Assembly (NCBI GenBank): GCA_015059785.1
Contig: SUZS01000001.1
Span: forward strand, 62,001 to 126,000
Source: Rikenellaceae bacterium
Lineage (GTDB): Bacteria > Bacteroidota > Bacteroidia > Bacteroidales > Rikenellaceae
Direction of reading: 5' to 3'
DNA: 64,000 nt
In this document: one piece after another, positions 1 through 64,000 of the stretch
How positions within the stretch are numbered: the stretch's first letter is position 1
Layout of the letters: each line of letters opens with the position of its first letter
Translations under genes and position numbers: made by a program
Notes under the pieces: model-generated
What the model was told of the DNA's origin: nothing
Database searches by the model: none
The model's input: the letters and a program-made list of their open reading frames with translations, nothing else

Positions 1-92
1 ACCTCATAGCCAGCATCCTGTAACAGCAGCGCCGCCACAGAGCTGTCCGTGCCACCACTCATCCCCAATAAAACTCTCCGTCTCGGTTTCAT
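1..92 (-). CDS. mnmA: tRNA-specific 2-thiouridylase MnmA (N-terminal part)
   Basis: This is the first 30 codons of a leftward gene that runs off the window; it is absent from the ORF track. The translation begins [20 protein letters not shown] and contains the PP-loop ATP-binding motif SGGTDSS. That motif is typical of the N-type ATP pyrophosphatase MnmA, which thiolates U34 of the tRNAs for Lys, Glu and Gln. The T in place of the more common V in SGGVDSS is, as I recall, usual for Bacteroidetes MnmA. The remaining catalytic cysteines lie outside the window. The promoter box sits only 4 nt before the ATG, which suggests a leaderless mRNA. Confidence 0.85.
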
Positions 93-96
93 TCCA

Positions 97-126
97 CAAA
101 GATAGTCACAAAATAGAAAAAGCCAA
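97..126 (-). promoter_or_regulatory. Bacteroidetes-type promoter of mnmA
   Basis: On the minus strand TATCTTTG (97-104) matches the -7 consensus TAnnTTTG, with TTG (124-126) 19 bp upstream. The predicted start of transcription falls on or next to the A of the mnmA ATG (92). Confidence 0.6.
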
Positions 127-144
127 TGGCTAATAGCCAATAGT

Positions 145-265
145 AAATCTGATTTTAGGTGAGGATTTACAAGGCTCAATGAAAAATGCCTGCGCTAAAT
201 TTCATTTTAAGTAGGAAGTTACAACGCTCGGCAAAAAATCCCACCGATGAATTGCACAAAGTCAA
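145..265. repeat. two degenerate half copies of the long-hairpin repeat
   Basis: The left arm of the hairpin at 266-392 occurs about three times in tandem. A close copy starts near 145 (ATCTGATTTTAGGTGAGG) and a diverged one near 199 (TTCATTTTAAGTAGGAAG); the third is the arm of the full element. The 93-390 gap holds no convincing gene: the 67-aa ORF at 176-379 is a translation of these repeats. A short GGCTAAT/AGCCAAT array lies at about 123-145. Confidence 0.7.
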
Positions 266-392
266 AAAATCTGATTTTAGGTGAGGATTTACCACGCTCA
301 ATGAAAAATGCCTGCGCAGGATAGTACCAAGTAGTACAGCCCAGCAGGCATTTATCATTAGCGGCAGTAAATACCGCATAAAATCAGATTTT
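266..392. repeat. 127-bp long-hairpin element, copy 1
   Basis: This is a near-perfect inverted repeat with arms of about 60 bp. The outer ends are AAAATCTGATTTT and AAAATCAGATTTT, and the core is GGATAGTACcaagtaGTACAGCC. It overlaps the mdh stop codon (391-393), so on the minus strand the stem begins at the TAA of mdh. Other full copies with the same core but different arms lie at 19296-19425 and 42011-42136. Confidence 0.8.
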
Positions 393-1344
393 ACAGAGCG
401 CCGATTTCGTAGAGAGCACCATTAACCTTACGTACTGCCTCAGCAGCTGCGTCGAACTTAGCCTTCTCCTCCTTAGTGAGGTCTACCTTAACGATCTTCT
501 CAATACCCTTCTTACCGAGAACTACAGGTACGCCGAGGCAGATATCCTCCTGACCATACTCGCCCTCAAGAAGAACTGAGCAAGGAACGATAGCCTTAGT
601 GTCGTTGATAATAGCGTCAACAACATAAGCACCTGCAGAACCTGGAGCATACCAAGCAGAGGTACCGAGCAGACCTGTAAGAGTAGCACCGCCGACCATA
701 GTATCAGCAGCAACCTTCTCAAGGCTCTTCTTTGAGAGGAACTGAGATGCAGGAACACCCTTAATTGTAGCCTTAGAGGTGAGTGGAACCATAGTAGTAT
801 CGCCGTGACCACCGATAACCATACCGTCGATATCCTGGATACCTACGCCAGTAGCCTTAGAGAGGTAGCAGCGGAAACGAGAAGAGTCAAGAGCGCCACC
901 CATACCGATGATGCGGTTCTTCTTAAGACCTGTAGCCTTGAGTGCAAGGTAGGTCATTGTATCCATAGGGTTAGAGATAACAACAACGATAGCCTTTGGA
1001 GACCACTTAAGAGCGTTACCAACAACACCCTTAACGATACCTGCGTTGATACCGATAAGCTCCTCACGAGTCATACCTGGCTTACGAGGGATACCAGAGG
1101 TAACAACAATTACATCAGAGTTTGCAGTTGGCTTGTAGCCCTCTGCATCTGTAGCTGTAACACCTACGAGCTTAGTCTTGTAGCCCTGAGTAGCAGCAGC
1201 CTGGAACATATCCAGCATCTTACCCTCTGAAAGACCGTCCTTGATATCAACAAGAACAACCTCGCTTGCAACGCCGCGGCAAGCCAATACATTTGCACAA
1301 GTTGCACCTACTGCACCTGCGCCGATAACTGTAACTTTTGACAT
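391..1344 (-). CDS. mdh: malate dehydrogenase
   Basis: NAD-dependent malate dehydrogenase of the LDH-like family (317 aa, normal length), which interconverts malate and oxaloacetate in the cytoplasm. The N-terminus has the Rossmann glycine motif GAGAVGAT (residues 8-15). The substrate loop IPRKPGMTR carries the arginines expected for malate rather than lactate, and the catalytic histidine motif is GGHGD. It lies 30 bp downstream of gcvH and is probably cotranscribed from the gcvH promoter. Its stop codon is the first base-paired triplet of a long hairpin repeat, which may act as its 3' end. Confidence 0.95.
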   Translation of the reverse strand: MSKVTVIGAGAVGATCANVLACRGVASEVVLVDIKDGLSEGKMLDMFQAAATQGYKTKLVGVTATDAEGYKPTANSDVIVVTSGIPRKPGMTREELIGINAGIVKGVVGNALKWSPKAIVVVISNPMDTMTYLALKATGLKKNRIIGMGGALDSSRFRCYLSKATGVGIQDIDGMVIGGHGDTTMVPLTSKATIKGVPASQFLSKKSLEKVAADTMVGGATLTGLLGTSAWYAPGSAGAYVVDAIINDTKAIVPCSVLLEGEYGQEDICLGVPVVLGKKGIEKIVKVDLTKEEKAKFDAAAEAVRKVNGALYEIGAL

Positions 1345-1374
1345 AGTTTTTGTGTGTTTAGTATAAAATGTTGA

Positions 1375-1758
1375 TTATTTCTCAATAAGTGCGCTGTACT
1401 GCTCTGCTGTAAGGAGAGCCTCAACCTCAGATGGGTCAGACATCAGAACCTTAACCATCCAGCCCTCGCCATATGGGTCGCTATTTACCAGTGCAGGGTC
1501 AGCGTCAATAGCAGGGTTTACCTCCTCTACAACGCCAGATACTGGAAGGAACGCGTCAGAGACGGTCTTTACAGCCTCAATAGTACCGAAAACATCGCCT
1601 GCAGCAAGGGTCTCGCCCTCTGTTGGGATGTCTACAAATACGATATCACCAAGCTCGCTCTGAGCAAAATCGGTAATGCCCACATAGGCATACTCGCCCT
1701 CTACACGACACCACTCGTGGTCATTAGAGTACTTCAATTCAACAGGAATGTTAGCCAT
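1375..1758 (-). CDS. gcvH: glycine cleavage system H protein
   Basis: This is the lipoyl carrier of the glycine cleavage complex (127 aa, normal length). It shuttles the aminomethyl group from the P protein to the T protein and then to dihydrolipoamide dehydrogenase. The lipoylated lysine is predicted at K64 in EAVKTVSDA, preceded by the usual G-x-IE-AVK context. The N-terminal HEW motif is also typical. The other gcv genes are not in this window. It is the first gene of a probable gcvH-mdh unit, with a clear promoter at 1820-1827. Confidence 0.95.
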
Positions 1759-1819
1759 AGTTTTATAGTTTATTTTGAGATTTTATCCCCTCTGTTTTAA
1801 GTTTTGCACTTTTATCGTA

Positions 1820-1827
1820 CAAATATA
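1820..1827 (-). promoter_or_regulatory. -7 box of the gcvH-mdh promoter
   Basis: The minus strand reads TATATTTG, an exact TAnnTTTG match, about 60 bp before the gcvH ATG. TTG-containing sequence lies at roughly the expected distance upstream, in an A/T-rich stretch. Confidence 0.6.
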
Positions 1828-1889
1828 ACATTTTTTTCAAAGAACAACAACAATCATTCTCTTTTTTAACCAACTGAGCCAACTTTTTT

Positions 1890-2690
1890 CTAAATACGGT
1901 CAGAAAGAGCGTCGTAATAACGCTTTGTCACAGGCACATCCTGAGCCATATCCACATCTAATTCGGCAAGTATTACACCATCCCGCTCCTTTCTCAGAGC
2001 CTTTATATGCACAGGATTGACATAGTAGGAGCGGTGGCAGCGCAATAGTCCAAATTCGGCACAAAGCTCCTCGATAGATTTCATCGAGCGGCGCAACATA
2101 TATTCACTAAACTGACTTCCATCCAGATAGCATATTTTAACATAGTTCTCCTCGGCGGCGATATATAGAATAGAAGAGGCGGCGACAACCAATTTAAGAT
2201 TTTTGCGTTCATCGTAAAACCTAATCTTTGTCTCTTGTCTTAAATCAATCTGATTTTGACGATAGGCTGCTACCAAAAAGAGCGACAGGGTAATAATGAC
2301 ATAAGGGTATATAAGCACAGGCAACACCCAGGCAAGCGCGCGGGAGAGAACCAAAAAATAGGGGTCAGTACATCTATCCATAAGCCACGCATAAAGCGCG
2401 ACAAAGAATGCCGAGACAACCATCTCAAAGATAGACCAAAAGAAGTAGGAAATCTTATCTACCCTATGGCGTATCAAGTAGTATACGCCGCGCATAATTA
2501 CCATAGTTCCAAAGATAATACAGGAGAGTAGAATCAGATGAACGCCAAATGGGAAATGGCCGACCATTAGATTCTCCTCTATATGGAACGGACGGTAGAC
2601 AACCATAAAAGCGAAGAAGACTAACGGCATTGCTACAATATGGATAAGTTGCGCAGATTTGGTCTGAAATATAGATGGAAGCTGTAGCAT
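1890..2690 (-). CDS. membrane-bound LytTR-family transcriptional regulator
   Basis: This 266-aa protein has about four predicted membrane helices in residues 10-150 (for example HLILLSCIIFGTMVIM and VVSAFFVALYAWLM). They are followed by a LytTR DNA-binding domain at about 165-266 with the signature RCHRSYYVNP and C-terminal VPVTKRYYDAL. There is no response-regulator receiver domain and no histidine kinase next to it, so the membrane part may itself sense the signal. This architecture is common in Bacteroidetes. Its targets cannot be read from the sequence. It is divergent from the SGNH hydrolase at 2868. Confidence 0.85.
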   Translation of the reverse strand: MLQLPSIFQTKSAQLIHIVAMPLVFFAFMVVYRPFHIEENLMVGHFPFGVHLILLSCIIFGTMVIMRGVYYLIRHRVDKISYFFWSIFEMVVSAFFVALYAWLMDRCTDPYFLVLSRALAWVLPVLIYPYVIITLSLFLVAAYRQNQIDLRQETKIRFYDERKNLKLVVAASSILYIAAEENYVKICYLDGSQFSEYMLRRSMKSIEELCAEFGLLRCHRSYYVNPVHIKALRKERDGVILAELDVDMAQDVPVTKRYYDALSDRI

Positions 2691-2830
2691 AACTATAATA
2701 TTTTATGTGTGACGAACGGACAAAAGTACAATTTTTATCCCAAATATCATAATTTAGTCCCTAAAATCGCTATATTATCACAATTTTTCGTCACTAAACA
2801 CAACCTTTTCGTGCTCTTGGAGATAGGTAG

Positions 2831-2838
2831 TAATTTTG
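2831..2838 (+). promoter_or_regulatory. -7 box upstream of the SGNH hydrolase
   Basis: TAATTTTG matches TAnnTTTG and lies 29 bp before the ATG at 2868. It supports the shorter start over the ORF-track start at 2709. Confidence 0.5.
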
Positions 2839-2867
2839 CAGCAGAAACAGACAAGGGTTATAGAGTT

Positions 2868-3572
2868 ATGAGAAAAATTACAGCACTTGGAGACTCGATT
2901 ATGCGAGGTGTTATACTTGACAAGAGCAGCAGCGCATCGAAGCCAAGATATACAAATCTTAGTGACAACTTTGCTTCAATCTGCGCCACAGAGTTGGGAG
3001 TAGATATCAAAAACTTTGGTCGGTTTGGCAACACCACACTTCACGCGCTAAAGAGTTGGGAGAGATACAAAACCGATATTGCAGACTCCGACTATATTGT
3101 TATTGAGTTTGGAGGAAACGACTGCGACCACAACTGGTTAGAGATAGCAAACAACCCCGCGGCTGAACATCACCCTATAGTAGACCTACCAAAATATGTA
3201 GAGCTATTGCGCACAATGATAATAAACATTAAGGAGCTAAACAGCCAGCCGCTATTACTCTCGCTGCCGCCGATTATTGCAGATAGCTACTTCAACGCCT
3301 TTACCAAAAATATGAACACCGAGCAGAAAAACAATGTCCTGCTCTGGTTAAACGGCTGCTTGGAGAACATAACACAGTGGCACGAGATGTACAACCTTGA
3401 GCTATTTAAGCTATCCACAGAGTTGGATGTGCCAATTATAGACATCACATCTCCGTTTTTAGTGAAGCGCAACTACAGAAACCTCTTTTGTGACGATGGC
3501 ATACATCCAAACAAAAAAGGGCATAGTCTGATTGCCGACACAATCTGCCACTACGCCCATAGATTTATTTAA
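2868..3572 (+). CDS. SGNH/GDSL-family hydrolase
   Basis: A 234-aa predicted esterase or lipase of the SGNH superfamily, substrate unknown. The catalytic serine block is ALGDSIMRG near the N-terminus, block III is FGGNDCDHN, and the Asp/His block is DDGIHPNKKGH near the C-terminus. The ORF track starts at 2709, but that extension crosses the promoter box at 2831 and reads as low-complexity sequence. The ATG at 2868 places the GDS motif about 8 residues in, as is usual for cytoplasmic SGNH proteins. There is no signal peptide. It converges with birA across a 7-bp gap. Confidence 0.85.
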   Translation: MRKITALGDSIMRGVILDKSSSASKPRYTNLSDNFASICATELGVDIKNFGRFGNTTLHALKSWERYKTDIADSDYIVIEFGGNDCDHNWLEIANNPAAEHHPIVDLPKYVELLRTMIINIKELNSQPLLLSLPPIIADSYFNAFTKNMNTEQKNNVLLWLNGCLENITQWHEMYNLELFKLSTELDVPIIDITSPFLVKRNYRNLFCDDGIHPNKKGHSLIADTICHYAHRFI

Positions 3573-3579
3573 CGCCACT

Positions 3580-4302
3580 TCAAGGCCTAATCACGAACTC
3601 AATCTCCTTGAAAAGATAGCCATTTTTCGTGCCTTCTCTATCCTCTACTATCAGTTCTCCCGTCGGCTGCACACCCCGAATAGCCCCCTCAAAGCGAGTC
3701 CCGTTAGGCAGAGCATAGGTATGCCACTGATTGAGACGATAGAGAGAGGTGTGATAGTCACTCTGTAGCCTCTCCCACTCCCCCTCGCGTAGTTGGCGGT
3801 ATCGCTCAGCAAGACACTTCTCAAAACTACGAAGCAGAGAGTCAAGGTCGTAGGTTTTTCCAGTCAGCAACTTGAGTGAAACGGGGTTTGGGATGTCGGC
3901 AGAAAACTCCGTCTGGTTGACATTTATGCCGATGCCGACAACGGTGCGGGCAAGGCTGCTTCCAGAGTAGGTATGCTCAATAAGAATACCCACCGCCTTA
4001 CTATCGCCAACATAGATGTCATTTGTCCACTTTACGGCCGTATCAACCCCCTGCTCGGCAAAGAAATCCTTCAGCGCAAGAGCCACCGCCTCAAGGAGCA
4101 TAAACTGCTCTTTTACAGGCAGAAATGTAGGCTCAAGGAGAACGGAGAATGTGAGGTTTTTGCCCGAATGACTCTCCCAAGTATGTCCCCGCTGACCACG
4201 CCCTGCTGTCTGAAAATCTGCCCACACAATATCCCCATCGTGATACTGTGCATCACGAGCAACATCATTTGTTGAGCCGACCGTATCGAAATGGTAAATC
4301 AT
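3580..4302 (-). CDS. birA: biotin--[acetyl-CoA-carboxylase] ligase
   Basis: Biotin protein ligase that makes biotinyl-5'-AMP and attaches biotin to carboxylase carrier domains (240 aa). The catalytic motifs are GRGQRGHTW near residue 35, KWTNDIYVG, and VGIGINVN. It lacks the N-terminal winged-helix repressor domain of E. coli BirA, so it should be a monofunctional ligase. The gap upstream of it (4303-4546) is a repeat island rather than a gene. Confidence 0.92.
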   Translation of the reverse strand: MIYHFDTVGSTNDVARDAQYHDGDIVWADFQTAGRGQRGHTWESHSGKNLTFSVLLEPTFLPVKEQFMLLEAVALALKDFFAEQGVDTAVKWTNDIYVGDSKAVGILIEHTYSGSSLARTVVGIGINVNQTEFSADIPNPVSLKLLTGKTYDLDSLLRSFEKCLAERYRQLREGEWERLQSDYHTSLYRLNQWHTYALPNGTRFEGAIRGVQPTGELIVEDREGTKNGYLFKEIEFVIRP

Positions 4303-4309
4303 TTTTTAT

Positions 4310-4546
4310 AGCTTTTGGCTATTAGCCGTTGGCTGTTGGCTTTTTTTGTTAATAGGGAGTTTAAGGAATTTAGGGAGATTAAAGATAATTCTCTAAATTC
4401 ACTAACTTCACTAAATTCTCTATTCTGCGTTAGCCAGCTAACGCCGCGATTAAGCCGAGAGCAGAGACTGCTTGCAGACTTTGCCGAGGCGGAGCGGGGT
4501 CGGGTTGCCGAAGGCAAGCCAATGGCTAATGGCTAATGGCTAATGG
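4310..4546. repeat. intergenic repeat island between birA and dapD
   Basis: There is no gene here. From left to right the island holds a 7-nt array (GGCTATT/GGCTGTT, about 4317-4340), a 9-nt-period hairpin (4354-4424, TTTAAGGAATTTAGGGAG with its inverted partner), a GTTAGCCAGCTAAC palindrome, a module ending GGGTTGCCGAAGGCAAGCC, and a perfect GGCTAAT tandem array (about 4520-4550). The module near 4440-4515 reappears inverted at about 62970-63055. ORFs called on both strands are shadows of the repeats. Confidence 0.7.
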
Positions 4547-5368
4547 CTAATTTATCCCAAAATCGCGCAGTGCGTCGTTAAGGGTTGTCTTCTTATCTGT
4601 AGACTCCTTGCGCTGACCGATAATAAGGGCGCAAGAGACATTGTAAACTCCTGCAGGGAACTGCTTTGGATATGTACCCGGAATGACGATTGAGCGAGCA
4701 GGAACATAACCCTTATAAGTCTTTGGCTCAGAGCCCGTTACATCAATAATATGGGTAGAGCCAGTAATGACTACATTAGAGCCAAGCACAGCCTCACGAC
4801 AGATGTGCGCGCCCTCAACAACGATAGCTCTACTGCCGATAAAGCAGTTATCCTCAATAATCACTGGCGCAGCCTGCACTGGCTCAAGCACGCCACCAAT
4901 ACCTACGCCACCGCTCAGGTGTACATTCTTGCCAATCTGTGCGCATGAGCCGACAGTAGCCCAAGTATCAACCATCGTTCCGCTATCTACATACGCGCCG
5001 ATATTGACATACGACGGCATCATAACAGCACCTGGGGCGATATATGCGCCATAGCGGGCAATGCCGTGCGGAACAACTCTCACGCCAAGGTCGTGGAAAT
5101 TGTGCTTCAGCTCCATCTTGTCGTACCACTCAAGTTCGCCAGCGCGCATAGTTCTCATCTTCTGAATTGGGAAGTAGAGGATTATAGCCTTCTTAACCCA
5201 CTCGTTTACCTGCCACTCGCTCTTGTCAAGGTCTACTGGCTCGGCACAGCGAAGCTCTCCCTTATCAACAGCCTCAACAACAGCGCGGATAGCTGCGCGA
5301 GTAGCCTCATCCTCCAGCAGCGCGCGATTCTCCCACGCCGCCTCTATAATTTTCTGTAAATCTTTCAT
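4547..5368 (-). CDS. dapD: 2,3,4,5-tetrahydropyridine-2,6-dicarboxylate N-succinyltransferase
   Basis: Succinylates tetrahydrodipicolinate in the succinylase branch of lysine and meso-diaminopimelate synthesis (273 aa, as in E. coli). An N-terminal helical domain is followed by left-handed beta-helix hexapeptide repeats (for example IGAYVDSGTMVDTWATVGS and IGSRAIVVEGAHI). It supplies meso-DAP for the murE ligase and shares the pathway with the aspartokinase, both encoded just downstream on the other strand. It is divergent from the S9 peptidase operon. Confidence 0.95.
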   Translation of the reverse strand: MKDLQKIIEAAWENRALLEDEATRAAIRAVVEAVDKGELRCAEPVDLDKSEWQVNEWVKKAIILYFPIQKMRTMRAGELEWYDKMELKHNFHDLGVRVVPHGIARYGAYIAPGAVMMPSYVNIGAYVDSGTMVDTWATVGSCAQIGKNVHLSGGVGIGGVLEPVQAAPVIIEDNCFIGSRAIVVEGAHICREAVLGSNVVITGSTHIIDVTGSEPKTYKGYVPARSIVIPGTYPKQFPAGVYNVSCALIIGQRKESTDKKTTLNDALRDFGIN

Positions 5369-5437
5369 ATGCTAAAAATTTTTTCCAAAGGTACAAAAAA
5401 GTTGCCATTTAATAAAGGCAATGCAAAGAGTTTTTTG

Positions 5438-5445
5438 TATCTTTG
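5438..5445 (+). promoter_or_regulatory. -7 box of the S9 peptidase/lysC/dcw operon
   Basis: TATCTTTG is an exact TAnnTTTG match, 22 bp before the ATG at 5468. It is the only clear promoter I see before the run of tightly packed genes that ends with ftsW. Confidence 0.6.
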
Positions 5446-5467
5446 TACGCAAATTATATATATTGGT

Positions 5468-7624
5468 ATGGCAAAGGCATTAAAAAGCATTGCAATAGTC
5501 TTTGTCGTAATAGCTATTTGCTATGCGGCAGGGTATGGTTGCGGTAGAGTGATGAGAAGTATGTTGACAAAAAGTATTGAATATCCAGCTACAGCACGAG
5601 AGAATGTTGTAGATAACTATTTCGGCACTGAGGTTGCCGATCCGTATCGTTGGCTTGAGGACGACAATTCAGAGGCTACAGCGCAGTGGGTAGCAGCGCA
5701 GAACAAGGTCACTTTTGATTATCTGCACTCTCTGCCAGCACGAGAGAAGATTAAATCGCGCCTTGAGCAGTTGTGGGACTACCCTACACAGAGTGCGCCA
5801 TCCAAGCATGGCGAGTGGTACTACATCTCGCGCAACAGCGGACTGCAAAATCAGAGCGTGATATACCGCAAGCGCGACCTTGCGAGCAGTGAGGAGGAGA
5901 TATTCCTTGACCCTAACGCCCTGTCTGAAGATGGCACAGTAGCTCTAAACACCGCAACCTTCTCTAAAGATGGAAAACTCTTTGCCTACTCGCTCGCCTC
6001 GGCAGGTAGCGACTGGGTGGAGATTTTCGTTATGGATGCTGAGAGCAAGACTCTGCTCTCTGACCACATCCGATGGGTGAAGTTCTCTGGCGCAAGTTGG
6101 GCCCCAGATAGCAAGGGCTTCTACTACAGCGCATATGACGCGCCAAAAGAGGGCGAGGCACTCTACTCTGCCCAGAATACAAATCAGAAGGTATACTACC
6201 ACCGCATAGGCACTTCGCAGAGCGAGGATACACTTATCTATGCCGACCCATCGCGCCCTCTGCACTACTTCCACGGTGGCGAGAGCGAGGATGGCCGCTG
6301 GATTTTTGTCACCGGCTCGGCAGGAACTTCAGGCACAGAGCTTCTCTACAAGCGCAAGGGCGAGAGGCGTTTCAAGACCCTCTTTGAGGGCTTTGAGTAC
6401 GACTATATGGTGCTTGACTGCTACGACGACACTGCCCTTGTGATGACAAATAACGATGCACCAAACTATCGCCTTATCTCCGTAGACCTCAACACAAGAG
6501 TCTGCCACGACCTTATTCCACAGACCGACAATCCACTGGAGGGGGTAGGCACTGTGGGAGAGTATCTGTTTGCCTTCTACCTTATAGATGCGCAGAACAA
6601 GGTGCTGCAGTATGACCGCAAGGGTAATCTTATCCGCGAGGTTGAACTGCCTGCAATAGGAAGTGTTGGTGGCTTTGACTCTCGCCGCGAGGATAAGGAT
6701 ACATACTACGCTGTGGCAAACTACACCACCCCGGGCAATATCTACCACTACGACCCTGAGACTGGAGTATCTACGCTCTATCACGCCTCGGAGGTTAAGT
6801 TTGACTGCTCACAGTACACCACCTCGCAAATCTTCTTCACAAGCAAGGATGGCACTCGCGTGCCGATGTTCGTCTCGCATAAGAAGGGGCTGAAGCTTAA
6901 CGGCAAAAACCCTTGCTACCTCTATGGCTATGGTGGCTTCCAGATAAACCTCACCCCATCGTTCAGCACTACGGCGGCGATGTTTATGGAGCAGGGTGGC
7001 GTCTACTGCGTGGTAAACCTTCGCGGAGGTACGGAGTATGGCGAGCAGTGGCACAAGGCGGGTATGCTTGAGAACAAGCAGAATGTCTTTGACGACTTTA
7101 TCGCCGCTGCCGAGTATCTTATTGCCGAGGGTTATACATCGTCAGAGAAGCTCGCCATTGCGGGTGGCTCAAATGGAGGTCTGCTCGTAGGTGCTTGTAT
7201 GACACAGCGCCCAGAGCTCTATGCTGTAGCACTGCCCGCAGTAGGTGTTATGGATATGCTGCGCTACCACCTCTTCACTATCGGTCACGGCTGGGTAGTA
7301 GAGTACGGTAGTTCGGAGAATGAGGAGCAGTTTAACTACCTCTACAACTACTCTCCACTCCATAATCTGCGTGAGGGAGTATCTTACCCCGCAACGCTCG
7401 TAACTACTGCCGACCACGACGACCGCGTAGTGCCTGCACACTCATTTAAGTTCGCAGCCACACTTCAGCACTGCCACGCAGGCGAGACTCCTGTGCTTAT
7501 CCGTATAGATACAAATGCAGGTCACGGCGCAGGTAAACCTACGGCAAAGCGTATTGAGGAGGCGGCAGATGTCTACGCATTTATCTTTGAGAATACTAAC
7601 ACGAAATATAGAACAATAGAGTAA
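5468..7624 (+). CDS. prolyl oligopeptidase family serine peptidase (S9A)
   Basis: A 718-aa S9A peptidase with an N-terminal hydrophobic segment (IAIVFVVIAICYAAGYGCG), so probably exported or membrane-anchored in the periplasm. A seven-bladed propeller region (about 60-440) precedes an alpha/beta hydrolase domain. The nucleophile is in GGSNGGLLVG, the Asp in TADHDDRVVP and the His in NAGHGAGKP. The ORF track extends to 5369, but that extension contains the promoter, so I use the ATG at 5468. It is the first gene of the operon; lysC begins 2 bp after its stop. Oligopeptidase B-like and prolyl endopeptidase-like activities cannot be told apart here. Confidence 0.88.
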   Translation: MAKALKSIAIVFVVIAICYAAGYGCGRVMRSMLTKSIEYPATARENVVDNYFGTEVADPYRWLEDDNSEATAQWVAAQNKVTFDYLHSLPAREKIKSRLEQLWDYPTQSAPSKHGEWYYISRNSGLQNQSVIYRKRDLASSEEEIFLDPNALSEDGTVALNTATFSKDGKLFAYSLASAGSDWVEIFVMDAESKTLLSDHIRWVKFSGASWAPDSKGFYYSAYDAPKEGEALYSAQNTNQKVYYHRIGTSQSEDTLIYADPSRPLHYFHGGESEDGRWIFVTGSAGTSGTELLYKRKGERRFKTLFEGFEYDYMVLDCYDDTALVMTNNDAPNYRLISVDLNTRVCHDLIPQTDNPLEGVGTVGEYLFAFYLIDAQNKVLQYDRKGNLIREVELPAIGSVGGFDSRREDKDTYYAVANYTTPGNIYHYDPETGVSTLYHASEVKFDCSQYTTSQIFFTSKDGTRVPMFVSHKKGLKLNGKNPCYLYGYGGFQINLTPSFSTTAAMFMEQGGVYCVVNLRGGTEYGEQWHKAGMLENKQNVFDDFIAAAEYLIAEGYTSSEKLAIAGGSNGGLLVGACMTQRPELYAVALPAVGVMDMLRYHLFTIGHGWVVEYGSSENEEQFNYLYNYSPLHNLREGVSYPATLVTTADHDDRVVPAHSFKFAATLQHCHAGETPVLIRIDTNAGHGAGKPTAKRIEEAADVYAFIFENTNTKYRTIE

Positions 7625-7626
7625 CA

Positions 7627-8883
7627 ATGAAGGTATATAAGTTTGGAGGAGCATCGGTAAAGACAGCCGATGGCGTAAGGAACCTAAAGCATATTATTGA
7701 GGGCCAGAGCGAGTTGTTTGTAATCGTCTCGGCTATGGGCAAGACCACAAATGCCCTTGAGGAGGTCTTTGACTTCTACCGCACAAGCAATATTGAGGGT
7801 GCGCAGAATAAGATTGACCAGATTGCAGCATACCACCAGCAGATTATTGACGAACTTTTTGGCGAGCCACGCCAGCTTGGTCAGGTAGAGGCTCTGCTGA
7901 GCGAACTGCACCGTTTTGTCACCACCGTGCCCTACGACGCATCACGCGCCGAGGAGCGATATGACCGTATGGTTGCCTTTGGCGAGCTTATCTCAACATC
8001 TATTATCTCCGAGTGGCTCAACTTCGTAGGCATTGCCAACCACTGGGTAGATATGCGCCGCTGCTTTGTGACTCAGTTCCGCCATAAGGATGCCAATGTG
8101 CTTATTGAGGAGTCTACGCCACTGCTTCGCCGCGAGGTGGCAGGCTCTGCCGAGCGCGTATTTATCGGTCAGGGATTTATCGGCTCTGCTGCCGACGGTA
8201 GCACTACGACACTGGGCCGTGAGGGCTCTGACTACTCGGCAGCCGTTGTTGCCCATATCCTTGATGCAGAGTCTATGACCGTGTGGAAGGATGTGGACGG
8301 AATCCTAAATGCCGACCCGAAGATTTTCCCAGAGGCGCAGAAGATTGATGCGCTGAACTATGTAGATACTATTGAGCTTGCATATAGCGGTGCTCAGATT
8401 ATCCACCCAAAGACCATCAAGCCACTGCAGAACAAGAACATCCCGCTCTATGTTCGCCCATTTGGCAACAAGGAGGCTGCAGGAACACGCATTGACGGCA
8501 CAGCAGAGGATGTCAAGGTGCCAATTATCATCCTCAAGCGCAACCAGAGCCTGCTCACGCTGCGCTCTCGCGACCTGTCGTTTGTCCTTGAGGAGAAGTT
8601 CCCTATTGTATTCTCAATTTTGGAGCGCTTCCGCATCAAGACAAACCTTATCCACAACTCAGCTGTAGACCTTAACCTCTGCACCGAGAGTAGCTGGCGT
8701 CTTGAGGAGGCCGCAGCAGCTCTTCAGGCCGAGGGCTTTGATACAACAATAGACAATGATGTTGAGTTGCTCACTATCCGCAACCACACTGAGCAGGCAC
8801 TTAAGGCACACACCTTCTCGGAGCGCAACATCGTAAAGCAGATAGACGCTCGCACCGTCAGAGTAATACTTCGTAAAGAGTAA
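7627..8883 (+). CDS. lysC: aspartate kinase
   Basis: A monofunctional aspartokinase (418 aa), catalysing the first step from aspartate to lysine, DAP, threonine and methionine. The N-terminal kinase signature is KFGGASVKTADGV, the ATP/substrate region includes GREGSDYSAA, and there are C-terminal ACT-like regulatory sequences from about residue 300. There is no homoserine dehydrogenase fusion. It is sandwiched between the S9 peptidase (2-bp gap) and rsmH (TAATG, 1-bp overlap), so it is cotranscribed with cell-wall genes, consistent with a role in DAP supply. Confidence 0.93.
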   Translation: MKVYKFGGASVKTADGVRNLKHIIEGQSELFVIVSAMGKTTNALEEVFDFYRTSNIEGAQNKIDQIAAYHQQIIDELFGEPRQLGQVEALLSELHRFVTTVPYDASRAEERYDRMVAFGELISTSIISEWLNFVGIANHWVDMRRCFVTQFRHKDANVLIEESTPLLRREVAGSAERVFIGQGFIGSAADGSTTTLGREGSDYSAAVVAHILDAESMTVWKDVDGILNADPKIFPEAQKIDALNYVDTIELAYSGAQIIHPKTIKPLQNKNIPLYVRPFGNKEAAGTRIDGTAEDVKVPIIILKRNQSLLTLRSRDLSFVLEEKFPIVFSILERFRIKTNLIHNSAVDLNLCTESSWRLEEAAAALQAEGFDTTIDNDVELLTIRNHTEQALKAHTFSERNIVKQIDARTVRVILRKE

Positions 8884-9785
8884 TGAGTAGTTATCACACC
8901 CCCGTACTGCTTGAGCAGGCAATCGCAGAGCTTGAGATAAAGAGCGATGGAGTATATGCCGACCTTACTTTCGGTGGCGGAGGTCACTCGCGCCGTATAT
9001 TAGAGTGTTTGGGCGAAAATGGCCGTCTCTATAGCTTTGACCAAGACTCTGACACTAAGGCCAATGCGCCAGAAGACAGCCGATTTAACTATGTAGAGAG
9101 CAACTTCCGCTTTCTGCGTAGCGCACTGCGCCTGCGCGGGGTGACAGAGGTAGACGGCATACTTGCCGACCTTGGCGTATCGTCTCACCACTTTGACGCC
9201 CTGCCACGAGGCTTCTCGTTCCGTGGCGAGGCTCCCCTTGATATGCGTATGAATCAGCGCGGTGGCGAGACAGCTGCCGATGTAGTAAACAACCGCACCG
9301 AGGAGCAACTTGCGACAATATTCTCGCAGTATGGCGAGTTAGAGACAACATGGAAAATTGCCGCCTGCATTGCTCGAGCAAGGGCCGTAAAGTCTATAAC
9401 GACTACTGCCGAGCTTGTGGCCGCCGTAGCCCCATGCACGCCAAAGAAGGATGAGTCGAAGTTTTTGACAAAACTCTTTCAGGCCCTGCGCATAGAGGTT
9501 AATGGCGAGATGGAGGCACTCAAGATGGCTCTTGAGCAGAGCCTTAAGGTGCTTAAGCCAGGGGGTAGGCTTGTTGTTATCTCCTACCACTCGCTTGAGG
9601 ATAGGATTGTAAAAAACTTTATCCGCAGCGGAAATAGTGAAGGAAAAATAGAGAAGGACTTTTTTGGTCGTAGCACAGTGCCATTGCGCGTTGTCAGCCG
9701 CAAGGCGATAGTTCCAACAGCCGAGGAGGTGGAGGCAAATCCACGCTCCCGCTCGGCAAAGATGAGAGTAGCAGAGAAGTTATGA
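8883..9785 (+). CDS. rsmH: 16S rRNA (cytosine(1402)-N(4))-methyltransferase
   Basis: RsmH (MraW) methylates N4 of C1402 in 16S rRNA (300 aa, normal). The SAM-binding motif is DLTFGGGGHSRRIL near the N-terminus; LADLGVSSHHFD and ISYHSLEDRIVK are family signatures. In most bacteria it is the second gene of the dcw cluster after mraZ. Here no mraZ precedes it and aspartokinase takes that place. It overlaps ftsL by 4 nt (ATGA). Confidence 0.95.
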   Translation: MSSYHTPVLLEQAIAELEIKSDGVYADLTFGGGGHSRRILECLGENGRLYSFDQDSDTKANAPEDSRFNYVESNFRFLRSALRLRGVTEVDGILADLGVSSHHFDALPRGFSFRGEAPLDMRMNQRGGETAADVVNNRTEEQLATIFSQYGELETTWKIAACIARARAVKSITTTAELVAAVAPCTPKKDESKFLTKLFQALRIEVNGEMEALKMALEQSLKVLKPGGRLVVISYHSLEDRIVKNFIRSGNSEGKIEKDFFGRSTVPLRVVSRKAIVPTAEEVEANPRSRSAKMRVAEKL

Positions 9786-10237
9786 GTAAGATAGACGACA
9801 GCATAGATAGCCTACCAGATAGCCACGCAGCTACAGATGACACCGCTCCACACTCCGCAGAGCCAGAGATGGATCAGGTGGTAATCACTATGCCCGCAAA
9901 GCTCAAGCGGGCACTGATTGCTATTTGGCTATTTATTCGCAGTCTATTTACAGGAGAGATTATCATCAACCCGAGCGTCTCAAAGGGCTACGACTATCTC
10001 GCCTACATAGCCTTTCTGATGCTTGTAAGCATAGTCACACTATTCTCGTCTCTGCATATGCAGATTCGCGAAAATCACCTCTCTGAGCAGGTGCGCCTCA
10101 CCCGTGAGCGTGCTGTAAGGACCGAGGAGCAGAGAATCAAGGCCACGACACACTCAGCAATAGTCAAGTCTCTAAAAGAGCGCGGCATAGAGCTTACAGA
10201 CTGCCACGAGCCGGTAACCATAATCAAACAGAAGTAG
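9782..10237 (+). CDS. ftsL: FtsL-like cell division protein
   Basis: A 151-aa single-pass protein with an N-terminal cytoplasmic part rich in acidic residues, one membrane helix (YLAYIAFLMLVSIVTLFSSL, about residues 78-97) and a short periplasmic coiled-coil-like tail. Sequence similarity to FtsL is weak, as usual. The call rests on topology and position between rsmH and ftsI, which is where Bacteroidetes carry the FtsL-like gene of the divisome FtsQLB complex. Confidence 0.75.
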   Translation: MSKIDDSIDSLPDSHAATDDTAPHSAEPEMDQVVITMPAKLKRALIAIWLFIRSLFTGEIIINPSVSKGYDYLAYIAFLMLVSIVTLFSSLHMQIRENHLSEQVRLTRERAVRTEEQRIKATTHSAIVKSLKERGIELTDCHEPVTIIKQK

Positions 10238-10240
10238 AGT

Positions 10241-12502
10241 ATGGATGAGTTAAACAAGAAGTGGCAGCGTCAGATATTCAAGAGGCTCAATGTGGTTAAG
10301 GGTTTGGTGATTTTCTTTATCACACTTATCTTCGCGCGTCTGATATACATACAATTTTACGACAAGAATATAGAGAAGCAGTCAGATAGAGTACATACAA
10401 ATCTCATCTCTGACAAGCCTATATATGCCAAGAATGGTCGAATACTTGCCGCCGACCGCTCTGTGCTTGCCACAACGGTTGAGCGTATGGGTATTCGATT
10501 TGATATGGCCAGCCACGGCTTTGACCGCCAGGAGCGTTTTGCAGATGAGGTAGACTCACTCGGCAAACTGCTTAGTGCATATTTTGGAGAACATAGTGCA
10601 AAGTGGTATATCGACACAATGCACCATATCCACAATAGAGCCATTAGGCGCGACTCTATAGGCTTTAGGGTTGTTGACAAGCGTTCAGCATTTGGCAAGC
10701 TCTTTGGCAGCAAGCGAAATATTGACACCCTGCCTGTATACAAAATCACTCGCAGCCACACCTCTACACGACTTTTTCGCGATGTAGATGCAAACCAATG
10801 GGCAGAGATTAGCCGCTATCCAATACTCAACGGCTCTATGGGAGATGTGTTTCACGACACCACAAAATTTATCCGCATATATCCACACGGAGACCTTGCC
10901 CGTCGTGTTATTGGTCGCACAAATGTAGATACGCCATACGGCATTGAGTATGCCTACAGAGATAGCATCATCGGCAAAAATGGAAAGATGTATCTTCAAT
11001 ATATGGCGCCAAATTTCAAGGCTAAGGTAGAGAATGACACCCTCAAGACCATCCCAGCTATAGACGGAGCTGACATTATAACTACTCTTGATATGGAGCT
11101 TCAGGATGTTGCCGACAGAGCACTTCGCCAGAGCCTAACAGAGCAAGAGGGTGTGTGGGGCACTACTGTTGTTATGGAGTGCGCTACGGGCGATATCCTT
11201 GCAATGGTAAACCTACGCCGCAACTCTAAGGGTCAGTATACTGAGGGTATAAACTACGCCGTGGCACAGCGCATGGAGCCTGGCTCTACGATGAAGCTCG
11301 CCACGACAATCCTATTGCTTGACAAGGCTCATATGTCGCCAGAGCAGAAGTACAACTCTGGATATGGCAGAAAGGTCAAGGTTGGCAAGTATAATGAGGT
11401 AAAGGATTCTCACCCTATTGGCACGCGCAAACAGCCACAGATAGACCTTCGTACTGCCTTCTCGGAGTCTGCCAATGTATACTTTCTCAAGGCGGTAATA
11501 GATAACTTCAAGGGTCGTGAGACAGAGTACTACAGCGCCCTATGCAGCCTCTACCTTGACCGTCACCCAGCTCTTACAGAGCTTGAGAAGAGTCCAAACA
11601 GTGTCTTTCTACCAAAACCTGGTAGTGCAAAGTGGTATGGCTCAACACTGGGTCTACTGAGCTACGGCTATGGCCTTGAGATTACCCCAATGCAGACCCT
11701 TACACTCTATAACGCCGTGGCAAACAACGGCAAGATGGTCGCACCACGCCTTGTAAAGGCTATTGAAAGAGGTGGCAAGGTGGTTTCTGAAACTCCTGTA
11801 AAGGTACTGCGCGAGCAGGTCTGCACACCGCAGACGCTTGCCCTTGTGCGCCAGTATCTGGAGCAGGTGGCACTTACGGGAACTGCAAAAGATTACTTCT
11901 CGGAGGATGAAGTGCCTTTCCGCGTAGGTGCTAAGACGGGCACTGCTACAGCGGCTAAGGGCGAAAAATATGGCGAGGGCTACCACTTAGGCTCTATGGT
12001 AACATATCTACCGGCGGAAAATCCTCGCTACACATTTATCACAGCCATATACAAGAGGCAGGGCAAGGGCTCAGTGGCTGGTGCTAAAGTGGCTGGACCT
12101 GTGCAGAAGCGCATAGCTACATACCTCTACAATCGTGAGGAGGAGTGGGCAGAGAGGCTTATAGTTAGCGATGTAAAGCAGCCTCCGATAGATGTCAAGG
12201 GCGGAAATATTGAGCATATAGGCAATGTGGCAAGCCACTTTGACCTTGCAACGGCATACACCTCGCCAACGGGATGGGGAACAACTACAACGGGTATTAA
12301 TAGCATCACTATTCGCTCTACAACGGCCGACCGTCGCCTTGTGCCTGATGTTATGGGCATGGGACTCTCTGATGCTATCTTCCTACTTGAAAATAGAGGT
12401 ATGAAGGTGACATTTACTGGCAGCGGAAAGGTTGTCTACCAGAGCGTTAAGGCTGGCGAAGTGATACACCAAGGCGATAAAATTAAACTTAGATTAGAAT
12501 AA
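10241..12502 (+). CDS. ftsI: penicillin-binding protein, division transpeptidase (FtsI/PBP3-like) with PASTA domain
   Basis: A 753-aa class B PBP. One N-terminal membrane helix (LVIFFITLIFARLIYIQF) is followed by a dimerisation region and a transpeptidase domain with S349-TMK in EPGSTMKLA, an SxN motif (SESAN) and KTGTA. A single PASTA domain closes the protein (VPDVMGMGLSDAIFLLEN onward). The PASTA domain is typical of Bacteroidetes and Gram-positive division PBPs but absent from E. coli FtsI. It cross-links septal peptidoglycan and works with the FtsW encoded in the same operon. Confidence 0.92.
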   Translation: MDELNKKWQRQIFKRLNVVKGLVIFFITLIFARLIYIQFYDKNIEKQSDRVHTNLISDKPIYAKNGRILAADRSVLATTVERMGIRFDMASHGFDRQERFADEVDSLGKLLSAYFGEHSAKWYIDTMHHIHNRAIRRDSIGFRVVDKRSAFGKLFGSKRNIDTLPVYKITRSHTSTRLFRDVDANQWAEISRYPILNGSMGDVFHDTTKFIRIYPHGDLARRVIGRTNVDTPYGIEYAYRDSIIGKNGKMYLQYMAPNFKAKVENDTLKTIPAIDGADIITTLDMELQDVADRALRQSLTEQEGVWGTTVVMECATGDILAMVNLRRNSKGQYTEGINYAVAQRMEPGSTMKLATTILLLDKAHMSPEQKYNSGYGRKVKVGKYNEVKDSHPIGTRKQPQIDLRTAFSESANVYFLKAVIDNFKGRETEYYSALCSLYLDRHPALTELEKSPNSVFLPKPGSAKWYGSTLGLLSYGYGLEITPMQTLTLYNAVANNGKMVAPRLVKAIERGGKVVSETPVKVLREQVCTPQTLALVRQYLEQVALTGTAKDYFSEDEVPFRVGAKTGTATAAKGEKYGEGYHLGSMVTYLPAENPRYTFITAIYKRQGKGSVAGAKVAGPVQKRIATYLYNREEEWAERLIVSDVKQPPIDVKGGNIEHIGNVASHFDLATAYTSPTGWGTTTTGINSITIRSTTADRRLVPDVMGMGLSDAIFLLENRGMKVTFTGSGKVVYQSVKAGEVIHQGDKIKLRLE

Positions 12503-12507
12503 AAAAT

Positions 12508-13965
12508 ATGACTATAACCGAACTATTAAAAGGTGTCAATTATACTACTGTAGAGGGCAGCACTAATAGAGATGTTGCGCATCTTACATTTGACTCTCGC
12601 GCCGTTGCGGCGGGCAGTTGCTTTATTGCCATTGAGGGTAGTGTAGTAGATGGACACAACTATATCCAGAGCGCAGTCGAGAAGGGCGCTGTGGCTGTGG
12701 TATGTAAGCGACTGCCCGAGATATTAGATACCAGCACCACTACATACATCGTTACTGACGACACAGACAAGGCTACAGCCCAGATAGCGGCCAACTTCTA
12801 TGGCAATCCGAGCCGTAAGCTGAAGGTTGTCGGCGTTACTGGCACAAATGGCAAGACCACCATCGCCACGCTGCTCTATGACCTTGTTCGCAGCATGGGA
12901 CACGAGGCGGGACTTATCTCTACGGTCGTCTATAAGATTGGCGATGAGCAGATTACCTCAACCCACACCACACCTGACGCTATCCGCCTCAACGCAATGC
13001 TCGCCCGTATGGTAGATGCAGGATGCGAGTACTGCTTTATGGAGTGCTCATCACACGCCATTGTACAGCGTCGTATATACGGCATCCACTTCGCCGGTGC
13101 ACTCTTTACAAACCTCACGCACGACCACTTAGACTATCACAAGACCTTTGCCGAGTATATCCGCGCCAAGAAGATATTCTTTGACGAGCTTTCAAAGGAT
13201 AGCTTCGCCATTGTCAACAGTGACGACCGCAATGGAGTTGTGATGCTACAAAACACTGTAGCTCAGAGCTTTACCCTCTCCCTACGCAGCTTCGCTGACT
13301 ACCGTTGCAAGATTATGGAGAGCAGTGCCGAGGGTATGATGCTCCGTATTGACGATACAGATGTGTGGGTAAGCTTCCTCGGACGCTTCAACGCCTATAA
13401 TCTGCTTACTGTCTACGCTGCAGCTCTGCAGTTGGGCTTTGAGAAGAGCGAAGTACTGGTGCACCTCAGTATGCTCCGCCCTGTAGATGGTCGCTTTGAT
13501 ATTGTCCGCGCAGCAGATGGCACTATTGCCATTGTCGATTACGCCCATACGCCCGATGCTCTTGAGAATGTGCTTAAGACCGTTGCCGAGATACGCACAA
13601 AGGGGCAGTCTGTTACTGTAATCTGTGGCTGTGGTGGCGAGCGAGATACAACAAAGCGACCAGAGATGGCGCAGATAGCCGTTAAGTATGCCGACCGCGC
13701 GATTTTCACATCTGACAACCCTCGTAGCGAGGACCCAGACTCTATACTCAACCAGATGGAGCAAGGTGTGAGCGTGGGCGATAACTACCTGAAGATTGCT
13801 GACCGCGACAGCGCAATAAAGACCGCCATTATGCTTAGCAGCGCGGGCGACATTATTGTCGTTGCAGGTAAGGGTCACGAGAACTACCAGATTATCGGCA
13901 GTCAGAAGCTACCATTTAACGACAAAGAGAGGGTAATATATTGGTTTTCAGCGTTTAACAGATAA
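12508..13965 (+). CDS. murE: UDP-MurNAc-L-alanyl-D-glutamate--2,6-diaminopimelate ligase
   Basis: Adds the third stem-peptide residue in cytoplasmic peptidoglycan precursor synthesis (485 aa). The ATP-binding P-loop is GVTGTNGKTT (about 109-118). The DNPR motif (TSDNPRSEDP, about 405) is the signature of meso-DAP-specific rather than lysine-specific enzymes, in agreement with dapD and lysC nearby. The ATG follows the ftsI stop by 5 bp. Confidence 0.95.
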   Translation: MTITELLKGVNYTTVEGSTNRDVAHLTFDSRAVAAGSCFIAIEGSVVDGHNYIQSAVEKGAVAVVCKRLPEILDTSTTTYIVTDDTDKATAQIAANFYGNPSRKLKVVGVTGTNGKTTIATLLYDLVRSMGHEAGLISTVVYKIGDEQITSTHTTPDAIRLNAMLARMVDAGCEYCFMECSSHAIVQRRIYGIHFAGALFTNLTHDHLDYHKTFAEYIRAKKIFFDELSKDSFAIVNSDDRNGVVMLQNTVAQSFTLSLRSFADYRCKIMESSAEGMMLRIDDTDVWVSFLGRFNAYNLLTVYAAALQLGFEKSEVLVHLSMLRPVDGRFDIVRAADGTIAIVDYAHTPDALENVLKTVAEIRTKGQSVTVICGCGGERDTTKRPEMAQIAVKYADRAIFTSDNPRSEDPDSILNQMEQGVSVGDNYLKIADRDSAIKTAIMLSSAGDIIVVAGKGHENYQIIGSQKLPFNDKERVIYWFSAFNR

Positions 13966-13977
13966 TACACAAACACT

Positions 13978-15180
13978 ATGCTATACACACTTTTCAAATA
14001 CCTTAACAGAGTGTACGACCTTCCAGGCTCTGGAATGTTTCAGTACATCACTTTCCGCGGTGTAGCGGCATTTATATTGGCTATGCTCATTGTAATTTAC
14101 ATCGGCAAGCCTATTATCCGCAAGTTGCAGAAGTTACAGATTGGCGAGGAGATTCGCGACCTTGGTCTTGAGGGTCAGCTTGCAAAAAAGGGGACGCCAA
14201 CTATGGGCGGCATCCTTATCCTGCTGGCAATTCTAATACCTATACTCCTCTTTGCAAGATTAGATAACATCTACATCCTGCTGATGATTATCTCTACAGT
14301 TTGGTGCGGTGCTATCGGCTTTTTGGATGATTATATCAAGGTCTTCCGCCACAATAAGGAGGGCCTGAAGGGTAAGTTCAAGGTTGTGGGTCAGATTGGT
14401 CTGGGCATTATCGTAGGTACGGTGATGTGTTTCTCTGAGGATATTGTCGTGCGCGAGGAGCAGTCTGACAATAGCAACCACACCATTACCATTGAGCACT
14501 TTGAGGATGTTAAGACCACCAAGACTACAATCCCATTCTTTAAGGAGAACGAGTTTGACTATAGCTGGCTGACATTTGGTAATCAGTCTCTTGCGTGGAT
14601 TGTCTATGTGCTTATTGCGATATTTATCGTCACAGCGGTCTCTAATGCTGCAAACCTTACTGACGGCATAGATGGACTACTGACGGGAGTGTCAATGCCT
14701 ATTGTCGTGGTGTTGGGTGTGCTGGCATACCTATCGGGACATATTATCTATGCCGACTACCTCAACATTATGTTTATACCAGATAGCGGAGAGCTACTTG
14801 TCTTTGCTCTTGCGATGATTGGCGCACTGCTTGGTTTTCTGTGGTACAATGCCTACCCTGCCCAGATTTTTATGGGCGATACAGGCTCGCTGGCTATAGG
14901 TGGCATTATTGCAGTCTTTTCCCTCTGCATCCGCAAGGAGCTGCTGCTGCCGATAATGTGCGGAATATTTGTCGTTGAGGCTCTGTCTGTGATTATCCAA
15001 CGCCGATACTTCGCCTACACAAAGCGTAAGTATGGCGAGGGCCGCCGTGTGTTCCTCATGGCACCTATTCACCACCACTACCAGAAGCAGAATATCCCAG
15101 AGAGCAAGATTACAATGCGATTTATAATTATCTCTCTGCTTCTTGCAGCAATAAGTCTTATAACCCTTAAAATCCGATAG
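13978..15180 (+). CDS. mraY: phospho-N-acetylmuramoyl-pentapeptide-transferase
   Basis: An integral membrane enzyme that transfers phospho-MurNAc-pentapeptide to undecaprenyl phosphate, forming lipid I (400 aa). About ten membrane helices are predicted. Signatures include GTPTMGGILIL, FLDDYIKV, NAANLTDGIDGL and the C-terminal APIHHHYQK loop. It is longer than E. coli MraY (360 aa) because of an insert after about residue 150 (EEQSDNSNHTI region), which seems usual in Bacteroidetes. Confidence 0.95.
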   Translation: MLYTLFKYLNRVYDLPGSGMFQYITFRGVAAFILAMLIVIYIGKPIIRKLQKLQIGEEIRDLGLEGQLAKKGTPTMGGILILLAILIPILLFARLDNIYILLMIISTVWCGAIGFLDDYIKVFRHNKEGLKGKFKVVGQIGLGIIVGTVMCFSEDIVVREEQSDNSNHTITIEHFEDVKTTKTTIPFFKENEFDYSWLTFGNQSLAWIVYVLIAIFIVTAVSNAANLTDGIDGLLTGVSMPIVVVLGVLAYLSGHIIYADYLNIMFIPDSGELLVFALAMIGALLGFLWYNAYPAQIFMGDTGSLAIGGIIAVFSLCIRKELLLPIMCGIFVVEALSVIIQRRYFAYTKRKYGEGRRVFLMAPIHHHYQKQNIPESKITMRFIIISLLLAAISLITLKIR

Positions 15181-15182
15181 TT

Positions 15183-16541
15183 ATGGCAAAGCGTATAGTA
15201 GTCCTCGGTGGAGGAATTAGTGGTTATGGCAGTGCAATACTTGCAAAAAAAGAGGGTCTGGATGTCTTTCTTACTGATGCAGGGACAATCTCCCCTCTCT
15301 ATCGCTCGCGCCTTGAGCAGTGGGGCGTAGAGTACGAAGAGGGTGGACACACCTTGGAGAAGATTCTCAATGCTACCGAGGTTATCAAGTCTCCAGGCAT
15401 ACCTGATAAAGCACCTATTGTTGTGGCTATTCGCGAAAAGGGTATACCCGTAATCTCAGAGATGGAGTTTACTCACCGCTATATCGGTGGTGCAAAGACT
15501 ATCTGCATCACTGGTAGCAACGGTAAGACCACGACCACCTCGCTAATCTACAAAATTCTCTCTGACGCAGGATATAATGTGGCATTAGGTGGCAATATCG
15601 GCGAGAGCTTTGCCTATAGCGTGGCTACAGGGGCTTACGACTGGTATGTGCTTGAGCTGAGCAGCTTCCAGCTTGACGGTATGTTTAAGTTCAGAGCAAA
15701 TATCGCCGTGCTGATGAACATCACCCCCGACCACCTTGACCGCTACAACTACTGCTTCCAGAACTATGTAGATAGCAAGATGCGCATCGTACAGAACCAG
15801 AAGAGCAACGACTGTTTTATCTACTCTGCCGACGATAGTACCATTATGGCGGAGCTGACAAAACACCCTTTGCGCTCGCGCGAACTGCCATTTATGGCAA
15901 AGAGTGCCGTTGCCAGTGGTGCAGGCGACGCATTTCTCTCTAACGACATTTTTACCGCTCGCGTAGGCGATGTTGCGGTAGATATTAATACCGAGAAGAT
16001 GCAGATTAAGGGTCTACATAACGCCTACGACGCCATGGCAGCAGCCTTGGCGGCCCTCGCTGCGGGTGTTGCGCCAGAGCAGGTGGCAGAGTCTATCTAC
16101 GACTTCTCGCCCGTTGAGCACCGCCTTGAGCCTGTGGCAGAGATTGACGGCGTGCAGTATATCAACGACTCTAAGGCTACAAATGTGGACTCTGTCTGGT
16201 ATGCCCTTGAGAGTATGACCCGCCCAGTGGTATGGATTGCTGGCGGAACAGATAAGGGAAACGACTATACCCCACTCCTTGAGTTTGCCCGCACAAAGGT
16301 GCATACGCTTATCTGTATGGGTCTTGATAACACAAAGCTTGAGCGCGACTTTGCAGGTGTTGTTCCGACAATAGTCTCAACAGATAGCCTTGACAGCGCA
16401 ATGCGTGCGGCGGTTGCTGCGGCACGAAGTGGCGATGTGGTGCTGCTCTCCCCTGCCTGCGCAAGCTTCGACCTATTTAAGAACTACTGCCAGCGCGGCG
16501 AGCTGTTTAAGGAGTGGGTCAATACAAACCTCAAAAAGTAG
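15183..16541 (+). CDS. murD: UDP-N-acetylmuramoyl-L-alanine--D-glutamate ligase
   Basis: Adds D-glutamate to UDP-MurNAc-L-Ala (452 aa). It has an N-terminal Rossmann-like domain (VLGGGISGYGSAILAKK), a P-loop in the central domain (ITGSNGKTTTTSLI), and the Mur ligase motif NITPDHLDR. The mraY stop (TAG) is followed by the murD ATG after 2 bp. Gene order murE-mraY-murD-ftsW matches the conserved dcw cluster. Confidence 0.95.
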   Translation: MAKRIVVLGGGISGYGSAILAKKEGLDVFLTDAGTISPLYRSRLEQWGVEYEEGGHTLEKILNATEVIKSPGIPDKAPIVVAIREKGIPVISEMEFTHRYIGGAKTICITGSNGKTTTTSLIYKILSDAGYNVALGGNIGESFAYSVATGAYDWYVLELSSFQLDGMFKFRANIAVLMNITPDHLDRYNYCFQNYVDSKMRIVQNQKSNDCFIYSADDSTIMAELTKHPLRSRELPFMAKSAVASGAGDAFLSNDIFTARVGDVAVDINTEKMQIKGLHNAYDAMAAALAALAAGVAPEQVAESIYDFSPVEHRLEPVAEIDGVQYINDSKATNVDSVWYALESMTRPVVWIAGGTDKGNDYTPLLEFARTKVHTLICMGLDNTKLERDFAGVVPTIVSTDSLDSAMRAAVAAARSGDVVLLSPACASFDLFKNYCQRGELFKEWVNTNLKK

Positions 16542-16546
16542 AAACG

Positions 16547-17818
16547 ATGGAAGACAACAGAGCGACAGTTCCCTCAATACTCTCAAAGGTTACTTTTTTC
16601 AACGGAGACAAGGTGTTGATGGTTATCGTGCCTATACTCTTTGTACTCTCAGCACTTGTTGTCTACTCATCAGTAGCCAAGATGGGCTATGCCCATATGG
16701 GAACGGAGACCAACGCCATTTTCACTAAGCATTTAGTAGTTATTATCTTAGCAGCCACCACGCTTATGGGTTGCTACTTTATGGGCGCAAAGTTCCTCTA
16801 CAAGACCGCGCCATATGTATATGGTATCTGCTGGTTGCTTACCCTTGGCGTATATTTCTTTGGCTCTACAAATGGAGGCGCAGCTCGCTGGTACGACTTC
16901 GGCTTCTCTGTTCAGCCGTCAGAGCTTCTTAAAGTTGCAACAATACTTCTCCTTGCCCGCACCCTTGATGATGCACAACCAACAATCGGTCACCAGCGCC
17001 TACTGCCCTCATTCAACCCGTGGAAGTGGACAAAGAAGGGGCGTCAGAAACAACTTGACATACTCTGGAACGGCACATGCAAGATTGTTATGCCCGTGCT
17101 ATCATCTGTTGCCGTGATTATCAAGGCGCACAACTCTACAGCCCTGCTTGTCTTCGGCATCGGCTTTATTATGATATTTATCGGTCGCGCGCTGAAGATG
17201 GAGCTTACAAAGGTCTTTCTGCTTGTCGCCGCCGCGGGTGCTATATACTTTGCCGCAGGTGCTGGTCGCGCACATACAGCCACAAGCCGTATTACAAACT
17301 TTGTCAAGGAGTGGACCACCCCTGCCGACACCACCGCCACACGAACCCTTACAGATGCTGACCACGCAATGATTGCCATATATGACGGAGGTCTATTTGG
17401 CGTGGGCGCAGGCCAATCTGTTATGCGCGCAAAGATTACCCACCCAGAGAGCGATTACATCTTCTCATTCTTTGTTGAGGAGTACGGAATTATCATGGGT
17501 ATGATACTCATCATCCTCTATGCCTGGATTTTCGCCCGCGCTATCGCTATCTTTAAGTCCAGCCGCTGGTTCTTCGGAGGTATCCTTGCGCTGGGGCTGG
17601 CGCTGATGATAACTATTCAGGCACTGCTCCACTTTATGGTCTCCACGCACCTGTTTATGGAGACCGGCCAAAACCTACCACTTATCTCCCACGGAGGCAC
17701 ATCAATGGTCTGCACCGCTGCTGCTCTGGGTATCATCCTGAGCATCAGCCGCCAAGCCAATAACCGCACCCTTGAGCCACCAGTCGGCATCGCCGCCATG
17801 AGCGGAGAGGAGGAGTAG
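16547..17818 (+). CDS. ftsW: peptidoglycan glycosyltransferase FtsW
   Basis: A SEDS-family polytopic membrane protein (423 aa, about ten helices) that polymerises lipid II at the septum with its partner FtsI. Family features include GGAARWYDFGFSVQPSELLK, SDYIFSFFVEEYGIIMG and the C-terminal PLISHGGTSMV. The ORF track begins at 16514, which overlaps murD; the ATG at 16547, 5 bp after the murD stop, fits better. Normally murG, murC, ftsQ, ftsA and ftsZ follow. Here the cluster ends and a 121-bp tandem array begins about 20 bp after the stop. Confidence 0.93.
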   Translation: MEDNRATVPSILSKVTFFNGDKVLMVIVPILFVLSALVVYSSVAKMGYAHMGTETNAIFTKHLVVIILAATTLMGCYFMGAKFLYKTAPYVYGICWLLTLGVYFFGSTNGGAARWYDFGFSVQPSELLKVATILLLARTLDDAQPTIGHQRLLPSFNPWKWTKKGRQKQLDILWNGTCKIVMPVLSSVAVIIKAHNSTALLVFGIGFIMIFIGRALKMELTKVFLLVAAAGAIYFAAGAGRAHTATSRITNFVKEWTTPADTTATRTLTDADHAMIAIYDGGLFGVGAGQSVMRAKITHPESDYIFSFFVEEYGIIMGMILIILYAWIFARAIAIFKSSRWFFGGILALGLALMITIQALLHFMVSTHLFMETGQNLPLISHGGTSMVCTAAALGIILSISRQANNRTLEPPVGIAAMSGEEE

Positions 17819-17828
17819 TTTTAGATGG

Positions 17829-18703
17829 CACGACCGCTCAAAGTAACGCCATTTTGTTATTTTGAGTGAGATTTTGCAAGGCTTGCGAAGGCGAGAAAAG
17901 CGTAGCATACTAAAGGTATGTGAGCATTTACGAGACGAGCATAACGCGGCATGACCGCTCAAGATAGCACCATTTTGTTATTTTGAGTGTGATTTTGCAA
18001 GGCTTGCGAAGGCGAGAAAAGCGCAACATACTACTCGTATGTGAGCATTTTTAAGACGAGTGCAATGCAGCACAACCGCTCAAAGTAGCACCATTTTGTT
18101 ATTTTGAGTGAGATTTTGCAAGGCTTGCGAAGGCGAGAATAGCGTAGCATACTAAAGGTATGTGAACATTTTTGAGACGAGTGCAATGTGGCACAACCGC
18201 TCAAAGTAACACCATTTTGTTATTTTGAGTGAGATTTTGCAAGGCTTGCGAAGGCGAGAAAAGCGGAGCATACTAAGCGTATGTGAGCATTTTTGAGACG
18301 AGTGCAATGCAGCACAACCGCTCAAGGTAGCACCATTTTGTTATTTTGAGTGAGATTTTGCAAGGCTTGCGAAGGCGAGAAAAGCGCAGCATACTAAAAT
18401 GTATGTGAGCATTTGTGAGACGAGTGCAATGCAGCACGACCGCTCAAAGTAACGCCATTTTGTTATTTTGAGTGAGATTTTGCAAGGCTTGCGAAGGCGA
18501 GAAAAGCGCAGCATACTAAAATGTATGTGAGCACTTCCGAGACGAGTGCAATGCGGCACGACCGCTCAAAGTAACGCCATTTTGTTATTTTGAGTGAGAT
18601 TTTGCAAGGCTTGCGAAGGCGAGAAAAGCGGAGCATACTAAGCGTATGTGAGCATTTTCGAGACGAGTATAACGCGGCAAAAGCCGCTCAAAATAACAAA
18701 AAT
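17829..18703. repeat. tandem array, seven copies of a 121-122 bp hairpin unit
   Basis: The marker TTTTGTTATTTTGAG occurs at 17852, 17973, 18094, 18215, 18336, 18458 and 18580, with spacings of 121, 121, 121, 121, 122 and 122. Each unit is itself an imperfect hairpin: CATACT-loop-GTATG in the middle, and the outer parts GTTATTTTGAG and CTCAAAGTAAC pair. Copies differ by scattered substitutions, concentrated around the loop. The array fills the whole ftsW-hslR gap and ends at the base before the hslR ATG. The minus-strand ORFs and the N-terminal extension of the hslR ORF are translations of the repeat. Confidence 0.9.
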
Positions 18704-19117
18704 ATGGAGGTTAGATTAGACAAATACTTATGGGCAGTCCGCATCTTCAAGACAAGAAGTGATGCTGCGGATGCGATAAGAAATAACCGTGTTACGGTCA
18801 ATGGTAGCTATGCCAAGCCGTCGCGCGAGGCAAAGGTGGGAGATAAGATAGATGTGAAGAGGGGTATGATAACCTACTCTTACCTTGTCACCGAGCTTGT
18901 GGCTAACCGTCAGCCGGCGAAAAATGTTCCGCAGTTCTGCCAGAATATTACCCCACAGACCGAGCTTGACAAGCTCAATGTTCCCCGCGAGACAATCTTT
19001 GTCTTCCGCGAGCGTGGCACCGGCCGCCCAACGAAGAAGGAGCGCCGCGAGATTGACGCCGTCATGGACGAGATGTTTGTTTACGACGAGGATTTTGACC
19101 TTGATGATGAAGATTAA
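18704..19117 (+). CDS. hslR: S4-domain RNA-binding protein, heat shock protein 15 family
   Basis: A 137-aa protein with an N-terminal S4 RNA-binding domain (VRLDKYLWAVRIFKTRSDAA, residues 3-60) and an acidic tail, the layout of HslR/Hsp15. In E. coli, HslR recognises 50S subunits with nascent chain still attached and helps recycle them. The ORF track begins at 18590 inside the tandem array; the extension is repeat-coded, and MEVRLDK is the natural start. Its 5' untranslated region is therefore made of the 121-bp repeat, which may affect its expression. Confidence 0.85.
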   Translation: MEVRLDKYLWAVRIFKTRSDAADAIRNNRVTVNGSYAKPSREAKVGDKIDVKRGMITYSYLVTELVANRQPAKNVPQFCQNITPQTELDKLNVPRETIFVFRERGTGRPTKKERREIDAVMDEMFVYDEDFDLDDED

Positions 19118-19155
19118 CCAACAATCTTACGCATTACTGCCAGCATTTTGAGACT

Positions 19156-19217
19156 TGGAGTTTATGGAGGCAAGAAATTCCTCCTTAAACTCCTTAATTT
19201 CATTAATTTCCCTAATT
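19156..19217. repeat. 9-nt-period hairpin repeat
   Basis: GGAGTTTATGGAGG and the inverted CTCCTTAAACTCC with flanking TTAATTTC units form a short hairpin. It belongs to the same family as 4354-4424, 31020-31091, 41901-41978 and 63089-63167. Confidence 0.6.
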
Positions 19218-19295
19218 AGCTTTACTTTCGGAATAGGAGGAATAGGATTTGAAGATCAAGCGATAAGCGTTCGCATCGCTTCAATAGAAAAGCAA

Positions 19296-19425
19296 TTTTT
19301 GTTGTCAAAATGCGGTAGATGCAACGCTCGGCGACAACTGGCTGTCGCAGGATAGTACTAAAACGTACAGCCAAGCAGCCATTTGGTGCTAGCGGCAGCA
19401 GATGCCACATTTTCACAACAAAAAA
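19296..19425. repeat. long-hairpin element, copy 2
   Basis: A 130-bp inverted repeat with ends TTTTTGTTGTCAAAATG and CATTTTCACAACAAAAA and core GGATAGTACtaaaaCGTACAGCC. The core matches copies at 266-392 and 42011-42136, while the arm sequence differs. It sits at the 3' side of the original tRNA-Leu transcription unit. Confidence 0.8.
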
Positions 19426-19446
19426 GAGAGACTCAGCAGTCTCTCC
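19420..19446 (-). terminator. ancestral terminator of tRNA-Leu
   Basis: On the minus strand GAGAGACTgctgAGTCTCTC is followed by TTTTTTG, a classical intrinsic terminator. Before integration of the element it would have lain just downstream of tRNA-Leu. It is now separated from that gene by 5.6 kb. Confidence 0.75.
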
Positions 19447-19451
19447 ATAAC

Positions 19452-19467
19452 CTTGTGCCCAGAATAG
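19452..19467. other. att site (left)
   Basis: TTGTGCCCAGAATAGG, identical to 25053-25068. The copy at the right end completes the tRNA-Leu acceptor and T-arm 3' half; this left copy is the remnant on the far side of the insertion. Confidence 0.8.
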
Positions 19468-19472
19468 GGACA

Positions 19473-19512
19473 ACCAGATATTTACAGATGTTTACGGATA
19501 TTAACAGATATT
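19473..19512. repeat. four tandem 10-bp repeats, possible integrase arm sites
   Basis: Consecutive units CCAGATATTT, ACAGATGTTT, ACGGATATTA and ACAGATATTT lie 6 bp inside the left att core, spaced by one helical turn. The position suggests binding sites for integrase or a directionality factor. Confidence 0.6.
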
Positions 19513-19630
19513 TGCGTTTAGAACAAATTGAATATATTGTAAAGCGTTGATATATAGCGTTTTGCGCAATATAATACAAAGAGCAATATAATCTGGACAA
19601 ATAACACTCGTAAACACTTATAAACAAATA

Positions 19631-19672
19631 AGTGGGCAAAAAGTGGGCAAAAGTTTTGTTTTTTGCCCACTT
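19631..19672. promoter_or_regulatory. 11-bp repeats over the integrase promoter (arm-type or operator sites)
   Basis: AGTGGGCAAAA occurs twice in tandem (19631-19652), followed by one inverted copy (TTTTGCCCACT, 19661-19671). The same tandem 11-mer, as AGTGGGCAGAA, is found at the other end (24978-24999). Repeats at both ends fit arm-type integrase sites. Their overlap with the int promoter also suggests autoregulation. Confidence 0.6.
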
Positions 19673-19685
19673 TATTATACCTTTG
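19654..19685 (+). promoter_or_regulatory. integrase promoter
   Basis: TTTTG (19654-19658), then 19 bp, then TACCTTTG (19678-19685): an excellent match to the Bacteroidetes consensus. The integrase ATG at 19707 is 21 bp downstream. Confidence 0.7.
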
Positions 19686-19706
19686 TGGTACATTATTAGG
19701 GAATAT

Positions 19707-21041
19707 ATGGCAACTATCTACTTAACTCTATCGGCAAAAGCCGACAAAGCCACCGGTTTGCACCGTGTAATGGTGCGATTTAAGCACGGTAAAATAGACC
19801 AAAGAGCGAAATCTGCAATCTTTGTACTATCCGAGTATTGGGACAGTGAAGCGCAATGTCTTACTATTCCGAGATTTCGTTTGATGAGTAACGAGCAGCG
19901 AGAGCTGTGCGAGCGATTAGCTGAAGATAACAGCAAGCTGCAAAAATTAAAGGAGGTTATAACACAATCTTTCATTGATGTTGGAGCGGGCAAACTCGCT
20001 GTATCTGGCAATTGGCTAACCTCAACAATAGACCAACACTCTTTCCCAGAACGATTTATCCAGAAAGCGGAGAACGCTGATTTTTTCACTCTCTTTGAGT
20101 ATTATATCAACAATCGCAAATTCTCCGACTGGAGAAAGCGTGCATTTTGGGTCGTATATCGCACACTCAAGCGATACTCACTATACTCTAAACAGACATT
20201 GGAGTTGGAGAGCATAAATGCCGATATATTGCGCCAATATGAGCAATACTTACGCGAGGAACACATCCTATACGACAAACTGCACAAAATATTTGAACAA
20301 GTGCCTAACTCTCGCAAACCAGAGCCACGCGGGCAGAATACTATTAACGGCATATTCACAAAATTGCGCACTTTCTTTTTGTGGGCGATTGATAATGAAT
20401 ACACAACAAATAATCCTTTTCGCAAGTATCAAGTTGAGGAGTGTGTATATGGCACTCCGTACTATATCACTATTGAGGAGCGTAATACCCTATACAAAAC
20501 CGATTTAAGTAAACACCCACAGTTGGCTATCCAGAGAGATATATTTGTGTTCCAGTGCTTAATCGGTTGCCGTGTGAGTGATTTATACGCACTTACAAAG
20601 GCTAATATTATAGACGGAGCAGTTGAGTACATCCCGCGCAAAACAAAGGAGGGCAGACCTATTACCGTGCGTGTTCCGTTAAGTGCAACTGCAAAGGAGA
20701 TATTAGCAAGATATGCAGACTATCAAGGAGAGAGCCTTTTCCCTTTTATATCTCAACAACAGTACAATATCGCCATTAAGCGTATGTTTGTTGAGGCGGG
20801 CATTACTCGCACTGTTACGGTAATAAACCCAACGACACGCGAGGAGGAGCAGCGACCAATTTGCGATATTGCCTCCTCTCATCTTGCCCGCAGAGCATTT
20901 ATTGGCAATCTATATAAGCAAGTCAAAGACCCTAATTTAGTAGGCAAGTTAAGCGGACACCAGGAGGGCTCAAGGGCTTTTGTTCGCTATAGAGATATTG
21001 ACGAGGATATGCGCAAGGAGTTAGTTGCTTTATTGGAATAG
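19707..21041 (+). CDS. tyrosine recombinase/integrase
   Basis: A 444-aa phage-type integrase with an Arm-DNA-binding N-terminus, a SAM-like core-binding domain (about 140-260) and a C-terminal catalytic domain. Catalytic features: box I Arg in GCRVSDLYAL, Lys in PRKTKEG, the H-x-x-R box in SSHLARRAF, the second His in SGHQEG and the Tyr in FVRYRDID. It should integrate the element into tRNA-Leu and, with the HTH protein, excise it. The ORF track start at 19632 lies inside the repeat/promoter region; ATG 19707 follows the promoter. Confidence 0.93.
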   Translation: MATIYLTLSAKADKATGLHRVMVRFKHGKIDQRAKSAIFVLSEYWDSEAQCLTIPRFRLMSNEQRELCERLAEDNSKLQKLKEVITQSFIDVGAGKLAVSGNWLTSTIDQHSFPERFIQKAENADFFTLFEYYINNRKFSDWRKRAFWVVYRTLKRYSLYSKQTLELESINADILRQYEQYLREEHILYDKLHKIFEQVPNSRKPEPRGQNTINGIFTKLRTFFLWAIDNEYTTNNPFRKYQVEECVYGTPYYITIEERNTLYKTDLSKHPQLAIQRDIFVFQCLIGCRVSDLYALTKANIIDGAVEYIPRKTKEGRPITVRVPLSATAKEILARYADYQGESLFPFISQQQYNIAIKRMFVEAGITRTVTVINPTTREEEQRPICDIASSHLARRAFIGNLYKQVKDPNLVGKLSGHQEGSRAFVRYRDIDEDMRKELVALLE

Positions 21042-21111
21042 TTAAGGGTTGTTTAACGGTAATTAAACGGTTATTTAAGGATAATTAAATATTATTAAAT
21101 TGGAGTGTGGT

Positions 21112-21972
21112 ATGGATGAAAGATTTTGGAAAAGGGAAGTTCTTTCACAGTGTGAAGATATGCGATTGAGCTCTATAGGGCGTAGTTATAAACAAATTAC
21201 CGAGGAGTATAATGCAATAAAACTACGCTTTTCAGAACATATACAAAAATGCGGAATAAAGAGAGATGAAATTTCGGCAAGGTATTACCAATTAGAAAAT
21301 ACAATCCAAACAATAGATCAGATTAATAGCGGTATTAATCCAGTTGCTATAAATTGGTACAATGTTCTTTATAGCTGGCAAGTGCTTGAGAATAAGTTGT
21401 GCTGTTATTATGATTTGCAAACGCTATATTATATTGTCAACAATGTTGATAATAAAGTAGATAAATTACTCATTATAGATACAGTTATAGTCCAATTAAA
21501 GGCAAGAAATCAGAATGTCATTAATGCTGATACTTGCTTTGAATATTTACCCCACTATAGAGAAATTATTGAAACATATTTAAGGTTTGTTCCGACTATT
21601 CAACAACAAGAGCGAATTTATTCTATTCCAACTAGCCTAACCGAAAAACAATTGATTGCTCTATTGGGAAGGTTAAAGGATGGCGGATTTGTTGCATCAG
21701 AACAGACCGAGGAGGATTTCCTCAACGCGTTTAATCCAAACGCTACAAAGCAAAGTAAAATCAAGTGGATGAAGAGAGGGAAAACAACTAAAGGAGTTAC
21801 TAAAACAGCAATGGTTAATTTTGTGTATTTAATGTATCCAGAATTATATCTCGATAAAGATAAATACAATATAGTAGCAGCAGTGTTTGATATAGAGCCA
21901 ACACGATCAGATTTAACAAGGGGACAGAGATCTGAATTTTACGACGAGTTACAACAAATTGTCACAAATTAA
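21112..21972 (+). CDS. uncharacterised element protein (286 aa)
   Basis: I do not recognise this protein. It is A/T-rich, mostly helical by composition, with no membrane segment or signal peptide. The C-terminal third (SLTEKQLIALLGRLKDGGFV, then a lysine-rich KIKWMKRGKTTKG stretch) loosely resembles C-terminal domains of RteC-like and other small proteins in Bacteroidetes mobile elements, but that is weak pattern memory. The track start at 21100 is a TTG; I prefer the ATG at 21112. It lies 70 bp after int and ends right at a set of GACGCAAC repeats. Confidence 0.6.
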   Translation: MDERFWKREVLSQCEDMRLSSIGRSYKQITEEYNAIKLRFSEHIQKCGIKRDEISARYYQLENTIQTIDQINSGINPVAINWYNVLYSWQVLENKLCCYYDLQTLYYIVNNVDNKVDKLLIIDTVIVQLKARNQNVINADTCFEYLPHYREIIETYLRFVPTIQQQERIYSIPTSLTEKQLIALLGRLKDGGFVASEQTEEDFLNAFNPNATKQSKIKWMKRGKTTKGVTKTAMVNFVYLMYPELYLDKDKYNIVAAVFDIEPTRSDLTRGQRSEFYDELQQIVTN

Positions 21973-22079
21973 GACGCAACAAGACGCAACATTCTCGTTG
22001 CGTCTTGTTTTGTATATTGCTACAATACAATTATATAAACACGATCAAGACGCAACAAAAACAATTGCGTTATGTTGCG
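21971..22079. repeat. AAGACGCAAC direct and inverted repeats
   Basis: AAGACGCAAC occurs at 21971, 21981 and 22047. An inverted copy GTTGCGTCTT lies at 21997-22006, and a partial inverted GTTGCG at 22074. The first three make a stem with a T-rich tail that may terminate the upstream gene. The set also resembles a protein-binding cluster between the unknown gene and the replication operon. Confidence 0.55.
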
Positions 22080-22104
22080 CTATTGCATCCACCTATCTGC
22101 CACA

Positions 22105-22206
22105 ATACTTTTGCATACAGAAAGCGAGGGATAACCTCAACATCCCAAGCCTATAATAGTGTAATGCTATATGAGTTGAGGATATAGCAGCGCACACAAA
22201 AGTATT
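22105..22206 (+). promoter_or_regulatory. promoter and long structured leader of the replication operon
   Basis: TACTTTTG (22106-22113) matches TAnnTTTG. It is part of AATACTTTTG, whose inverted copy CAAAAGTATT lies at 22197-22206, just before the ATG at 22212. A nested pair CCTCAAC/GTTGAGG lies inside. The leader could therefore fold almost end to end, or the two 10-mers could be an operator pair. Confidence 0.5.
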
Positions 22207-22211
22207 AAACA

Positions 22212-22511
22212 ATGGACAGTAACATTTTACAGCTTGCCGAGCAATATCCGCAGATCTCCTTAACTGTGCGAGCTGCCGATTTGGTGGAGTTTGGGCGAGC
22301 GCTTATCGCCAATGCTACAGAGGCGTTAAAGACAGTGCCTCCAGAGGAGTACCTATCTCGCAATGAGGTGGCAATGTTGTTCAACACCACTACTCAAACT
22401 ATCTATCGTTGGGGAAAGAGAGGCTATCTCCGCCCCGTAATGGTTGGTGGTGCAGTCCGCTATCGTCGTAGTGACTGCGAGCTAATACTAAACTCAAAAA
22501 CGCGTGTATGA
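22212..22511 (+). CDS. HTH DNA-binding protein, excisionase-like
   Basis: A 99-aa protein whose C-terminal half is a MerR-like/HTH_17 winged helix (YLSRNEVAMLFNTTTQTIYR, then WGKRGYLRPVMVGGAVRYRR). Small proteins of this kind in Bacteroidetes integrative elements are usually annotated as excisionase or helix-turn-helix protein. It could act as directionality factor, as repressor of the operon, or both. Its stop overlaps the initiator start by 4 nt (ATGA), so the two genes are translationally coupled. Confidence 0.8.
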   Translation: MDSNILQLAEQYPQISLTVRAADLVEFGRALIANATEALKTVPPEEYLSRNEVAMLFNTTTQTIYRWGKRGYLRPVMVGGAVRYRRSDCELILNSKTRV

Positions 22512-23227
22512 TGATAGGGACAAAAGGCTTTATAAAGTTGCCGCGCTCTTTATTGTCCGAGAAATGGGCGAGCAATCCGCAGAGTTTGAGCGTTGCAGTC
22601 CACTTGCTTGCAATGGCAAGTCTTGAAGATAAACTCTATAACGGGGTGAGATTAGGGCGAGGTCAAGTACTTACATCCGTGCGTAAGTTAGCGAAAATCA
22701 GCGGTTTAACCGAGAGAGCGGTACGCACTGCACTACAGACACAGCAAACGACACACTTTTTGACACAGCAAGTGACACACCGATTTACTATTATAACTAT
22801 CTGTAAATTTGATATATACGCGGGTAAAGTTGGAGCAAGTGACACAGTGAGTGACACACCAAACGCACAGCGACCGACACACATAAATAAGAATAATAAA
22901 GAAAATAAGAATAATACTAATAGTATAGAGGATATCTTATTGAGTGTTGAGGACAATTGGCGCAGTATCATAGAGCAGTGGTTACAATACAAAAAGGATA
23001 GCGGCAAACCGTACAAATCAGCCCGAGCAGTACAACAGTTTGTTACACACCTCCGGAACATATCCGGCAACAATGTTACAGAGGCTACAAGTATGGTAAA
23101 CAATGCAATGGCTAACAATTGGAGCGGAGTATTCCCTCAACGGAAACAAACAACACCAAACAAAACAATCCTACATCCAAAGGATGAGGAGGAAAGAAAT
23201 GAGTATATAACAAAATTAAACTTTTAG
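22508..23227 (+). CDS. phage-type replication initiator (O/DnaD-like)
   Basis: A 239-aa protein with the layout of phage replisome organisers. The N-terminal winged-helix region (about 1-85: FIKLPRSLLSEKW, then KLAKISGLTERAVRTALQ) is followed by a Gln/Thr/Asn-rich linker (about 78-140) and a C-terminal domain starting near WRSIIEQWLQYKKDSG. The linker DNA carries the GACACA iterons and an A/T-rich segment. In lambda and relatives the origin lies inside the initiator gene in just this position. It probably binds the iterons and, with the downstream loader, recruits the host DnaB helicase. Confidence 0.75.
   Translation: MMIGTKGFIKLPRSLLSEKWASNPQSLSVAVHLLAMASLEDKLYNGVRLGRGQVLTSVRKLAKISGLTERAVRTALQTQQTTHFLTQQVTHRFTIITICKFDIYAGKVGASDTVSDTPNAQRPTHINKNNKENKNNTNSIEDILLSVEDNWRSIIEQWLQYKKDSGKPYKSARAVQQFVTHLRNISGNNVTEATSMVNNAMANNWSGVFPQRKQTTPNKTILHPKDEEERNEYITKLNF
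22738..22881. repeat. GACACA iterons, candidate replication origin
   Basis: GACACA starts at 22738, 22750, 22762 and 22774 (exactly 12 bp apart), then at 22841, 22853 and 22876, with a degenerate GCACAG at 22865 filling the 12-bp register. The A/T-rich stretch at about 22883-22930 (ataaataagaataataaaga) follows directly and could be the unwinding element. The repeats lie within the initiator gene. Confidence 0.7.
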
Positions 23228-23230
23228 GGT

Positions 23231-23875
23231 ATGAATAAAATAGTCTCAATTATTAAAGACCTAAATAAAGTTGGAGTTAATCCTGTAAAGTCTAACAACG
23301 CGCTCAAGTGGTGCAAAGGTAATAGAGAGGCGTGCAAAAACCTATTTATTGAGATATTCAAAGCAGTTGATAACACGATTTCAGATTTCCAGTATCTGGA
23401 GGAGTATGATGAGATTGTAGACTGGATGACAGACACAAAAGGCAAAGGTTTGTTGCTGACTGGAGGTTGTGGTCGCGGCAAGTCCATAATTGCTACTGGA
23501 GTAATCCCTGTATTGCTCAAAATGGCAACTAATTGTGCAGTAAGAGCCGTACACGCAGAACATCTTGACAGACCGTGCACGCCCACTATTGAAGGTATGC
23601 CAAACAAGCCTATCAATATTGACTACTTGTGTGCCGTATCTTATCCGATTATTGACGATATCGGGGTAGAGGTGCAGATTGGAGGATATGGCGAAAAATA
23701 TGAGGGAGTAAACCGAGTTATCAATGTTGCCGAGCAACGAGCAAAGGCTGTATTTGTAACTACCAACCTCAACGGAGAGCAGATTATGGAGCGTTACGGT
23801 ATGCGCACAGTAGACCGTCTTGCCCACTTATGTAAGATTGTAAAATTTAAGCACAATGACAGTTTAAGAAAATGA
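23231..23875 (+). CDS. DnaC-like helicase loader ATPase
   Basis: A 214-aa AAA+ protein. Walker A is GGCGRGKS (residues 78-85) and Walker B is YPIIDDIGVE. Then come the VFVTTNLNGEQI sensor-like strand and an arginine-containing RTVDRLAHL motif, as in DnaC/DnaI/IstB-type loaders. An N-terminal helical region of about 65 residues may bind the initiator or helicase. The 3-bp gap after the initiator gene and 4-nt overlap with the next gene show tight coupling. No IstA transposase is present, so a replication role is favoured over transposition. Confidence 0.82.
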   Translation: MNKIVSIIKDLNKVGVNPVKSNNALKWCKGNREACKNLFIEIFKAVDNTISDFQYLEEYDEIVDWMTDTKGKGLLLTGGCGRGKSIIATGVIPVLLKMATNCAVRAVHAEHLDRPCTPTIEGMPNKPINIDYLCAVSYPIIDDIGVEVQIGGYGEKYEGVNRVINVAEQRAKAVFVTTNLNGEQIMERYGMRTVDRLAHLCKIVKFKHNDSLRK

Positions 23876-24279
23876 CAAGAAAAAGAACAAATTTAATCCC
23901 GAACTCCGAGCGAACTCCGAGTGAGCGCAAACAAATTGCTCGTTCTGGAGGTATCGCCTCCGGCAAGGCTCGTAGAGAAAAAGTCTCTCTCCGTAATGAA
24001 CTGTTGGAGATTTTAGAAGTTGAGACAGAGTGCCCAGACGGTATTAAAAGAACATTAAGGGAGCGCATATCTTTGGCTCTTATTGAAAAGGCAATTTCCG
24101 GAGATGTCGCAGCTTTCAAAGTGATTAGAGAGACTATAGGGGAAGATTTCCCAGAGGAGAAACACCCTGAACAAGTTGAAATATCATTTGGAAATATGTC
24201 TGTTGAGGATATTGCGCTCTGTGTGGCAGATATTAAACAACGAGAAGAATACTTAAAACGCAAAAACAATGGAAAGTAG
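23872..24279 (+). CDS. small phage-type protein with GG-ASG-RR motif
   Basis: A 135-aa basic-then-acidic protein. The N-terminus (SERKQIARSGGIASGKARRE) and the later segment ALIEKAISGDVAAFKVIRET match a family I recall from phages and islands of Firmicutes and Bacteroidetes, often near replication or small-terminase genes. Its biochemical role is not known to me. There is no terminase large subunit here. It overlaps its neighbours on both sides, so it is part of the replication operon. Confidence 0.6.
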   Translation: MTRKRTNLIPNSERTPSERKQIARSGGIASGKARREKVSLRNELLEILEVETECPDGIKRTLRERISLALIEKAISGDVAAFKVIRETIGEDFPEEKHPEQVEISFGNMSVEDIALCVADIKQREEYLKRKNNGK

Positions 24280-24874
24280 ATTGATTGGTTACGACCAAAA
24301 TTTAGAACTGGATTATCAGATTGCAGCAGAACGCTTTTGCTCAATCGCAAACAAGCAAGTTATTCCACTCTTTGAGAGTCTGGAGTTGGAACTAAACGAA
24401 AAGGATGTTAAAGCGGCTGTTACAAGCCGACAAACTGCAAAAGAGTTGTATTCTGCAATGATTGGAGATACAACGCCTAAAAAGAGTAAAGGCATTTTGC
24501 GTAAGTTGTTACAGACGACAGCCGCCTCCGAGTTTGATGCACTTGTTGCAAAGTATGGCAACGAAACAGCCCCTTATAACTACAATTGTTGCTTCAATGC
24601 CGATACTAAACAAATGGAGGTGGATACGGAGAAAATCCATAAATTAGCAGCTATCGTAGTTGAGGGCGATGAGCTTGCAGCTTATGAACGAGTTGAGGCA
24701 ATGGCAAATGCAATCAATGCAGTTTGCGGAGCAGTTGCAACAATGCACGAACTCCAACTTATTATCAAAACACTTGATTTAGATTTGGAAACGCAAAAAG
24801 TTGTTCCGGCAACAAATCTTTTGCGCTATGAATATGTAATTGAGTCGTTTAATGCTAACTTGCTTGCAAAATAG
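24269..24874 (+). CDS. uncharacterised element protein (201 aa)
   Basis: I do not recognise it. It is predicted soluble and largely helical, with an acidic C-terminal half (KLAAIVVEGDELAAYERVE, AINAVCGAVATMHELQ) and no signal or membrane segment. It overlaps the previous gene by 11 nt and is the last gene of the operon. The promoter of a putative small RNA overlaps its stop codon. Position at the end of a replication module leaves room for a packaging, interference or regulatory role, but nothing in the sequence decides it. Confidence 0.55.
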   Translation: MESRLIGYDQNLELDYQIAAERFCSIANKQVIPLFESLELELNEKDVKAAVTSRQTAKELYSAMIGDTTPKKSKGILRKLLQTTAASEFDALVAKYGNETAPYNYNCCFNADTKQMEVDTEKIHKLAAIVVEGDELAAYERVEAMANAINAVCGAVATMHELQLIIKTLDLDLETQKVVPATNLLRYEYVIESFNANLLAK

Positions 24875-24894
24875 CAGAATTTTTTCTACCTTTG
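24864..24894 (+). promoter_or_regulatory. promoter of a putative small RNA
   Basis: TTG (24864-24866), 20 bp, then TACCTTTG (24887-24894): a near-perfect Bacteroidetes promoter with no ORF behind it. Confidence 0.65.
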
Positions 24895-24898
24895 TAGT

Positions 24899-24966
24899 GC
24901 GATACTATATATCGTACCCTAATAATGCGAGCCTCTTTCCTGAATGGAGGGGCTCTTTTTTATGTT
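24899..24966 (+). ncRNA. putative small RNA at the right end of the element
   Basis: A transcript starting near 24899 would be about 65 nt. It contains a small hairpin (GCGATAC...ATCGTAC) and ends in an intrinsic terminator (GAGCC...GGCTC followed by TTTTTT). There is no ORF of note. Promoter, two stems and terminator together make a complete small transcription unit. The function is unknown; possibilities include antisense control, regulation of int, or action on a helper element. Confidence 0.55.
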
Positions 24967-24977
24967 ATTTTGGATTA

Positions 24978-24999
24978 AGTGGGCAGAAAGTGGGCAGAA
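24978..24999. repeat. tandem 11-bp repeats, right-end arm-type sites
   Basis: AGTGGGCAGAA twice in tandem, matching the AGTGGGCAAAA pair at 19631-19652. It lies 53 bp inside the right att core. Confidence 0.6.
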
Positions 25000-25010
25000 A
25001 TCACAAAGAA

Positions 25011-25049
25011 AAAAGAGCAACATCCTGTATTTCAGTTTGTTACTCTTTT
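25011..25049 (-). terminator. element-borne terminator for tRNA-Leu
   Basis: On the minus strand AAAAGAGTAACA pairs with TGTTGCTCTTTT, followed by more T. It lies just after the tRNA-Leu 3' end and inside the element, replacing the original terminator at 19420-19446. Confidence 0.7.
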
Positions 25050-25052
25050 ATT

Positions 25053-25068
25053 TTGTGCCCAGAATAGG
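25053..25068. other. att site (right), tRNA-Leu 3' end
   Basis: TTGTGCCCAGAATAGG, identical to 19452-19467. It covers the 3' acceptor strand and adjacent T-arm bases of tRNA-Leu, so the tRNA gene remains intact after integration. Confidence 0.8.
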
Positions 25069-25136
25069 ACTCGAACCTACACGTCTCTCAACACTCGCAC
25101 CTGAAACGAGCGCGTCTACCATTTCGCCATCTGGGC
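25056..25136 (-). tRNA. tRNA-Leu (anticodon CAG)
   Basis: An 81-nt gene on the minus strand with acceptor GCCCAGA/TCTGGGC and discriminator A. The anticodon stem CTCGT/GCGAG encloses TTCAGGT, giving anticodon CAG. It has the long variable arm typical of class II tRNAs (GTTGAGAGACGT region) and the T-loop GGTTCGAGTCC. CCA is not encoded. It reads CUG codons. It is the target of the integrative element. Confidence 0.92.
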
Positions 25137-25141
25137 TTGTA

Positions 25142-25175
25142 AAAACCCCTCTACAAGGTCTTGTAGAAGGGTTTC
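25142..25175 (-). terminator. hairpin between tRNA-Cys and tRNA-Leu
   Basis: On the minus strand AACCCTTCTACAAG pairs with CTTGTAGAGGGGTT, followed by T residues. It probably terminates or processes the tRNA-Cys transcript. Confidence 0.6.
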
Positions 25176-25177
25176 TG

Positions 25178-25248
25178 AGGTCTGAAGCGGATTCGAACCG
25201 CTGTACGAGGTTTTGCAGACCTCTGCCTAGCCACTCGGCCATCAGACC
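25178..25248 (-). tRNA. tRNA-Cys (anticodon GCA)
   Basis: A 71-nt gene. Acceptor GGTCTGA/TCAGACC with discriminator T, as expected for cysteine. The anticodon stem GAGGT/ACCTC encloses CTGCAAA, giving GCA. The T-arm is GCGGTTCGAATCCGC. CCA is not encoded. Confidence 0.93.
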
Positions 25249-25371
25249 AATTTTTGTACCCTTTTATCCATTTGGGTGTGCAAATATAATGCGTTTTTAT
25301 TTGAAAACCAAAAAAAATCGTATCTTTACGCTGAAAATTTGAAAATTTTTTACTTTACCGGCAAAAAAGCT

Positions 25372-26250
25372 ATGAAAATTGAGGATATTGCGCTCACTTT
25401 AGTGCCAAATTTAACAAATCAGGCGACTGCTCATCTGCTGGAGCTCTTTGGTTCTGCGGAGGCTATATATGCTACAGCAGAGAGTGAGCTTATCTCACGA
25501 GGGCAATTAAGAGCCGACATTGCTAAAAATATTGCCGCGGGGTATGGTCTGAAGCAGGCTCAAAGAGAGTTGGAGAGGTGTCAAAGCTCTGGGGTAGCCA
25601 TTATCGCATCAACAGACAAGCAGTACCCTCATAGGTTAAAGTTTTGTGCCGACTATCCCCATATTATATATATGGTAGGCAATGGTTGGCTGCCTAACAG
25701 TTCATCGCTACTTGCAATAGTAGGCGAGAAGGATAATATTAGTGCCTATGGTAATAAGATGTTGACAAAGTTGATTGAGCAGATAGCAGAGCTTATGCCA
25801 GAGGTCGTAATTGTCGGGATGATAGATAGCTATACCGACTTTGCAGCACTGCGCATCGCCATGTTATACGGTCTACAAGTTATTGCCATATCGAGCACGC
25901 CACTCAATAAGCTATCCAAAAGCGAGCATCTACATTTTGCAGCAGAGGTTCTTGCCGCTGGCGGAGCTATAGTAAGCGAGGTGGGAACAGCATCTGCTCT
26001 GCGCGTGAATAGCTACAGTGCCGACCAGCGTATTGTTGCGGGGCTTTGTGACGGCGTGGCTGTTGTTGAGTATGGGGCTATTCCCGATGTAGCGAAATTT
26101 GCAGACAGCTATGGTCGCACCCTCTGCGCACTACCAGGAAGAGCTACAGACACTATGTCTTGGGGTACAAATCGTATGATTGCCTCCTCAATGGCGCACC
26201 TTGTATACTCAGGACGAGATATTGTTAGACTTTTAGATTCAGATTTATGA
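25372..26250 (+). CDS. dprA: DprA-like DNA-processing protein, divergent
   Basis: A 292-aa member of the DprA/Smf family, which in competent bacteria loads RecA on incoming single-stranded DNA. The fold signatures are recognisable (YPHRLKFCADYPHIIYMVG before the Rossmann core, SADQRIVAGLCDGVAVVE, ALPGRATDTMSWGTNRMI). However, the core motifs are altered: GS/TRR is replaced by VGEKD, G-A-G-ID by GMIDSYTD, and the RNR before IxAGL by ADQR. There is no C-terminal winged-helix domain. The track start at 25276 is upstream of any reasonable start; ATG 25372 fits. It overlaps tatD by 4 nt. Confidence 0.75.
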   Translation: MKIEDIALTLVPNLTNQATAHLLELFGSAEAIYATAESELISRGQLRADIAKNIAAGYGLKQAQRELERCQSSGVAIIASTDKQYPHRLKFCADYPHIIYMVGNGWLPNSSSLLAIVGEKDNISAYGNKMLTKLIEQIAELMPEVVIVGMIDSYTDFAALRIAMLYGLQVIAISSTPLNKLSKSEHLHFAAEVLAAGGAIVSEVGTASALRVNSYSADQRIVAGLCDGVAVVEYGAIPDVAKFADSYGRTLCALPGRATDTMSWGTNRMIASSMAHLVYSGRDIVRLLDSDL

Positions 26251-27035
26251 TTATAGATACCCATTCACACCTATACGAGCCAGAGTTTGACGCAGACAGA
26301 GAGCAGGCCATTGCTCGGTGCCATGAGGCGGGTGTAGAGCGCATTATGCTCCCCGCCATAGATAGCGAGAGCTACGAGAGGATGTTTGACCTGGCGCGGC
26401 AGTACCCCGACTTCGCACTGCCGATGATGGGTCTGCACCCAACATCTGTCAATGAGAACGACCACTGGCATGAAGACCTACAGTTGGTTGAAAAGTATCT
26501 ACAGCAACCGCCAGAGGGCATCTCTCGCTTCTGGGGCGTGGGCGAAATTGGCCTTGACCTCTACTGGAGCAGCGATTACCGCAATGAGCAGATAGAGGCG
26601 TTCAAGGCGCAGGTGGAGATGTCGCTAAAGTACAATCTGCCGATAGTTGTCCACACGCGCAATGCGTGGGCAGAGATGGTAGATACCATGGAGAGCTTCG
26701 CTGGCAGAGGTGTCAGAGGCATCTTCCACGCCTTCTCGGATGGTGTGGAGAGCTATGAGCGTCTCAAAGGCTGCGGAGAGTTCCTCTTTGGCATCGGCGG
26801 CGTGGTGACATTCAAGAAGAATAAGCTCGCACCCGTTGTTGAACAGATGGCTCTCACAGACATAGTCCTTGAGACCGACTGCCCCTACCTCACCCCCGCA
26901 CCACACCGCGGCGAGCGCAACGAGTCAAGCTATGTAAAACACATTTGCGAAAAAGTCGCAGAGATAAAAGGTGTTGATTATCAGGCTGTTGCCAACCAGA
27001 CAACGGCTAACGCAAAACGGATATTTAATTTGTAA
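26247..27035 (+). CDS. tatD: TatD-family metal-dependent hydrolase
   Basis: A 262-aa TIM-barrel amidohydrolase-type nuclease, predicted to be a Mg2+-dependent DNase or 3'-5' exonuclease. Metal ligands are visible in the N-terminal DTHSHL, the central GEIGLDLYW, VVHTRNA, IFHAFSDG and the C-terminal LETDCPYLTP. It is translationally coupled to dprA, and ansA follows by 4 bp. YcfH/TatD paralogs cannot be separated on sequence alone. Confidence 0.9.
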   Translation: MIIDTHSHLYEPEFDADREQAIARCHEAGVERIMLPAIDSESYERMFDLARQYPDFALPMMGLHPTSVNENDHWHEDLQLVEKYLQQPPEGISRFWGVGEIGLDLYWSSDYRNEQIEAFKAQVEMSLKYNLPIVVHTRNAWAEMVDTMESFAGRGVRGIFHAFSDGVESYERLKGCGEFLFGIGGVVTFKKNKLAPVVEQMALTDIVLETDCPYLTPAPHRGERNESSYVKHICEKVAEIKGVDYQAVANQTTANAKRIFNL

Positions 27036-27039
27036 CGCT

Positions 27040-28086
27040 ATGAATACAAAGCCCTCAATTCTAATCATTTACACCGGTGGCACAATCGGTATGCAGCGCG
27101 ACGAGAGTGGCACGCTCATACCCTTTGACTTCAACTCTATAGAGAAGGAGTTCCCCGCAGTGCGCCACCTTAATGTACATATCGATGTGCATAAGATGCC
27201 GCCTATTGACTCGTCCAATGTCACCCCCGCACTGTGGCGCGAGCTGGCACACACTGTTCGCGACAACTACGACAAATACAACGGTTTTGTAATCCTGCAC
27301 GGCACAGACACCATGTCATATACCGCCTCGGCGCTCAGCTTTATGTTTGAGAATCTGCAAAAGCCCGTTGTCTTCACTGGTAGCCAGATTCCTATGGGTA
27401 TTATGCGCACAGATGGTCGCGAAAACCTTATCACAGCCATTGAAATTGCCGCAGCAAGCAGAAATGGCTACCCTATCGTTCCAGAGGTGTGCCTCTACTT
27501 CCAGAATAAGCTCTTCAGAGCCAACCGCACCTCAAAGCTCTCTGCCGAGGCTCTCAACGCCTTTGACTCGCGAAACTACCCACCACTGGCAGAGGTCGGC
27601 GTGAACATCAACTACAATACCGCCTACATACACTACGAAGATGGTTGGTTTGAGGGTCAGTTTAACCCAGAGCCACTACAAGTCACCGAGGGCTTTGATA
27701 CAAATGTCGTGATACTAAAGATTTTCCCGGGTATCTCGGAGACTACGCTCAAAGCGGTATTGTCGGTAGATGGTCTTCGCGGAGTAATCCTTGAGACCTT
27801 CGGCACAGGTAATGCCCCTACCGCCGACTGGTTTATCAACCTGCTCAGTGAGACTATCGCTCGCGGAGTGACAATTGTCAATGTCACCCAGTGCGTAGGT
27901 GGTGGCGTGGCTATGGAACTTTACGAGACTGGCAAGCGACTGCAACAGGCGGGTGTTATTAGCGGACACGATATGACCACAGAGGCCGCCGTAACAAAAT
28001 TGATGCTCCTTCTTGGTAATTGCCCACAAAAAGATGGGGTCGCACAGAGTATGTTGATATCAAAAAATGGAGAATTTGGCAGTTAG
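27040..28086 (+). CDS. ansA: type I L-asparaginase
   Basis: A 348-aa cytoplasmic asparaginase that hydrolyses L-asparagine to aspartate and ammonia. The two catalytic threonine motifs are present: IIYTGGTIGM near the N-terminus and LHGTDTMSYTA near residue 90. There is no signal peptide, consistent with the type I enzyme. The ORF track starts at 26971 inside tatD; ATG 27040 lies 4 bp after the tatD stop. Confidence 0.93.
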   Translation: MNTKPSILIIYTGGTIGMQRDESGTLIPFDFNSIEKEFPAVRHLNVHIDVHKMPPIDSSNVTPALWRELAHTVRDNYDKYNGFVILHGTDTMSYTASALSFMFENLQKPVVFTGSQIPMGIMRTDGRENLITAIEIAAASRNGYPIVPEVCLYFQNKLFRANRTSKLSAEALNAFDSRNYPPLAEVGVNINYNTAYIHYEDGWFEGQFNPEPLQVTEGFDTNVVILKIFPGISETTLKAVLSVDGLRGVILETFGTGNAPTADWFINLLSETIARGVTIVNVTQCVGGGVAMELYETGKRLQQAGVISGHDMTTEAAVTKLMLLLGNCPQKDGVAQSMLISKNGEFGS

Positions 28087-28108
28087 CCTTTGCACAAACA
28101 AAAAATTT

Positions 28109-28116
28109 TTTGTATA
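28109..28116 (+). promoter_or_regulatory. probable promoter region of the exbB operon
   Basis: TATATTTC (TAnnTTTG with one mismatch) follows a T-run (aattttttg) in the 237-bp gap before exbB. If correct, the leader is about 200 nt and contains no obvious ORF. I see nothing else in this gap. Confidence 0.35.
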
Positions 28117-28323
28117 TTTCGGACTGATAAGGTGTGCAAAATGACACAATTAGACCCATTTCACGCCCGTATCGTGCTGACACATTGTCAGTTATACGCT
28201 TTTTAGCACAGATTTTTGGCAGATGTCAGAAATCGTGCATTGGGCATAAAAACAACTAAAAATACTAATAGAGAGAAATTTTTAACAAAAACTATTCAAA
28301 TTTTTTAACTTATTAAAAACACT

Positions 28324-29133
28324 ATGAAAAAATTATTTTTGGTTTTGGCAGTTGCTGCTCTGTCGTTCAGCACTGCAATCGCACAGGAGGCTGCTGCTGC
28401 AGCACCTGCTGAAGAGGCAACCGTAGAGAACGCTGAGGCTGCACCAGTTGCAGAGGAGGTTGTTGCTGAGGAGGCTATTAATCCTGAGGTTGAGATCGCT
28501 GGTGAGTCACTCCACCACGTTCTTATGCAGAAGTTCCTCGAGGGTGGTTGGGGATGGATGCTCCCAATCCTTATCGTACTTGTTCTCGGTCTTGCTATTG
28601 CAATCGAGCGTATCCTCTTCCTCGGTCTTTCTACAATCAACACAAAGAAGTTTATTGCTGCTGTTGAGAAGGCTCTTAACGAGGGTGGTATTGAGGCTGC
28701 AAAGGCAGTTTGCCGTGACACAAAGGGCCCAATCGCTTCTATCTACTGGCAGGGTCTTGACCGTTATGAGCAGGGTCTTGATGCAGTTGAGAAGGCAGTT
28801 GTATCTTACGGTTCAGTACAGACAGGTCAGCTTGAGAGCGGTCTTGGTTGGTTGTCACTCTTCATTGCCCTCTCTCCATCACTCGGATTTATGGGTACTG
28901 TAGTAGGTCTTGTACAGTCATTCGACTCTATCCAGGCTGCAGGTGACATCTCTCCAGCACTCGTAGCAGGTGGTATGAAGGTGGCGCTGCTTACAACATT
29001 GTTGGGTCTGATTGCTGCAATGGTTCTTCAGGTGTTCTACAACTACGTAATCGTAAAGATTGACGGTATTGTAAATGAGATGGAGGATGCTTCTATCACC
29101 CTGATGGATATCCTTACAGTTTACAAGAAATAA
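28324..29133 (+). CDS. exbB: MotA/TolQ/ExbB proton channel family protein
   Basis: A 269-aa ExbB-type subunit of the inner-membrane motor that energises TonB-dependent outer-membrane transport such as the SusC in this window. It begins with a cleavable-looking signal sequence ending in SFSTAIAQ, then an Ala/Glu-rich periplasmic linker. The first membrane helix (GWMLPILIVLVLGLAIAIERI) and the last two (LSLFIALSPSLGFMGTVVGLV, MKVALLTTLLGLIAAMVLQVF) carry the conserved proton-channel segments. The low-complexity linker and signal peptide are common in Bacteroidetes ExbB. Confidence 0.92.
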   Translation: MKKLFLVLAVAALSFSTAIAQEAAAAAPAEEATVENAEAAPVAEEVVAEEAINPEVEIAGESLHHVLMQKFLEGGWGWMLPILIVLVLGLAIAIERILFLGLSTINTKKFIAAVEKALNEGGIEAAKAVCRDTKGPIASIYWQGLDRYEQGLDAVEKAVVSYGSVQTGQLESGLGWLSLFIALSPSLGFMGTVVGLVQSFDSIQAAGDISPALVAGGMKVALLTTLLGLIAAMVLQVFYNYVIVKIDGIVNEMEDASITLMDILTVYKK

Positions 29134-29166
29134 TTAGACCAAAACAATAATCGTACACAGAAAATT

Positions 29167-29589
29167 ATGAAAAAGATGTTAAATATACTGTTGGGACTTC
29201 TGTTCGCTATTACTGCCGCTATGGTAGGCTGGGCAGTAGTATCTGGCGGATCTGAGGTTGCCATCAGCTGGAACCTGGTTTGGGGCTATGCCCTGCTCGT
29301 AGGTGCAGTGCTGAGCGTCTTGCTCTCTGCTATCAAGGGTACGATTACTAATCCTGCAGGTTTGAAGAAGACAATGTTTGCTATTGTGCTTGTAGTAGTT
29401 GTAGTAGGTGCTGCACTATTCATTGCACTTGGTCACGATGGTCTTACAATTCCTAACTCTGCTGGTGGTGTATTCGATGATCCATTCGAGTTGGTTATCT
29501 CAGAGGTTGGTATCCTTGTTACATACGTTGTTGCTGCCGCTTCTATCGTTGTAACACTTTATACCGAGGTTCGTAACCTGTTCAAATAG
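29167..29589 (+). CDS. small membrane protein of the ExbB/ExbD operon
   Basis: A 140-aa protein with four predicted membrane helices (ILLGLLFAITAAMVGWAVV, YALLVGAVLSVLLSAI, FAIVLVVVVVGAALFIAL and LVTYVVAAASIVVTLY). It lies between exbB and exbD with 33-bp and 11-bp gaps. Proteins of this size and topology occupy the same slot in many Bacteroidetes ExbB operons and have no known role as far as I know. It may be an accessory part of the motor complex. Confidence 0.75.
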   Translation: MKKMLNILLGLLFAITAAMVGWAVVSGGSEVAISWNLVWGYALLVGAVLSVLLSAIKGTITNPAGLKKTMFAIVLVVVVVGAALFIALGHDGLTIPNSAGGVFDDPFELVISEVGILVTYVVAAASIVVTLYTEVRNLFK

Positions 29590-29600
29590 TAAGGTAATTT

Positions 29601-30191
29601 ATGGCAAAAAGTAAGAAAATACCTGAAATCAACGCTTCGTCACAAGCGGATATCGCCTTTACTGTGCTTATCTTCTTCCTTGTGGTTTCTACAATGGATG
29701 TTGATACCGGTATCGTGCGCGTACTCCCACCAATGCCAGATCCAAATGTAAAGCAGGAGGATATCAAGGTTAAAGAGCGTAACCTCTTCCTTGTATTCGT
29801 ATCTGGTAGCGGTCAGCTTATGGCGGGTGGTCAGGTCATGGATCTTCATTATCTGAAGGATAAGGCAAAGGAGTTTATCCTTAACCCTTACGATGATGAG
29901 AACCTCCCAGAGAAGAAGGAGCAGACCTTTGATATGCCGGATGGCTCAAAGTGGACCTTCCCTGTAAGCGAGGGTGTAATCTCACTTCAGAATACCCGTG
30001 ACACTGATTATCAGGTTTATATCCGCGTACAGAACGAGCTTACTCGCGCATTCAACGAGGTGCGTGATGATGTCTCAATGACCAAGTTCGGCAAGAAGTT
30101 CGCAGACCTTGCCGAGGAGGAGAGAAAAGTAATAACCAAGGCAGTACCTTTGAAGATTTCAGAGGCTGAGCCGCGTAAAATGGGTAAGTAA
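29601..30191 (+). CDS. exbD: ExbD/TolR biopolymer transport protein (first)
   Basis: A 196-aa ExbD-type protein with one N-terminal membrane helix (ADIAFTVLIFFLVVSTMDV) containing the conserved Asp of the proton path, followed by a periplasmic domain. It is longer than typical ExbD (about 140 aa) because of an insert in the periplasmic part (about residues 95-130, around LPEKKEQTFDMPDGSKW). It is followed 1 bp later by a second exbD. Confidence 0.9.
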   Translation: MAKSKKIPEINASSQADIAFTVLIFFLVVSTMDVDTGIVRVLPPMPDPNVKQEDIKVKERNLFLVFVSGSGQLMAGGQVMDLHYLKDKAKEFILNPYDDENLPEKKEQTFDMPDGSKWTFPVSEGVISLQNTRDTDYQVYIRVQNELTRAFNEVRDDVSMTKFGKKFADLAEEERKVITKAVPLKISEAEPRKMGK

Positions 30192-30192
30192 T

Positions 30193-30663
30193 ATGGCAGT
30201 AATGAAGAAAAAGGGCGAGCGCGAGGTTCCTGCAATGTCAACAACCTCACTGCCCGATGTAGTATATATCATCCTCTTCTTCTTTATGCTCTCTACCTCA
30301 ATGCGTGACCAGGAGCTGATGGTTAAATACCGTCTCCCAGAGGCTACTGAGGTTCAGAAGCTCGAGAAGAAGAATCTCGTGAGCTACATTCACATTGGTG
30401 TACCAGTTCTGCATATGCAGGCAAAGTATGGTACTGCACCACTGATTCAGCTCAACGATTCGTATAAGACAACTAAGGATATCCTTGACTTTGCAGCAGC
30501 AGAGCGCGATAAGCTTTCAGAGGCTGACCGTGCATCAATGACAATCTGTCTTAAGGCAGACGGCGGCACAAAGATGGGTATCATCGCCGATGTAAAGCAG
30601 GAGCTCCGTCGTGCTAACGCACTGAAGATCTCTTATGCTTCATCAAAGGTGCTGAGTTATTAA
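30193..30663 (+). CDS. exbD: ExbD/TolR biopolymer transport protein (second)
   Basis: A 156-aa paralog of the preceding gene, of normal length. Its membrane helix (LPDVVYIILFFFMLSTSM) keeps the key Asp. Two different ExbD subunits beside one ExbB are the rule in Bacteroidetes and suggest a hetero-dimeric ExbD in the channel. A strong terminator follows at 30686-30710. Confidence 0.9.
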   Translation: MAVMKKKGEREVPAMSTTSLPDVVYIILFFFMLSTSMRDQELMVKYRLPEATEVQKLEKKNLVSYIHIGVPVLHMQAKYGTAPLIQLNDSYKTTKDILDFAAAERDKLSEADRASMTICLKADGGTKMGIIADVKQELRRANALKISYASSKVLSY

Positions 30664-30685
30664 TACTCAGAGCGTATGCAAAAAA

Positions 30686-30710
30686 GGAGAGGATTTCCTC
30701 TCCTTTTTTA
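30686..30710 (+). terminator. terminator of the exbB operon
   Basis: GGAGAGGAtttCCTCTCC followed by TTTTTTA; a perfect 8-bp stem with a T-tract, 22 bp after the exbD stop. Confidence 0.85.
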
Positions 30711-30835
30711 TTTTGTTGTTAAAAGGTAGCATTTGCTGCGTTGCACTTCAATAACCGAGCTGCTCACATACGCTTTAGTATGCTGCGCGCTCGGTTTCTT
30801 GTGCGCCTGGCAACTACTACCTTTTAACAACAAAA
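30711..30835. repeat. 125-bp long hairpin, different core
   Basis: Ends TTTTGTTGTTAAAAGGTAG and CTACCTTTTAACAACAAAA are a perfect 19-bp inverted repeat. The arms continue imperfectly to the core CTCACATACgctttAGTATGCTGCG. The core is the reverse complement of the CAGCATACT...GTATGTGAG core of the 121-bp tandem units at 17829-18703, so the two belong together. Confidence 0.75.
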
Positions 30836-31112
30836 TGGCTATTAGCTATTGGCCTTACAGAGGTACAGACTTCGTCTGTCTCTGTTTATTCGGATTTAGG
30901 GAAACTCTCGCAGAGAGTACGATGAAAAATAGAGCCTCACTCAAGCTTGCTTGAAAGTGAATGGCTCTATTTATTGTTGTGATAGTGGCTAAAGCATAAA
31001 GAGATTGCTACGCATAACAGAGAGTTTAAGGAAGTTAGGGAATTTAATGAATATAGGGGGGCCTTAAACTCACTAATCTCCTTAATCTCTTTACTTATCA
31101 GCCAAAACTAAC
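30836..31112. repeat. intergenic repeat island between exbD and the DUF3467 gene
   Basis: There is no gene here. It holds a GGCTATTAGCTATTGG 7-nt array, a GTACAGACTTCGTCTGTCTC module, the CGGATTTAGGGAAACTCTC module with an AGAGCC/GGCTCT stem (about 30890-30975), a TAAAGAGATTGCTACGCA module, and a 9-nt-period TTTAAGGAAGTTAGGG hairpin (31020-31091). The same modules recur at 41781-42010, 52472-52800 and 62964-63580. Confidence 0.65.
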
Positions 31113-31397
31113 CTATGCTTGACCCTTAGGGGTAAAGCCTGGGGCTTGGTTTACATTTATTGTGCCGAACTTACTCTCGTAGTTATGGAGATTCTCCTGT
31201 AGTGAGAGCAGCAGTCGTTTTGCGTGTTCTGGGGTTAGGATAATTCTACTACCCACCTTAGCCTTAGGCATTCCAGGAAGTATAGATGCGAAGTCAAGTA
31301 TCACCTCACTTGGAGAGTGGGCGATAATTACGAAGTTAGAGTAGTGACCCTGAGCCACTGCTGGGTCAAGTTCAAATTCAATCTTATTCTCTGCCAT
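31113..31397 (-). CDS. DUF3467 family protein
   Basis: A 94-aa conserved protein of unknown function. The sequence (FELDPAVAQGHYSNFVIIAH, then RIILTPEHAKRLLLSLQENL) matches the DUF3467 family that is widespread in Bacteroidetes. There is no signal peptide or membrane segment. It is the last gene of the leftward operon, 4 bp after the DeoR regulator. The C-terminus (VNQAPGFTPKGQA) is flexible. Confidence 0.8.
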   Translation of the reverse strand: MAENKIEFELDPAVAQGHYSNFVIIAHSPSEVILDFASILPGMPKAKVGSRIILTPEHAKRLLLSLQENLHNYESKFGTINVNQAPGFTPKGQA

Positions 31398-31401
31398 AGT
31401 T

Positions 31402-32175
31402 TTATACTGTTATAAGTTCAATACCTGCCTCCTCAATAATCTCAACCATCTCTGGGGATATGTCGGAGTCTGTGATTATCACATCCACCTCATCAATAGA
31501 TGTTATGCGACCGAAGCCGTGGTGTCCGAACTTTGACGAGTCCGCCAGCACGATTGTCTTTGACGATGCAGCCATCATCTTGCGTGAGAGTAGAGTCTCC
31601 TCTATTGTGGAGGTTGTAATTCCGAAGTCGGGGTCAAAGCCGTCCACGCCGAGGAAGAACTTTGAGCAGACCATATCTGAGAGGCTCTCGCACGCACCCT
31701 CGCCACGCGTTGCGAAGGATTTTTTATATACCGTGCCACCGAGTTGTTGCACCTGAATGGTCTCCACCTCGTTAAGAAGAGCAGAGACCTTGAGGAACGG
31801 TGTTACCACATTTATTGTCGGCGACGGAGATAGGGCGTGAATGGCCTCAGCAAGGGCGTATGTTGTAGAGCCTGCCGAAATCATTATTGAGTCACCCTCC
31901 TCTATCATCTGTGCTGCGCGCTGTGCAATACGATACTTCGCCTCGCGGTTGAGTGACGATTTTGTCATCAGGTCGCGGTCGGCAATATGTGGATTTGCAA
32001 GTCGCGCACTTCCGTGCACCTTATAGAGCAACCCTTTGCTCTCAAGAATCTTGACATCCTTGCGGATAGTAACCTTTGTCACACCGAGCTCCTCGGCAAC
32101 ATCTGTGATACGGATAAAGCCGTACTTTTCGAGTTTCTCGAGTATATACTTGTGTCTCTCTGCAATACTTAACAT
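31402..32175 (-). CDS. DeoR/GlpR-family transcriptional regulator
   Basis: A 257-aa DeoR-type repressor. It has an N-terminal winged helix (ITDVAEELGVTKVTIRKDVK) followed by an effector-binding sugar-phosphate sensor domain with the DeoR signatures (ISAGSTTYALAEAI, then FFLGVDGFD and VLADSSKFG). The track start at 32181 is a TTG; ATG 32175 overlaps the PHP-gene stop by one base (TAATG), so the two are coupled. Such regulators usually respond to phosphorylated sugars, which would fit the neighbouring phosphatase. Its targets are unknown. Confidence 0.9.
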   Translation of the reverse strand: MLSIAERHKYILEKLEKYGFIRITDVAEELGVTKVTIRKDVKILESKGLLYKVHGSARLANPHIADRDLMTKSSLNREAKYRIAQRAAQMIEEGDSIMISAGSTTYALAEAIHALSPSPTINVVTPFLKVSALLNEVETIQVQQLGGTVYKKSFATRGEGACESLSDMVCSKFFLGVDGFDPDFGITTSTIEETLLSRKMMAASSKTIVLADSSKFGHHGFGRITSIDEVDVIITDSDISPEMVEIIEEAGIELITV

Positions 32176-33308
32176 TACCAAATCTCCTTTTTAACAGTTT
32201 TACGACCAGCGTAGCAATTTACAAAATCAAGAACTGTACCCTTTGGAATTGTAATTCGGATAGCAGTGCGTGGGCGGAAGAGCACAGGGTTCATTCGCTC
32301 GCCAAACAGGGCGCGGAACTCAATGTCAGAGATATTTGTAATCTGCAATACGCCCTTCTTGTCATCTATAACCTTTACCTCAAGCGAAGCGTCAATGAGT
32401 TGCTCAAGGTACTTGCTATCGCCGGCAAGGGTGTTGTTAAACAGAGCCAACATACGGCCAGCAAAGAGTGCCTCACGCAGAGACTCAAGTGTATACTCCT
32501 TTGCAAACACAAGGGTCATTGGGCGAATCTGGTTGCCATACGCAAATCGCGATGTGTCGTGGATATCTGTATTTGCCATCATTGGCAGGCCGTACTCATC
32601 AAACCAATCAAGCACCTTTGGATACCACTCTGAGCCGTTAAAAAGCTCCACTGCGTGAATTCTACCCTCCTTAATAAGCTGCTTTTGAAGCGGATAGAGA
32701 GTACACTTCTTATCTGGCCAACCCGGATGGTTCCAGAGCATAAAGCAGCCCTGCTCCTCGGCCTTTCTAAAATCATCCATCTCTGTAGGGTTAGGTATGC
32801 GATTGCCATCCTTATCGCGCAACAGCTTACCATTCTCATCTACCTTGTAACGCACTTGCTCAAAGACATTAGGGTCCTTAATAAACAGAGCGTTCATATG
32901 TCCAAAAGGCTTTGTGCGTGTAATTTCTACAGCTGGAACAACCAAAAAACCGAACTTCTTACCCTCCTTTACTGCAAGTTCAATAGGCAGATTGTAGTCC
33001 TTTAGGCGAATACCCTTATTTTTATGTACAGCATTGTGCTCAGACATAGCAATAACATCAAGTCCATCCTGCCAAGCCTCACGCACGCGACCTACAGGCG
33101 AGACTTGTGCATCGGCAAAGACAGTGTGCATATGAAAATCGCACTTCAGAGTCAGATACTCGCCAATGTTAGGGATAGAGATAACTCGGCGCACAGCCTT
33201 CTCAAGCTCATAGCAGACAGTTCTGTCGTCAGAGTTTTCTGGTGGATTTTTAGCATCTACTCTTGCCGCAACGAGGGCAATGGTCAAAATTAAAAAAAAC
33301 TTCTTCAT
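32175..33308 (-). CDS. exported PHP-domain phosphoesterase
   Basis: A 377-aa protein with a signal peptide (KKFFLILTIALVAARVDA) and a PHP metallo-phosphoesterase domain. The first metal ligands are in DFHMHTVFADA, then MSEHNAV, NHPGWPD and NTDIHDTSRF. Exported PHP proteins in Bacteroidetes are mostly uncharacterised. The domain usually cleaves phosphoester bonds with a tri-metal centre. It lies in an operon with a secreted histidine phosphatase and a DeoR regulator, suggesting periplasmic phosphate release from an organic phosphate. Confidence 0.85.
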   Translation of the reverse strand: MKKFFLILTIALVAARVDAKNPPENSDDRTVCYELEKAVRRVISIPNIGEYLTLKCDFHMHTVFADAQVSPVGRVREAWQDGLDVIAMSEHNAVHKNKGIRLKDYNLPIELAVKEGKKFGFLVVPAVEITRTKPFGHMNALFIKDPNVFEQVRYKVDENGKLLRDKDGNRIPNPTEMDDFRKAEEQGCFMLWNHPGWPDKKCTLYPLQKQLIKEGRIHAVELFNGSEWYPKVLDWFDEYGLPMMANTDIHDTSRFAYGNQIRPMTLVFAKEYTLESLREALFAGRMLALFNNTLAGDSKYLEQLIDASLEVKVIDDKKGVLQITNISDIEFRALFGERMNPVLFRPRTAIRITIPKGTVLDFVNCYAGRKTVKKEIW

Positions 33309-33326
33309 AGCGGTATAGTTTTATTA

Positions 33327-34664
33327 TTATTTATCTAACAGTTTCTCAAGCTTGTTGTAGCAGCCAATCTCATACATCTGCGGAATCAGCTCGCGGTAAA
33401 ACTTCAGAACATCCTCCCAGCGGTAGTATGGCGCCATAGAGCCATCTATCTGACTTGGGAAGGCTATCTCCTCCTCATTAAGGAGCATCTTTACAAGAGT
33501 TTCTCCCCTCTTATTGCGATAGAAAATCCACTGTAGGTTGCAGCCCATCGGGATGTTGTAGTCCTGAAAGACCTTCTCTATCTGCTCATAGTCGCTAACC
33601 TCCTCGCTCCAGCCAGGAACACGCATAGTATTTAGCAGACCCATAATATTTCCGTCGTGGCCAAAGCGAAGGTCTACAGCTGCTACCCCCTCGTTTACTC
33701 TACGCTCGGCATCATCGAGAATCTGCTCAAGCAGAGGTGTAGAGACGCCATTGAGGAACTTCTCCTTAATGCCTGAAGGGCCCTTCTCGTGGTAGAATAT
33801 CACATTGACAAGCTTCCACTGCTGGTATAGCTCCTCTGGCGTAAAGATATCCAGAATACTCTCCTCGGTAGGTGTTCCAGGCAGTGAAGTGGCAGTCTTA
33901 AAGAGGTGGAAGACAAAGTCGTGTGGAAAAGGCATACTCTTCACATAGTCTGGCTTAAAGAGGGAGTGGAGCAATCGCGAGATATCTACATTCTCGCGGC
34001 GGTAGCGTCTCCACTGCTGCATCCACTCACAATTTGTGTTGTGGCGGTAGAGGTCGATATACTTTGCTAAACGAGGGTCGTTATCCTTGTAGTAAGGGTT
34101 GAGCCACCTCTGGAACGGCTTTCCGCACTCGTAGTGGATGTCAAGCTTGTTGTCGAGGCGCATAAGCTCATCACAAAAGGCTGTCATACTCATCAGCACA
34201 CGCGGAACAATAGTAGACTTGGTGTCAATATACTCCGCCTTCTTGAAAATCGGCTTGTAGTTTTTGTACATTCGGCGGGCAATCTGTCGCTGCTGCTCCT
34301 GACCCTTGAGAGTAAGCTCGCCACCACGACCATAGGCATCTTTCTTGGCGCGTGTGAGTCGGTCGTAAATCTCTTTGCCATAAGGAGTTAGCTTACCAAA
34401 GTATGCCGCATCCTCAAAGACCTTGTATGCGCGGTCATACTTCTCGTCACGCAGCACATATCGCGAGCCGTGACGGCCATAGTGGCTGATATAGAACGGC
34501 TTATAGCCCTTTGGAACAGGGGTCTGCTCCTTGAACTGAGTAGGATAGAGGCGATATACACCCAGTGCATAACTACTATCTGACAGTATCAGCTCGCGAG
34601 CACTCTGTGCCGAGGCTGAAAATGCCAACGCTATCGCTACTACGGAAATAAAAAATCTTCTCAT
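33327..34664 (-). CDS. exported histidine-type phosphatase (MINPP/phytase-like)
   Basis: A 445-aa histidine acid phosphatase with a signal peptide (FFISVVAIALAFSASAQ). The active-site motif is SHYGRHGSRY (RHGxR) and the distal proton-donor motif is FGHDGNI, an HD rather than HAE ending. The overall length and the RHGSRY form resemble multiple inositol-polyphosphate phosphatases known from Bacteroides, so phytate is a plausible substrate. The track start (34688) is a TTG; the ATG at 34664 begins the signal peptide. Confidence 0.82.
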   Translation of the reverse strand: MRRFFISVVAIALAFSASAQSARELILSDSSYALGVYRLYPTQFKEQTPVPKGYKPFYISHYGRHGSRYVLRDEKYDRAYKVFEDAAYFGKLTPYGKEIYDRLTRAKKDAYGRGGELTLKGQEQQRQIARRMYKNYKPIFKKAEYIDTKSTIVPRVLMSMTAFCDELMRLDNKLDIHYECGKPFQRWLNPYYKDNDPRLAKYIDLYRHNTNCEWMQQWRRYRRENVDISRLLHSLFKPDYVKSMPFPHDFVFHLFKTATSLPGTPTEESILDIFTPEELYQQWKLVNVIFYHEKGPSGIKEKFLNGVSTPLLEQILDDAERRVNEGVAAVDLRFGHDGNIMGLLNTMRVPGWSEEVSDYEQIEKVFQDYNIPMGCNLQWIFYRNKRGETLVKMLLNEEEIAFPSQIDGSMAPYYRWEDVLKFYRELIPQMYEIGCYNKLEKLLDK

Positions 34665-34694
34665 ATAGTGTTCAGTTTTTAGGTTCAAATCTTT

Positions 34695-37580
34695 TTAGTG
34701 AGCCTCAAGCCAGTTTTTCCCCACGCCAATATCTACCACGAGCGGTATAGAGAGTTTTGCCGCGCCCTCCATCTGCTCACGCACGATGCTTTCTACAACC
34801 TCGCGCTCGGCAGGCACAAGGTCTACAACAATTTCGTCGTGCACCTGAAGGATAAGTTTTGAGCGAATGCCCTGCTCCTTAAAGGCGCGGTAGACACCCA
34901 CCATAGCAATCTTCATAATGTCGGCAGCACTACCCTGTATCGGTGCGTTGATAGCATTTCTCTCAGCAAGGGCACGGGTATTTGCATTGCGAGAGTCGAT
35001 ACCCTCAAGATATCTGCGGCGGGCAAATATAGTCTCTACCCAACCACTCTGCACAGCACCAGCAATTGTCCTCTCCATATACTGCTTAACCTTCGGATAT
35101 GATGCAAAGTATCCATCAATCAGTGCTTTAGCCTCCGAGCGAGGTATATCAAGTCGCTGCGCAAGACCAAATGGAGATATGCCGTAGATAATGCCGAAGT
35201 TGGCCGTCTTGGCGCGCCTACGCTCCTCTGTTGTTACCTCGTCTATCGCTTTGCCGAAAATCTTAGCTGCCGTAGCGGCGTGGATATCCTCGCCATTGCG
35301 GAACGCCTCACACAGTAACTCATCGCCACTTAGGTGCGCCATCAGTCTGAGCTCCACCTGCGAGTAATCTGCCGAGAGCAACAGCCCATCCTCTCGCGAA
35401 GGGATAAATGCCTCGCGAATAGGACGACCGATAGCATCTCGCACTGGAATATTCTGCAAGTTAGGGTTAGAGGAGGAGAGTCTACCTGTTGCCGTAACTG
35501 CCTGATTATACGATGTATGAATATGTCCCGTTACTGGATTTACCAACTCTGGCAGTGCATCAATATATGTAGAGAGCAGCTTTTTCACACCTCGATACTC
35601 AAGTATCACTCGTACAATCTCATGCTCAGCAGCAAAGCCCTTAAGGTACTCCTCATCTGTGCAGAACTGCTTTGTCTTTGTCATCTTCGGCTTGTCAGCA
35701 ATGCGCATCTTGGCAAAGAGCAGCTCGCCAATCTGACGGCCCGAATTTACATTCAGCCCCGGGGTGTCGGCCATCTGACATATGCGCTGTTCAAGCTCAC
35801 GCAACTGCATCGTTAGCGTTGCCGAGTAGCCCCTAAGTCGCTGACTATCAATCTTCACGCCGTTCCACTCCATATCGGCGAGCACGGCAATCATCGGCTC
35901 CTCAATATCGTGATAGAGGCGCATAAGTGACTGGCTTTCAACCATTTCTCGCAGAACATAGTATAGTTGCAGCGTGATATCCGCATCCTCACATCCATAC
36001 TCAGATATAGGTTGCAGACCCACCATATCCATAGTCATCTGCTCGCGGCCCTTGCCAATAAGGGTCTGTATTGATATTGGCGAGTAGTTTAGATACCTCT
36101 CCGAGAGCGCATCCATATTATGTCGTGCCTCTGGGTCAAGCAGATAGTGCAGAAGCATCGTATCCCACTTCTCGCCACGCACCTCAATGCCCAATGTCCG
36201 CAGGAAAAGTATGTCAAACTTCATATTCTGACCCACCTTGGCAATCTTCTCACTCTCAAAGAGTGGGCGCAGAACAGCTGCATAACTACTCTCAAGACTA
36301 TTTCTGTCAGTGCCAACAGTAAAAGGTATATACCACGCCTTGTGCGGCTCAATGGCCAGCGAGATGCCCACAATGCGGCTCGTGAATATATCCAAACCAG
36401 AGGTCTCAATATCAAAGCATACTACACTACTGCCCATACATATATCTACAACCTTGCGGAGCTCACACTCACTCATAACGGTTGTATAGCTGTGCTCTAC
36501 GGTGGCAATAGTTGCAAAACCATCTTGCTCAACTACAGTAGCCTCTGCCGGCGTCTCAACACTCGGCTCGGTAGGCACTATAGGGTTGTCAAACATATCA
36601 AAGAGTGTCCCCTGACCCTCCATAGCCTTACGGCGTGCAGCACCAGCCTTCATTCGTGCCATATTGGCAAGCTGTGTCTGCTCCGCCTGTCGAGGCAGCG
36701 ATGTATCCTCAACGGGACCCATATTCTGCACATCGTTCAGGAAGACCTTGAAGTCAAGCTCCGTAAAGAGTGACTTGAGCATATCAATCTTCGGACAGCA
36801 GACCGTAAGTGCCGCCTCATTAAACTCTATCGGCACATCAAGGGCAATCTTTGTAAGGGCCTTTGAGAGTCTAAGCTGCTCTATGCTGGCGGCGATATTT
36901 GCACCCGCACGACCCGTTATCTGGTCTACATTGGCAATTATTGACTCTACATCGCCCCACCTCTGCACAAGCTTACAAGCACCCTTCTCGCCTATGCCCG
37001 CCACACCCGGAATATTATCCGAAGCATCGCCCCACAGGGCAAGAATGTCGCTCACGAGCATCGGGTCGTCGATGCCGTATTTATCCTTAATTGCCTGACT
37101 GTCAATAATCTCTATCTGGTCGCCCTTCTGCTTGTATATCTTACGATTTTGCCCAACAAGCTGTCCATAGTCCTTATCTGGCGTAACCATATAGACCTCA
37201 TAGCCCGCCTCTGCACCCTTAAAGGCGAGAGTGCCGATAACATCGTCAGCCTCGTAACCCTCAACCTCAAGGATAGGTACGCACATAGCCTCCACAATGC
37301 GCTTTACATAAGGCACTGACCGGAGTATATCCTCTGGTGTCTCGGGGCGATTGGCCTTGTACTGCTCAAACATCTCGCGGCGGAACGAGCCCCCCGCAGG
37401 GTCAAAGGCCACGCCAAGCAGGTCGGGCTTCTCGCGCTTCTGGATATCCCTCAGAAACTTCGTAAAGCCAAAAACTATAGATGTGTTCATCCCCGCACGA
37501 TTACGCATCGGACGACCGTAAAAGGCGTAATAGTACTTGAATATCAGCGCATAAGCGTCTATAAGGAATAGTTTTTTCAT
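34695..37580 (-). CDS. polA: DNA polymerase I
   Basis: A 961-aa family A polymerase for Okazaki-fragment maturation and repair. The N-terminal 5'-3' nuclease domain (LFLIDAYALIFKYYYAF) is followed by a 3'-5' exonuclease domain with an intact CFDIETSGLD motif, so proofreading is likely, and then the polymerase domain (motif A DYSQVELRLMAHLSGD, motif B FGIIYGISPFGLAQ, motif C LQVHDEIVVD). The ATG at 37580 is preferred over the TTG start of the track. It begins 6 bp after queD. Confidence 0.96.
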   Translation of the reverse strand: MKKLFLIDAYALIFKYYYAFYGRPMRNRAGMNTSIVFGFTKFLRDIQKREKPDLLGVAFDPAGGSFRREMFEQYKANRPETPEDILRSVPYVKRIVEAMCVPILEVEGYEADDVIGTLAFKGAEAGYEVYMVTPDKDYGQLVGQNRKIYKQKGDQIEIIDSQAIKDKYGIDDPMLVSDILALWGDASDNIPGVAGIGEKGACKLVQRWGDVESIIANVDQITGRAGANIAASIEQLRLSKALTKIALDVPIEFNEAALTVCCPKIDMLKSLFTELDFKVFLNDVQNMGPVEDTSLPRQAEQTQLANMARMKAGAARRKAMEGQGTLFDMFDNPIVPTEPSVETPAEATVVEQDGFATIATVEHSYTTVMSECELRKVVDICMGSSVVCFDIETSGLDIFTSRIVGISLAIEPHKAWYIPFTVGTDRNSLESSYAAVLRPLFESEKIAKVGQNMKFDILFLRTLGIEVRGEKWDTMLLHYLLDPEARHNMDALSERYLNYSPISIQTLIGKGREQMTMDMVGLQPISEYGCEDADITLQLYYVLREMVESQSLMRLYHDIEEPMIAVLADMEWNGVKIDSQRLRGYSATLTMQLRELEQRICQMADTPGLNVNSGRQIGELLFAKMRIADKPKMTKTKQFCTDEEYLKGFAAEHEIVRVILEYRGVKKLLSTYIDALPELVNPVTGHIHTSYNQAVTATGRLSSSNPNLQNIPVRDAIGRPIREAFIPSREDGLLLSADYSQVELRLMAHLSGDELLCEAFRNGEDIHAATAAKIFGKAIDEVTTEERRRAKTANFGIIYGISPFGLAQRLDIPRSEAKALIDGYFASYPKVKQYMERTIAGAVQSGWVETIFARRRYLEGIDSRNANTRALAERNAINAPIQGSAADIMKIAMVGVYRAFKEQGIRSKLILQVHDEIVVDLVPAEREVVESIVREQMEGAAKLSIPLVVDIGVGKNWLEAH

Positions 37581-37586
37581 CAGCAA

Positions 37587-38030
37587 TTAGTTTTCATCGT
37601 TGTACCACTCGGCATAGGAAGTGGCTGTCTCGTGCAGGCGTAGGCTGTGCAGCGTAACGCCCGCGGGCAGTGCCGCCTTAAGGCGAGCGGCGAAGTCCAC
37701 AAGCATATTCTCGCAAGTAGGCTGATAATCCACCAGTATCACATTTGTAAACTGGCTCTGCATTGCCTCCGCCAGAGCCTCAGCCTCTGCTGTGCGGCGC
37801 ATAACAAAGGAGTGGTCCAGGCGGTCGGTAATCTCACGGGCCACAATAGCCTTCAACTCACCAAAGTCCATAACCATACCGAGCTTTGGACTTGTCGGGT
37901 CAGTAACTGGCTCGCCTTTGATAGTGACAAAGAGGCGATAGGAGTGGCCGTGAATCTCGCGGCACTTGCCATCATACCCCCATAGCGCGTGGGCAGACTC
38001 AAACGAGAACTCTTTGGTAAGGCGAATCAT
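37587..38030 (-). CDS. queD: 6-carboxy-5,6,7,8-tetrahydropterin synthase (QueD/PTPS family)
   Basis: A 147-aa pterin synthase. The zinc ligands are in SFESAHAL and HGHSYRL, and the catalytic Cys is in KCREIHGHS. In bacteria this family usually acts in queuosine biosynthesis, making 6-carboxytetrahydropterin from dihydroneopterin triphosphate. A pyruvoyl-tetrahydropterin synthase role cannot be excluded from sequence. No other que genes are nearby. It overlaps the Lrp-type regulator by 4 nt. Confidence 0.88.
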   Translation of the reverse strand: MIRLTKEFSFESAHALWGYDGKCREIHGHSYRLFVTIKGEPVTDPTSPKLGMVMDFGELKAIVAREITDRLDHSFVMRRTAEAEALAEAMQSQFTNVILVDYQPTCENMLVDFAARLKAALPAGVTLHSLRLHETATSYAEWYNDEN

Positions 38031-38518
38031 CGGTGTGGCAGTTTATCAAGGTAGTCAATATAGGGCTCACGCTGAAATGCCTCATTGAGCGAGATATATG
38101 TCTGGGTGTTGCTAATACCCTGAACACGCAGAATACCGTCAAAGATTGTACGCATAAGGTGCTCGTTATCAACGCAGTAGAGCTTAAGCATAGCGTTGTA
38201 AGTACCCGTAATAAAGTGGCACTCAACAACCTCTGGGATATTTTTAATCTTCTCTGCCACGGCCGTACTCATAATTGGGTCCTGAATGCGGATGCTGATA
38301 AAGGCACACACATCAAAACCGAGCATCTTTGGGTTGACCATCATTCGGCTACCCATAATTACGCCCCACTCCTCAAGTTTCTTTATGCGCTGGTGTATTG
38401 CCGCACCTGAAATACCACACTCGCGGGCAATCTCAAGATACGGCATACGCGCATTCTTGACAAGGAACTTCAGTATCTTGCGATCAGTCGCATCTAATAT
38501 TACTTTATGGTTGCTCAT
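38027..38518 (-). CDS. Lrp/AsnC-family transcriptional regulator
   Basis: A 163-aa feast/famine regulator with an N-terminal HTH (YLEIARECGISGAAIHQRIKK) and a C-terminal AsnC/RAM domain. These proteins assemble into octamers and usually sense amino acids. It follows kbl (glycine/threonine metabolism) by 16 bp, so it may control threonine or glycine catabolism. Confidence 0.92.
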   Translation of the reverse strand: MSNHKVILDATDRKILKFLVKNARMPYLEIARECGISGAAIHQRIKKLEEWGVIMGSRMMVNPKMLGFDVCAFISIRIQDPIMSTAVAEKIKNIPEVVECHFITGTYNAMLKLYCVDNEHLMRTIFDGILRVQGISNTQTYISLNEAFQREPYIDYLDKLPHR

Positions 38519-38534
38519 CTCCTAAAAATCTCTA

Positions 38535-39722
38535 TTACTTTAACACTCCTAATTCCTTACCTACCTCCACAAAGGCATCTACGCAACGCTGAAGCTGCTC
38601 TACTGTATGACCCGCAGAGACCTGCACACGGATGCGCGCCAGACCCTTTGGCACTACTGGATAGTAGAAGCCAGTAACAAACACACCGCGCTGCTGAAGT
38701 GCCGCGGCAAACTCCTGCGACAGCTTTGCATCGTAGAGCATAACTGCGCAGATAGCCGAGTCTGTAGGCTTAATGTCAAAGCCTGCCTCAATCATCTTTG
38801 TACGGAAGTACTCAACATTTGCAACAAGGCGGTCGTGGTGCTCATTGCTCTGTTCCAACATCTTAAACAGCTCAATACCCGCGCCAACAACTGCTGGTGG
38901 CAGAGAGTTTGAGAATAGGTATGGGCGAGAACGCTGACGAAGCATATCAATAATCTCCTTACGGCCAGTAGTAAATCCACCCACAGCACCACCAAAGGCC
39001 TTGCCAAGTGTGCCAGTAATAATATCCACCTCGCCACGAAGGTTATACAGCTCTGTAATACCGCGACCTGTAGCACCCAAAACACCTGCCGAGTGACACT
39101 CGTCTACCATCACAAGGGCATTGTACTGCTTTGCAAGCTCGCAGATACGGTCCAACGGAGCGGCATTGCCATCCATCGAAAAGACTCCGTCTGTACAGAT
39201 AATTCTAAATCGTTGAGCCTGTGCGCGCTTCAGACAATCCTCCAGCGACTCCATATCTGCATTTGCATAGCGATATCTTACAGCCTTACAAAGACGAACA
39301 CCGTCAATAATTGATGCGTGGTTCAGCGCATCAGAGATAATAGCATCCTGCTCAGTAAACAGAGGCTCAAAAACACCTCCATTTGCATCAAAGCAAGCTG
39401 CATAGAGAATTGTATCCTCAGTGCCGAAGTAGTCAGCAATAGCCTTCTCAAGCTGCTTGTGAATATCCTGACAACCACAGATAAAGCGGACTGATGACAT
39501 TCCATATCCACGGCTATCCATAGCACTCTTGGCCGCCTCAATAAGGCGTGGATTGTCAGAGAGTCCCAAATAATTGTTAGCACAGAAGTTTAGACAAGGC
39601 TTGCCCGCAACCTCAATCTCAGCACTCTGTGGAGAGCAGATTACTCGCTCGGTCTTATATAGACCGGCATCCTTAATACTCTGAAGTTCTTGCTCCAGAA
39701 ACTCTTTGAAATTTCCGTACAT
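38535..39722 (-). CDS. kbl: glycine C-acetyltransferase (2-amino-3-ketobutyrate CoA ligase)
   Basis: A PLP-dependent alpha-oxoamine synthase (395 aa) that converts 2-amino-3-oxobutyrate and CoA to glycine and acetyl-CoA. The PLP lysine lies in GTLGKAFGG; MVDECHSAGVLG and FCANNYLGLS are family motifs. The usual partner threonine 3-dehydrogenase (tdh) is not adjacent. It is the first gene of an eight-gene leftward operon with a clear promoter. Confidence 0.93.
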   Translation of the reverse strand: MYGNFKEFLEQELQSIKDAGLYKTERVICSPQSAEIEVAGKPCLNFCANNYLGLSDNPRLIEAAKSAMDSRGYGMSSVRFICGCQDIHKQLEKAIADYFGTEDTILYAACFDANGGVFEPLFTEQDAIISDALNHASIIDGVRLCKAVRYRYANADMESLEDCLKRAQAQRFRIICTDGVFSMDGNAAPLDRICELAKQYNALVMVDECHSAGVLGATGRGITELYNLRGEVDIITGTLGKAFGGAVGGFTTGRKEIIDMLRQRSRPYLFSNSLPPAVVGAGIELFKMLEQSNEHHDRLVANVEYFRTKMIEAGFDIKPTDSAICAVMLYDAKLSQEFAAALQQRGVFVTGFYYPVVPKGLARIRVQVSAGHTVEQLQRCVDAFVEVGKELGVLK

Positions 39723-39816
39723 AGTTGTAGTTATTTATAGTTATATTATACTGATTTTCACAACATTACACACAAATTTACGGGCAAAAGATTACAAATT
39801 CAAACTTTTGCCTACG

Positions 39817-39848
39817 CAAAGATAACATTTTTGCACTATTTTTTACAA
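39817..39848 (-). promoter_or_regulatory. promoter of the kbl operon
   Basis: On the minus strand TATCTTTG (39817-39824) is preceded by TTG (39846-39848) with a 21-bp spacer, a good Bacteroidetes promoter, 94 bp before the kbl ATG. Confidence 0.65.
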
Positions 39849-39935
39849 TAAACTAGCATTTTTTCGCACTTCTGCTTACGATTTTTCACTATGCAGAATT
39901 TTTGCTTAAAATTATACATTATTGAATATTTTTTA

Positions 39936-39943
39936 TACCTTTG
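39936..39943 (+). promoter_or_regulatory. -7 box of the sppA promoter
   Basis: TACCTTTG matches TAnnTTTG, 28 bp before the sppA ATG. No TTG at ideal spacing is evident. Confidence 0.55.
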
Positions 39944-39971
39944 TTCTATAAACAACTAAATATATTAAGGT

Positions 39972-41780
39972 ATGAAATTTTCTAAGGTTTTTTGGGCAGC
40001 CCTACTTGCAGTAGTTGTAGGTAGTGTTATATCTGGCCTATTCTGGCTATTCACATTTATCGGAGCCGTCGGAGCTATGGGCAGCAGCGAGGCTGTGGCT
40101 GTAATGCCAAACTCAATTCTCAAGATTGACCTTACGGATAACATTGTAGACTCTCCAGTGGTCAATCCATTCGCAAATATGGATTTTACTACAATGTCTT
40201 CTGCTCGCACCCTGCCTCTACTCAAGGTGCTGCGTAGCATAGAGACCGCAGCTACAGACGACCGCATTAAGGGTATATATATCAATGTAGACTACGCCGG
40301 TGCAGGAACTCTCTCTTCTGCCGCACTTGAGGAGATTCGTGACGCTCTTGTTAAGTTCAAGACCTCGGGCAAGTTCATCGTTGCCTACAACGATGTCTAC
40401 TCCCAGACCGTATACTACTTAGCCTCTGTAGCAGACAAGATTTACATTCAGCCAGAGGGTAGCTTTGACTGGCACGGCATGGCATCAGTGCTACTCTTCT
40501 ACAAGGGCGCACTCGACAAGCTCGGCATCCACGCTGAGGCGTTCCGCCCTACAGTGTGCAAGTACAAGAGTGCTGTAGAGCCATATCTGCTCACAAAGAT
40601 GTCTGACGCAAACCGCCGCCAGATGGAGGAGCTGGGCAATGGTATGTGGAACACTATCAGCACTACAGTTGCCGATGCTCGTGGCACAACTGTAGCTGCG
40701 CTCAATAAGATTGCTGACACCACTCCAAGCCTCTTCCCAGAGCAGGCCCTGAAGCACAACCTCGTTGACGGCATCCTCTACCGCGACCAGATGGAGGAGA
40801 TCTTTACTGAGTATGGCGTGGAGCGCAACTTTATGAACGAGTTTGAGTTTATCAGCCTCGGCGACTACTGCACAGCCGTAGGAAATACAACCGAGAACCT
40901 CTCAGCCCCTAAAATCGGCATTGTGTACGCTGAAGGCGGTATTGTAGATGGTCAGAGTGAGGCTATTGACGGAAATATCTACGGCACAACCCTGGCAAAT
41001 ACTATCGCCAAAGCTCGCAAAGATGAGAGCATCAAGGCGGTAGTGCTTCGCGTAAACTCTCCAGGCGGTAGCGCACTGGCAAGTGATATAATCTGGCGCG
41101 AGGTAGAACTTCTGAAGAAGGAGAAGCCTGTTATCGTATCTATGGGCGCATACGCTGCCAGCGGTGGATACTACATCTCTGCCCCTGCAGACGCTATTGT
41201 GGCTAACAACCTCACTATCACAGGCTCTATAGGTGTATTCGGCATTATGCTTGAAGGTGGCGATATGCTCCGCAATAAACTCGGCATAACATACGACGCC
41301 GTAAAGACAAACCCTTCTGCCGACTTCGGTGCAAATGTTCTGGGTATGTCCCTGCGTAAGCCTACAGCCGCCGAGCGCGCAATGCTCATCAGCTCTGTAG
41401 ATAAGGTCTACGAGGCATTTACAAGCAAGGTTGCCGCAGGACGAAACCTTGAGCTACAGAAGGTGCTTGAGATTGCCGAAGGTCGCGTATGGAGCGGAGC
41501 TGATGCAGTTAAAATTGGCCTTGCTGATGCTAACGGTGGTATTATCACAGCAATAGGGGTAGCTGCCGATAAGGCCGGCATAGCAGATAACTTCCGCATT
41601 GAGGAGGTGCTGCCAGAGATGGACCCTATGACTGCATTCCTCCAGAGCCTCAACACTCAGGTTAAGTACGCCGCTCTTGACGACGAGCTGAAGGCCGTAT
41701 GTAAAGACTACCAGACCCTCAAGAACGACATCCTCCGCTCTGGCGTGCAGACCTACTGCCCTTACCGCGTGTGGTTCTAA
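39972..41780 (+). CDS. sppA: signal peptide peptidase SppA, 67K type
   Basis: A membrane-anchored serine protease with a Ser-Lys dyad that degrades cleaved signal peptides (602 aa, the long tandem-domain form). The N-terminal helix is VFWAALLAVVVGSVISGLFW. The general-base lysine is predicted at K199 in KYKSAVEP in the first half, and the nucleophile at S397 in YAASGGYYIS in the second half. Both repeats of the tandem fold are present. Confidence 0.93.
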   Translation: MKFSKVFWAALLAVVVGSVISGLFWLFTFIGAVGAMGSSEAVAVMPNSILKIDLTDNIVDSPVVNPFANMDFTTMSSARTLPLLKVLRSIETAATDDRIKGIYINVDYAGAGTLSSAALEEIRDALVKFKTSGKFIVAYNDVYSQTVYYLASVADKIYIQPEGSFDWHGMASVLLFYKGALDKLGIHAEAFRPTVCKYKSAVEPYLLTKMSDANRRQMEELGNGMWNTISTTVADARGTTVAALNKIADTTPSLFPEQALKHNLVDGILYRDQMEEIFTEYGVERNFMNEFEFISLGDYCTAVGNTTENLSAPKIGIVYAEGGIVDGQSEAIDGNIYGTTLANTIAKARKDESIKAVVLRVNSPGGSALASDIIWREVELLKKEKPVIVSMGAYAASGGYYISAPADAIVANNLTITGSIGVFGIMLEGGDMLRNKLGITYDAVKTNPSADFGANVLGMSLRKPTAAERAMLISSVDKVYEAFTSKVAAGRNLELQKVLEIAEGRVWSGADAVKIGLADANGGIITAIGVAADKAGIADNFRIEEVLPEMDPMTAFLQSLNTQVKYAALDDELKAVCKDYQTLKNDILRSGVQTYCPYRVWF

Positions 41781-42010
41781 GCATAGCTGACGCGAACTGC
41801 CCGCTTTTTGAAAAAAGCAGGGCGTGCAAAAACTTTTGGCGAAACTTTGTTTCGCTTATCTCTGATGCGGATTTAGGATAGCCTTGCGGCTAATTATAGT
41901 GAGTTTAAGGAGTTTAGTGAATTTAAGGAGAATTACTCCCTATATTCATTAAACTCCTTAATTTCCTTAAATTCTCTGTTCTGCGTAGTAATCTCTTTAG
42001 CCAGCGGTCG
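41781..42010. repeat. intergenic repeat island between sppA and fba
   Basis: There is no gene here. Modules: a CCCGCTTTTTGAAAAAAGC hairpin with a GCAAAAACTTTTGGCGAAAC tail (about 41800-41850), TGCGGATTTAGGATAGCC, a 9-nt-period hairpin (41901-41978, TTTAAGGAG/CTCCTTAAA), and CTGCGTAGTAATCTCTTTAG. The order and content mirror the islands at 30836, 52472 and 62964. Confidence 0.65.
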
Positions 42011-42136
42011 TTTTGTCGTCAGAGTGTGTCAGATACGGTGCATCGTGAAAAAAAGCAGTGGCGGATAGTACTAAAAGGTACAGCCGCCACTGATTTTTAA
42101 GGGATGCGCCGTAGGTGGCACACTATCACGACAAAA
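42011..42136. repeat. long-hairpin element, copy 3
   Basis: A 126-bp inverted repeat with ends TTTTGTCGTCAGAGTGTG and CACACTATCACGACAAAA and core GGATAGTACtaaaaGGTACAGCC. On the minus strand it starts at the base after the fba stop codon (42137-42139). A truncated relative of its right arm lies at about 52769-52805. Confidence 0.85.
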
Positions 42137-43135
42137 TTATGCTTTGCCGTTAGATCCAAGAACATTCACGATCTTGTGAATATACTGCTTCTTCATATTC
42201 TCACGAGCAGGACCGAGGTACTTACGAGGGTCAAACTCTGCTGGCTTTGTAGCGAAGACCTCGCGGATAGCTGCGGTCATAGCAAGACGAGAGTCAGAGT
42301 CGATGTTAATCTTGCAAACTGCGCTCTCAGCAGCCTTACGGAGCTGTGACTCAGGAATACCTACAGCAGCCTTAAGTGCGCCGCCATACTTGTTGATAGT
42401 CTCAACCTCCTCCTGTGGCACTGAAGATGAGCCGTGGAGAACGATAGGGAAGCCTGGAAGCTCCTTCTCAATAGCTGCAAGAACATCAAATGCCAATGGT
42501 GGTGGCACGAGGCGACCAGTCTCTGGGTCGAGTGTGCACTGCTCTGGAGTGAACTTGTAAGCACCGTGTGAAGTACCGATAGAGATAGCGAGGCTATCGC
42601 AACCAGTCTTAGTTACGAAGTCTACAACCTCCTCTGGCTTAGTATAGTGGCTCTCCTCTGCGCAAACCTCGTCCTCAACACCTGCAAGAACGCCAAGCTC
42701 GCCCTCTACAGTTACATCGAACTGGTGAGCATACTCTACAACCTTCTTTGTAAGAGCTACATTCTCCTCATATGGGAGGTGTGAGCCGTCAATCATTACT
42801 GATGAGAAGCCCATATCGATACAGCTCTTGCAAGTCTCGAAGCTGTCACCGTGGTCAAGGTGAAGAACAATCTGTGGGTTCTCCCAGCCAAGCTCCTTAG
42901 CGTACTCTACAGCACCCTCTGCCATATAGCGGAGAAGGGTCTGGTTTGCATAGTTACGAGCACCCTTAGAAACCTGAAGGATTACTGGAGACTTAGTCTC
43001 TGCTGCAGCCATGATGATTGCCTGCAACTGCTCCATGTTGTTGAAGTTGAAAGCAGGAACTGCGTAGCCGCCGTCAATAGCCTTTGCGAACATCTCGCGA
43101 GTGTTCACAAGACCGAGATTCTTGTACGAAATCAT
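42137..43135 (-). CDS. fba: class II fructose-bisphosphate aldolase
   Basis: A zinc-dependent glycolytic and gluconeogenic aldolase (332 aa). Metal and substrate motifs: LHLDHGDSFE, EGELGVLAG, and VLHGSSSVPQE with the zinc histidine. SIGTSHGAYKF is also typical. The long hairpin repeat begins directly after its stop codon and may serve as the mRNA 3' end. The promoter is at 43180. Confidence 0.95.
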   Translation of the reverse strand: MISYKNLGLVNTREMFAKAIDGGYAVPAFNFNNMEQLQAIIMAAAETKSPVILQVSKGARNYANQTLLRYMAEGAVEYAKELGWENPQIVLHLDHGDSFETCKSCIDMGFSSVMIDGSHLPYEENVALTKKVVEYAHQFDVTVEGELGVLAGVEDEVCAEESHYTKPEEVVDFVTKTGCDSLAISIGTSHGAYKFTPEQCTLDPETGRLVPPPLAFDVLAAIEKELPGFPIVLHGSSSVPQEEVETINKYGGALKAAVGIPESQLRKAAESAVCKINIDSDSRLAMTAAIREVFATKPAEFDPRKYLGPARENMKKQYIHKIVNVLGSNGKA

Positions 43136-43179
43136 AGTGTTATAAATTTATGGTTTATAAATGTTTGCCTTTTACGCGC

Positions 43180-43187
43180 CAAAATTA
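43180..43187 (-). promoter_or_regulatory. -7 box of the fba promoter
   Basis: The minus strand reads TAATTTTG, a TAnnTTTG match 44 bp before the fba ATG, with TTG 22 bp upstream at 43210-43212. Confidence 0.5.
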
Positions 43188-43212
43188 CAAATTTTTTCTC
43201 AATTTCAGTCAA

Positions 43213-44511
43213 TTAAAAGATTAAATTCCACACAAATACCACACTTAGCAATATAGGTGCCACCCATTTAAGTACAAAAACAAGGAGTGGGAAGAGTTTT
43301 GCTGGCAGAGTGCCGTGGTTAGATATCTCCTCACGGAAGACTTTGCGGTCAAAGACCCAGCCGGCAAATACTGCCGTAAGCAGTCCACCCACAGGCATCA
43401 GCACATCGGCTGTAATGGTATCAAAAGCGCCGAAGAACCACTCCCACTTAAGGCAGACTACTGACAGAAGTATTGTTGCCAGGGTAGTAATTCGTGCGGC
43501 GTGCTTACGAGGTACATTATGGTTCTCCTGAAGGTACTGCGTGAGCACCTCGTGGAACGATATTGTAGAAGTGAGGGCTGCTAAAGCTACCAGAAGGAAG
43601 AATATTGCGCTCCAGAGCTGCGGCGCTGGCATCTCGGCAAAGATAAATGGTAGTGTCTCAAAGAGCAGCGTCGGACCTGCAGTAGGCTCAAGGCCCTCTA
43701 CGCTAAATACTGCTGGGAAGATAACCATACCCGAGAGCATTGCCACAAGGAAGGTCATAAGGCTCACCGAGATAGATGTGCGAGTGAGGTTAGTACCCTC
43801 CTTGAAGTAAGATGAGTAGGCAATCATACATCCTAAACCGATAGATAGCGAGAAGAACGCCTGACCTATTGCACTAACGATAGTTCTAACGGAAAAGGCC
43901 TTCTTAAAGTCTGGAGCAAAGAGGAAGCGGTAACCCTCTGCCGCGCCAGACATTGTTGCCGAGTGGACAACAAGCACAACGAGCATCATCAGCAGCACTG
44001 GCATAACGATTTTGGATATACGCTCCAACCCCTGCTGCACACCCATAGCTACAACAGCGTGGGTGAGAACGACAAAGAGTACAGTATAGAATGGCTCGCG
44101 CCAAGAGGATGTAAAGGCGGCAAAGTTACTATGGAAGTCTGTCGCACCATAGAGAGAGCCGTCAATAGAGCTGACGAAGTACTCTAACGACCAACCCGCC
44201 ACGATATAGTAGAAGCCGGATATCAGCAGCGAGACTATCACGCTGTTGTATCCTAACCAAGTCCACCGCGGAGCGAGTGAATTATATGCCTTTACGGGGC
44301 TTTTGCGGGTGTGGGTGCCTATAGCGAACTCGGCAAGCATAACTGGTATGCCGACAATAACCACGCTCAACAGATAGACAAGCAGAAAGGCTCCACCGCC
44401 ATTCTCGCCCGTCATATATGGGAAACGCCAGATGCTTCCCAGACCAATAGCACTACCTGCCGCAACAAGTACTGCGCCAATTTTACTTCCAAAAGAGGCT
44501 CTTTTGCTCAT
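43213..44511 (-). CDS. sodium-dependent transporter of the NSS (SNF) family
   Basis: A 432-aa polytopic membrane protein with about eleven helices, as in bacterial NSS members such as MhsT and TnaT. The N-terminal unwound-helix signature GSIWRFPYMTGENGGGAFL binds sodium and substrate. Amino-acid import is the family function; the actual substrate cannot be called. It lies between fba and folB and probably has its own transcript. Confidence 0.9.
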   Translation of the reverse strand: MSKRASFGSKIGAVLVAAGSAIGLGSIWRFPYMTGENGGGAFLLVYLLSVVIVGIPVMLAEFAIGTHTRKSPVKAYNSLAPRWTWLGYNSVIVSLLISGFYYIVAGWSLEYFVSSIDGSLYGATDFHSNFAAFTSSWREPFYTVLFVVLTHAVVAMGVQQGLERISKIVMPVLLMMLVVLVVHSATMSGAAEGYRFLFAPDFKKAFSVRTIVSAIGQAFFSLSIGLGCMIAYSSYFKEGTNLTRTSISVSLMTFLVAMLSGMVIFPAVFSVEGLEPTAGPTLLFETLPFIFAEMPAPQLWSAIFFLLVALAALTSTISFHEVLTQYLQENHNVPRKHAARITTLATILLSVVCLKWEWFFGAFDTITADVLMPVGGLLTAVFAGWVFDRKVFREEISNHGTLPAKLFPLLVFVLKWVAPILLSVVFVWNLIF

Positions 44512-44522
44512 ATTTAATTAAC

Positions 44523-44894
44523 CTAAAATTCACCCTTCAAGGTGACACTAACCCTACTGACCTTACCACCCAATGGCGGAGCAATCTTCACAACAGTGCA
44601 CTCCACAGATTTTATCTCACTAAACTGGCTATGCAGTGCATTGATAATGTTTTGAGCCACGCGCTCTATGGTGTGTTGCACAATAGCCATCTGCTCGCGA
44701 ACTACCTCATATACAGTAAGATAGTTCACCGCCTGGGTAACATCATCATCCTCTGCCACCCTGCCCAAAGGCGACACAATCTTCAGATTTACCTCAAAGT
44801 GGCTACCCGTAAGGCGCTCTAACTCATAACAACCATGGAAGGCATGGAAATCCATACCCTCCAAGTTGATTGTATAGTACTGACTGCTACTCAT
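44523..44894 (-). CDS. folB: dihydroneopterin aldolase
   Basis: A 123-aa folate pathway enzyme that converts 7,8-dihydroneopterin to 6-hydroxymethyl-dihydropterin and glycolaldehyde. The N-terminal [17 protein letters not shown] carries the catalytic Tyr region, and the C-terminal [16 protein letters not shown] contains the catalytic Lys region. It overlaps tyrS by 8 nt, so it is part of the dnaX-tyrS-folB operon. Confidence 0.9.
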
Positions 44895-46188
44895 TTACAA
44901 TAACGAGGTAGTAGTTCTTCTTACCCTTCTGCACAAGCAGATACTTTCCTGCAATAAGGTCGTCAGCCGTCACTGTCGCAGCAATGTCCGTAACCTTCTG
45001 CTTGTTCAGAGACACGCCACCACCCTGAATCATCTTGCGGCACTCGCCCTTAGATGGGAAGATAGCTGTCTTATCTGCGCACAGGTCAATAAATGTGCAA
45101 CCGAGCTCTGCTGCCGAAATCTCATACTGCGGCACACCCTCAAATACCTGAAGAAGTGTCTGCTCGTCAAGATTCTTCAGCGCCTCCGATGTCGCCTGAC
45201 CAAAGAGGATGCCAGATGCCTCGACAGCCTTCAGATACTCAGCCTCGGAGTGAATCATCGTTGTAACCTCCTGAGCAAGACGCTTCTGCAGTACGCGAAG
45301 GTGCGGTGCAGCCTCGTGCTCAGCAATCAGAGCCTCAACGGTCTGACGGTCAAGGAGCGTGAAAATCTTGATATATCGCTTTGCATCCTCATCAGATACA
45401 TTGAGCCAGAACTGGTAGAACTTGTATGGAGATGTATATCGCGCATCAAGCCAAACATTACCGCTCTCGGTCTTACCGAACTTTGTTCCATCAGCCTTTG
45501 TAATAAGTGGACAAGTGATTGCGAATGCCTCAGCCTCAGGGCCTAACTTACGACGGATAAGCTCTGTACCGGTTGTGATATTACCCCACTGGTCAGCACC
45601 ACCGAGCTGAACCTTACAGCCCATAGTCTGGTAGAGGTGCAAAAAGTCGTAACCCTGCAGCAGCTGATATGTAAACTCAGTAAACGACATACCGTCACCC
45701 TCGCCATTGAAGCGCTTCTTTACAGAGTCCTTAGCCATCATATAGTTTACTGTGATGCACTTACCAATCTCACGCGCGAAGTCAAGGAACGAAAACTCCT
45801 TCATCCAGTCGTAGTTGTTTACAAGCACCGCTGCATTCTCAGCGTCAGAGTCAAAGTCAATAAGGCGCGCAAGCTGAGCCTTAATAGCCTCCTGATTGTG
45901 ACGCAGAGCCGCCTCATCGAGCAGGTTACGCTCCTGCGACTTACCACTCGGGTCGCCAATCATACCCGTTGCACCACCAACGAGAGCTACTGGACGGTGA
46001 CCGCACATCTGAAGGTGCTTGAGAATCATCACACCTACAAGGTGTCCAATATGCAGTGAGTCTGCCGTAGGGTCAATACCCAAGTAGGCAGTTGTCATCT
46101 CCTTCTCTAACTGCTCCTCAGCGCCAGGCATCATCGTATGAATCATACCGCGCCACTGAAGCTCCTCAACAAAATTCTTTCTTGCCAT
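44887..46188 (-). CDS. tyrS: tyrosine--tRNA ligase
   Basis: A class I aminoacyl-tRNA synthetase (433 aa). The HIGH motif is [10 protein letters not shown] and the KMSKS equivalent is [11 protein letters not shown]-terminal S4 domain (about 350-433) binds tRNA. It starts 25 bp after the tau stop of dnaX. Confidence 0.95.
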
Positions 46189-46213
46189 TATTTCTAATAT
46201 TATTAATTCCTAA

Positions 46214-48048
46214 CTATAGTGTCAAATCAAACTTGTCTATAAAGTACTTTATCCCACGCGGGTTCAAATCCTCAATAAACTGATATCTATCCTCTATCTT
46301 TACAGGCAACAGCTTAATCTCGACCTCGTTTAGTACTACATTAAGCTCCAGACGACCATCAATACCCGCAACACTCGCCGCTATCTCGCAAATCTCTGTG
46401 TGCGACTCGTTCAAATCGCGCTCTAAAGCTACTGTCGGAGCCTCAAGAGTTATTGTATTTCCAGCGACAGTAACATTATTAAAGGCCGCATGAAAACGGG
46501 GGTGCATCTTTAGCACTGCATCTATAAAATCTTGCAGGGAGGCTAAAAGCTTACTCTCGCTCTGAGGGTCTATCTTCACTGTGCCATCTTCTGAGGCTGC
46601 CTGCGTTGAGCGAGGCTTATCCTTGTTCAGCGAACTTATAACCCTATCTAAACTACCTAAATCTATGCCACCCTTTGCCTTACCTTTACTCTGTGGCGGC
46701 GTTACCACTTGTCGCGGCTCTCCTGCAATACTCTGCTCTGAACTTGTTCCAGACTGCTGAATAGGCTGAGCCCCCGTCTGCGCCACTTGCCCCACTTGCT
46801 GCGCCACCTGCTTTACCACCTGCGCCACCACTTGCCCCGCTGGCTGCTGAACGCTCGGCCCCACTGGTTGCCCCACTGGTGTTGCGATGGATATAGGAGT
46901 GCCACCAATTACTGGCAGGGGGAAGGAGGCGGTTATAAAGTCGTCGGTGTCAAAGTTTTTTTTTTACCCAGCTCAGCGATTTTCATCAGCGTAAGCTCTA
47001 CGAGCAGTCTCTGATTTGAGGCGGCACGGATTGCGCCATCGGCGGCTGCAAGCAGAGATATCGCCCCAAAGAGCAGCTCCGTGTCACACTGCGCTCCCTG
47101 CTCACGATAGCGAGCAAGAAGTGAGCCTGTAAACTCCGTCAGAGCCTCGGCATTACTCTTTGTAACGAGCAAGTCGCGCATATGCTGACTCAGTCCACTC
47201 ATAAAAATCTGGCCCGAAAATCCTCTTGACAGCACATTGTCAAAGACTAACAACGCATTCACATAATCTCCTGCACGCAGATAATCTACAACAGTAAAAT
47301 AAGTGTCGTAATCCAGCACATTGAGCGTTGCCGCCACAGCCTTATACTGAAGTGTTGTACCGCAGAAAGAGACAGCCTTGTCAAACATCGACAGCGCATC
47401 GCGCATACCGCCATCCGCCTTCTGCGCAATGAGCGACAGTGACTCATCATCCGCCGTAACACCCTCACTTGTTGCAATATACTTCAGATACTCAACCGCA
47501 TCCTCAACACGAATACGGTTAAAGTCATAAATCTGACAACGCGAGAGGATTGTCGGTATAATCTTATGCTTCTCGGTCGTTGCAAGGATAAAAATCGCAT
47601 GCTGAGGAGGCTCCTCAAGGGTCTTCAGGAAGGCATTGAATGCTGCCTGCGAGAGCATATGGACCTCGTCGATGATAAAGACAGAGTAGTGACCCACCTG
47701 AGGGATAATTCTCACCTGCTCTATCAGGGCTCTGATATCCTCCACAGAGTTGTTTGACGCAGCATCTAACTCGTGAATATTTAGCGAGCGACCCTCGTTA
47801 AAAGTACGACAAGAGTCACACTCATTACAAGCCTCAGCACCATTTGGATTGAGGCAATTTATCGCCTTAGCAAAGATGCGGGCACAAGTGGTCTTACCCA
47901 CGCCTCGGGGACCACAAAAGAGGTAGGCGTGCGCCAACTGATTTCTCTCAATGGCATTCTTAAGGGTAGAGGTAATATGCTTCTGCCCCACCACCGACGC
48001 AAATGTCGCCGGACGATACTTTCGCGCTGATACAATAAACTGCTCCAT
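46214..48048 (-). CDS. dnaX: DNA polymerase III tau subunit (dnaX, full product via -1 slippage)
   Basis: The clamp-loader gene is split in two frames joined by a run of ten A. Residues 1-364 or so are in the first frame, and after a -1 shift at A10 (46956-46965) the reading continues as NFDTDDFITASFPLPV into the 46214-46876 ORF. The frame is open throughout the junction, giving a protein of about 611 aa. The C-terminal part has a Pro/Gln/Val-rich linker and a domain that would bind the polymerase and DnaB. The ORF track lists the second frame as a separate gene, but its start is a GTG inside the linker. Confidence 0.75.
46933..48048 (-). CDS. dnaX: DNA polymerase III gamma subunit (dnaX, in-frame product)
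   Basis: The in-frame product is 371 aa: AAA+ ATPase of the clamp loader with Walker A in CGPRGVGKTTCAR, a zinc-binding module (CNECDSCRTF), Walker B IIDEVHML, and the LATTEKHKI sensor region. It terminates 8 codons after the A10 run (GKKKTLTPTTL). The track extends the start to 48111, but the promoter box at 48057-48064 lies inside that extension, and MEQFIVSARKYRP is the natural start. Confidence 0.85.
   Translation of the reverse strand: MEQFIVSARKYRPATFASVVGQKHITSTLKNAIERNQLAHAYLFCGPRGVGKTTCARIFAKAINCLNPNGAEACNECDSCRTFNEGRSLNIHELDAASNNSVEDIRALIEQVRIIPQVGHYSVFIIDEVHMLSQAAFNAFLKTLEEPPQHAIFILATTEKHKIIPTILSRCQIYDFNRIRVEDAVEYLKYIATSEGVTADDESLSLIAQKADGGMRDALSMFDKAVSFCGTTLQYKAVAATLNVLDYDTYFTVVDYLRAGDYVNALLVFDNVLSRGFSGQIFMSGLSQHMRDLLVTKSNAEALTEFTGSLLARYREQGAQCDTELLFGAISLLAAADGAIRAASNQRLLVELTLMKIAELGKKKTLTPTTL
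46956..46965 (-). promoter_or_regulatory. A10 slippery run in dnaX
   Basis: Coding strand GGT-AAAAAAAAAA-CTTTG. Slippage by -1 joins the gamma frame to the tau frame. Either ribosomal frameshifting or transcriptional slippage would work. A sequencing error in a homopolymer is the alternative. Confidence 0.65.
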
Positions 48049-48056
48049 ATACCGTG

Positions 48057-48064
48057 CAAAGGTA
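48057..48064 (-). promoter_or_regulatory. -7 box of the dnaX promoter, near-leaderless
   Basis: The minus strand reads TACCTTTG, 8 bp before the dnaX ATG (48048), leaving room for a leader of only a few nucleotides. Confidence 0.6.
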
Positions 48065-48122
48065 GTAAAAAAATATCTTTTTGCAAATAAGCCCCTGTTA
48101 GTTAGGCTCATTAAATAATAAA

Positions 48123-48150
48123 TGCCTGCGAGTAACTCTCCCCGCAGGCA
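48123..48150 (-). terminator. terminator of deoC
   Basis: On the minus strand TGCCTGCG...CGCAGGCA forms an 8-bp stem followed by TTTATTATTT. It lies 22 bp downstream of the deoC stop. Confidence 0.7.
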
Positions 48151-48171
48151 AATTTAACACCCTCACCGATG

Positions 48172-49050
48172 TTAGAAGTGAGAGACTGTTTGTCCAACAA
48201 TAGCAGAGAGTAGATTGTTTGCAGCCGAAGAGGCACCGATACGGAATAGGTCGGTTGTAAGCCACTCTTGTCCCAAAATCTGCTCCACGATAGTGTAGTA
48301 CAGAGCTGCATCCTGAGGGCTCTTAACACCACCAGCAGCCTTGAAGCCCACCTTGCGGCCTGTAGCCTCATAGTAGTCCTTAATAGCCTGGCACATAACC
48401 ACAGCCGCCTCTGGTGTTGCAGCCACATCAATCTTGCCTGTCGAGGTCTTAATAAAGTCTGCACCCGCAGCCATAGAGATAAGCGAAGCACGACGGATAA
48501 GCTCTGGAGTTTTCAGCGCGCCAGTCTCAAGGATAACCTTCAGAACAACATCCTCATCCATCTCCGAGCGAATCATCTCCACCTCGTTTGCCGCCTCATC
48601 ATATGCACCAGTGAGCATCTTGCCCACATTGAGCACGATATCGACTTCGTCAGCACCATTCTCAACGGCCATAGCCACCTCAAGCATCTTAACCTCAAGG
48701 AAGGTCTGCGACGCAGGGAAACCACCACCAACGCTTGTTATGCGCATAGGGGTGCCATCTACAGCAACACCTACAGTCTCAACAAAGGCTGGATAGACGC
48801 ATATAGATGCCACATTTGGGATATCAGGATACTTCTCGCCAAATGTTACGGTACGCTTTGCAAAGTCGGTCACTGACTCTACAGAGTCATTGCATGTAAG
48901 TGTAGTAAGGTCAACGGCCGAGAGGCAGAACTTATAGACCTCCACATTCTCATTCTTTGCTTGCGCAGCGCGCGCTGCTGCTACCTGCTCTGCCACCTGC
49001 TCTACGGTTGCAGCTGCAGCGTACTTACTAAGGATGTTACTGTACTCCAT
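48172..49050 (-). CDS. deoC: deoxyribose-phosphate aldolase
   Basis: Cleaves 2-deoxyribose-5-phosphate to glyceraldehyde-3-phosphate and acetaldehyde in nucleoside catabolism (292 aa). The Schiff-base lysine is in DFIKTSTGK, with the second active-site lysine in VGFKAAGGVKS. The N-terminal extension of about 40 residues compared with short DeoC forms is seen in the longer E. coli-like type. It follows galE by 17 bp. Confidence 0.93.
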   Translation of the reverse strand: MEYSNILSKYAAAATVEQVAEQVAAARAAQAKNENVEVYKFCLSAVDLTTLTCNDSVESVTDFAKRTVTFGEKYPDIPNVASICVYPAFVETVGVAVDGTPMRITSVGGGFPASQTFLEVKMLEVAMAVENGADEVDIVLNVGKMLTGAYDEAANEVEMIRSEMDEDVVLKVILETGALKTPELIRRASLISMAAGADFIKTSTGKIDVAATPEAAVVMCQAIKDYYEATGRKVGFKAAGGVKSPQDAALYYTIVEQILGQEWLTTDLFRIGASSAANNLLSAIVGQTVSHF

Positions 49051-49067
49051 AATTATACTTTTACCTA

Positions 49068-50096
49068 TTATTTTATATTTCTAACATGTTTCTCCCACTC
49101 CCAAGCAGATTGAAGAGTCTGCTCAAGGGTGCGCTCGGCCCTCCAACCAAGCTCTCTATTTGCAAGTGTTGTATCTGCCCACACAGCAACAACATCGCCC
49201 GCACGACGAGGAGCTACCTTGTAGTTAAGCTTAAGGTTATTAACCTTCTCAAAGGTCTTAACAAGCTCAAAGACCGACACTGCACGACCTGTGCCGACAT
49301 TGAAAATCTCATAACTTTCCTCATTTCTACCCTCTACCATACGACTAATTGCTGCCACATGCGCCCTTGCAAGGTCTACAATGTCAATATAGTCTCTCAG
49401 GCAGCTACCATCCTCTGTCGGATAGTCATCGCCAAAAATTGATAGGCACTCACGAACACCCGCTGCCGTCTGTGTAATATAAGGCACAAGGTTCTGAGGC
49501 ACACCACGCGGAAGCTCGCCGATAAGTGCTGACGGGTGGGCTCCGATAGGGTTAAAATATCTCAGCGCGATACCCTTAATCTGGTCGTATGCCGTCACAG
49601 AGTCACGAAGGATATCCTCGCACATCTGCTTGGTATTTCCATAGGCACTTGTTGCAGGTTTACGCTCAGTAGCCTCCGTTACAGGCAACTCCTCAGCATC
49701 GCCATAGACCGTTGCTGAAGATGAAAAGACGATATTATGTCGTCCATACTCTCGCATAAGCTCAATAACATTAAGGAACGAGAGTAGGTTGTTGCGATAA
49801 TACTTCATCGGGTCGGCTACAGACTCACCCACAGCCTTGAATGCTGCAAAGTGTATTACAGAGTCAAAGTCATACCTCTCAAACACCTCCGCAAAGGCTC
49901 TCTTATCACAGCAATCAACATTGATAAAAGGGACATCCACACCCGTAATTGCGCGAACACCCTCAACACCAGACATATCAGAATTTGAGAGATTATCAGC
50001 CACAACCACCTGATAACCAGCAGCAATTAACTCTACTGCCGTATGCGAACCAATGTATCCAGCTCCACCAGATACCAAAACCGATTTTTTATTCAT
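49068..50096 (-). CDS. galE: UDP-glucose 4-epimerase
   Basis: An extended short-chain dehydrogenase (342 aa) that interconverts UDP-glucose and UDP-galactose. The NAD motif is GGAGYIGSHTAVE at the N-terminus, the catalytic Ser/Thr region is FSSSATVYG, and the catalytic Tyr and Lys are in AYGNTKQMCE. It is first in a galE-deoC unit with the promoter box at 50123. Confidence 0.95.
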   Translation of the reverse strand: MNKKSVLVSGGAGYIGSHTAVELIAAGYQVVVADNLSNSDMSGVEGVRAITGVDVPFINVDCCDKRAFAEVFERYDFDSVIHFAAFKAVGESVADPMKYYRNNLLSFLNVIELMREYGRHNIVFSSSATVYGDAEELPVTEATERKPATSAYGNTKQMCEDILRDSVTAYDQIKGIALRYFNPIGAHPSALIGELPRGVPQNLVPYITQTAAGVRECLSIFGDDYPTEDGSCLRDYIDIVDLARAHVAAISRMVEGRNEESYEIFNVGTGRAVSVFELVKTFEKVNNLKLNYKVAPRRAGDVVAVWADTTLANRELGWRAERTLEQTLQSAWEWEKHVRNIK

Positions 50097-50122
50097 TCCA
50101 ACATTTTTTATGTAGTGCGGTA

Positions 50123-50130
50123 CAAATATA
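50123..50130 (-). promoter_or_regulatory. -7 box of the galE promoter
   Basis: The minus strand reads TATATTTG, an exact consensus match 26 bp before the galE ATG, back to back with the ABC-operon box at 50144. Confidence 0.6.
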
Positions 50131-50143
50131 CGAAAAAAATCAA

Positions 50144-50151
50144 TATCTTTG
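50144..50151 (+). promoter_or_regulatory. -7 box of the ABC exporter promoter
   Basis: TATCTTTG, an exact consensus match 46 bp before the ATP-binding gene. The divergent promoters share about 35 bp. Confidence 0.6.
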
Positions 50152-50197
50152 TATAGATAATTAAAGGTATTTATAGAACATATCTAAAGTTAGTACT

Positions 50198-51127
50198 ATG
50201 AGCAACATTATTATTGCAGAGCACATCACCAAGCGTTTTACTGAGCATACCGCCCTGGATGATGTATCGGTAGCAATTCCTACTGGCTCTGTCTATGGCC
50301 TACTGGGGCCAAATGGAGCGGGCAAAACAACCCTTATCCGCGTTATCAACCGCATAACTATTCCCGACGAAGGTCGTGTACTTTTTGACGGCAAGCCTAT
50401 TACACAGCAAGATATATACCGAATTGGTTACCTGCCTGAGGAGCGCGGACTGTACAAGAAGATGAAGGTGGGCGAGCACGCTGTTTTCCTTGCCCGACTC
50501 AAGGGTCTATCGCGCCACGAGGCTCTGGTACGCCTCAAGCAGTGGTTTACTCGCCTTGGCATTGAGGATTGGTGGGATAAGAAGGTTGAGGACCTATCTA
50601 AGGGTATGGCGCAGAAGGTGCAGTTTATCGTCACTGTACTCCACGAGCCAAGGTTGTTGATTTTTGACGAGCCATTCTCAGGCTTTGACCCAATAAATGC
50701 AGAGCTACTCAAAACCGAGATTCTGCGTCTAAGAGATAAGGGTGCTACGGTGATTTTCTCAACACACAATATGTCAAGTGTAGAGGAGATTTGCGACCAT
50801 ATTACGCTGATAAACAAGTCTAAAAACATCCTCTCTGGCCGCGTAGATGAGATTCGCCACAGCCACGGAAACAACATCTTCTCTATCCAGTTCCGCGGCG
50901 AGGAGGAGGCATTTAGGCAGAGTGCAACAATGGCCGAGATTATGGAGTACAACCACGACCAGATTACAGGCCTTACAACAGCTAAGATTCATATTGAGAA
51001 CAACGGTGATATTCGCGGCGCAATCTCTGCAATAAATAACGCTGTAGAGCTGCGTAGCTTTACTGAGATTATCCCAAGTATGAACGACATATTCATCCGC
51101 GCTGTCAACGGAACACTAACAGAGTAA
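50198..51127 (+). CDS. ABC transporter ATP-binding protein (NatA-like)
   Basis: A 309-aa ATPase: Walker A GPNGAGKTT, ABC signature LSKGMAQKVQF, Walker B LLIFDEPFSG and H-loop STHNM. The C-terminal DUF4162-like extension (about 225-309) is typical of ABC-2 exporters such as NatA. It is paired with the ABC-2 permease 21 bp downstream. Sodium, drug or lipid export are all possible. Confidence 0.92.
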   Translation: MSNIIIAEHITKRFTEHTALDDVSVAIPTGSVYGLLGPNGAGKTTLIRVINRITIPDEGRVLFDGKPITQQDIYRIGYLPEERGLYKKMKVGEHAVFLARLKGLSRHEALVRLKQWFTRLGIEDWWDKKVEDLSKGMAQKVQFIVTVLHEPRLLIFDEPFSGFDPINAELLKTEILRLRDKGATVIFSTHNMSSVEEICDHITLINKSKNILSGRVDEIRHSHGNNIFSIQFRGEEEAFRQSATMAEIMEYNHDQITGLTTAKIHIENNGDIRGAISAINNAVELRSFTEIIPSMNDIFIRAVNGTLTE

Positions 51128-51148
51128 TTATTTAGCAATCAACAGATT

Positions 51149-52471
51149 ATGAGAAATATAGGATTGATAGTAATGCGCGAATTTAAGGAGCGCGTATACA
51201 AAAAGTCGTTTATCATCACTACCCTGCTTATGCCACTACTGCTGGCACTTGTAAGTGTGGCACCGACGCTGATAATGTTCTTTGCCAAGGGTGATACAAA
51301 GCAGATTTCTGTGATTGACAATAGCGGCATTGTGGCCGACAAGCTTCAGAGCAATGACGAGATCAGCTTTATCACTCTTGCTAATGGCGATTTGCAGCAG
51401 GAACTTAAAAATTCGTTAGAAAAGGATGAGTTTGGTGTGCTGTTCATTGGCCAGGATATTGTAACAAATCCAAATAACATACAGCTCTATACAAACACCT
51501 CATCTTCAATGCTTATTGAGGATAATATCGCCGACCAGGTAGAGCAAATTATTAAGAATGAGCGACTTAAGGAGTACAACCTTGAAAATCTTCAGCAGAT
51601 ACTCGACAAGGTAGAGGTAGATATCTCGCTCTCTACATTCCGTAACGGCGAGGATGAGCAGAGCACAGCCTCCTCGTCAGTGGCATCGAGCTTTGTGGGT
51701 ATTATTCTGGGCTTTGTGCTATACTTCTTCCTTGTTATCTACGGCTCGATAGTTATGCAGAGCATTATTGAGGAGAAGAACTCGCGAATTCTTGAGGTGC
51801 TCGTATCAACCGTCAGACCATTTGATATGATGATGGGTAAGATTCTGGGCGTAGCAGCCGTAGCAGCAACACAGATTGCAGTCTGGGGCGTGCTTATTAT
51901 CGCTATGAGCGCATTTGTAATTCCGGCACTTATTCCAGACGATATTATGGCAAGTGTGGAGGCTGTACAGTCGGGTGCCGATATGACCGCCATAGCTGCC
52001 AGTGGCGTTGATACGGGTATGGTTACCGCTATGGCATCTATGATGGATACAGGATATATCGCACAGATTGTCGTCCTGCTACTACTCTTTATGATTGGCG
52101 GATTTTTGCTCTATGCAGCAATGTATGCAGCCGTTGGCGCAAGCGTGGACGAGGCGCAGGATGCTCAGCAGCTCACAACTCCAATTACAATACCTATTAT
52201 CTTCGCCTTCATAATCCTCACAATGGTTATGAACGACCCTAATAGCCCACTGATTGTTTGGTGCTCAATGATTCCATTTACCTCGCCAATAGTAATGATG
52301 GGCCGCATACCAAGCGGTATTCCTACTTGGGAAATTGTCCTGTCGCTTGTACTTCTCTACGCAACTTTCGTGTTTATGGTCTGGATTGCTGGCAAAATCT
52401 ACCGCGTGGGCATCTTTATGCACGGCAAAAAACCATCATTCAAAGACCTCTACCGCTGGCTGAAGTATTAG
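51149..52471 (+). CDS. ABC-2 type permease (NatB-like)
   Basis: A 440-aa membrane subunit with one N-terminal helix (IITTLLMPLLLALVSVAPTLIMFF), a large extracytoplasmic loop (about 45-180), then about five helices in the C-terminal half (SSFVGIILGFVLYFFLVIYG onward). This is the layout of ABC-2/NatB permeases. It partners with the preceding ATPase; the substrate is not evident. Confidence 0.88.
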   Translation: MRNIGLIVMREFKERVYKKSFIITTLLMPLLLALVSVAPTLIMFFAKGDTKQISVIDNSGIVADKLQSNDEISFITLANGDLQQELKNSLEKDEFGVLFIGQDIVTNPNNIQLYTNTSSSMLIEDNIADQVEQIIKNERLKEYNLENLQQILDKVEVDISLSTFRNGEDEQSTASSSVASSFVGIILGFVLYFFLVIYGSIVMQSIIEEKNSRILEVLVSTVRPFDMMMGKILGVAAVAATQIAVWGVLIIAMSAFVIPALIPDDIMASVEAVQSGADMTAIAASGVDTGMVTAMASMMDTGYIAQIVVLLLLFMIGGFLLYAAMYAAVGASVDEAQDAQQLTTPITIPIIFAFIILTMVMNDPNSPLIVWCSMIPFTSPIVMMGRIPSGIPTWEIVLSLVLLYATFVFMVWIAGKIYRVGIFMHGKKPSFKDLYRWLKY

Positions 52472-52803
52472 GCTACGCAGAAAGCGAGTACCGCGCCTTT
52501 TTGCAAAAAGGCGCCCCAAAAACTCTTGGAAAAACTGCGTTTTTCTTCCGTGCTGATGCGGATTTAGGGTAGCCACAGCTATTACGATAAAAGATAGTCA
52601 TTCATTCGGCTTCAAGCAAGCTTGACCTTTGAAGACTATCTTTTCTCGTACTCTCTGCGAGAGTTTCCCTAAATCCGAATAAACATGGACAGACGAAGTC
52701 TGTACCTATGAAAGGCCAACGGCTAATGGCCAACAGCTAACAGCCAACACTACCACTCTTTGGCAACATCGTACAGCCGTAGATGGCACACTATCACGAC
52801 AAA
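52472..52803. repeat. intergenic repeat island between the ABC exporter and the GDPD gene
   Basis: There is no gene here. Modules in order: a GCGCCTTTTTGCAAAAAGGCGC hairpin with AAAAACTCTTGGAAAAACTG, TGATGCGGATTTAGGGTAGCC, an inverted copy of the CTCTCGCAGAGAG/GGATTTAGGG module (52600-52685), GACAGACGAAGTCTGTAC, a GGCTAATGGCC/AGCTAACAGCC array, and a truncated right arm of the long-hairpin family (GTACAGCCGTAGATGGCACAC, about 52769-52805). Confidence 0.65.
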
Positions 52804-52836
52804 ACAAAAAAAGAGTTGGGGAGATATCCCCAACTC
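52804..52836 (-). terminator. terminator on the GDPD side
   Basis: On the minus strand GAGTTGGGG-loop-CCCCAACTC is followed by TTTTTTTG. It lies about 80 bp after the GDPD stop. Confidence 0.75.
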
Positions 52837-52916
52837 AAGGAAACACGCCCTTAATTTGTATCAACCAGAGGTGAATCCCTATTATATATACAGTTTAGAT
52901 GTGCGATATCCTATTT

Positions 52917-53861
52917 TTAGCGCATCTTTGAGAGCAACTTCTTAGGATAGTTGCTACAGATACACTTCAGCTTATCTGCGCGGCTAACATAGTACGCCAT
53001 CTGCTGGTCAGTATCTACATTGAATACGCTGAACTCAATGCCGCGAGAGACAAACTCGTCAATAGTGCGCTTACCGCCACTAAAGCCGTCGTTCATATAC
53101 TCAAGAGAGAGGTTTGCCCAACGGTAGGCATACTTACAACCAACGCCGAGTTTCTCGTACTCTGAAGCCGCCTTATTTGCCATCCAACCGATAGGAATCT
53201 GTGCCACCTCGCAGAGTGGTGCACAGCCCGCCATAACTGTGGCATTACCAGTACAGATAAACTCAATCCACTCCTCAGCACCCAGCTCCTGAGCAATCTC
53301 AATAGAGCGACGGCAGGCATTGATGCAGTACTGTGCGCGCTTATCTGCACTCACGGTAGTTGGACTGGTGATATTCTTGATATCAAGAACAAGCTTTGTA
53401 CACTTACCCTCAGTAACGGCAACCTTTATGTACTCCTCAAGGGTTGGGAGTACCTCGCCATTAGACAGCACACCGCCGCGTCGTAGTTCTGCCACGGTAT
53501 TTTCCCACGGGTAGAGACGATTTATCTGGCAGTTACTGTCAGCGTGAGCAACAATCACATTATTATCCTTTGTCCAATAGATATCAAGCTCAGAGCCATA
53601 GCAGCCAAGCGATATTGCATTACGAAGCGATGCAAGTGAGTTATCAGGTGTTCCGCCGAACTCCTTGACTGCACCTCGGTGCGCAACAACGATATTGTCA
53701 GCCTTCTCAATAGGCTTGGCAACAAACTCCTTCTCATCTTCTCCACCCTGTGGTGGTACATAACCAGGTCCCCACGGTGAGTCTGGTCCATCCTCGGTAT
53801 CACATCCGACAAAGAACATTGCCACTGCAACGAGTGACAAAATTGACAGTCTTTTAACCAT
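52917..53861 (-). CDS. glycerophosphodiester phosphodiesterase lipoprotein
   Basis: A 314-aa GDPD-family enzyme with a lipoprotein signal (LSILSLVAVAMFFVGC, Cys about residue 20) and an acidic CDTEDG start that could direct surface exposure in Bacteroidetes. Catalytic motifs are AHRGAVKEFGGTPDNS (HRG plus the distal NS), SELDIYWTKD (ExD) and a later NVIVAHAD. It hydrolyses glycerophosphodiesters to glycerol-3-phosphate and an alcohol. It is downstream of the SusCD operon but separated by a terminator and a hairpin, so it may be transcribed on its own. Confidence 0.87.
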   Translation of the reverse strand: MVKRLSILSLVAVAMFFVGCDTEDGPDSPWGPGYVPPQGGEDEKEFVAKPIEKADNIVVAHRGAVKEFGGTPDNSLASLRNAISLGCYGSELDIYWTKDNNVIVAHADSNCQINRLYPWENTVAELRRGGVLSNGEVLPTLEEYIKVAVTEGKCTKLVLDIKNITSPTTVSADKRAQYCINACRRSIEIAQELGAEEWIEFICTGNATVMAGCAPLCEVAQIPIGWMANKAASEYEKLGVGCKYAYRWANLSLEYMNDGFSGGKRTIDEFVSRGIEFSVFNVDTDQQMAYYVSRADKLKCICSNYPKKLLSKMR

Positions 53862-53889
53862 TTTTTTATCTCTTGTTTGTTTTTTAGTA

Positions 53890-53927
53890 AAAAGGGGTGG
53901 CAGTGGTTACCACCACCCCTTGATTTT
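53890..53927 (-). terminator. terminator of the FecR-SusC-SusD-BACON operon
   Basis: On the minus strand AAGGGGTGG...CCACCCCTT with an inner TGGTAACCA, followed by TTTTA. It lies 170 bp beyond the BACON gene stop, after the hairpin at 53974-54062. Confidence 0.7.
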
Positions 53928-53973
53928 GTTTTTGAAAGAATCTGGTTGAGTCTGTTTACAAGATTATTTTAAT

Positions 53974-54062
53974 GTTTGTTTGTCACTATGTGCTTCACTG
54001 ATTCGAGGCGCATAGGGGTTCCTATGTAACGAGAATCAGGGGTGCAAAGAGTTGTAACAAAC
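53974..54062. repeat. 89-bp long hairpin, another core
   Basis: Ends GTTTGTTTGTCAC and GTTGTAACAAAC, inner arms CTGATTCGAGG/CGAGAATCAG and core GCATAGGggttCCTATGT. The architecture is the same as the other long hairpins, with unrelated primary sequence. Confidence 0.6.
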
Positions 54063-54097
54063 TTAAAAGAACGCAGTAAATAGGCTCAATACAGGTT

Positions 54098-56128
54098 CTA
54101 CTTGTAGTTCTTAACGCAACGGAATGGGCAAACAGCCTGACCGATATCAAGGTTAGCAAGAGGTGCGCAGTGTGCGCTATTAGTCTTGTTAATCACATTG
54201 AAACGAGCACCACCAGCACTTGGGTAGTCAGCAGGCTTACTTCCAGCCATTGGCAGTGGTACCCAGCTCTGGATACGCATACTCCAGTTCTGGAAGCCCT
54301 GAGTCATATAACGGTAACCAATTGGATAGTAGTTGAAGCCGAACTCATCTGCATACTGTGATGAGTACTCTGTACCCCAATACTCAGTGTTACGCAACCA
54401 ACCGTTAGTGTTAGGCACACCACCGTTAATAAACTGCTTGTAAGTGCAATCCTCAGCCTTTACTGGATACTTAGTCTCACCCTTCTCAATAGTTGCCTGA
54501 GACATTGCATAGAAGAGGTCAATCCAGTCAGCAGTGTTAGCAACATGCCAGCCGTAAGGACAGATACCCTGTGCCTGAACCTTAAGCATTGGATAGAGCT
54601 CCTCATCCTTTGCATTGTCGCCAGTGTACTGGTCAATCTGAGCCTTAAGTGGAGCCTCGGCGATTGTGTAAGTAGTACCGCGTGCATCGGTAAACTTCTC
54701 ACCAAGTACCCAAGGACCCTGCTCGTAACGAGCATATCCGATACCGAAGCGAGCCTCGTAGCCGAGCATCTCGTGGTAAGTATAGATACGGCCATCGTCA
54801 GAGTAGGTCTCAAGGTTACCAAGACCGCTCTCCTTAGTCTCATAAGCTGGGTTGAGCTTTGCAACATCGTTCCAAACTGTTGGGAAGGCAGAAGCATCAT
54901 AACCACCAGTACCGCCTGTACCGTTACCAGTGTGCTTAACCATACCAGAACCGAGTTTAGGATTAATGTCGCCACCATCCCAAGCCATATGACGAACCAT
55001 CCATACCTTCATAGAGCCATCGCGAGCGATGTATGCCTTTGTAGGGTAGTTAGGAAGCTCTGAATCTGGCATTGCGTACTGGGTTGTAATGCGCTCCCAA
55101 GACCAAGTAAGGTCGTTGAAATTCACTGTAAGTGCGCGAACACCGTTTGCCTCAATAACTGGAGCGGTGTAAGCTGAAGATGCAGACTCAAGAACAGCAA
55201 CCTTACCGTCAGCAGCAAGTGCATAGCAAGGGTAGCTAAGCTCACGAGAGTTCTTGTTGATAAGAACCTCATTCTTTGGCTCCTCGCAGAAGAAGTTTGT
55301 AAGAACAAATACGCCGTCTGCCTCAGTCTTCTCCATCTGAATAGCATCCTTGATTGCAATGTCGCCAGCAGATGGTCCATAGAGGAAGTAGTGATCCTCA
55401 GCAGCAAGCTGTGAAACTGGGATTGAAACAGATGCGGTAGAAGTTGCAGCTGTACCTACGGTGATAACCATAGTAGCATTACGGCCTGCCTCCTTATTTG
55501 TCCACTCTGTAGCAGTAACCTTTACCTTACCAACCTCAACAGCCTCGGCTGTAAGCCATGTAGCAGCACTACCGTCGCCATTTGTGAATGTGAACGATGC
55601 AACATCGCCCATGTTAGTTGTATACTCTACAACCTCAGAGCCACCAGCAGCAAGGAACTCAACATTCTTGCGAGAAGTAGAAACCTCAGCATCAGCCTTC
55701 TGACCGAGCTGTGTGAAGGTAAATGGAACTACTGTACCATCAGCAACGGTAAAAGTAAGCTCAAAAGTACGCTTATACTCTGTATTTGCAGCAATCTTAA
55801 GCTCTACAGCCTCTACAACATTTGTATAGTTAGACTCCTTGTCAAATGTTGGGGTGAAGGTCTGCTCTACAGTAGTCTTTGAAACGGTAACCCAAGGGGT
55901 AGAAGAGGTAATCTCAGCCTCCCAACCCATATCTGAAAGCAAGCTACCGCTGTTTACCTGAACTGCAGCAACGAAAGTTGTAGCGGTTGCTGCAAACTCT
56001 GTTGTAGCTGGAGACAAGCTCACACGGGTAGTCTTATCACGCTCGGTAATATCAACCTCGTGGCAAGATGCAAGACCCAGAACAGCCGCACAGAGAACTA
56101 AAAATTTAGTATATTTCATAGTTTTCAT
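54098..56128 (-). CDS. BACON/FISUMP-domain lipoprotein of the SusCD locus
   Basis: A 676-aa lipoprotein (lipobox LASC, Cys about residue 23). Residues about 35-240 form two BACON-like immunoglobulin-type domains (SSTPWVTVSKTT, then VEFLAAGGSEVVEYTTN). The C-terminal part (from about GICPYGWHVANTADW) matches the Fibrobacter succinogenes major paralogous (FISUMP) domain. Such proteins probably bind the nutrient at the cell surface beside SusD. It starts 21 bp after susD. Confidence 0.82.
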   Translation of the reverse strand: MKTMKYTKFLVLCAAVLGLASCHEVDITERDKTTRVSLSPATTEFAATATTFVAAVQVNSGSLLSDMGWEAEITSSTPWVTVSKTTVEQTFTPTFDKESNYTNVVEAVELKIAANTEYKRTFELTFTVADGTVVPFTFTQLGQKADAEVSTSRKNVEFLAAGGSEVVEYTTNMGDVASFTFTNGDGSAATWLTAEAVEVGKVKVTATEWTNKEAGRNATMVITVGTAATSTASVSIPVSQLAAEDHYFLYGPSAGDIAIKDAIQMEKTEADGVFVLTNFFCEEPKNEVLINKNSRELSYPCYALAADGKVAVLESASSAYTAPVIEANGVRALTVNFNDLTWSWERITTQYAMPDSELPNYPTKAYIARDGSMKVWMVRHMAWDGGDINPKLGSGMVKHTGNGTGGTGGYDASAFPTVWNDVAKLNPAYETKESGLGNLETYSDDGRIYTYHEMLGYEARFGIGYARYEQGPWVLGEKFTDARGTTYTIAEAPLKAQIDQYTGDNAKDEELYPMLKVQAQGICPYGWHVANTADWIDLFYAMSQATIEKGETKYPVKAEDCTYKQFINGGVPNTNGWLRNTEYWGTEYSSQYADEFGFNYYPIGYRYMTQGFQNWSMRIQSWVPLPMAGSKPADYPSAGGARFNVINKTNSAHCAPLANLDIGQAVCPFRCVKNYK

Positions 56129-56149
56129 TTTTTATTTGCGCGTTAAACA

Positions 56150-57646
56150 CTAATTCCAACCCTCGGTCTGAACAAGCTTGTAGTTCTTGTTACGAGCCGA
56201 GTTAGAGATAGGCCACAACAGAATGTTTGGATTGGTAGCCTTCTGCTCCTTCAGATAGCTGTTGTAATCCCAAATAGTGTCAAGACGGATAAGTGCCCAC
56301 CAGATAACACCCTCAGCAGGGAACTCAAGGAAGTACTCGTTCTCAAGTGCCTTAAGAACTGCGCTTGGAGTTGCATCTGTGTAATAGTTGCTCTTACCGT
56401 ATGCACGATTAGCAATAACATTGAGGTAACCGAGTGCCTTTGTGTACTCCTTCTTGTAGTATGCAAGCTCTGCAGCCATCATAATACCAAGAGCTGTACG
56501 GTAGTAAGGAATATCGCAGTCCTCAATAGCGATAGCACCGCTCTGGTCGCCGATATACTTGTTACACCAAGTAATATTCTCACCACTTGCACCGTAAGGG
56601 CCATCACCAAGGTTAGTTGCTACACGCTTGTCACCCTCAATATCACGGCTGTCACGAAGACGCTTCATAAATGTAGGCTGGAAGCCCCACCACTGAGTTG
56701 ACTTCATAGGAACTGGCTTGTTCTGGTATGCAGGTGCTACAGAAGAGTTACCAAGGTAGAAGTATGGGTAAAAACCACCTGTAAGCTTCTCATCCTGGCT
56801 GTTGCAGAGTGCAAATGCAATCTCCTTATTCTTCTTATTTGAGTTTACGAATACCTGACCGTAGTCTGCAAGAAGAGCGTTCGATGTAAGATCAAGAGCA
56901 TCTACAGCCTCCTGTGCAAGGGTAAGGTACTCTGCACCACCATTCTGGTTTGTGTACATCCAAAGAGCGTACTCAGCCTTAAGAAGGTTTACAGCAGTCT
57001 TTGTTGCGAAGTAGCAGTCACCACCCAGATACTCTGCATTGTCAAGAGCAGTCTGGATATCTACGCCAATCTGAGCATAAACCTCAGCCTTAGGAGCGCG
57101 AACTGGGTAGCACTCTGGCTGTGATACTGACTCAATTGGTACAAGGTTAAGAGGCACATCACCCCACAGACGAGCAGCCCAGAAGTAGCAGTATGCACGA
57201 GCAAATGATGCCTGACCAATAGCAAAACCGCGCTCCTTATCTGACATCTGAACAGTTGGAGCATACTTAAGCACTGCATTAGCCTGGTCAATAGTTGTAT
57301 AGAGTGCTGACCAGTTTGTAGATGAGTTTGAGCCGTTCATTGTGCTACTCTCAACACCGATCATATCGTTATCGTGTGCCAAGTTTACAATAGAAGAGCC
57401 CCACATATAAGTTCCTACACGAACCTCACCCCAGTAGAATACGTTGCAAGTAGAGTTTACGAAGCAAGAACGCATACGCTGGTAGATACCGCAGGTAGAC
57501 TGTGTAACGTCAGTCGCATCCTGCCACATGTTGGATGCAGAGAGACGGTTGTCCTGCATAATGTCAAGATCACCATGACAAGAGGTTGCAACCATAGTCA
57601 TTGCAACAGCTGGCAGGACCAATCTCATTATATTTTTAAGTTTCAT
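56150..57646 (-). CDS. SusD/RagB-family nutrient-binding lipoprotein
   Basis: A 498-aa surface lipoprotein (lipobox VATSC, Cys about residue 23) with the TPR-like SusD fold. It forms the lid of the SusC channel. Typical features include the region of QASFARAYCYFWAARLWGDVPL and the C-terminal ILLWPISNSARNKN. It follows susC by 33 bp. The ligand cannot be read from the sequence; no glycoside hydrolase is present in the locus. Confidence 0.92.
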   Translation of the reverse strand: MKLKNIMRLVLPAVAMTMVATSCHGDLDIMQDNRLSASNMWQDATDVTQSTCGIYQRMRSCFVNSTCNVFYWGEVRVGTYMWGSSIVNLAHDNDMIGVESSTMNGSNSSTNWSALYTTIDQANAVLKYAPTVQMSDKERGFAIGQASFARAYCYFWAARLWGDVPLNLVPIESVSQPECYPVRAPKAEVYAQIGVDIQTALDNAEYLGGDCYFATKTAVNLLKAEYALWMYTNQNGGAEYLTLAQEAVDALDLTSNALLADYGQVFVNSNKKNKEIAFALCNSQDEKLTGGFYPYFYLGNSSVAPAYQNKPVPMKSTQWWGFQPTFMKRLRDSRDIEGDKRVATNLGDGPYGASGENITWCNKYIGDQSGAIAIEDCDIPYYRTALGIMMAAELAYYKKEYTKALGYLNVIANRAYGKSNYYTDATPSAVLKALENEYFLEFPAEGVIWWALIRLDTIWDYNSYLKEQKATNPNILLWPISNSARNKNYKLVQTEGWN

Positions 57647-57679
57647 ACTCTTTTTTCTTTATTAAAAATTACAATACTC

Positions 57680-60600
57680 TTAGAAAGTGAGCTTTACATT
57701 GAACAAGAACTTACGAGCTGGTGGGTTGAATGTACCGCCTGAAGCATCAGCATTGTTTGAAGAAGAGTACATATTTGAACCACTCTCACGGCTGATACCT
57801 GTCTCTGGGTTAGCACCACCGCTAACGCCTGTCCAGTAGCAAAGAGTATTACCTGTAAATCCTACAGTTACCTTCTTGATACCAATCTTCTTGGTCCACT
57901 TTGATGGAAGGTCATAGTAGATAGATACATCACGCAAGCAGAGGTAGTCAGCGCGCTCAACGTTAAAGTCTGATGCACGGCTGAAGTTACGGTTACCAAA
58001 GTCTGCGTCGTTAGGGAAGAAGCGTGCGTACTTATAGTCGCAACCAGGGTGTGTCCAACAGTCATAAACCATCTTATCAACGTTTGAGTTACTGTTACCC
58101 AGAGTATTCTGGAAGAAACGAGTCTTCATATAGTTGTAGATAGAGTGACCGATAGCGTAATCCAAGTATACTGACAGAGTCAAATTCTTGTACTTGAATG
58201 TGTTGTTCAGACCACCAACAGAGTGAGGCACTACATTACCGAGGTGGAACATATCCTCGCCATCAATCTGCTCAGAGCCATCTGGACGACGTGCAGAACC
58301 CTCGCGGTTTACCCACTCGTAGTCACCGATATCCTTACGACCCTTATACTTAGCATCGTCCTTATCAGAGAGCTTGTCTGCACGACGGTGACCGTGTGCC
58401 TGGCTATCGTAGTAAGCTGCGTCAGCCTGTGCCTGATTCTCAATTACGTGAGAGATCTTGTAACCATAGATACGGCCCAATGGCTCGCCTACTGCAGTAC
58501 CACCAAAGCGGTAGCCGCTCTCAGACATTGTGTAACCACCAATTCGCCAAGCGTCGTTGCCGTTGATGTCAGTGTACTTATACTCGTCTGGAAGTGAGAG
58601 AACCTTGTTCTTTGAGAAGGTATAAGTGAAGTCGGTTGTCCAAGTGAAGTTCTTCTTCTGGATGTTTACAGAGCTAATCTCAACCTCAAATCCGTAGAAG
58701 CGTGCAGAACCGATGTTTGCCTTTACGCTGCTAAATGAACCTGTATCAGGCAGGGTGATAGAGAAGAGCATATTGTCGGTACGCTTGTTATAGTAATCAA
58801 CAACAAGGCGGAGACGATCCTTAAAGAAGCCCATATCAAGACCGAGGTCGAGCTGAGTAGTGGTCTCCCACTTCATACCAGAGTTCATCATCGCACTTGG
58901 GAGCATTGTTGAGTTGCCAGCGTAGAGGCTTGAAGCAAATGCACCGTAGGTGTCATAGAGACCAATACCGTTGTTACCAGTCTGACCATAAGAAGCACGG
59001 AACTTAAATGTGTTCATCTTGCTCTTGTCAGAATCCCAGAATGGCTCCTCAGAGATAATCCAAGCAACAGATCCTGCAGGGAAGAAGCCCCACTGGTTAC
59101 CCTTTGCGAACTTTGATGAACCATCGGCACGGAATGTAAACGATGCAACATAGCGATTAGCATAATCATAGTTTACACGACCGAAGTAAGAGATAAGAGC
59201 CTGCTGCTCATCCTCATTTGAAGCGGTGAAGTTTACACCAGAGCCGAGGATAGGCACCTTGTCAGATACTGAACCAGTAGCATTTGCAGTAAGGTACCAG
59301 TAACGCTGGTGCATATAGTCGTAACCAGCAGTAGCGTTTACTGTGTGAACATCATTGAAGGTCTTGTTGTAGTTAAGGTAAGCCTGGAATGTGTTACGCA
59401 GGGTCTCTGTACGAGTCTCGGTAGTAGAGCGGTCAGAGTAAACGAAGTTCTTGTGACCCTCAAACTCACCACGGTTGTAGTAGCTACCACGGTACTGGTT
59501 GTCAAAGATTGCATACTGTGCAGTTGCAGTAAGGCCGTCACAGATGTTCCACTTCAGGTTGAAGTTACCTGTCATACGGGTTGTTGCAGCCTCACGGTCA
59601 AAGAAGTTCTCATAGAACCAAGCTGTCTGCTGGAACTTGTTTGTACCACCAGTGATGTAGTTACCCTCAGTGTCAAAGTTACGAGTTGTAGGACCCATCA
59701 TCAGACCACGACCGATAGATGTGAAGTAGTCACCAAATGGAACCTGACGAACTGAACGAGAGAGGTCAAATGTTGTAGAGGCCTCAAGGCGCTTTGAAAT
59801 CTTGAAGGTAGTGTTACCGTGCATTGTAAATACATTGTAACCTGTACCAGCGATATAACCGTCATCCTCAAGGTAGCTTACAGAAGCTGCATAGCGAATC
59901 TTCTCGTTACCACCATTTACACCTACATACTCCTTGTGCCAGAGTGCTGGAGAGTACCACTGGCTCTGGTAGTCAGTATCACGGTATGTGAGGTACTTTG
60001 TAGGGTCAAGAGGGTCAGCCATCCACTTCCAACCAGCCTCTACCTCCTCACCTGGGTTGAGGTAGCGGGTTGTAAACATAGATGTACCGAGGGTGTTACC
60101 AGTACCGGCAGCATTTGCGCCTGCAAGAGCCTCAGCACCACCACGAACCTCAGCAAGTGCTGGACGAACCCAAGAGAGAAACTCCTGACCGTTCATAAGG
60201 TCCCACTTGCGTGAAGCCTCTGCCCAACCTACCTGAGCGTCAAAGACAATCTGAGGACCCTGACCTACAGAACCCTTCTTAGTAGTGATGAGTACTACAC
60301 CATTAGATGCACGAGCACCATAGATACCAGCAGAAGCAGCATCCTTAAGAACCTCGATAGACTCAATATCGTTAGGGTTGATGTCATCCATAGTACGAAG
60401 TACACCGTCAACAATAACGATTGGGTCGTTAGACATGTTGATAGATGAACCACCACGGATAAGGAAACGAGGAGCAGAACCTGAAGCCACATCGGCAGTC
60501 TGAACGCGCAGACCGGCAACCTTACCCTTCAGAGCGTCACCGACATTTGATACAGGAGCATCGAAGAGCTCTGCACCGTCAATCTTTGACACAGCAGTAG

Positions 60601-61225
60601 TAAGGGTACGGCGTGACTGAGTACCGTAACCTACAACGACAACCTCATCCATAGAGGTTGCAGCCTCCTTAAGGACAACATCGATAGTTGAGCGACGACC
60701 AATCTGCTCCATAACATCGGTATAACCGATATAAGAGAAGCCCAGAGTGTCTGTGCTCTTTGCAGTCAGGGAGTAGTTACCTGACATATCGGTTGTAGTA
60801 CCATTTGTAGTACCCTCAACCCATACAGTAACACCGATGAGCGGATTGCCCGCAGCATCCTTTACTGTACCTGTAACATTTGCAGTGCGAGCAGGGGCAG
60901 CAGCCACAGCAGCACGCTTTGTTACAATAATACTCTTGCCATCAACGGTAGTCTCAACATTCTGGCCAGCAAAGATTTTGCCCAGAACTGTTGAAAGCTC
61001 TTCGTCTTTGGCATCAATAGTCACAGCGGCGTCCATATTGACATCGCTGAGCTTAACAGAAATTGAGTAGCCCTGTTTCTGCAGTGACTGGATAGCCTGC
61101 TGAACAGTTGCATCCTTCAACTTCAAGTTGACCTTCTGCGCCTCTGCTGAGAGCGGAAGGGCCAACACACACATCGTTAGCAGAATGCTCCACAAACGAC
61201 GATGAGAGGAGATTTTTGTTCTCAT
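57680..61225 (-). CDS. SusC/RagA-family TonB-linked outer membrane transporter with STN domain
   Basis: An 1181-aa TonB-dependent transporter. After the signal peptide comes an STN domain (about 30-105: VNLKLKDATVQQAIQSLQKQ), which signals to FecR. Then a carboxypeptidase-regulatory-like domain (about 113-200), the SusC motif DEVVVVGYGTQSR, the plug, and the beta-barrel ending in an aromatic (NVKLTF). With SusD it imports a nutrient, powered by the ExbB/ExbD motor. The STN domain shows that it is part of a trans-envelope signalling loop with the FecR and ECF sigma encoded next to it. Confidence 0.95.
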   Translation of the reverse strand: MRTKISSHRRLWSILLTMCVLALPLSAEAQKVNLKLKDATVQQAIQSLQKQGYSISVKLSDVNMDAAVTIDAKDEELSTVLGKIFAGQNVETTVDGKSIIVTKRAAVAAAPARTANVTGTVKDAAGNPLIGVTVWVEGTTNGTTTDMSGNYSLTAKSTDTLGFSYIGYTDVMEQIGRRSTIDVVLKEAATSMDEVVVVGYGTQSRRTLTTAVSKIDGAELFDAPVSNVGDALKGKVAGLRVQTADVASGSAPRFLIRGGSSINMSNDPIVIVDGVLRTMDDINPNDIESIEVLKDAASAGIYGARASNGVVLITTKKGSVGQGPQIVFDAQVGWAEASRKWDLMNGQEFLSWVRPALAEVRGGAEALAGANAAGTGNTLGTSMFTTRYLNPGEEVEAGWKWMADPLDPTKYLTYRDTDYQSQWYSPALWHKEYVGVNGGNEKIRYAASVSYLEDDGYIAGTGYNVFTMHGNTTFKISKRLEASTTFDLSRSVRQVPFGDYFTSIGRGLMMGPTTRNFDTEGNYITGGTNKFQQTAWFYENFFDREAATTRMTGNFNLKWNICDGLTATAQYAIFDNQYRGSYYNRGEFEGHKNFVYSDRSTTETRTETLRNTFQAYLNYNKTFNDVHTVNATAGYDYMHQRYWYLTANATGSVSDKVPILGSGVNFTASNEDEQQALISYFGRVNYDYANRYVASFTFRADGSSKFAKGNQWGFFPAGSVAWIISEEPFWDSDKSKMNTFKFRASYGQTGNNGIGLYDTYGAFASSLYAGNSTMLPSAMMNSGMKWETTTQLDLGLDMGFFKDRLRLVVDYYNKRTDNMLFSITLPDTGSFSSVKANIGSARFYGFEVEISSVNIQKKNFTWTTDFTYTFSKNKVLSLPDEYKYTDINGNDAWRIGGYTMSESGYRFGGTAVGEPLGRIYGYKISHVIENQAQADAAYYDSQAHGHRRADKLSDKDDAKYKGRKDIGDYEWVNREGSARRPDGSEQIDGEDMFHLGNVVPHSVGGLNNTFKYKNLTLSVYLDYAIGHSIYNYMKTRFFQNTLGNSNSNVDKMVYDCWTHPGCDYKYARFFPNDADFGNRNFSRASDFNVERADYLCLRDVSIYYDLPSKWTKKIGIKKVTVGFTGNTLCYWTGVSGGANPETGISRESGSNMYSSSNNADASGGTFNPPARKFLFNVKLTF

Positions 61226-61287
61226 AGTGTTAAGTTTTGATTAGAAAATAGGTTAATTATAGTGTATTTGAAATACGCGGGGTTATA

Positions 61288-62277
61288 CTATTTTATATAT
61301 AGGTGTATCTCGCCATTACGCCAGTAGTAGCACATCTTACCGTTCTGCTCAAGGGTTGAGAGTATACGATCCAGAGACTCGTTATTAACGAAGGCTGAGT
61401 AGTAACGCTCCTCGGCAAGGGATGCGTGGTCGATGATAATCCTCACATCAAAGACCCTTTCAAGCTGTACAGCAATATCCCCCAGTCGGGAGTTGAAGAA
61501 CGAGAGCGAGCGAGCATTAGCACTGCGATTAAAGACATCCTCCGGAATATTCTCGCAGGTAAGACGACCAGAGCGCTTGTCCAGCTTTACGAAGTCTCCC
61601 GGGCGCATACGCACAGTGCGATTTTGACGCATATTCTTAGTCTCCATATCTACAGAGCCCTCAAGCAGCATAACCTCAACCTCACTATTTGAGTCGTATG
61701 AGCGAACATTGAATCGTGTACCGTGAACAACAACATCAACCTGCTCGGCTGAGACAATAAACTTGTGCATCTCATCCTTAGCAATGTCGGCATAGGCCTC
61801 ACCAGAGAGATAGACGCGGCGAATGTCGTCAGTAAACTTACTTGGATAGATAAGCCTTGAACAAGGAGAGAGGTGGATTGTTGAGCCGTCAGCAAGCTCT
61901 ACTGTACGGGTCTCACCACGCTGAGTATAGACCTCTCGCCACTCAACACGCTCAGAAGTAGCGACAAACAGCCCAACAAGTCCCGTAACAGCGACTGCCA
62001 CAATAAGCACTGCCGCCACGCGAAGGATACTGTTGATAATTGTTGTGCGGCGCTCCTTAGCTCCATTCTTGTGAATTCTTGACATCACAGCCTCGTAACT
62101 ACGACGGGTGTGCAGAGCACTATCCTTGGCATCAATAGCCTCCCACTCCTGGCGCAGAAGCTCGTCCTTTATATCGCTATCCTGACTATCTGTAAACCAA
62201 TCCGCAAACTCGCGTGTTACATCATCTGGATACTGATGCAGAAGGTAGTAATTTATTATTCTTTTAATCTTAGACAT
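61288..62277 (-). CDS. FecR-family anti-sigma factor
   Basis: A 329-aa inner-membrane protein. The cytoplasmic N-terminus (about 1-85) should hold the sigma factor, one helix follows (ILRVAAVLIVAVAVTGLVGLF), then a periplasmic FecR domain (TQRGETRTVELADGSTIHLS) and a C-terminal DUF4974 (SFFNSRLGDIAVQLERVFDV). The latter contacts the STN domain of SusC. It is 62 bp upstream of susC and divergent from its sigma factor. Confidence 0.92.
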   Translation of the reverse strand: MSKIKRIINYYLLHQYPDDVTREFADWFTDSQDSDIKDELLRQEWEAIDAKDSALHTRRSYEAVMSRIHKNGAKERRTTIINSILRVAAVLIVAVAVTGLVGLFVATSERVEWREVYTQRGETRTVELADGSTIHLSPCSRLIYPSKFTDDIRRVYLSGEAYADIAKDEMHKFIVSAEQVDVVVHGTRFNVRSYDSNSEVEVMLLEGSVDMETKNMRQNRTVRMRPGDFVKLDKRSGRLTCENIPEDVFNRSANARSLSFFNSRLGDIAVQLERVFDVRIIIDHASLAEERYYSAFVNNESLDRILSTLEQNGKMCYYWRNGEIHLYIK

Positions 62278-62378
62278 ATTCTGTTTACCCTATTGTATAT
62301 ATAAGACACAAAACAACAACAATACACCTAATCGCAAAAATTTTTTATCGTTTAGGAGTAAATATTAAATAAAATGTC

Positions 62379-62386
62379 TATATTTG
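62379..62386 (+). promoter_or_regulatory. -7 box upstream of the ECF sigma gene
   Basis: TATATTTG, an exact TAnnTTTG match, 19 bp before the ATG. The divergent fecR side shows no such box, so fecR-susCD may use the ECF sigma itself. Confidence 0.5.
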
Positions 62387-62405
62387 TGAGAAAGTGTAAC
62401 TACCT

Positions 62406-62963
62406 ATGACCGAGCAATTAGACCAGACGATAATTCGCAGACTCTCTGAGGGTGATCAGAGTGCTTATCGCATTGTGTTTGAGCACTACTTTCCTCGCGT
62501 GTGGGAGTTTGTGCGCCGAATTGTCAAGTCGGATGCTGTTGCTGAGGATGTTACACAGGATATCTTCGTAAAAATCTGGGAGCGACGAGAGATGTTCGGC
62601 ATTGAGGTGCACTCCTTTAACAACTACATCTATGTTATGTCGCGCAATGCGGCAATCAACGCCCTGCGCCGTAGTGGTCGCATCGCTCCACTTGCCGAGG
62701 AGGCTATGGGCAGTGCCTCTCCGCAGTCGCTTGAGGAGGACTACTACGCTCGCGAGAAGGAGCTTATCATCCGCCTCACCGTGTGCCGTATGCCAGAGCA
62801 ACGCCGCCGCATATTTGAGATGAGCCGCTATATGGGCTTGGACAACCAGACTATCGCCACCACGCTCAACCTCTCTAAGAAGACAGTTGAGAACCACCTA
62901 ACCCTCGCCCTGAGGACCCTCCGTTCGGTGCTTACCGCGTGGAGCGTAATATTCTTTCTTTAG
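62406..62963 (+). CDS. ECF RNA polymerase sigma-70 factor
   Basis: A 185-aa sigma factor with region 2 (YRIVFEHYFPRVWEFVRRIV, then AEDVTQDIFVKIWERR) and region 4 (RRRIFEMSRYMGLDNQTIAT, then LSKKTVENHLTLALRTLR). It belongs to the Bacteroidetes ECF group that works with FecR. It probably activates the adjacent fecR-susC-susD operon when substrate is bound. Here it is divergent from fecR rather than leading the operon. Confidence 0.93.
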   Translation: MTEQLDQTIIRRLSEGDQSAYRIVFEHYFPRVWEFVRRIVKSDAVAEDVTQDIFVKIWERREMFGIEVHSFNNYIYVMSRNAAINALRRSGRIAPLAEEAMGSASPQSLEEDYYAREKELIIRLTVCRMPEQRRRIFEMSRYMGLDNQTIATTLNLSKKTVENHLTLALRTLRSVLTAWSVIFFL

Positions 62964-63583
62964 CTATTAGCTGTTGGCTTGCCTTCGGCAACCCGACCCT
63001 GCTCCGCCTCGGCAATTCAAACAAGTTTGATTGCTCTCGGCTTAATCGCAGCGTTAGCCATTAGCCATTAGCGGGCTAACGCAGTACAGGGAATTTAGTG
63101 AGTTTAAGGAAGTTAGGGAATTTAGAAAAAATTATCCCTAAACTCCTTAATTTCCTTAATCTCCCGATAATTTGCCGTTAGCTAAGGAGCAAAGAGATTG
63201 CTACGCAGTTCGAGGCTGTTTTCGGATTTAGGAAAACTCTCGTAGAGAGTACGATGAAAAATAGAGCCTCACTCAAGCTTGCTTGAAAGTGAATGGCTCT
63301 ATTTTTTGTCGTAATAGCCGCAAGGCTATCCTAAATCCGCATCAGCGTAGAAGAGAAACGAAGTTTTTCACAAAGTTTTTGGCAGGAGTGGTTTTAATCT
63401 TTCTTGCGATGTTATTTGTGAGATGTTTTTTGGAATTTGGTGCGCAAACTCTGCAGTCACATAGCGCGGACTATTTGACAAAGAGGTTGTGCGACAAAAA
63501 CTAAAAACAGCCACAAAGAACGAAGTAAGAAGGGTTAAAACAACTCCTATGCTTTTTTCAAAAAGCGGGCAGTTCGCGTCAGC
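62964..63583. repeat. intergenic repeat island between the ECF sigma gene and cysS
   Basis: There is no gene here. From left: a CTATTAGCTGTTGGCTTGCC array, an inverted copy of the 4440-4515 module (CTTCGGCAACCCGACC), GCGTTAGCC/AGCGGGCTAACGC, a 9-nt-period hairpin (63089-63167), AAAGAGATTGCTACGCAG, the GGATTTAGGAAAACTCTCG module with an AGAGCC/GGCTCT stem (63223-63305), AAGGCTATCCTAAATCCGC, and a CAAAGTTTTTGGC...TTTTTTCAAAAAGCGGGC module. The 73-aa ORF at 63283-63504 runs through these repeats. Confidence 0.65.
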
Positions 63584-64000
63584 CTACTCTATCTCCCAGT
63601 CGTAGCCGTCTTTGCGGTCCTTGACGCGGATGCCGATAGCGGTGAGGCGGTCGCGGATTTGGTCTGAGAGTGCCCAATTCTTATTTGCCTTAGCCTCAAG
63701 GCGCATATCGAGGAGCATCTCGACAAGTGGTGTTACCATATCCTTGCCACCACCTGCTGTGGCAGCCTTCTCGTCCCTAAGTCCGAGGATGTCGTACACC
63801 CAGCGGTTTACTGTACTCTTGAGCATCTCAAGGTCCTCAGCCGTAGCTGTATGGCTACCGTCAGTAAGAGAGTTGAAAATCTTGACATAGTCAAACAGTG
63901 CGGAGATAACCATTGGAGAGTTAAGGTCGTCAGCCATAGCAGCCTCGCAACGCTCGTTAAGCTCTGCGGCGTTGAAGGTAGATGCAGCGGCAGGCTTTGC
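63584..64000 (-). CDS. cysS: cysteine--tRNA ligase (C-terminal part)
   Basis: The last 138 codons or so of a leftward gene that enters from the right edge. The motif CEAAMADDLNSP starts the CysRS anticodon-binding helical domain (DALR), and the remainder (AKANKNWALSDQIRDRLTAIGI, then VKDRKDGYDWE) is the typical C-terminus. The ORF track begins at an internal Met at 63937, but the reading frame is open to the end of the window. Confidence 0.92.
   Translation of the reverse strand, partial: AKPAAASTFNAAELNERCEAAMADDLNSPMVISALFDYVKIFNSLTDGSHTATAEDLEMLKSTVNRWVYDILGLRDEKAATAGGGKDMVTPLVEMLLDMRLEAKANKNWALSDQIRDRLTAIGIRVKDRKDGYDWEIE

Follow-up and report, generated by a model that had tools for sequence, protein, structure and literature searches.

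The window, a stretch of 64,000 nucleotides of Rikenellaceae DNA, contains a near-perfect palindrome of 127 bp, whose 27-nt outer arms were recovered by an inverted-repeat search and are 93% complementary (Table 1). The strand with the core CTCACATACGCTTTAGTATGCTG is referred to as F and its complement, here the minus strand, as R. Alistipes, Nitrospirota, Chlorobiaceae and ERIC all keep the left anchor as AACGCAG. The hairpin lies directly behind the terminator of the upstream gene and not on a stop codon, an exception to the stop-abutting placement described below. The first-pass annotation had described it as carrying the reverse-complement core of the 121-bp units of a nearby tandem array between different arms, and this description is accurate: CTCACATACGCTTTAGTATGCTG is the reverse complement of the core of the array units (17827–18698), and the outer arms differ. 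An Rfam scan of the window returned nothing above the gathering score except two tRNAs, and phage and plasmid collections gave no match to the hairpin.

Table 1. Features of the window; positions count from its first nucleotide, and R1 and R2 are covariance models described in the text.
Feature	Position	Strand	Evidence or remark
Core-B (GGATAGTAC) member	264..396	+	R1 31.4 bits, E=3.4e-6; R2 53.3 bits
Tandem array, seven 121-bp units, each assigned to the superfamily	17827..18706	+	R2 matches 17849-18706
Core-B member	19294..19427	+	R1 29.5 bits, E=1.3e-5; R2 55.6 bits
Ordinary intrinsic terminator of upstream gene (30193-30663)	30680..30709	+	Sequence
Whole hairpin	30710..30836 (model match 30707-30838)	-	Inverted repeat; minus is the better-folding R strand
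Left outer arm, subfamily (i), ATTTTGTTGTTAAAAGGTAGCATTTGC	30710..30736	+	Inverted repeat; same arm type occurs on core-B elements
Left anchor CTGCGTTGCAC (R strand GTGCAACGCAG)	30736..30746	+	Alignment of copies
Core CTCACATACGCTTTAGTATGCTG	30763..30785	+	R strand AG-CATAC-loop-GTATG-TGAG, conserved G.U closing pair
Right anchor GTGCGCCTGGCAAC (R strand GTTGCCAGGCGCAC)	30801..30814	+	Kept as TGCAAGGCGG / GCAAGGC
Right outer arm GCAACTACTACCTTTTAACAACAAAAT	30810..30836	+	Inverted repeat
Core-B member	42008..42140	+	R2 47.4 bits, E=8e-10

Relatives were sought with three covariance models, whose E-values are rough owing to short calibration: R1, built from 22 Alistipes-type core-A copies only; R2, a broad model that includes four Rickettsia copies and zero ERICs; and R3, derived from 12 ERICs alone (alignment A5). 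The window hairpin scores 132.6 bits with R1 and 126.5 bits with R2. It had been taken for a single copy, which it is not: the source genome yields 82 R2 matches and 37 R1 matches (about 80 copies), dispersed and intergenic, with E-values down to 1e-30. A BLAST-like search recovered nine full or near-full relatives (84–94% identity; relatives at this level lie on contigs C12, C34, C9 and C45), together with many core-only matches, and the core pattern, at no more than two mismatches, occurs 14 times in the genome against 0 for a reversed control pattern. The copies split into subfamilies that have the core in common and differ in their outer arms.

Two classes of core, CTCACATAC (core A) and GGATAGTAC (core B), are recognised by one model and have anchors and outline in common. 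An element at C8:14293 matches the window hairpin at 28/31 and 25/28 positions of its outer arms, while its inner part is unrelated (37/74); this sharing of arms, together with the recovery of core-B members by R1, a core-A-only model, indicates that arms and cores have been recombined. Core-A and core-B hairpins almost certainly form one family. The earlier proposal of several independent hairpin families thus fails for two of its three groups, which one model recognises and which have anchors and outer arms in common. The supposed third group of the same kind, an 89-bp palindrome at 53974–54062 with the core GCATAGG/CCTATGT, finds no support, as R2 gives it only 17.1 bits (E=0.32) and does not recognise it. 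At loci L010, L083 and L117, at L024 412–645 and at L025 311–420, the right arm is interrupted or supplanted by an additional repeat module (GGCTTAATCGCGGCGTTG ... CCGAGGCGGAGC...), which resembles a different repeat that entered at the anchor. Elements also have recurrent neighbours in purine-rich runs, for example TTAAGGAGTTTAGTGAATTTAAGGAG, accompanied by inverted copies (window 41905–41961 and 31040–31110; L024 673–760).

The elements fold, and their fold is maintained by compensation. In an ungapped alignment of 22 copies (A1), a single long stem accounts for 91.2% of cells as paired, and 25 of 36 pairs are compensated on both sides (0/500 shuffles; slid controls 28–42%). An alignment of 66 copies from four groups (A2) gives 88.3% paired cells, 641 doubly changed cells and double compensation at 33 of 36 pairs (0/500 shuffles; slid controls 31–45%). 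Constant core and variable self-complementary arms, the rule proposed from the first reading, hold across these 66 copies, and the cores did not turn out to be random once more copies were seen. Where no pattern demands it, the core stem itself varies, to TTTAC/GTAAA in the source genome and CGTAC/GTACG in Rickettsia. Both the fold and its compensation are beyond reasonable doubt.

The two strands are not equivalent. R folds better than F by a mean of 4.9 kcal/mol, in 41 of 54 copies, and retains an advantage of 3.8 kcal/mol when the core is swapped for a symmetric hairpin (32 versus 11, p=3e-5); among ERICs the advantage has the same sign in 12/12. The better folding of R implies that G.U (or G.T) pairs are tolerated on that strand. 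R is also antisense to the gene whose stop codon carries the element, an arrangement that would be easier to reconcile with single-stranded DNA that folds, or with an antisense RNA, than with a 3'-UTR hairpin on the sense strand, although selection on RNA could account for the strand asymmetry instead.

Comparison of orthologous copies indicates how the arms change. Among the arm pairs, 57 changed on both sides and still pair, 35 changed on one side and still pair, 77 are broken and 1175 are unchanged. At about eight orthologous stop codons, flanks are 72–92% identical and the elements just 53–65% identical, and behind one and the same gene end (GCAATGAAATAA) a core-B element at L065 corresponds to a core-A element at L068. 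At an operon site in two Rahnella species (flanks 86% and 78%), a contiguous arm block was replaced on both sides, with core, anchors and outer ends kept. Change of arms in place is ruled out as the sole source of variety by elements that are wholly different at some orthologous stop codons, where replacement or re-insertion must also occur. The ortholog counts and the block replacement thus show two routes by which arms vary, compensation on the one hand and replacement of blocks or re-insertion on the other. Active regeneration of arms, in which template switching in the hairpin would rewrite one arm from the other and change both in concert without selection, could be read from the Rahnella site, with its two-sided block change around an intact core and anchors, and from Chlorobiaceae outer palindromes that differ copy by copy. 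Single-side changes (112) nevertheless outnumber double ones (57) in orthologous copies, and conserved bulges and mismatches persist that full correction would erase, which makes template switching a quite improbable source of the arms. Compensatory drift and block exchange suffice, and a dedicated mechanism that generates arms, of the kind suggested earlier, is not needed.

Outside the source genome, the elements are widespread and patchy. A core scan of genome contigs returned 82 stretches, nearly all from Rikenellaceae and mostly from Alistipes MAGs; the non-Alistipes hits comprise some labelled Rikenellaceae, one Tidjanibacter, and two each from a Rickettsia and from Nitrospirae. R1 gives 88 matches in a Rickettsia endosymbiont and 87 in Tidjanibacter, while two Nitrospirae have 7 and 24. 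With R2, matches were found in 15 of 39 genomes of the source family, in 38 of 297 genomes of the source phylum, almost all of them in one family (f18, in which the Chlorobiaceae FMO protein is present in 4/4 genomes tested), with about 34 Chlorobiaceae carriers, and in 48 of 105 genomes of the order of the Rickettsia genome. Surveys of over 40 genomes used stricter filters and scored few candidates per genome, so that their copy numbers are lower bounds. Copy number is very uneven: one Rikenellaceae genome (G325) and Tidjanibacter (G004, L098) have at least 87 matches each, G315, also of Rikenellaceae, has 27, and most relatives have 0. Such genomes offer useful pairs for finding a mobilising gene.

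The Rickettsiales matches lead to a repeat that is already known, RPE1. The NCBIfam family TIGR01045 (RPE1) matches the translations of two Rickettsiales hits, L252 (E=8e-16) and L248 (E=1.1e-19), the former lying in an open frame of 353 codons. R1 and R2 match these two and a third RPE1-type locus, L162, over their full length; at L162, R1, which was built without Rickettsia copies, gives 56.3 bits (E=3e-13). There is accordingly little doubt that RPE1 belongs with this superfamily.

The relationship to ERIC was recovered in both directions. On two E. coli loci, R1 ranked the ERIC first, weakly (12.4 and 11.1 bits). Run without filters over 49 kb of E. coli DNA, R2 returned exactly two matches at E<=10 (22.1 and 19.3 bits; E=0.009 and 0.057), both of them the ERICs found there by BLAST; on Klebsiella and Rahnella plasmid stretches, it again placed the ERIC first (22.5 and 20.5 bits) and missed that at L188, with 4/5 ERICs on top overall. 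Conversely, when 89.7 kb of loci from Chlorobiaceae, Nitrospirota, Rikenellaceae and Rickettsia were scanned with R3 unfiltered, the top 24 matches all fell on elements and on the right strand, the best with 36.9 bits (E=9e-9), as compared with 14.4 bits (E=0.12) for the first stray; the window hairpin was matched at L125 1505–1628 on the minus strand with 25.8 bits (E=2.9e-5). The anchors TGCAAGGCGG and CCAACGCAGCA are letter-for-letter alike in a Salmonella ERIC and in Chlorobiaceae. Convergence of unrelated hairpins on long stems might be considered, given that every one of them is a long AT/GC stem at the end of a gene and that ERIC and the other elements score only modestly against each other in absolute terms; yet place, strand and register come out the same with models run in either direction, the anchors are in places identical letter for letter, and the result of the ERIC-only model largely refutes convergence, leaving it highly improbable. 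ERIC very probably belongs with this superfamily, a placement held only slightly less firmly than that of RPE1. The R strand of an E. coli ERIC (L123 392–515) also matches the Rfam family RF02818 V_AS5 (Vibrio RNA AS5) over 1–129, with 48 bits (E=7e-8), below the gathering score of 96; V_AS5 is an RNA annotation and not a repeat family, and Vibrio RNA AS5 looks like a transcribed ERIC R strand.

ERIC, RPE1 and the Chlorobiaceae, Nitrospirota and Rikenellaceae elements form one superfamily, and the Alistipes hairpins are a new branch of a known type of repeat. A review tabulates ERIC and RPE as distinct families (PMC2229807). The literature searched, with thin coverage of subscription papers, nowhere connects ERIC to RPE or to elements of Bacteroidota, and an earlier report is possible.

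Where the elements sit relative to genes is distinctive. When each is read in F orientation, the left-hand gene points at the element in 89 of 106 cases, and 78 of these genes end within 20 nt of it, versus 6 on the right side. In a set dominated by Rikenellaceae, 71 of 81 copies abut a stop codon, whereas uniform insertion in the gap would give 22.0, and 0/100,000 simulations reached the observed number. The end of the palindrome overlaps the stop codon itself, as TAA 70 times, TAG 20 times and TGA 5 times. The stop-abutting placement holds for 8/8 copies in Tidjanibacter, 11/14 in Nitrospirae and about half of the source-genome copies sampled. Among Chlorobiaceae copies the orientation bias is absent, and in the ERIC sample a one-sided orientation is not evident, copies abutting genes on either side; stop-codon orientation is therefore not a property of the whole superfamily.

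The GAPDH gene illustrates this placement. In the source genome it ends ...MKAYNK-TAA directly at an element; of 30 relatives checked at the same stop, 28 have an ordinary terminator 20–40 nt further on and 2 have elements, of different subfamilies, while a third Alistipes (L111) carries yet another subfamily. As the GAPDH stop is the same in relatives without an element, the elements sit on natural gene ends. Simple replacement of a terminator was considered and rejected, since some subfamilies end in A-runs/T-runs and others (CGACAAAAT, CAACTTCTT) do not. In another Rikenellaceae genome, the element on the GAPDH stop (L223 2103–2230) has a changed core, with a TTTGC/GCAAA stem, and A-run/T-run ends that would make a two-way terminator. 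Elements at the Chlorobiaceae loci L192, L196, L204 and L215 lie inside larger palindromes peculiar to each copy, some of which close with a T-run (AGGCACCACTATTAATT...AATTAATAGTGGTGCCTTTTTATTTTTTT), as though the stems of terminators had been their targets.

Placement at gene ends is also what a 3'-UTR hairpin would show, one selected on upstream genes as a terminator, RNase site or ribosome staller and spread by recombination rather than transposition. Copies abut stop codons and covary with G.U pairs, E. coli REPs no more than 15 nt from stop codons stall ribosomes (PMC12306157), an ERIC at the 3' end of Yersinia genes alters transcript levels (PMC10969869), and the ERIC R strand weakly matches Vibrio RNA AS5. 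Against such an RNA element, the better-folding strand is antisense to the abutting gene, RPE1 copies occur inside genes, and occupancy of a given stop is sporadic, as at GAPDH (2/30 loci, each with a different subfamily); on balance, an RNA role of this kind is unlikely to be the explanation. That stop-codon placement reflects insertion preference rather than selection has slightly less than an even chance of being correct.

The reading that we favour, with fair though far from complete confidence, takes the hairpin as a mobile but non-autonomous palindrome, about 125 bp long, that belongs to one superfamily with ERIC and RPE1 and is recognised as a folded single strand. Each copy would be read as one such strand, R. 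At its apex is a short hairpin, AG-NNTAC-loop-GTANN-TGA(G), in which one G.U pair and an internal loop are fixed, and the strand also carries two asymmetric anchors, 5' (T)GCAAGGC and 3' (C)AACGCAG. Apical hairpin and anchors would be held constant because something binds them, whereas the arms would need only to pair, so that compensatory drift and block swaps between copies would leave a constant core between variable arms. Copies would spread in trans, and in Rikenellaceae and Nitrospirota they would land, or be kept, on stop codons in one orientation, perhaps because sequence after the stop is harmless or useful there. Mobility in trans is in itself probable; recognition of a folded strand stands at even chances, and is favoured over recognition of terminal repeats because the centre and the anchors are conserved and the ends are not. 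The pattern noticed at first would be explained in this manner, the conserved part being a folded recognition unit and not terminal repeats.

An ordinary MITE, in origin a deleted insertion sequence and dependent on a transposase acting at the terminal inverted repeats (for example of the IS630/Tc1 type, with TA targets), would likewise give dispersed, near-identical copies of about 125 bp with terminal inverted repeats. TA is frequent at the element ends, many of which read TA...TA, and a review gives TA at ERIC termini (PMC2229807); TA is not universal, several junctions being TG|A. The arrangement of variable terminal repeats around a conserved centre is the reverse of that in a MITE recognised by its ends, and the source genome, which is 89% complete, has no match to the IS630-type DDE_3 domain (PF13358), which speaks against an IS630/DDE_3 identity and makes the MITE reading improbable. 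The RAYT / Y1 transposase domain (PF01797) has no match in this 89%-complete genome either, although control genomes do match, and a REP/RAYT identity was rejected on this basis; searches with these two domains revealed no autonomous partner or mobilising gene there. An exact empty site preserving both flanks was not recovered. The most far-reaching form of the folded-strand reading, in which ERIC, RPE1 and the Rikenellaceae, Chlorobiaceae and Nitrospirota hairpins are one ancient cross-phylum element, moving as a folded single strand and inserted in a fixed orientation at gene ends by a putative recombinase or nuclease whose recognition would cover the apical hairpin and anchors and leave the arms free provided that they pair, is tentative and, taken whole, doubtful. 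With core and anchors shared between ERIC, RPE1 and elements of three other groups, the identity of the mover and the role of the conserved part merge into a single problem, approachable by comparing carrier with non-carrier genomes.

Among known systems, ERIC (IRU / RU-1) is closely similar: at 124–131 bp it has the same fold, the same anchors (AAGGCGG, AACGCAG), sporadic intergenic copies, a better-folding R strand, and a core of the form AG-CTTAC/CATAC-loop-GTAAG/GTATG-TGA with a G.U closing pair, the CATAC/GTATG stem of a Rahnella ERIC being identical to that of the Alistipes core. It differs in an inner stem, CCCCAG/CTGGGG, and a GA/GA internal loop unlike those of the Alistipes elements, and in its hosts, described as Enterobacteriaceae and Vibrionaceae (PMC10969869), whereas copies with the window core are nearly all from Alistipes/Rikenellaceae. 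RPE1 has the core AG-CGTAC-loop-GTACG-TGAG, a compensated form of the Alistipes core, but has one open frame and may lie within genes; the window hairpin has a TAC-TAA stop in the corresponding frame and no ORF for the RPE1 peptide. REP and BIME elements are also palindromic, intergenic and often no more than 15 nt from a stop codon, but REPs measure 20–40 bp and are tied to a Y1 transposase, of which none was found in the 89%-complete source genome. Integron attC sites are imperfect palindromes that immediately follow a stop codon and have a fixed orientation; their gene-complementary strand folds, and their arms can vary. The likeness in orientation, folding strand and freedom of the arms may be taken as a functional analogy only. 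The attC site conserves its ends (the R boxes) and varies its middle, and here the reverse is found.
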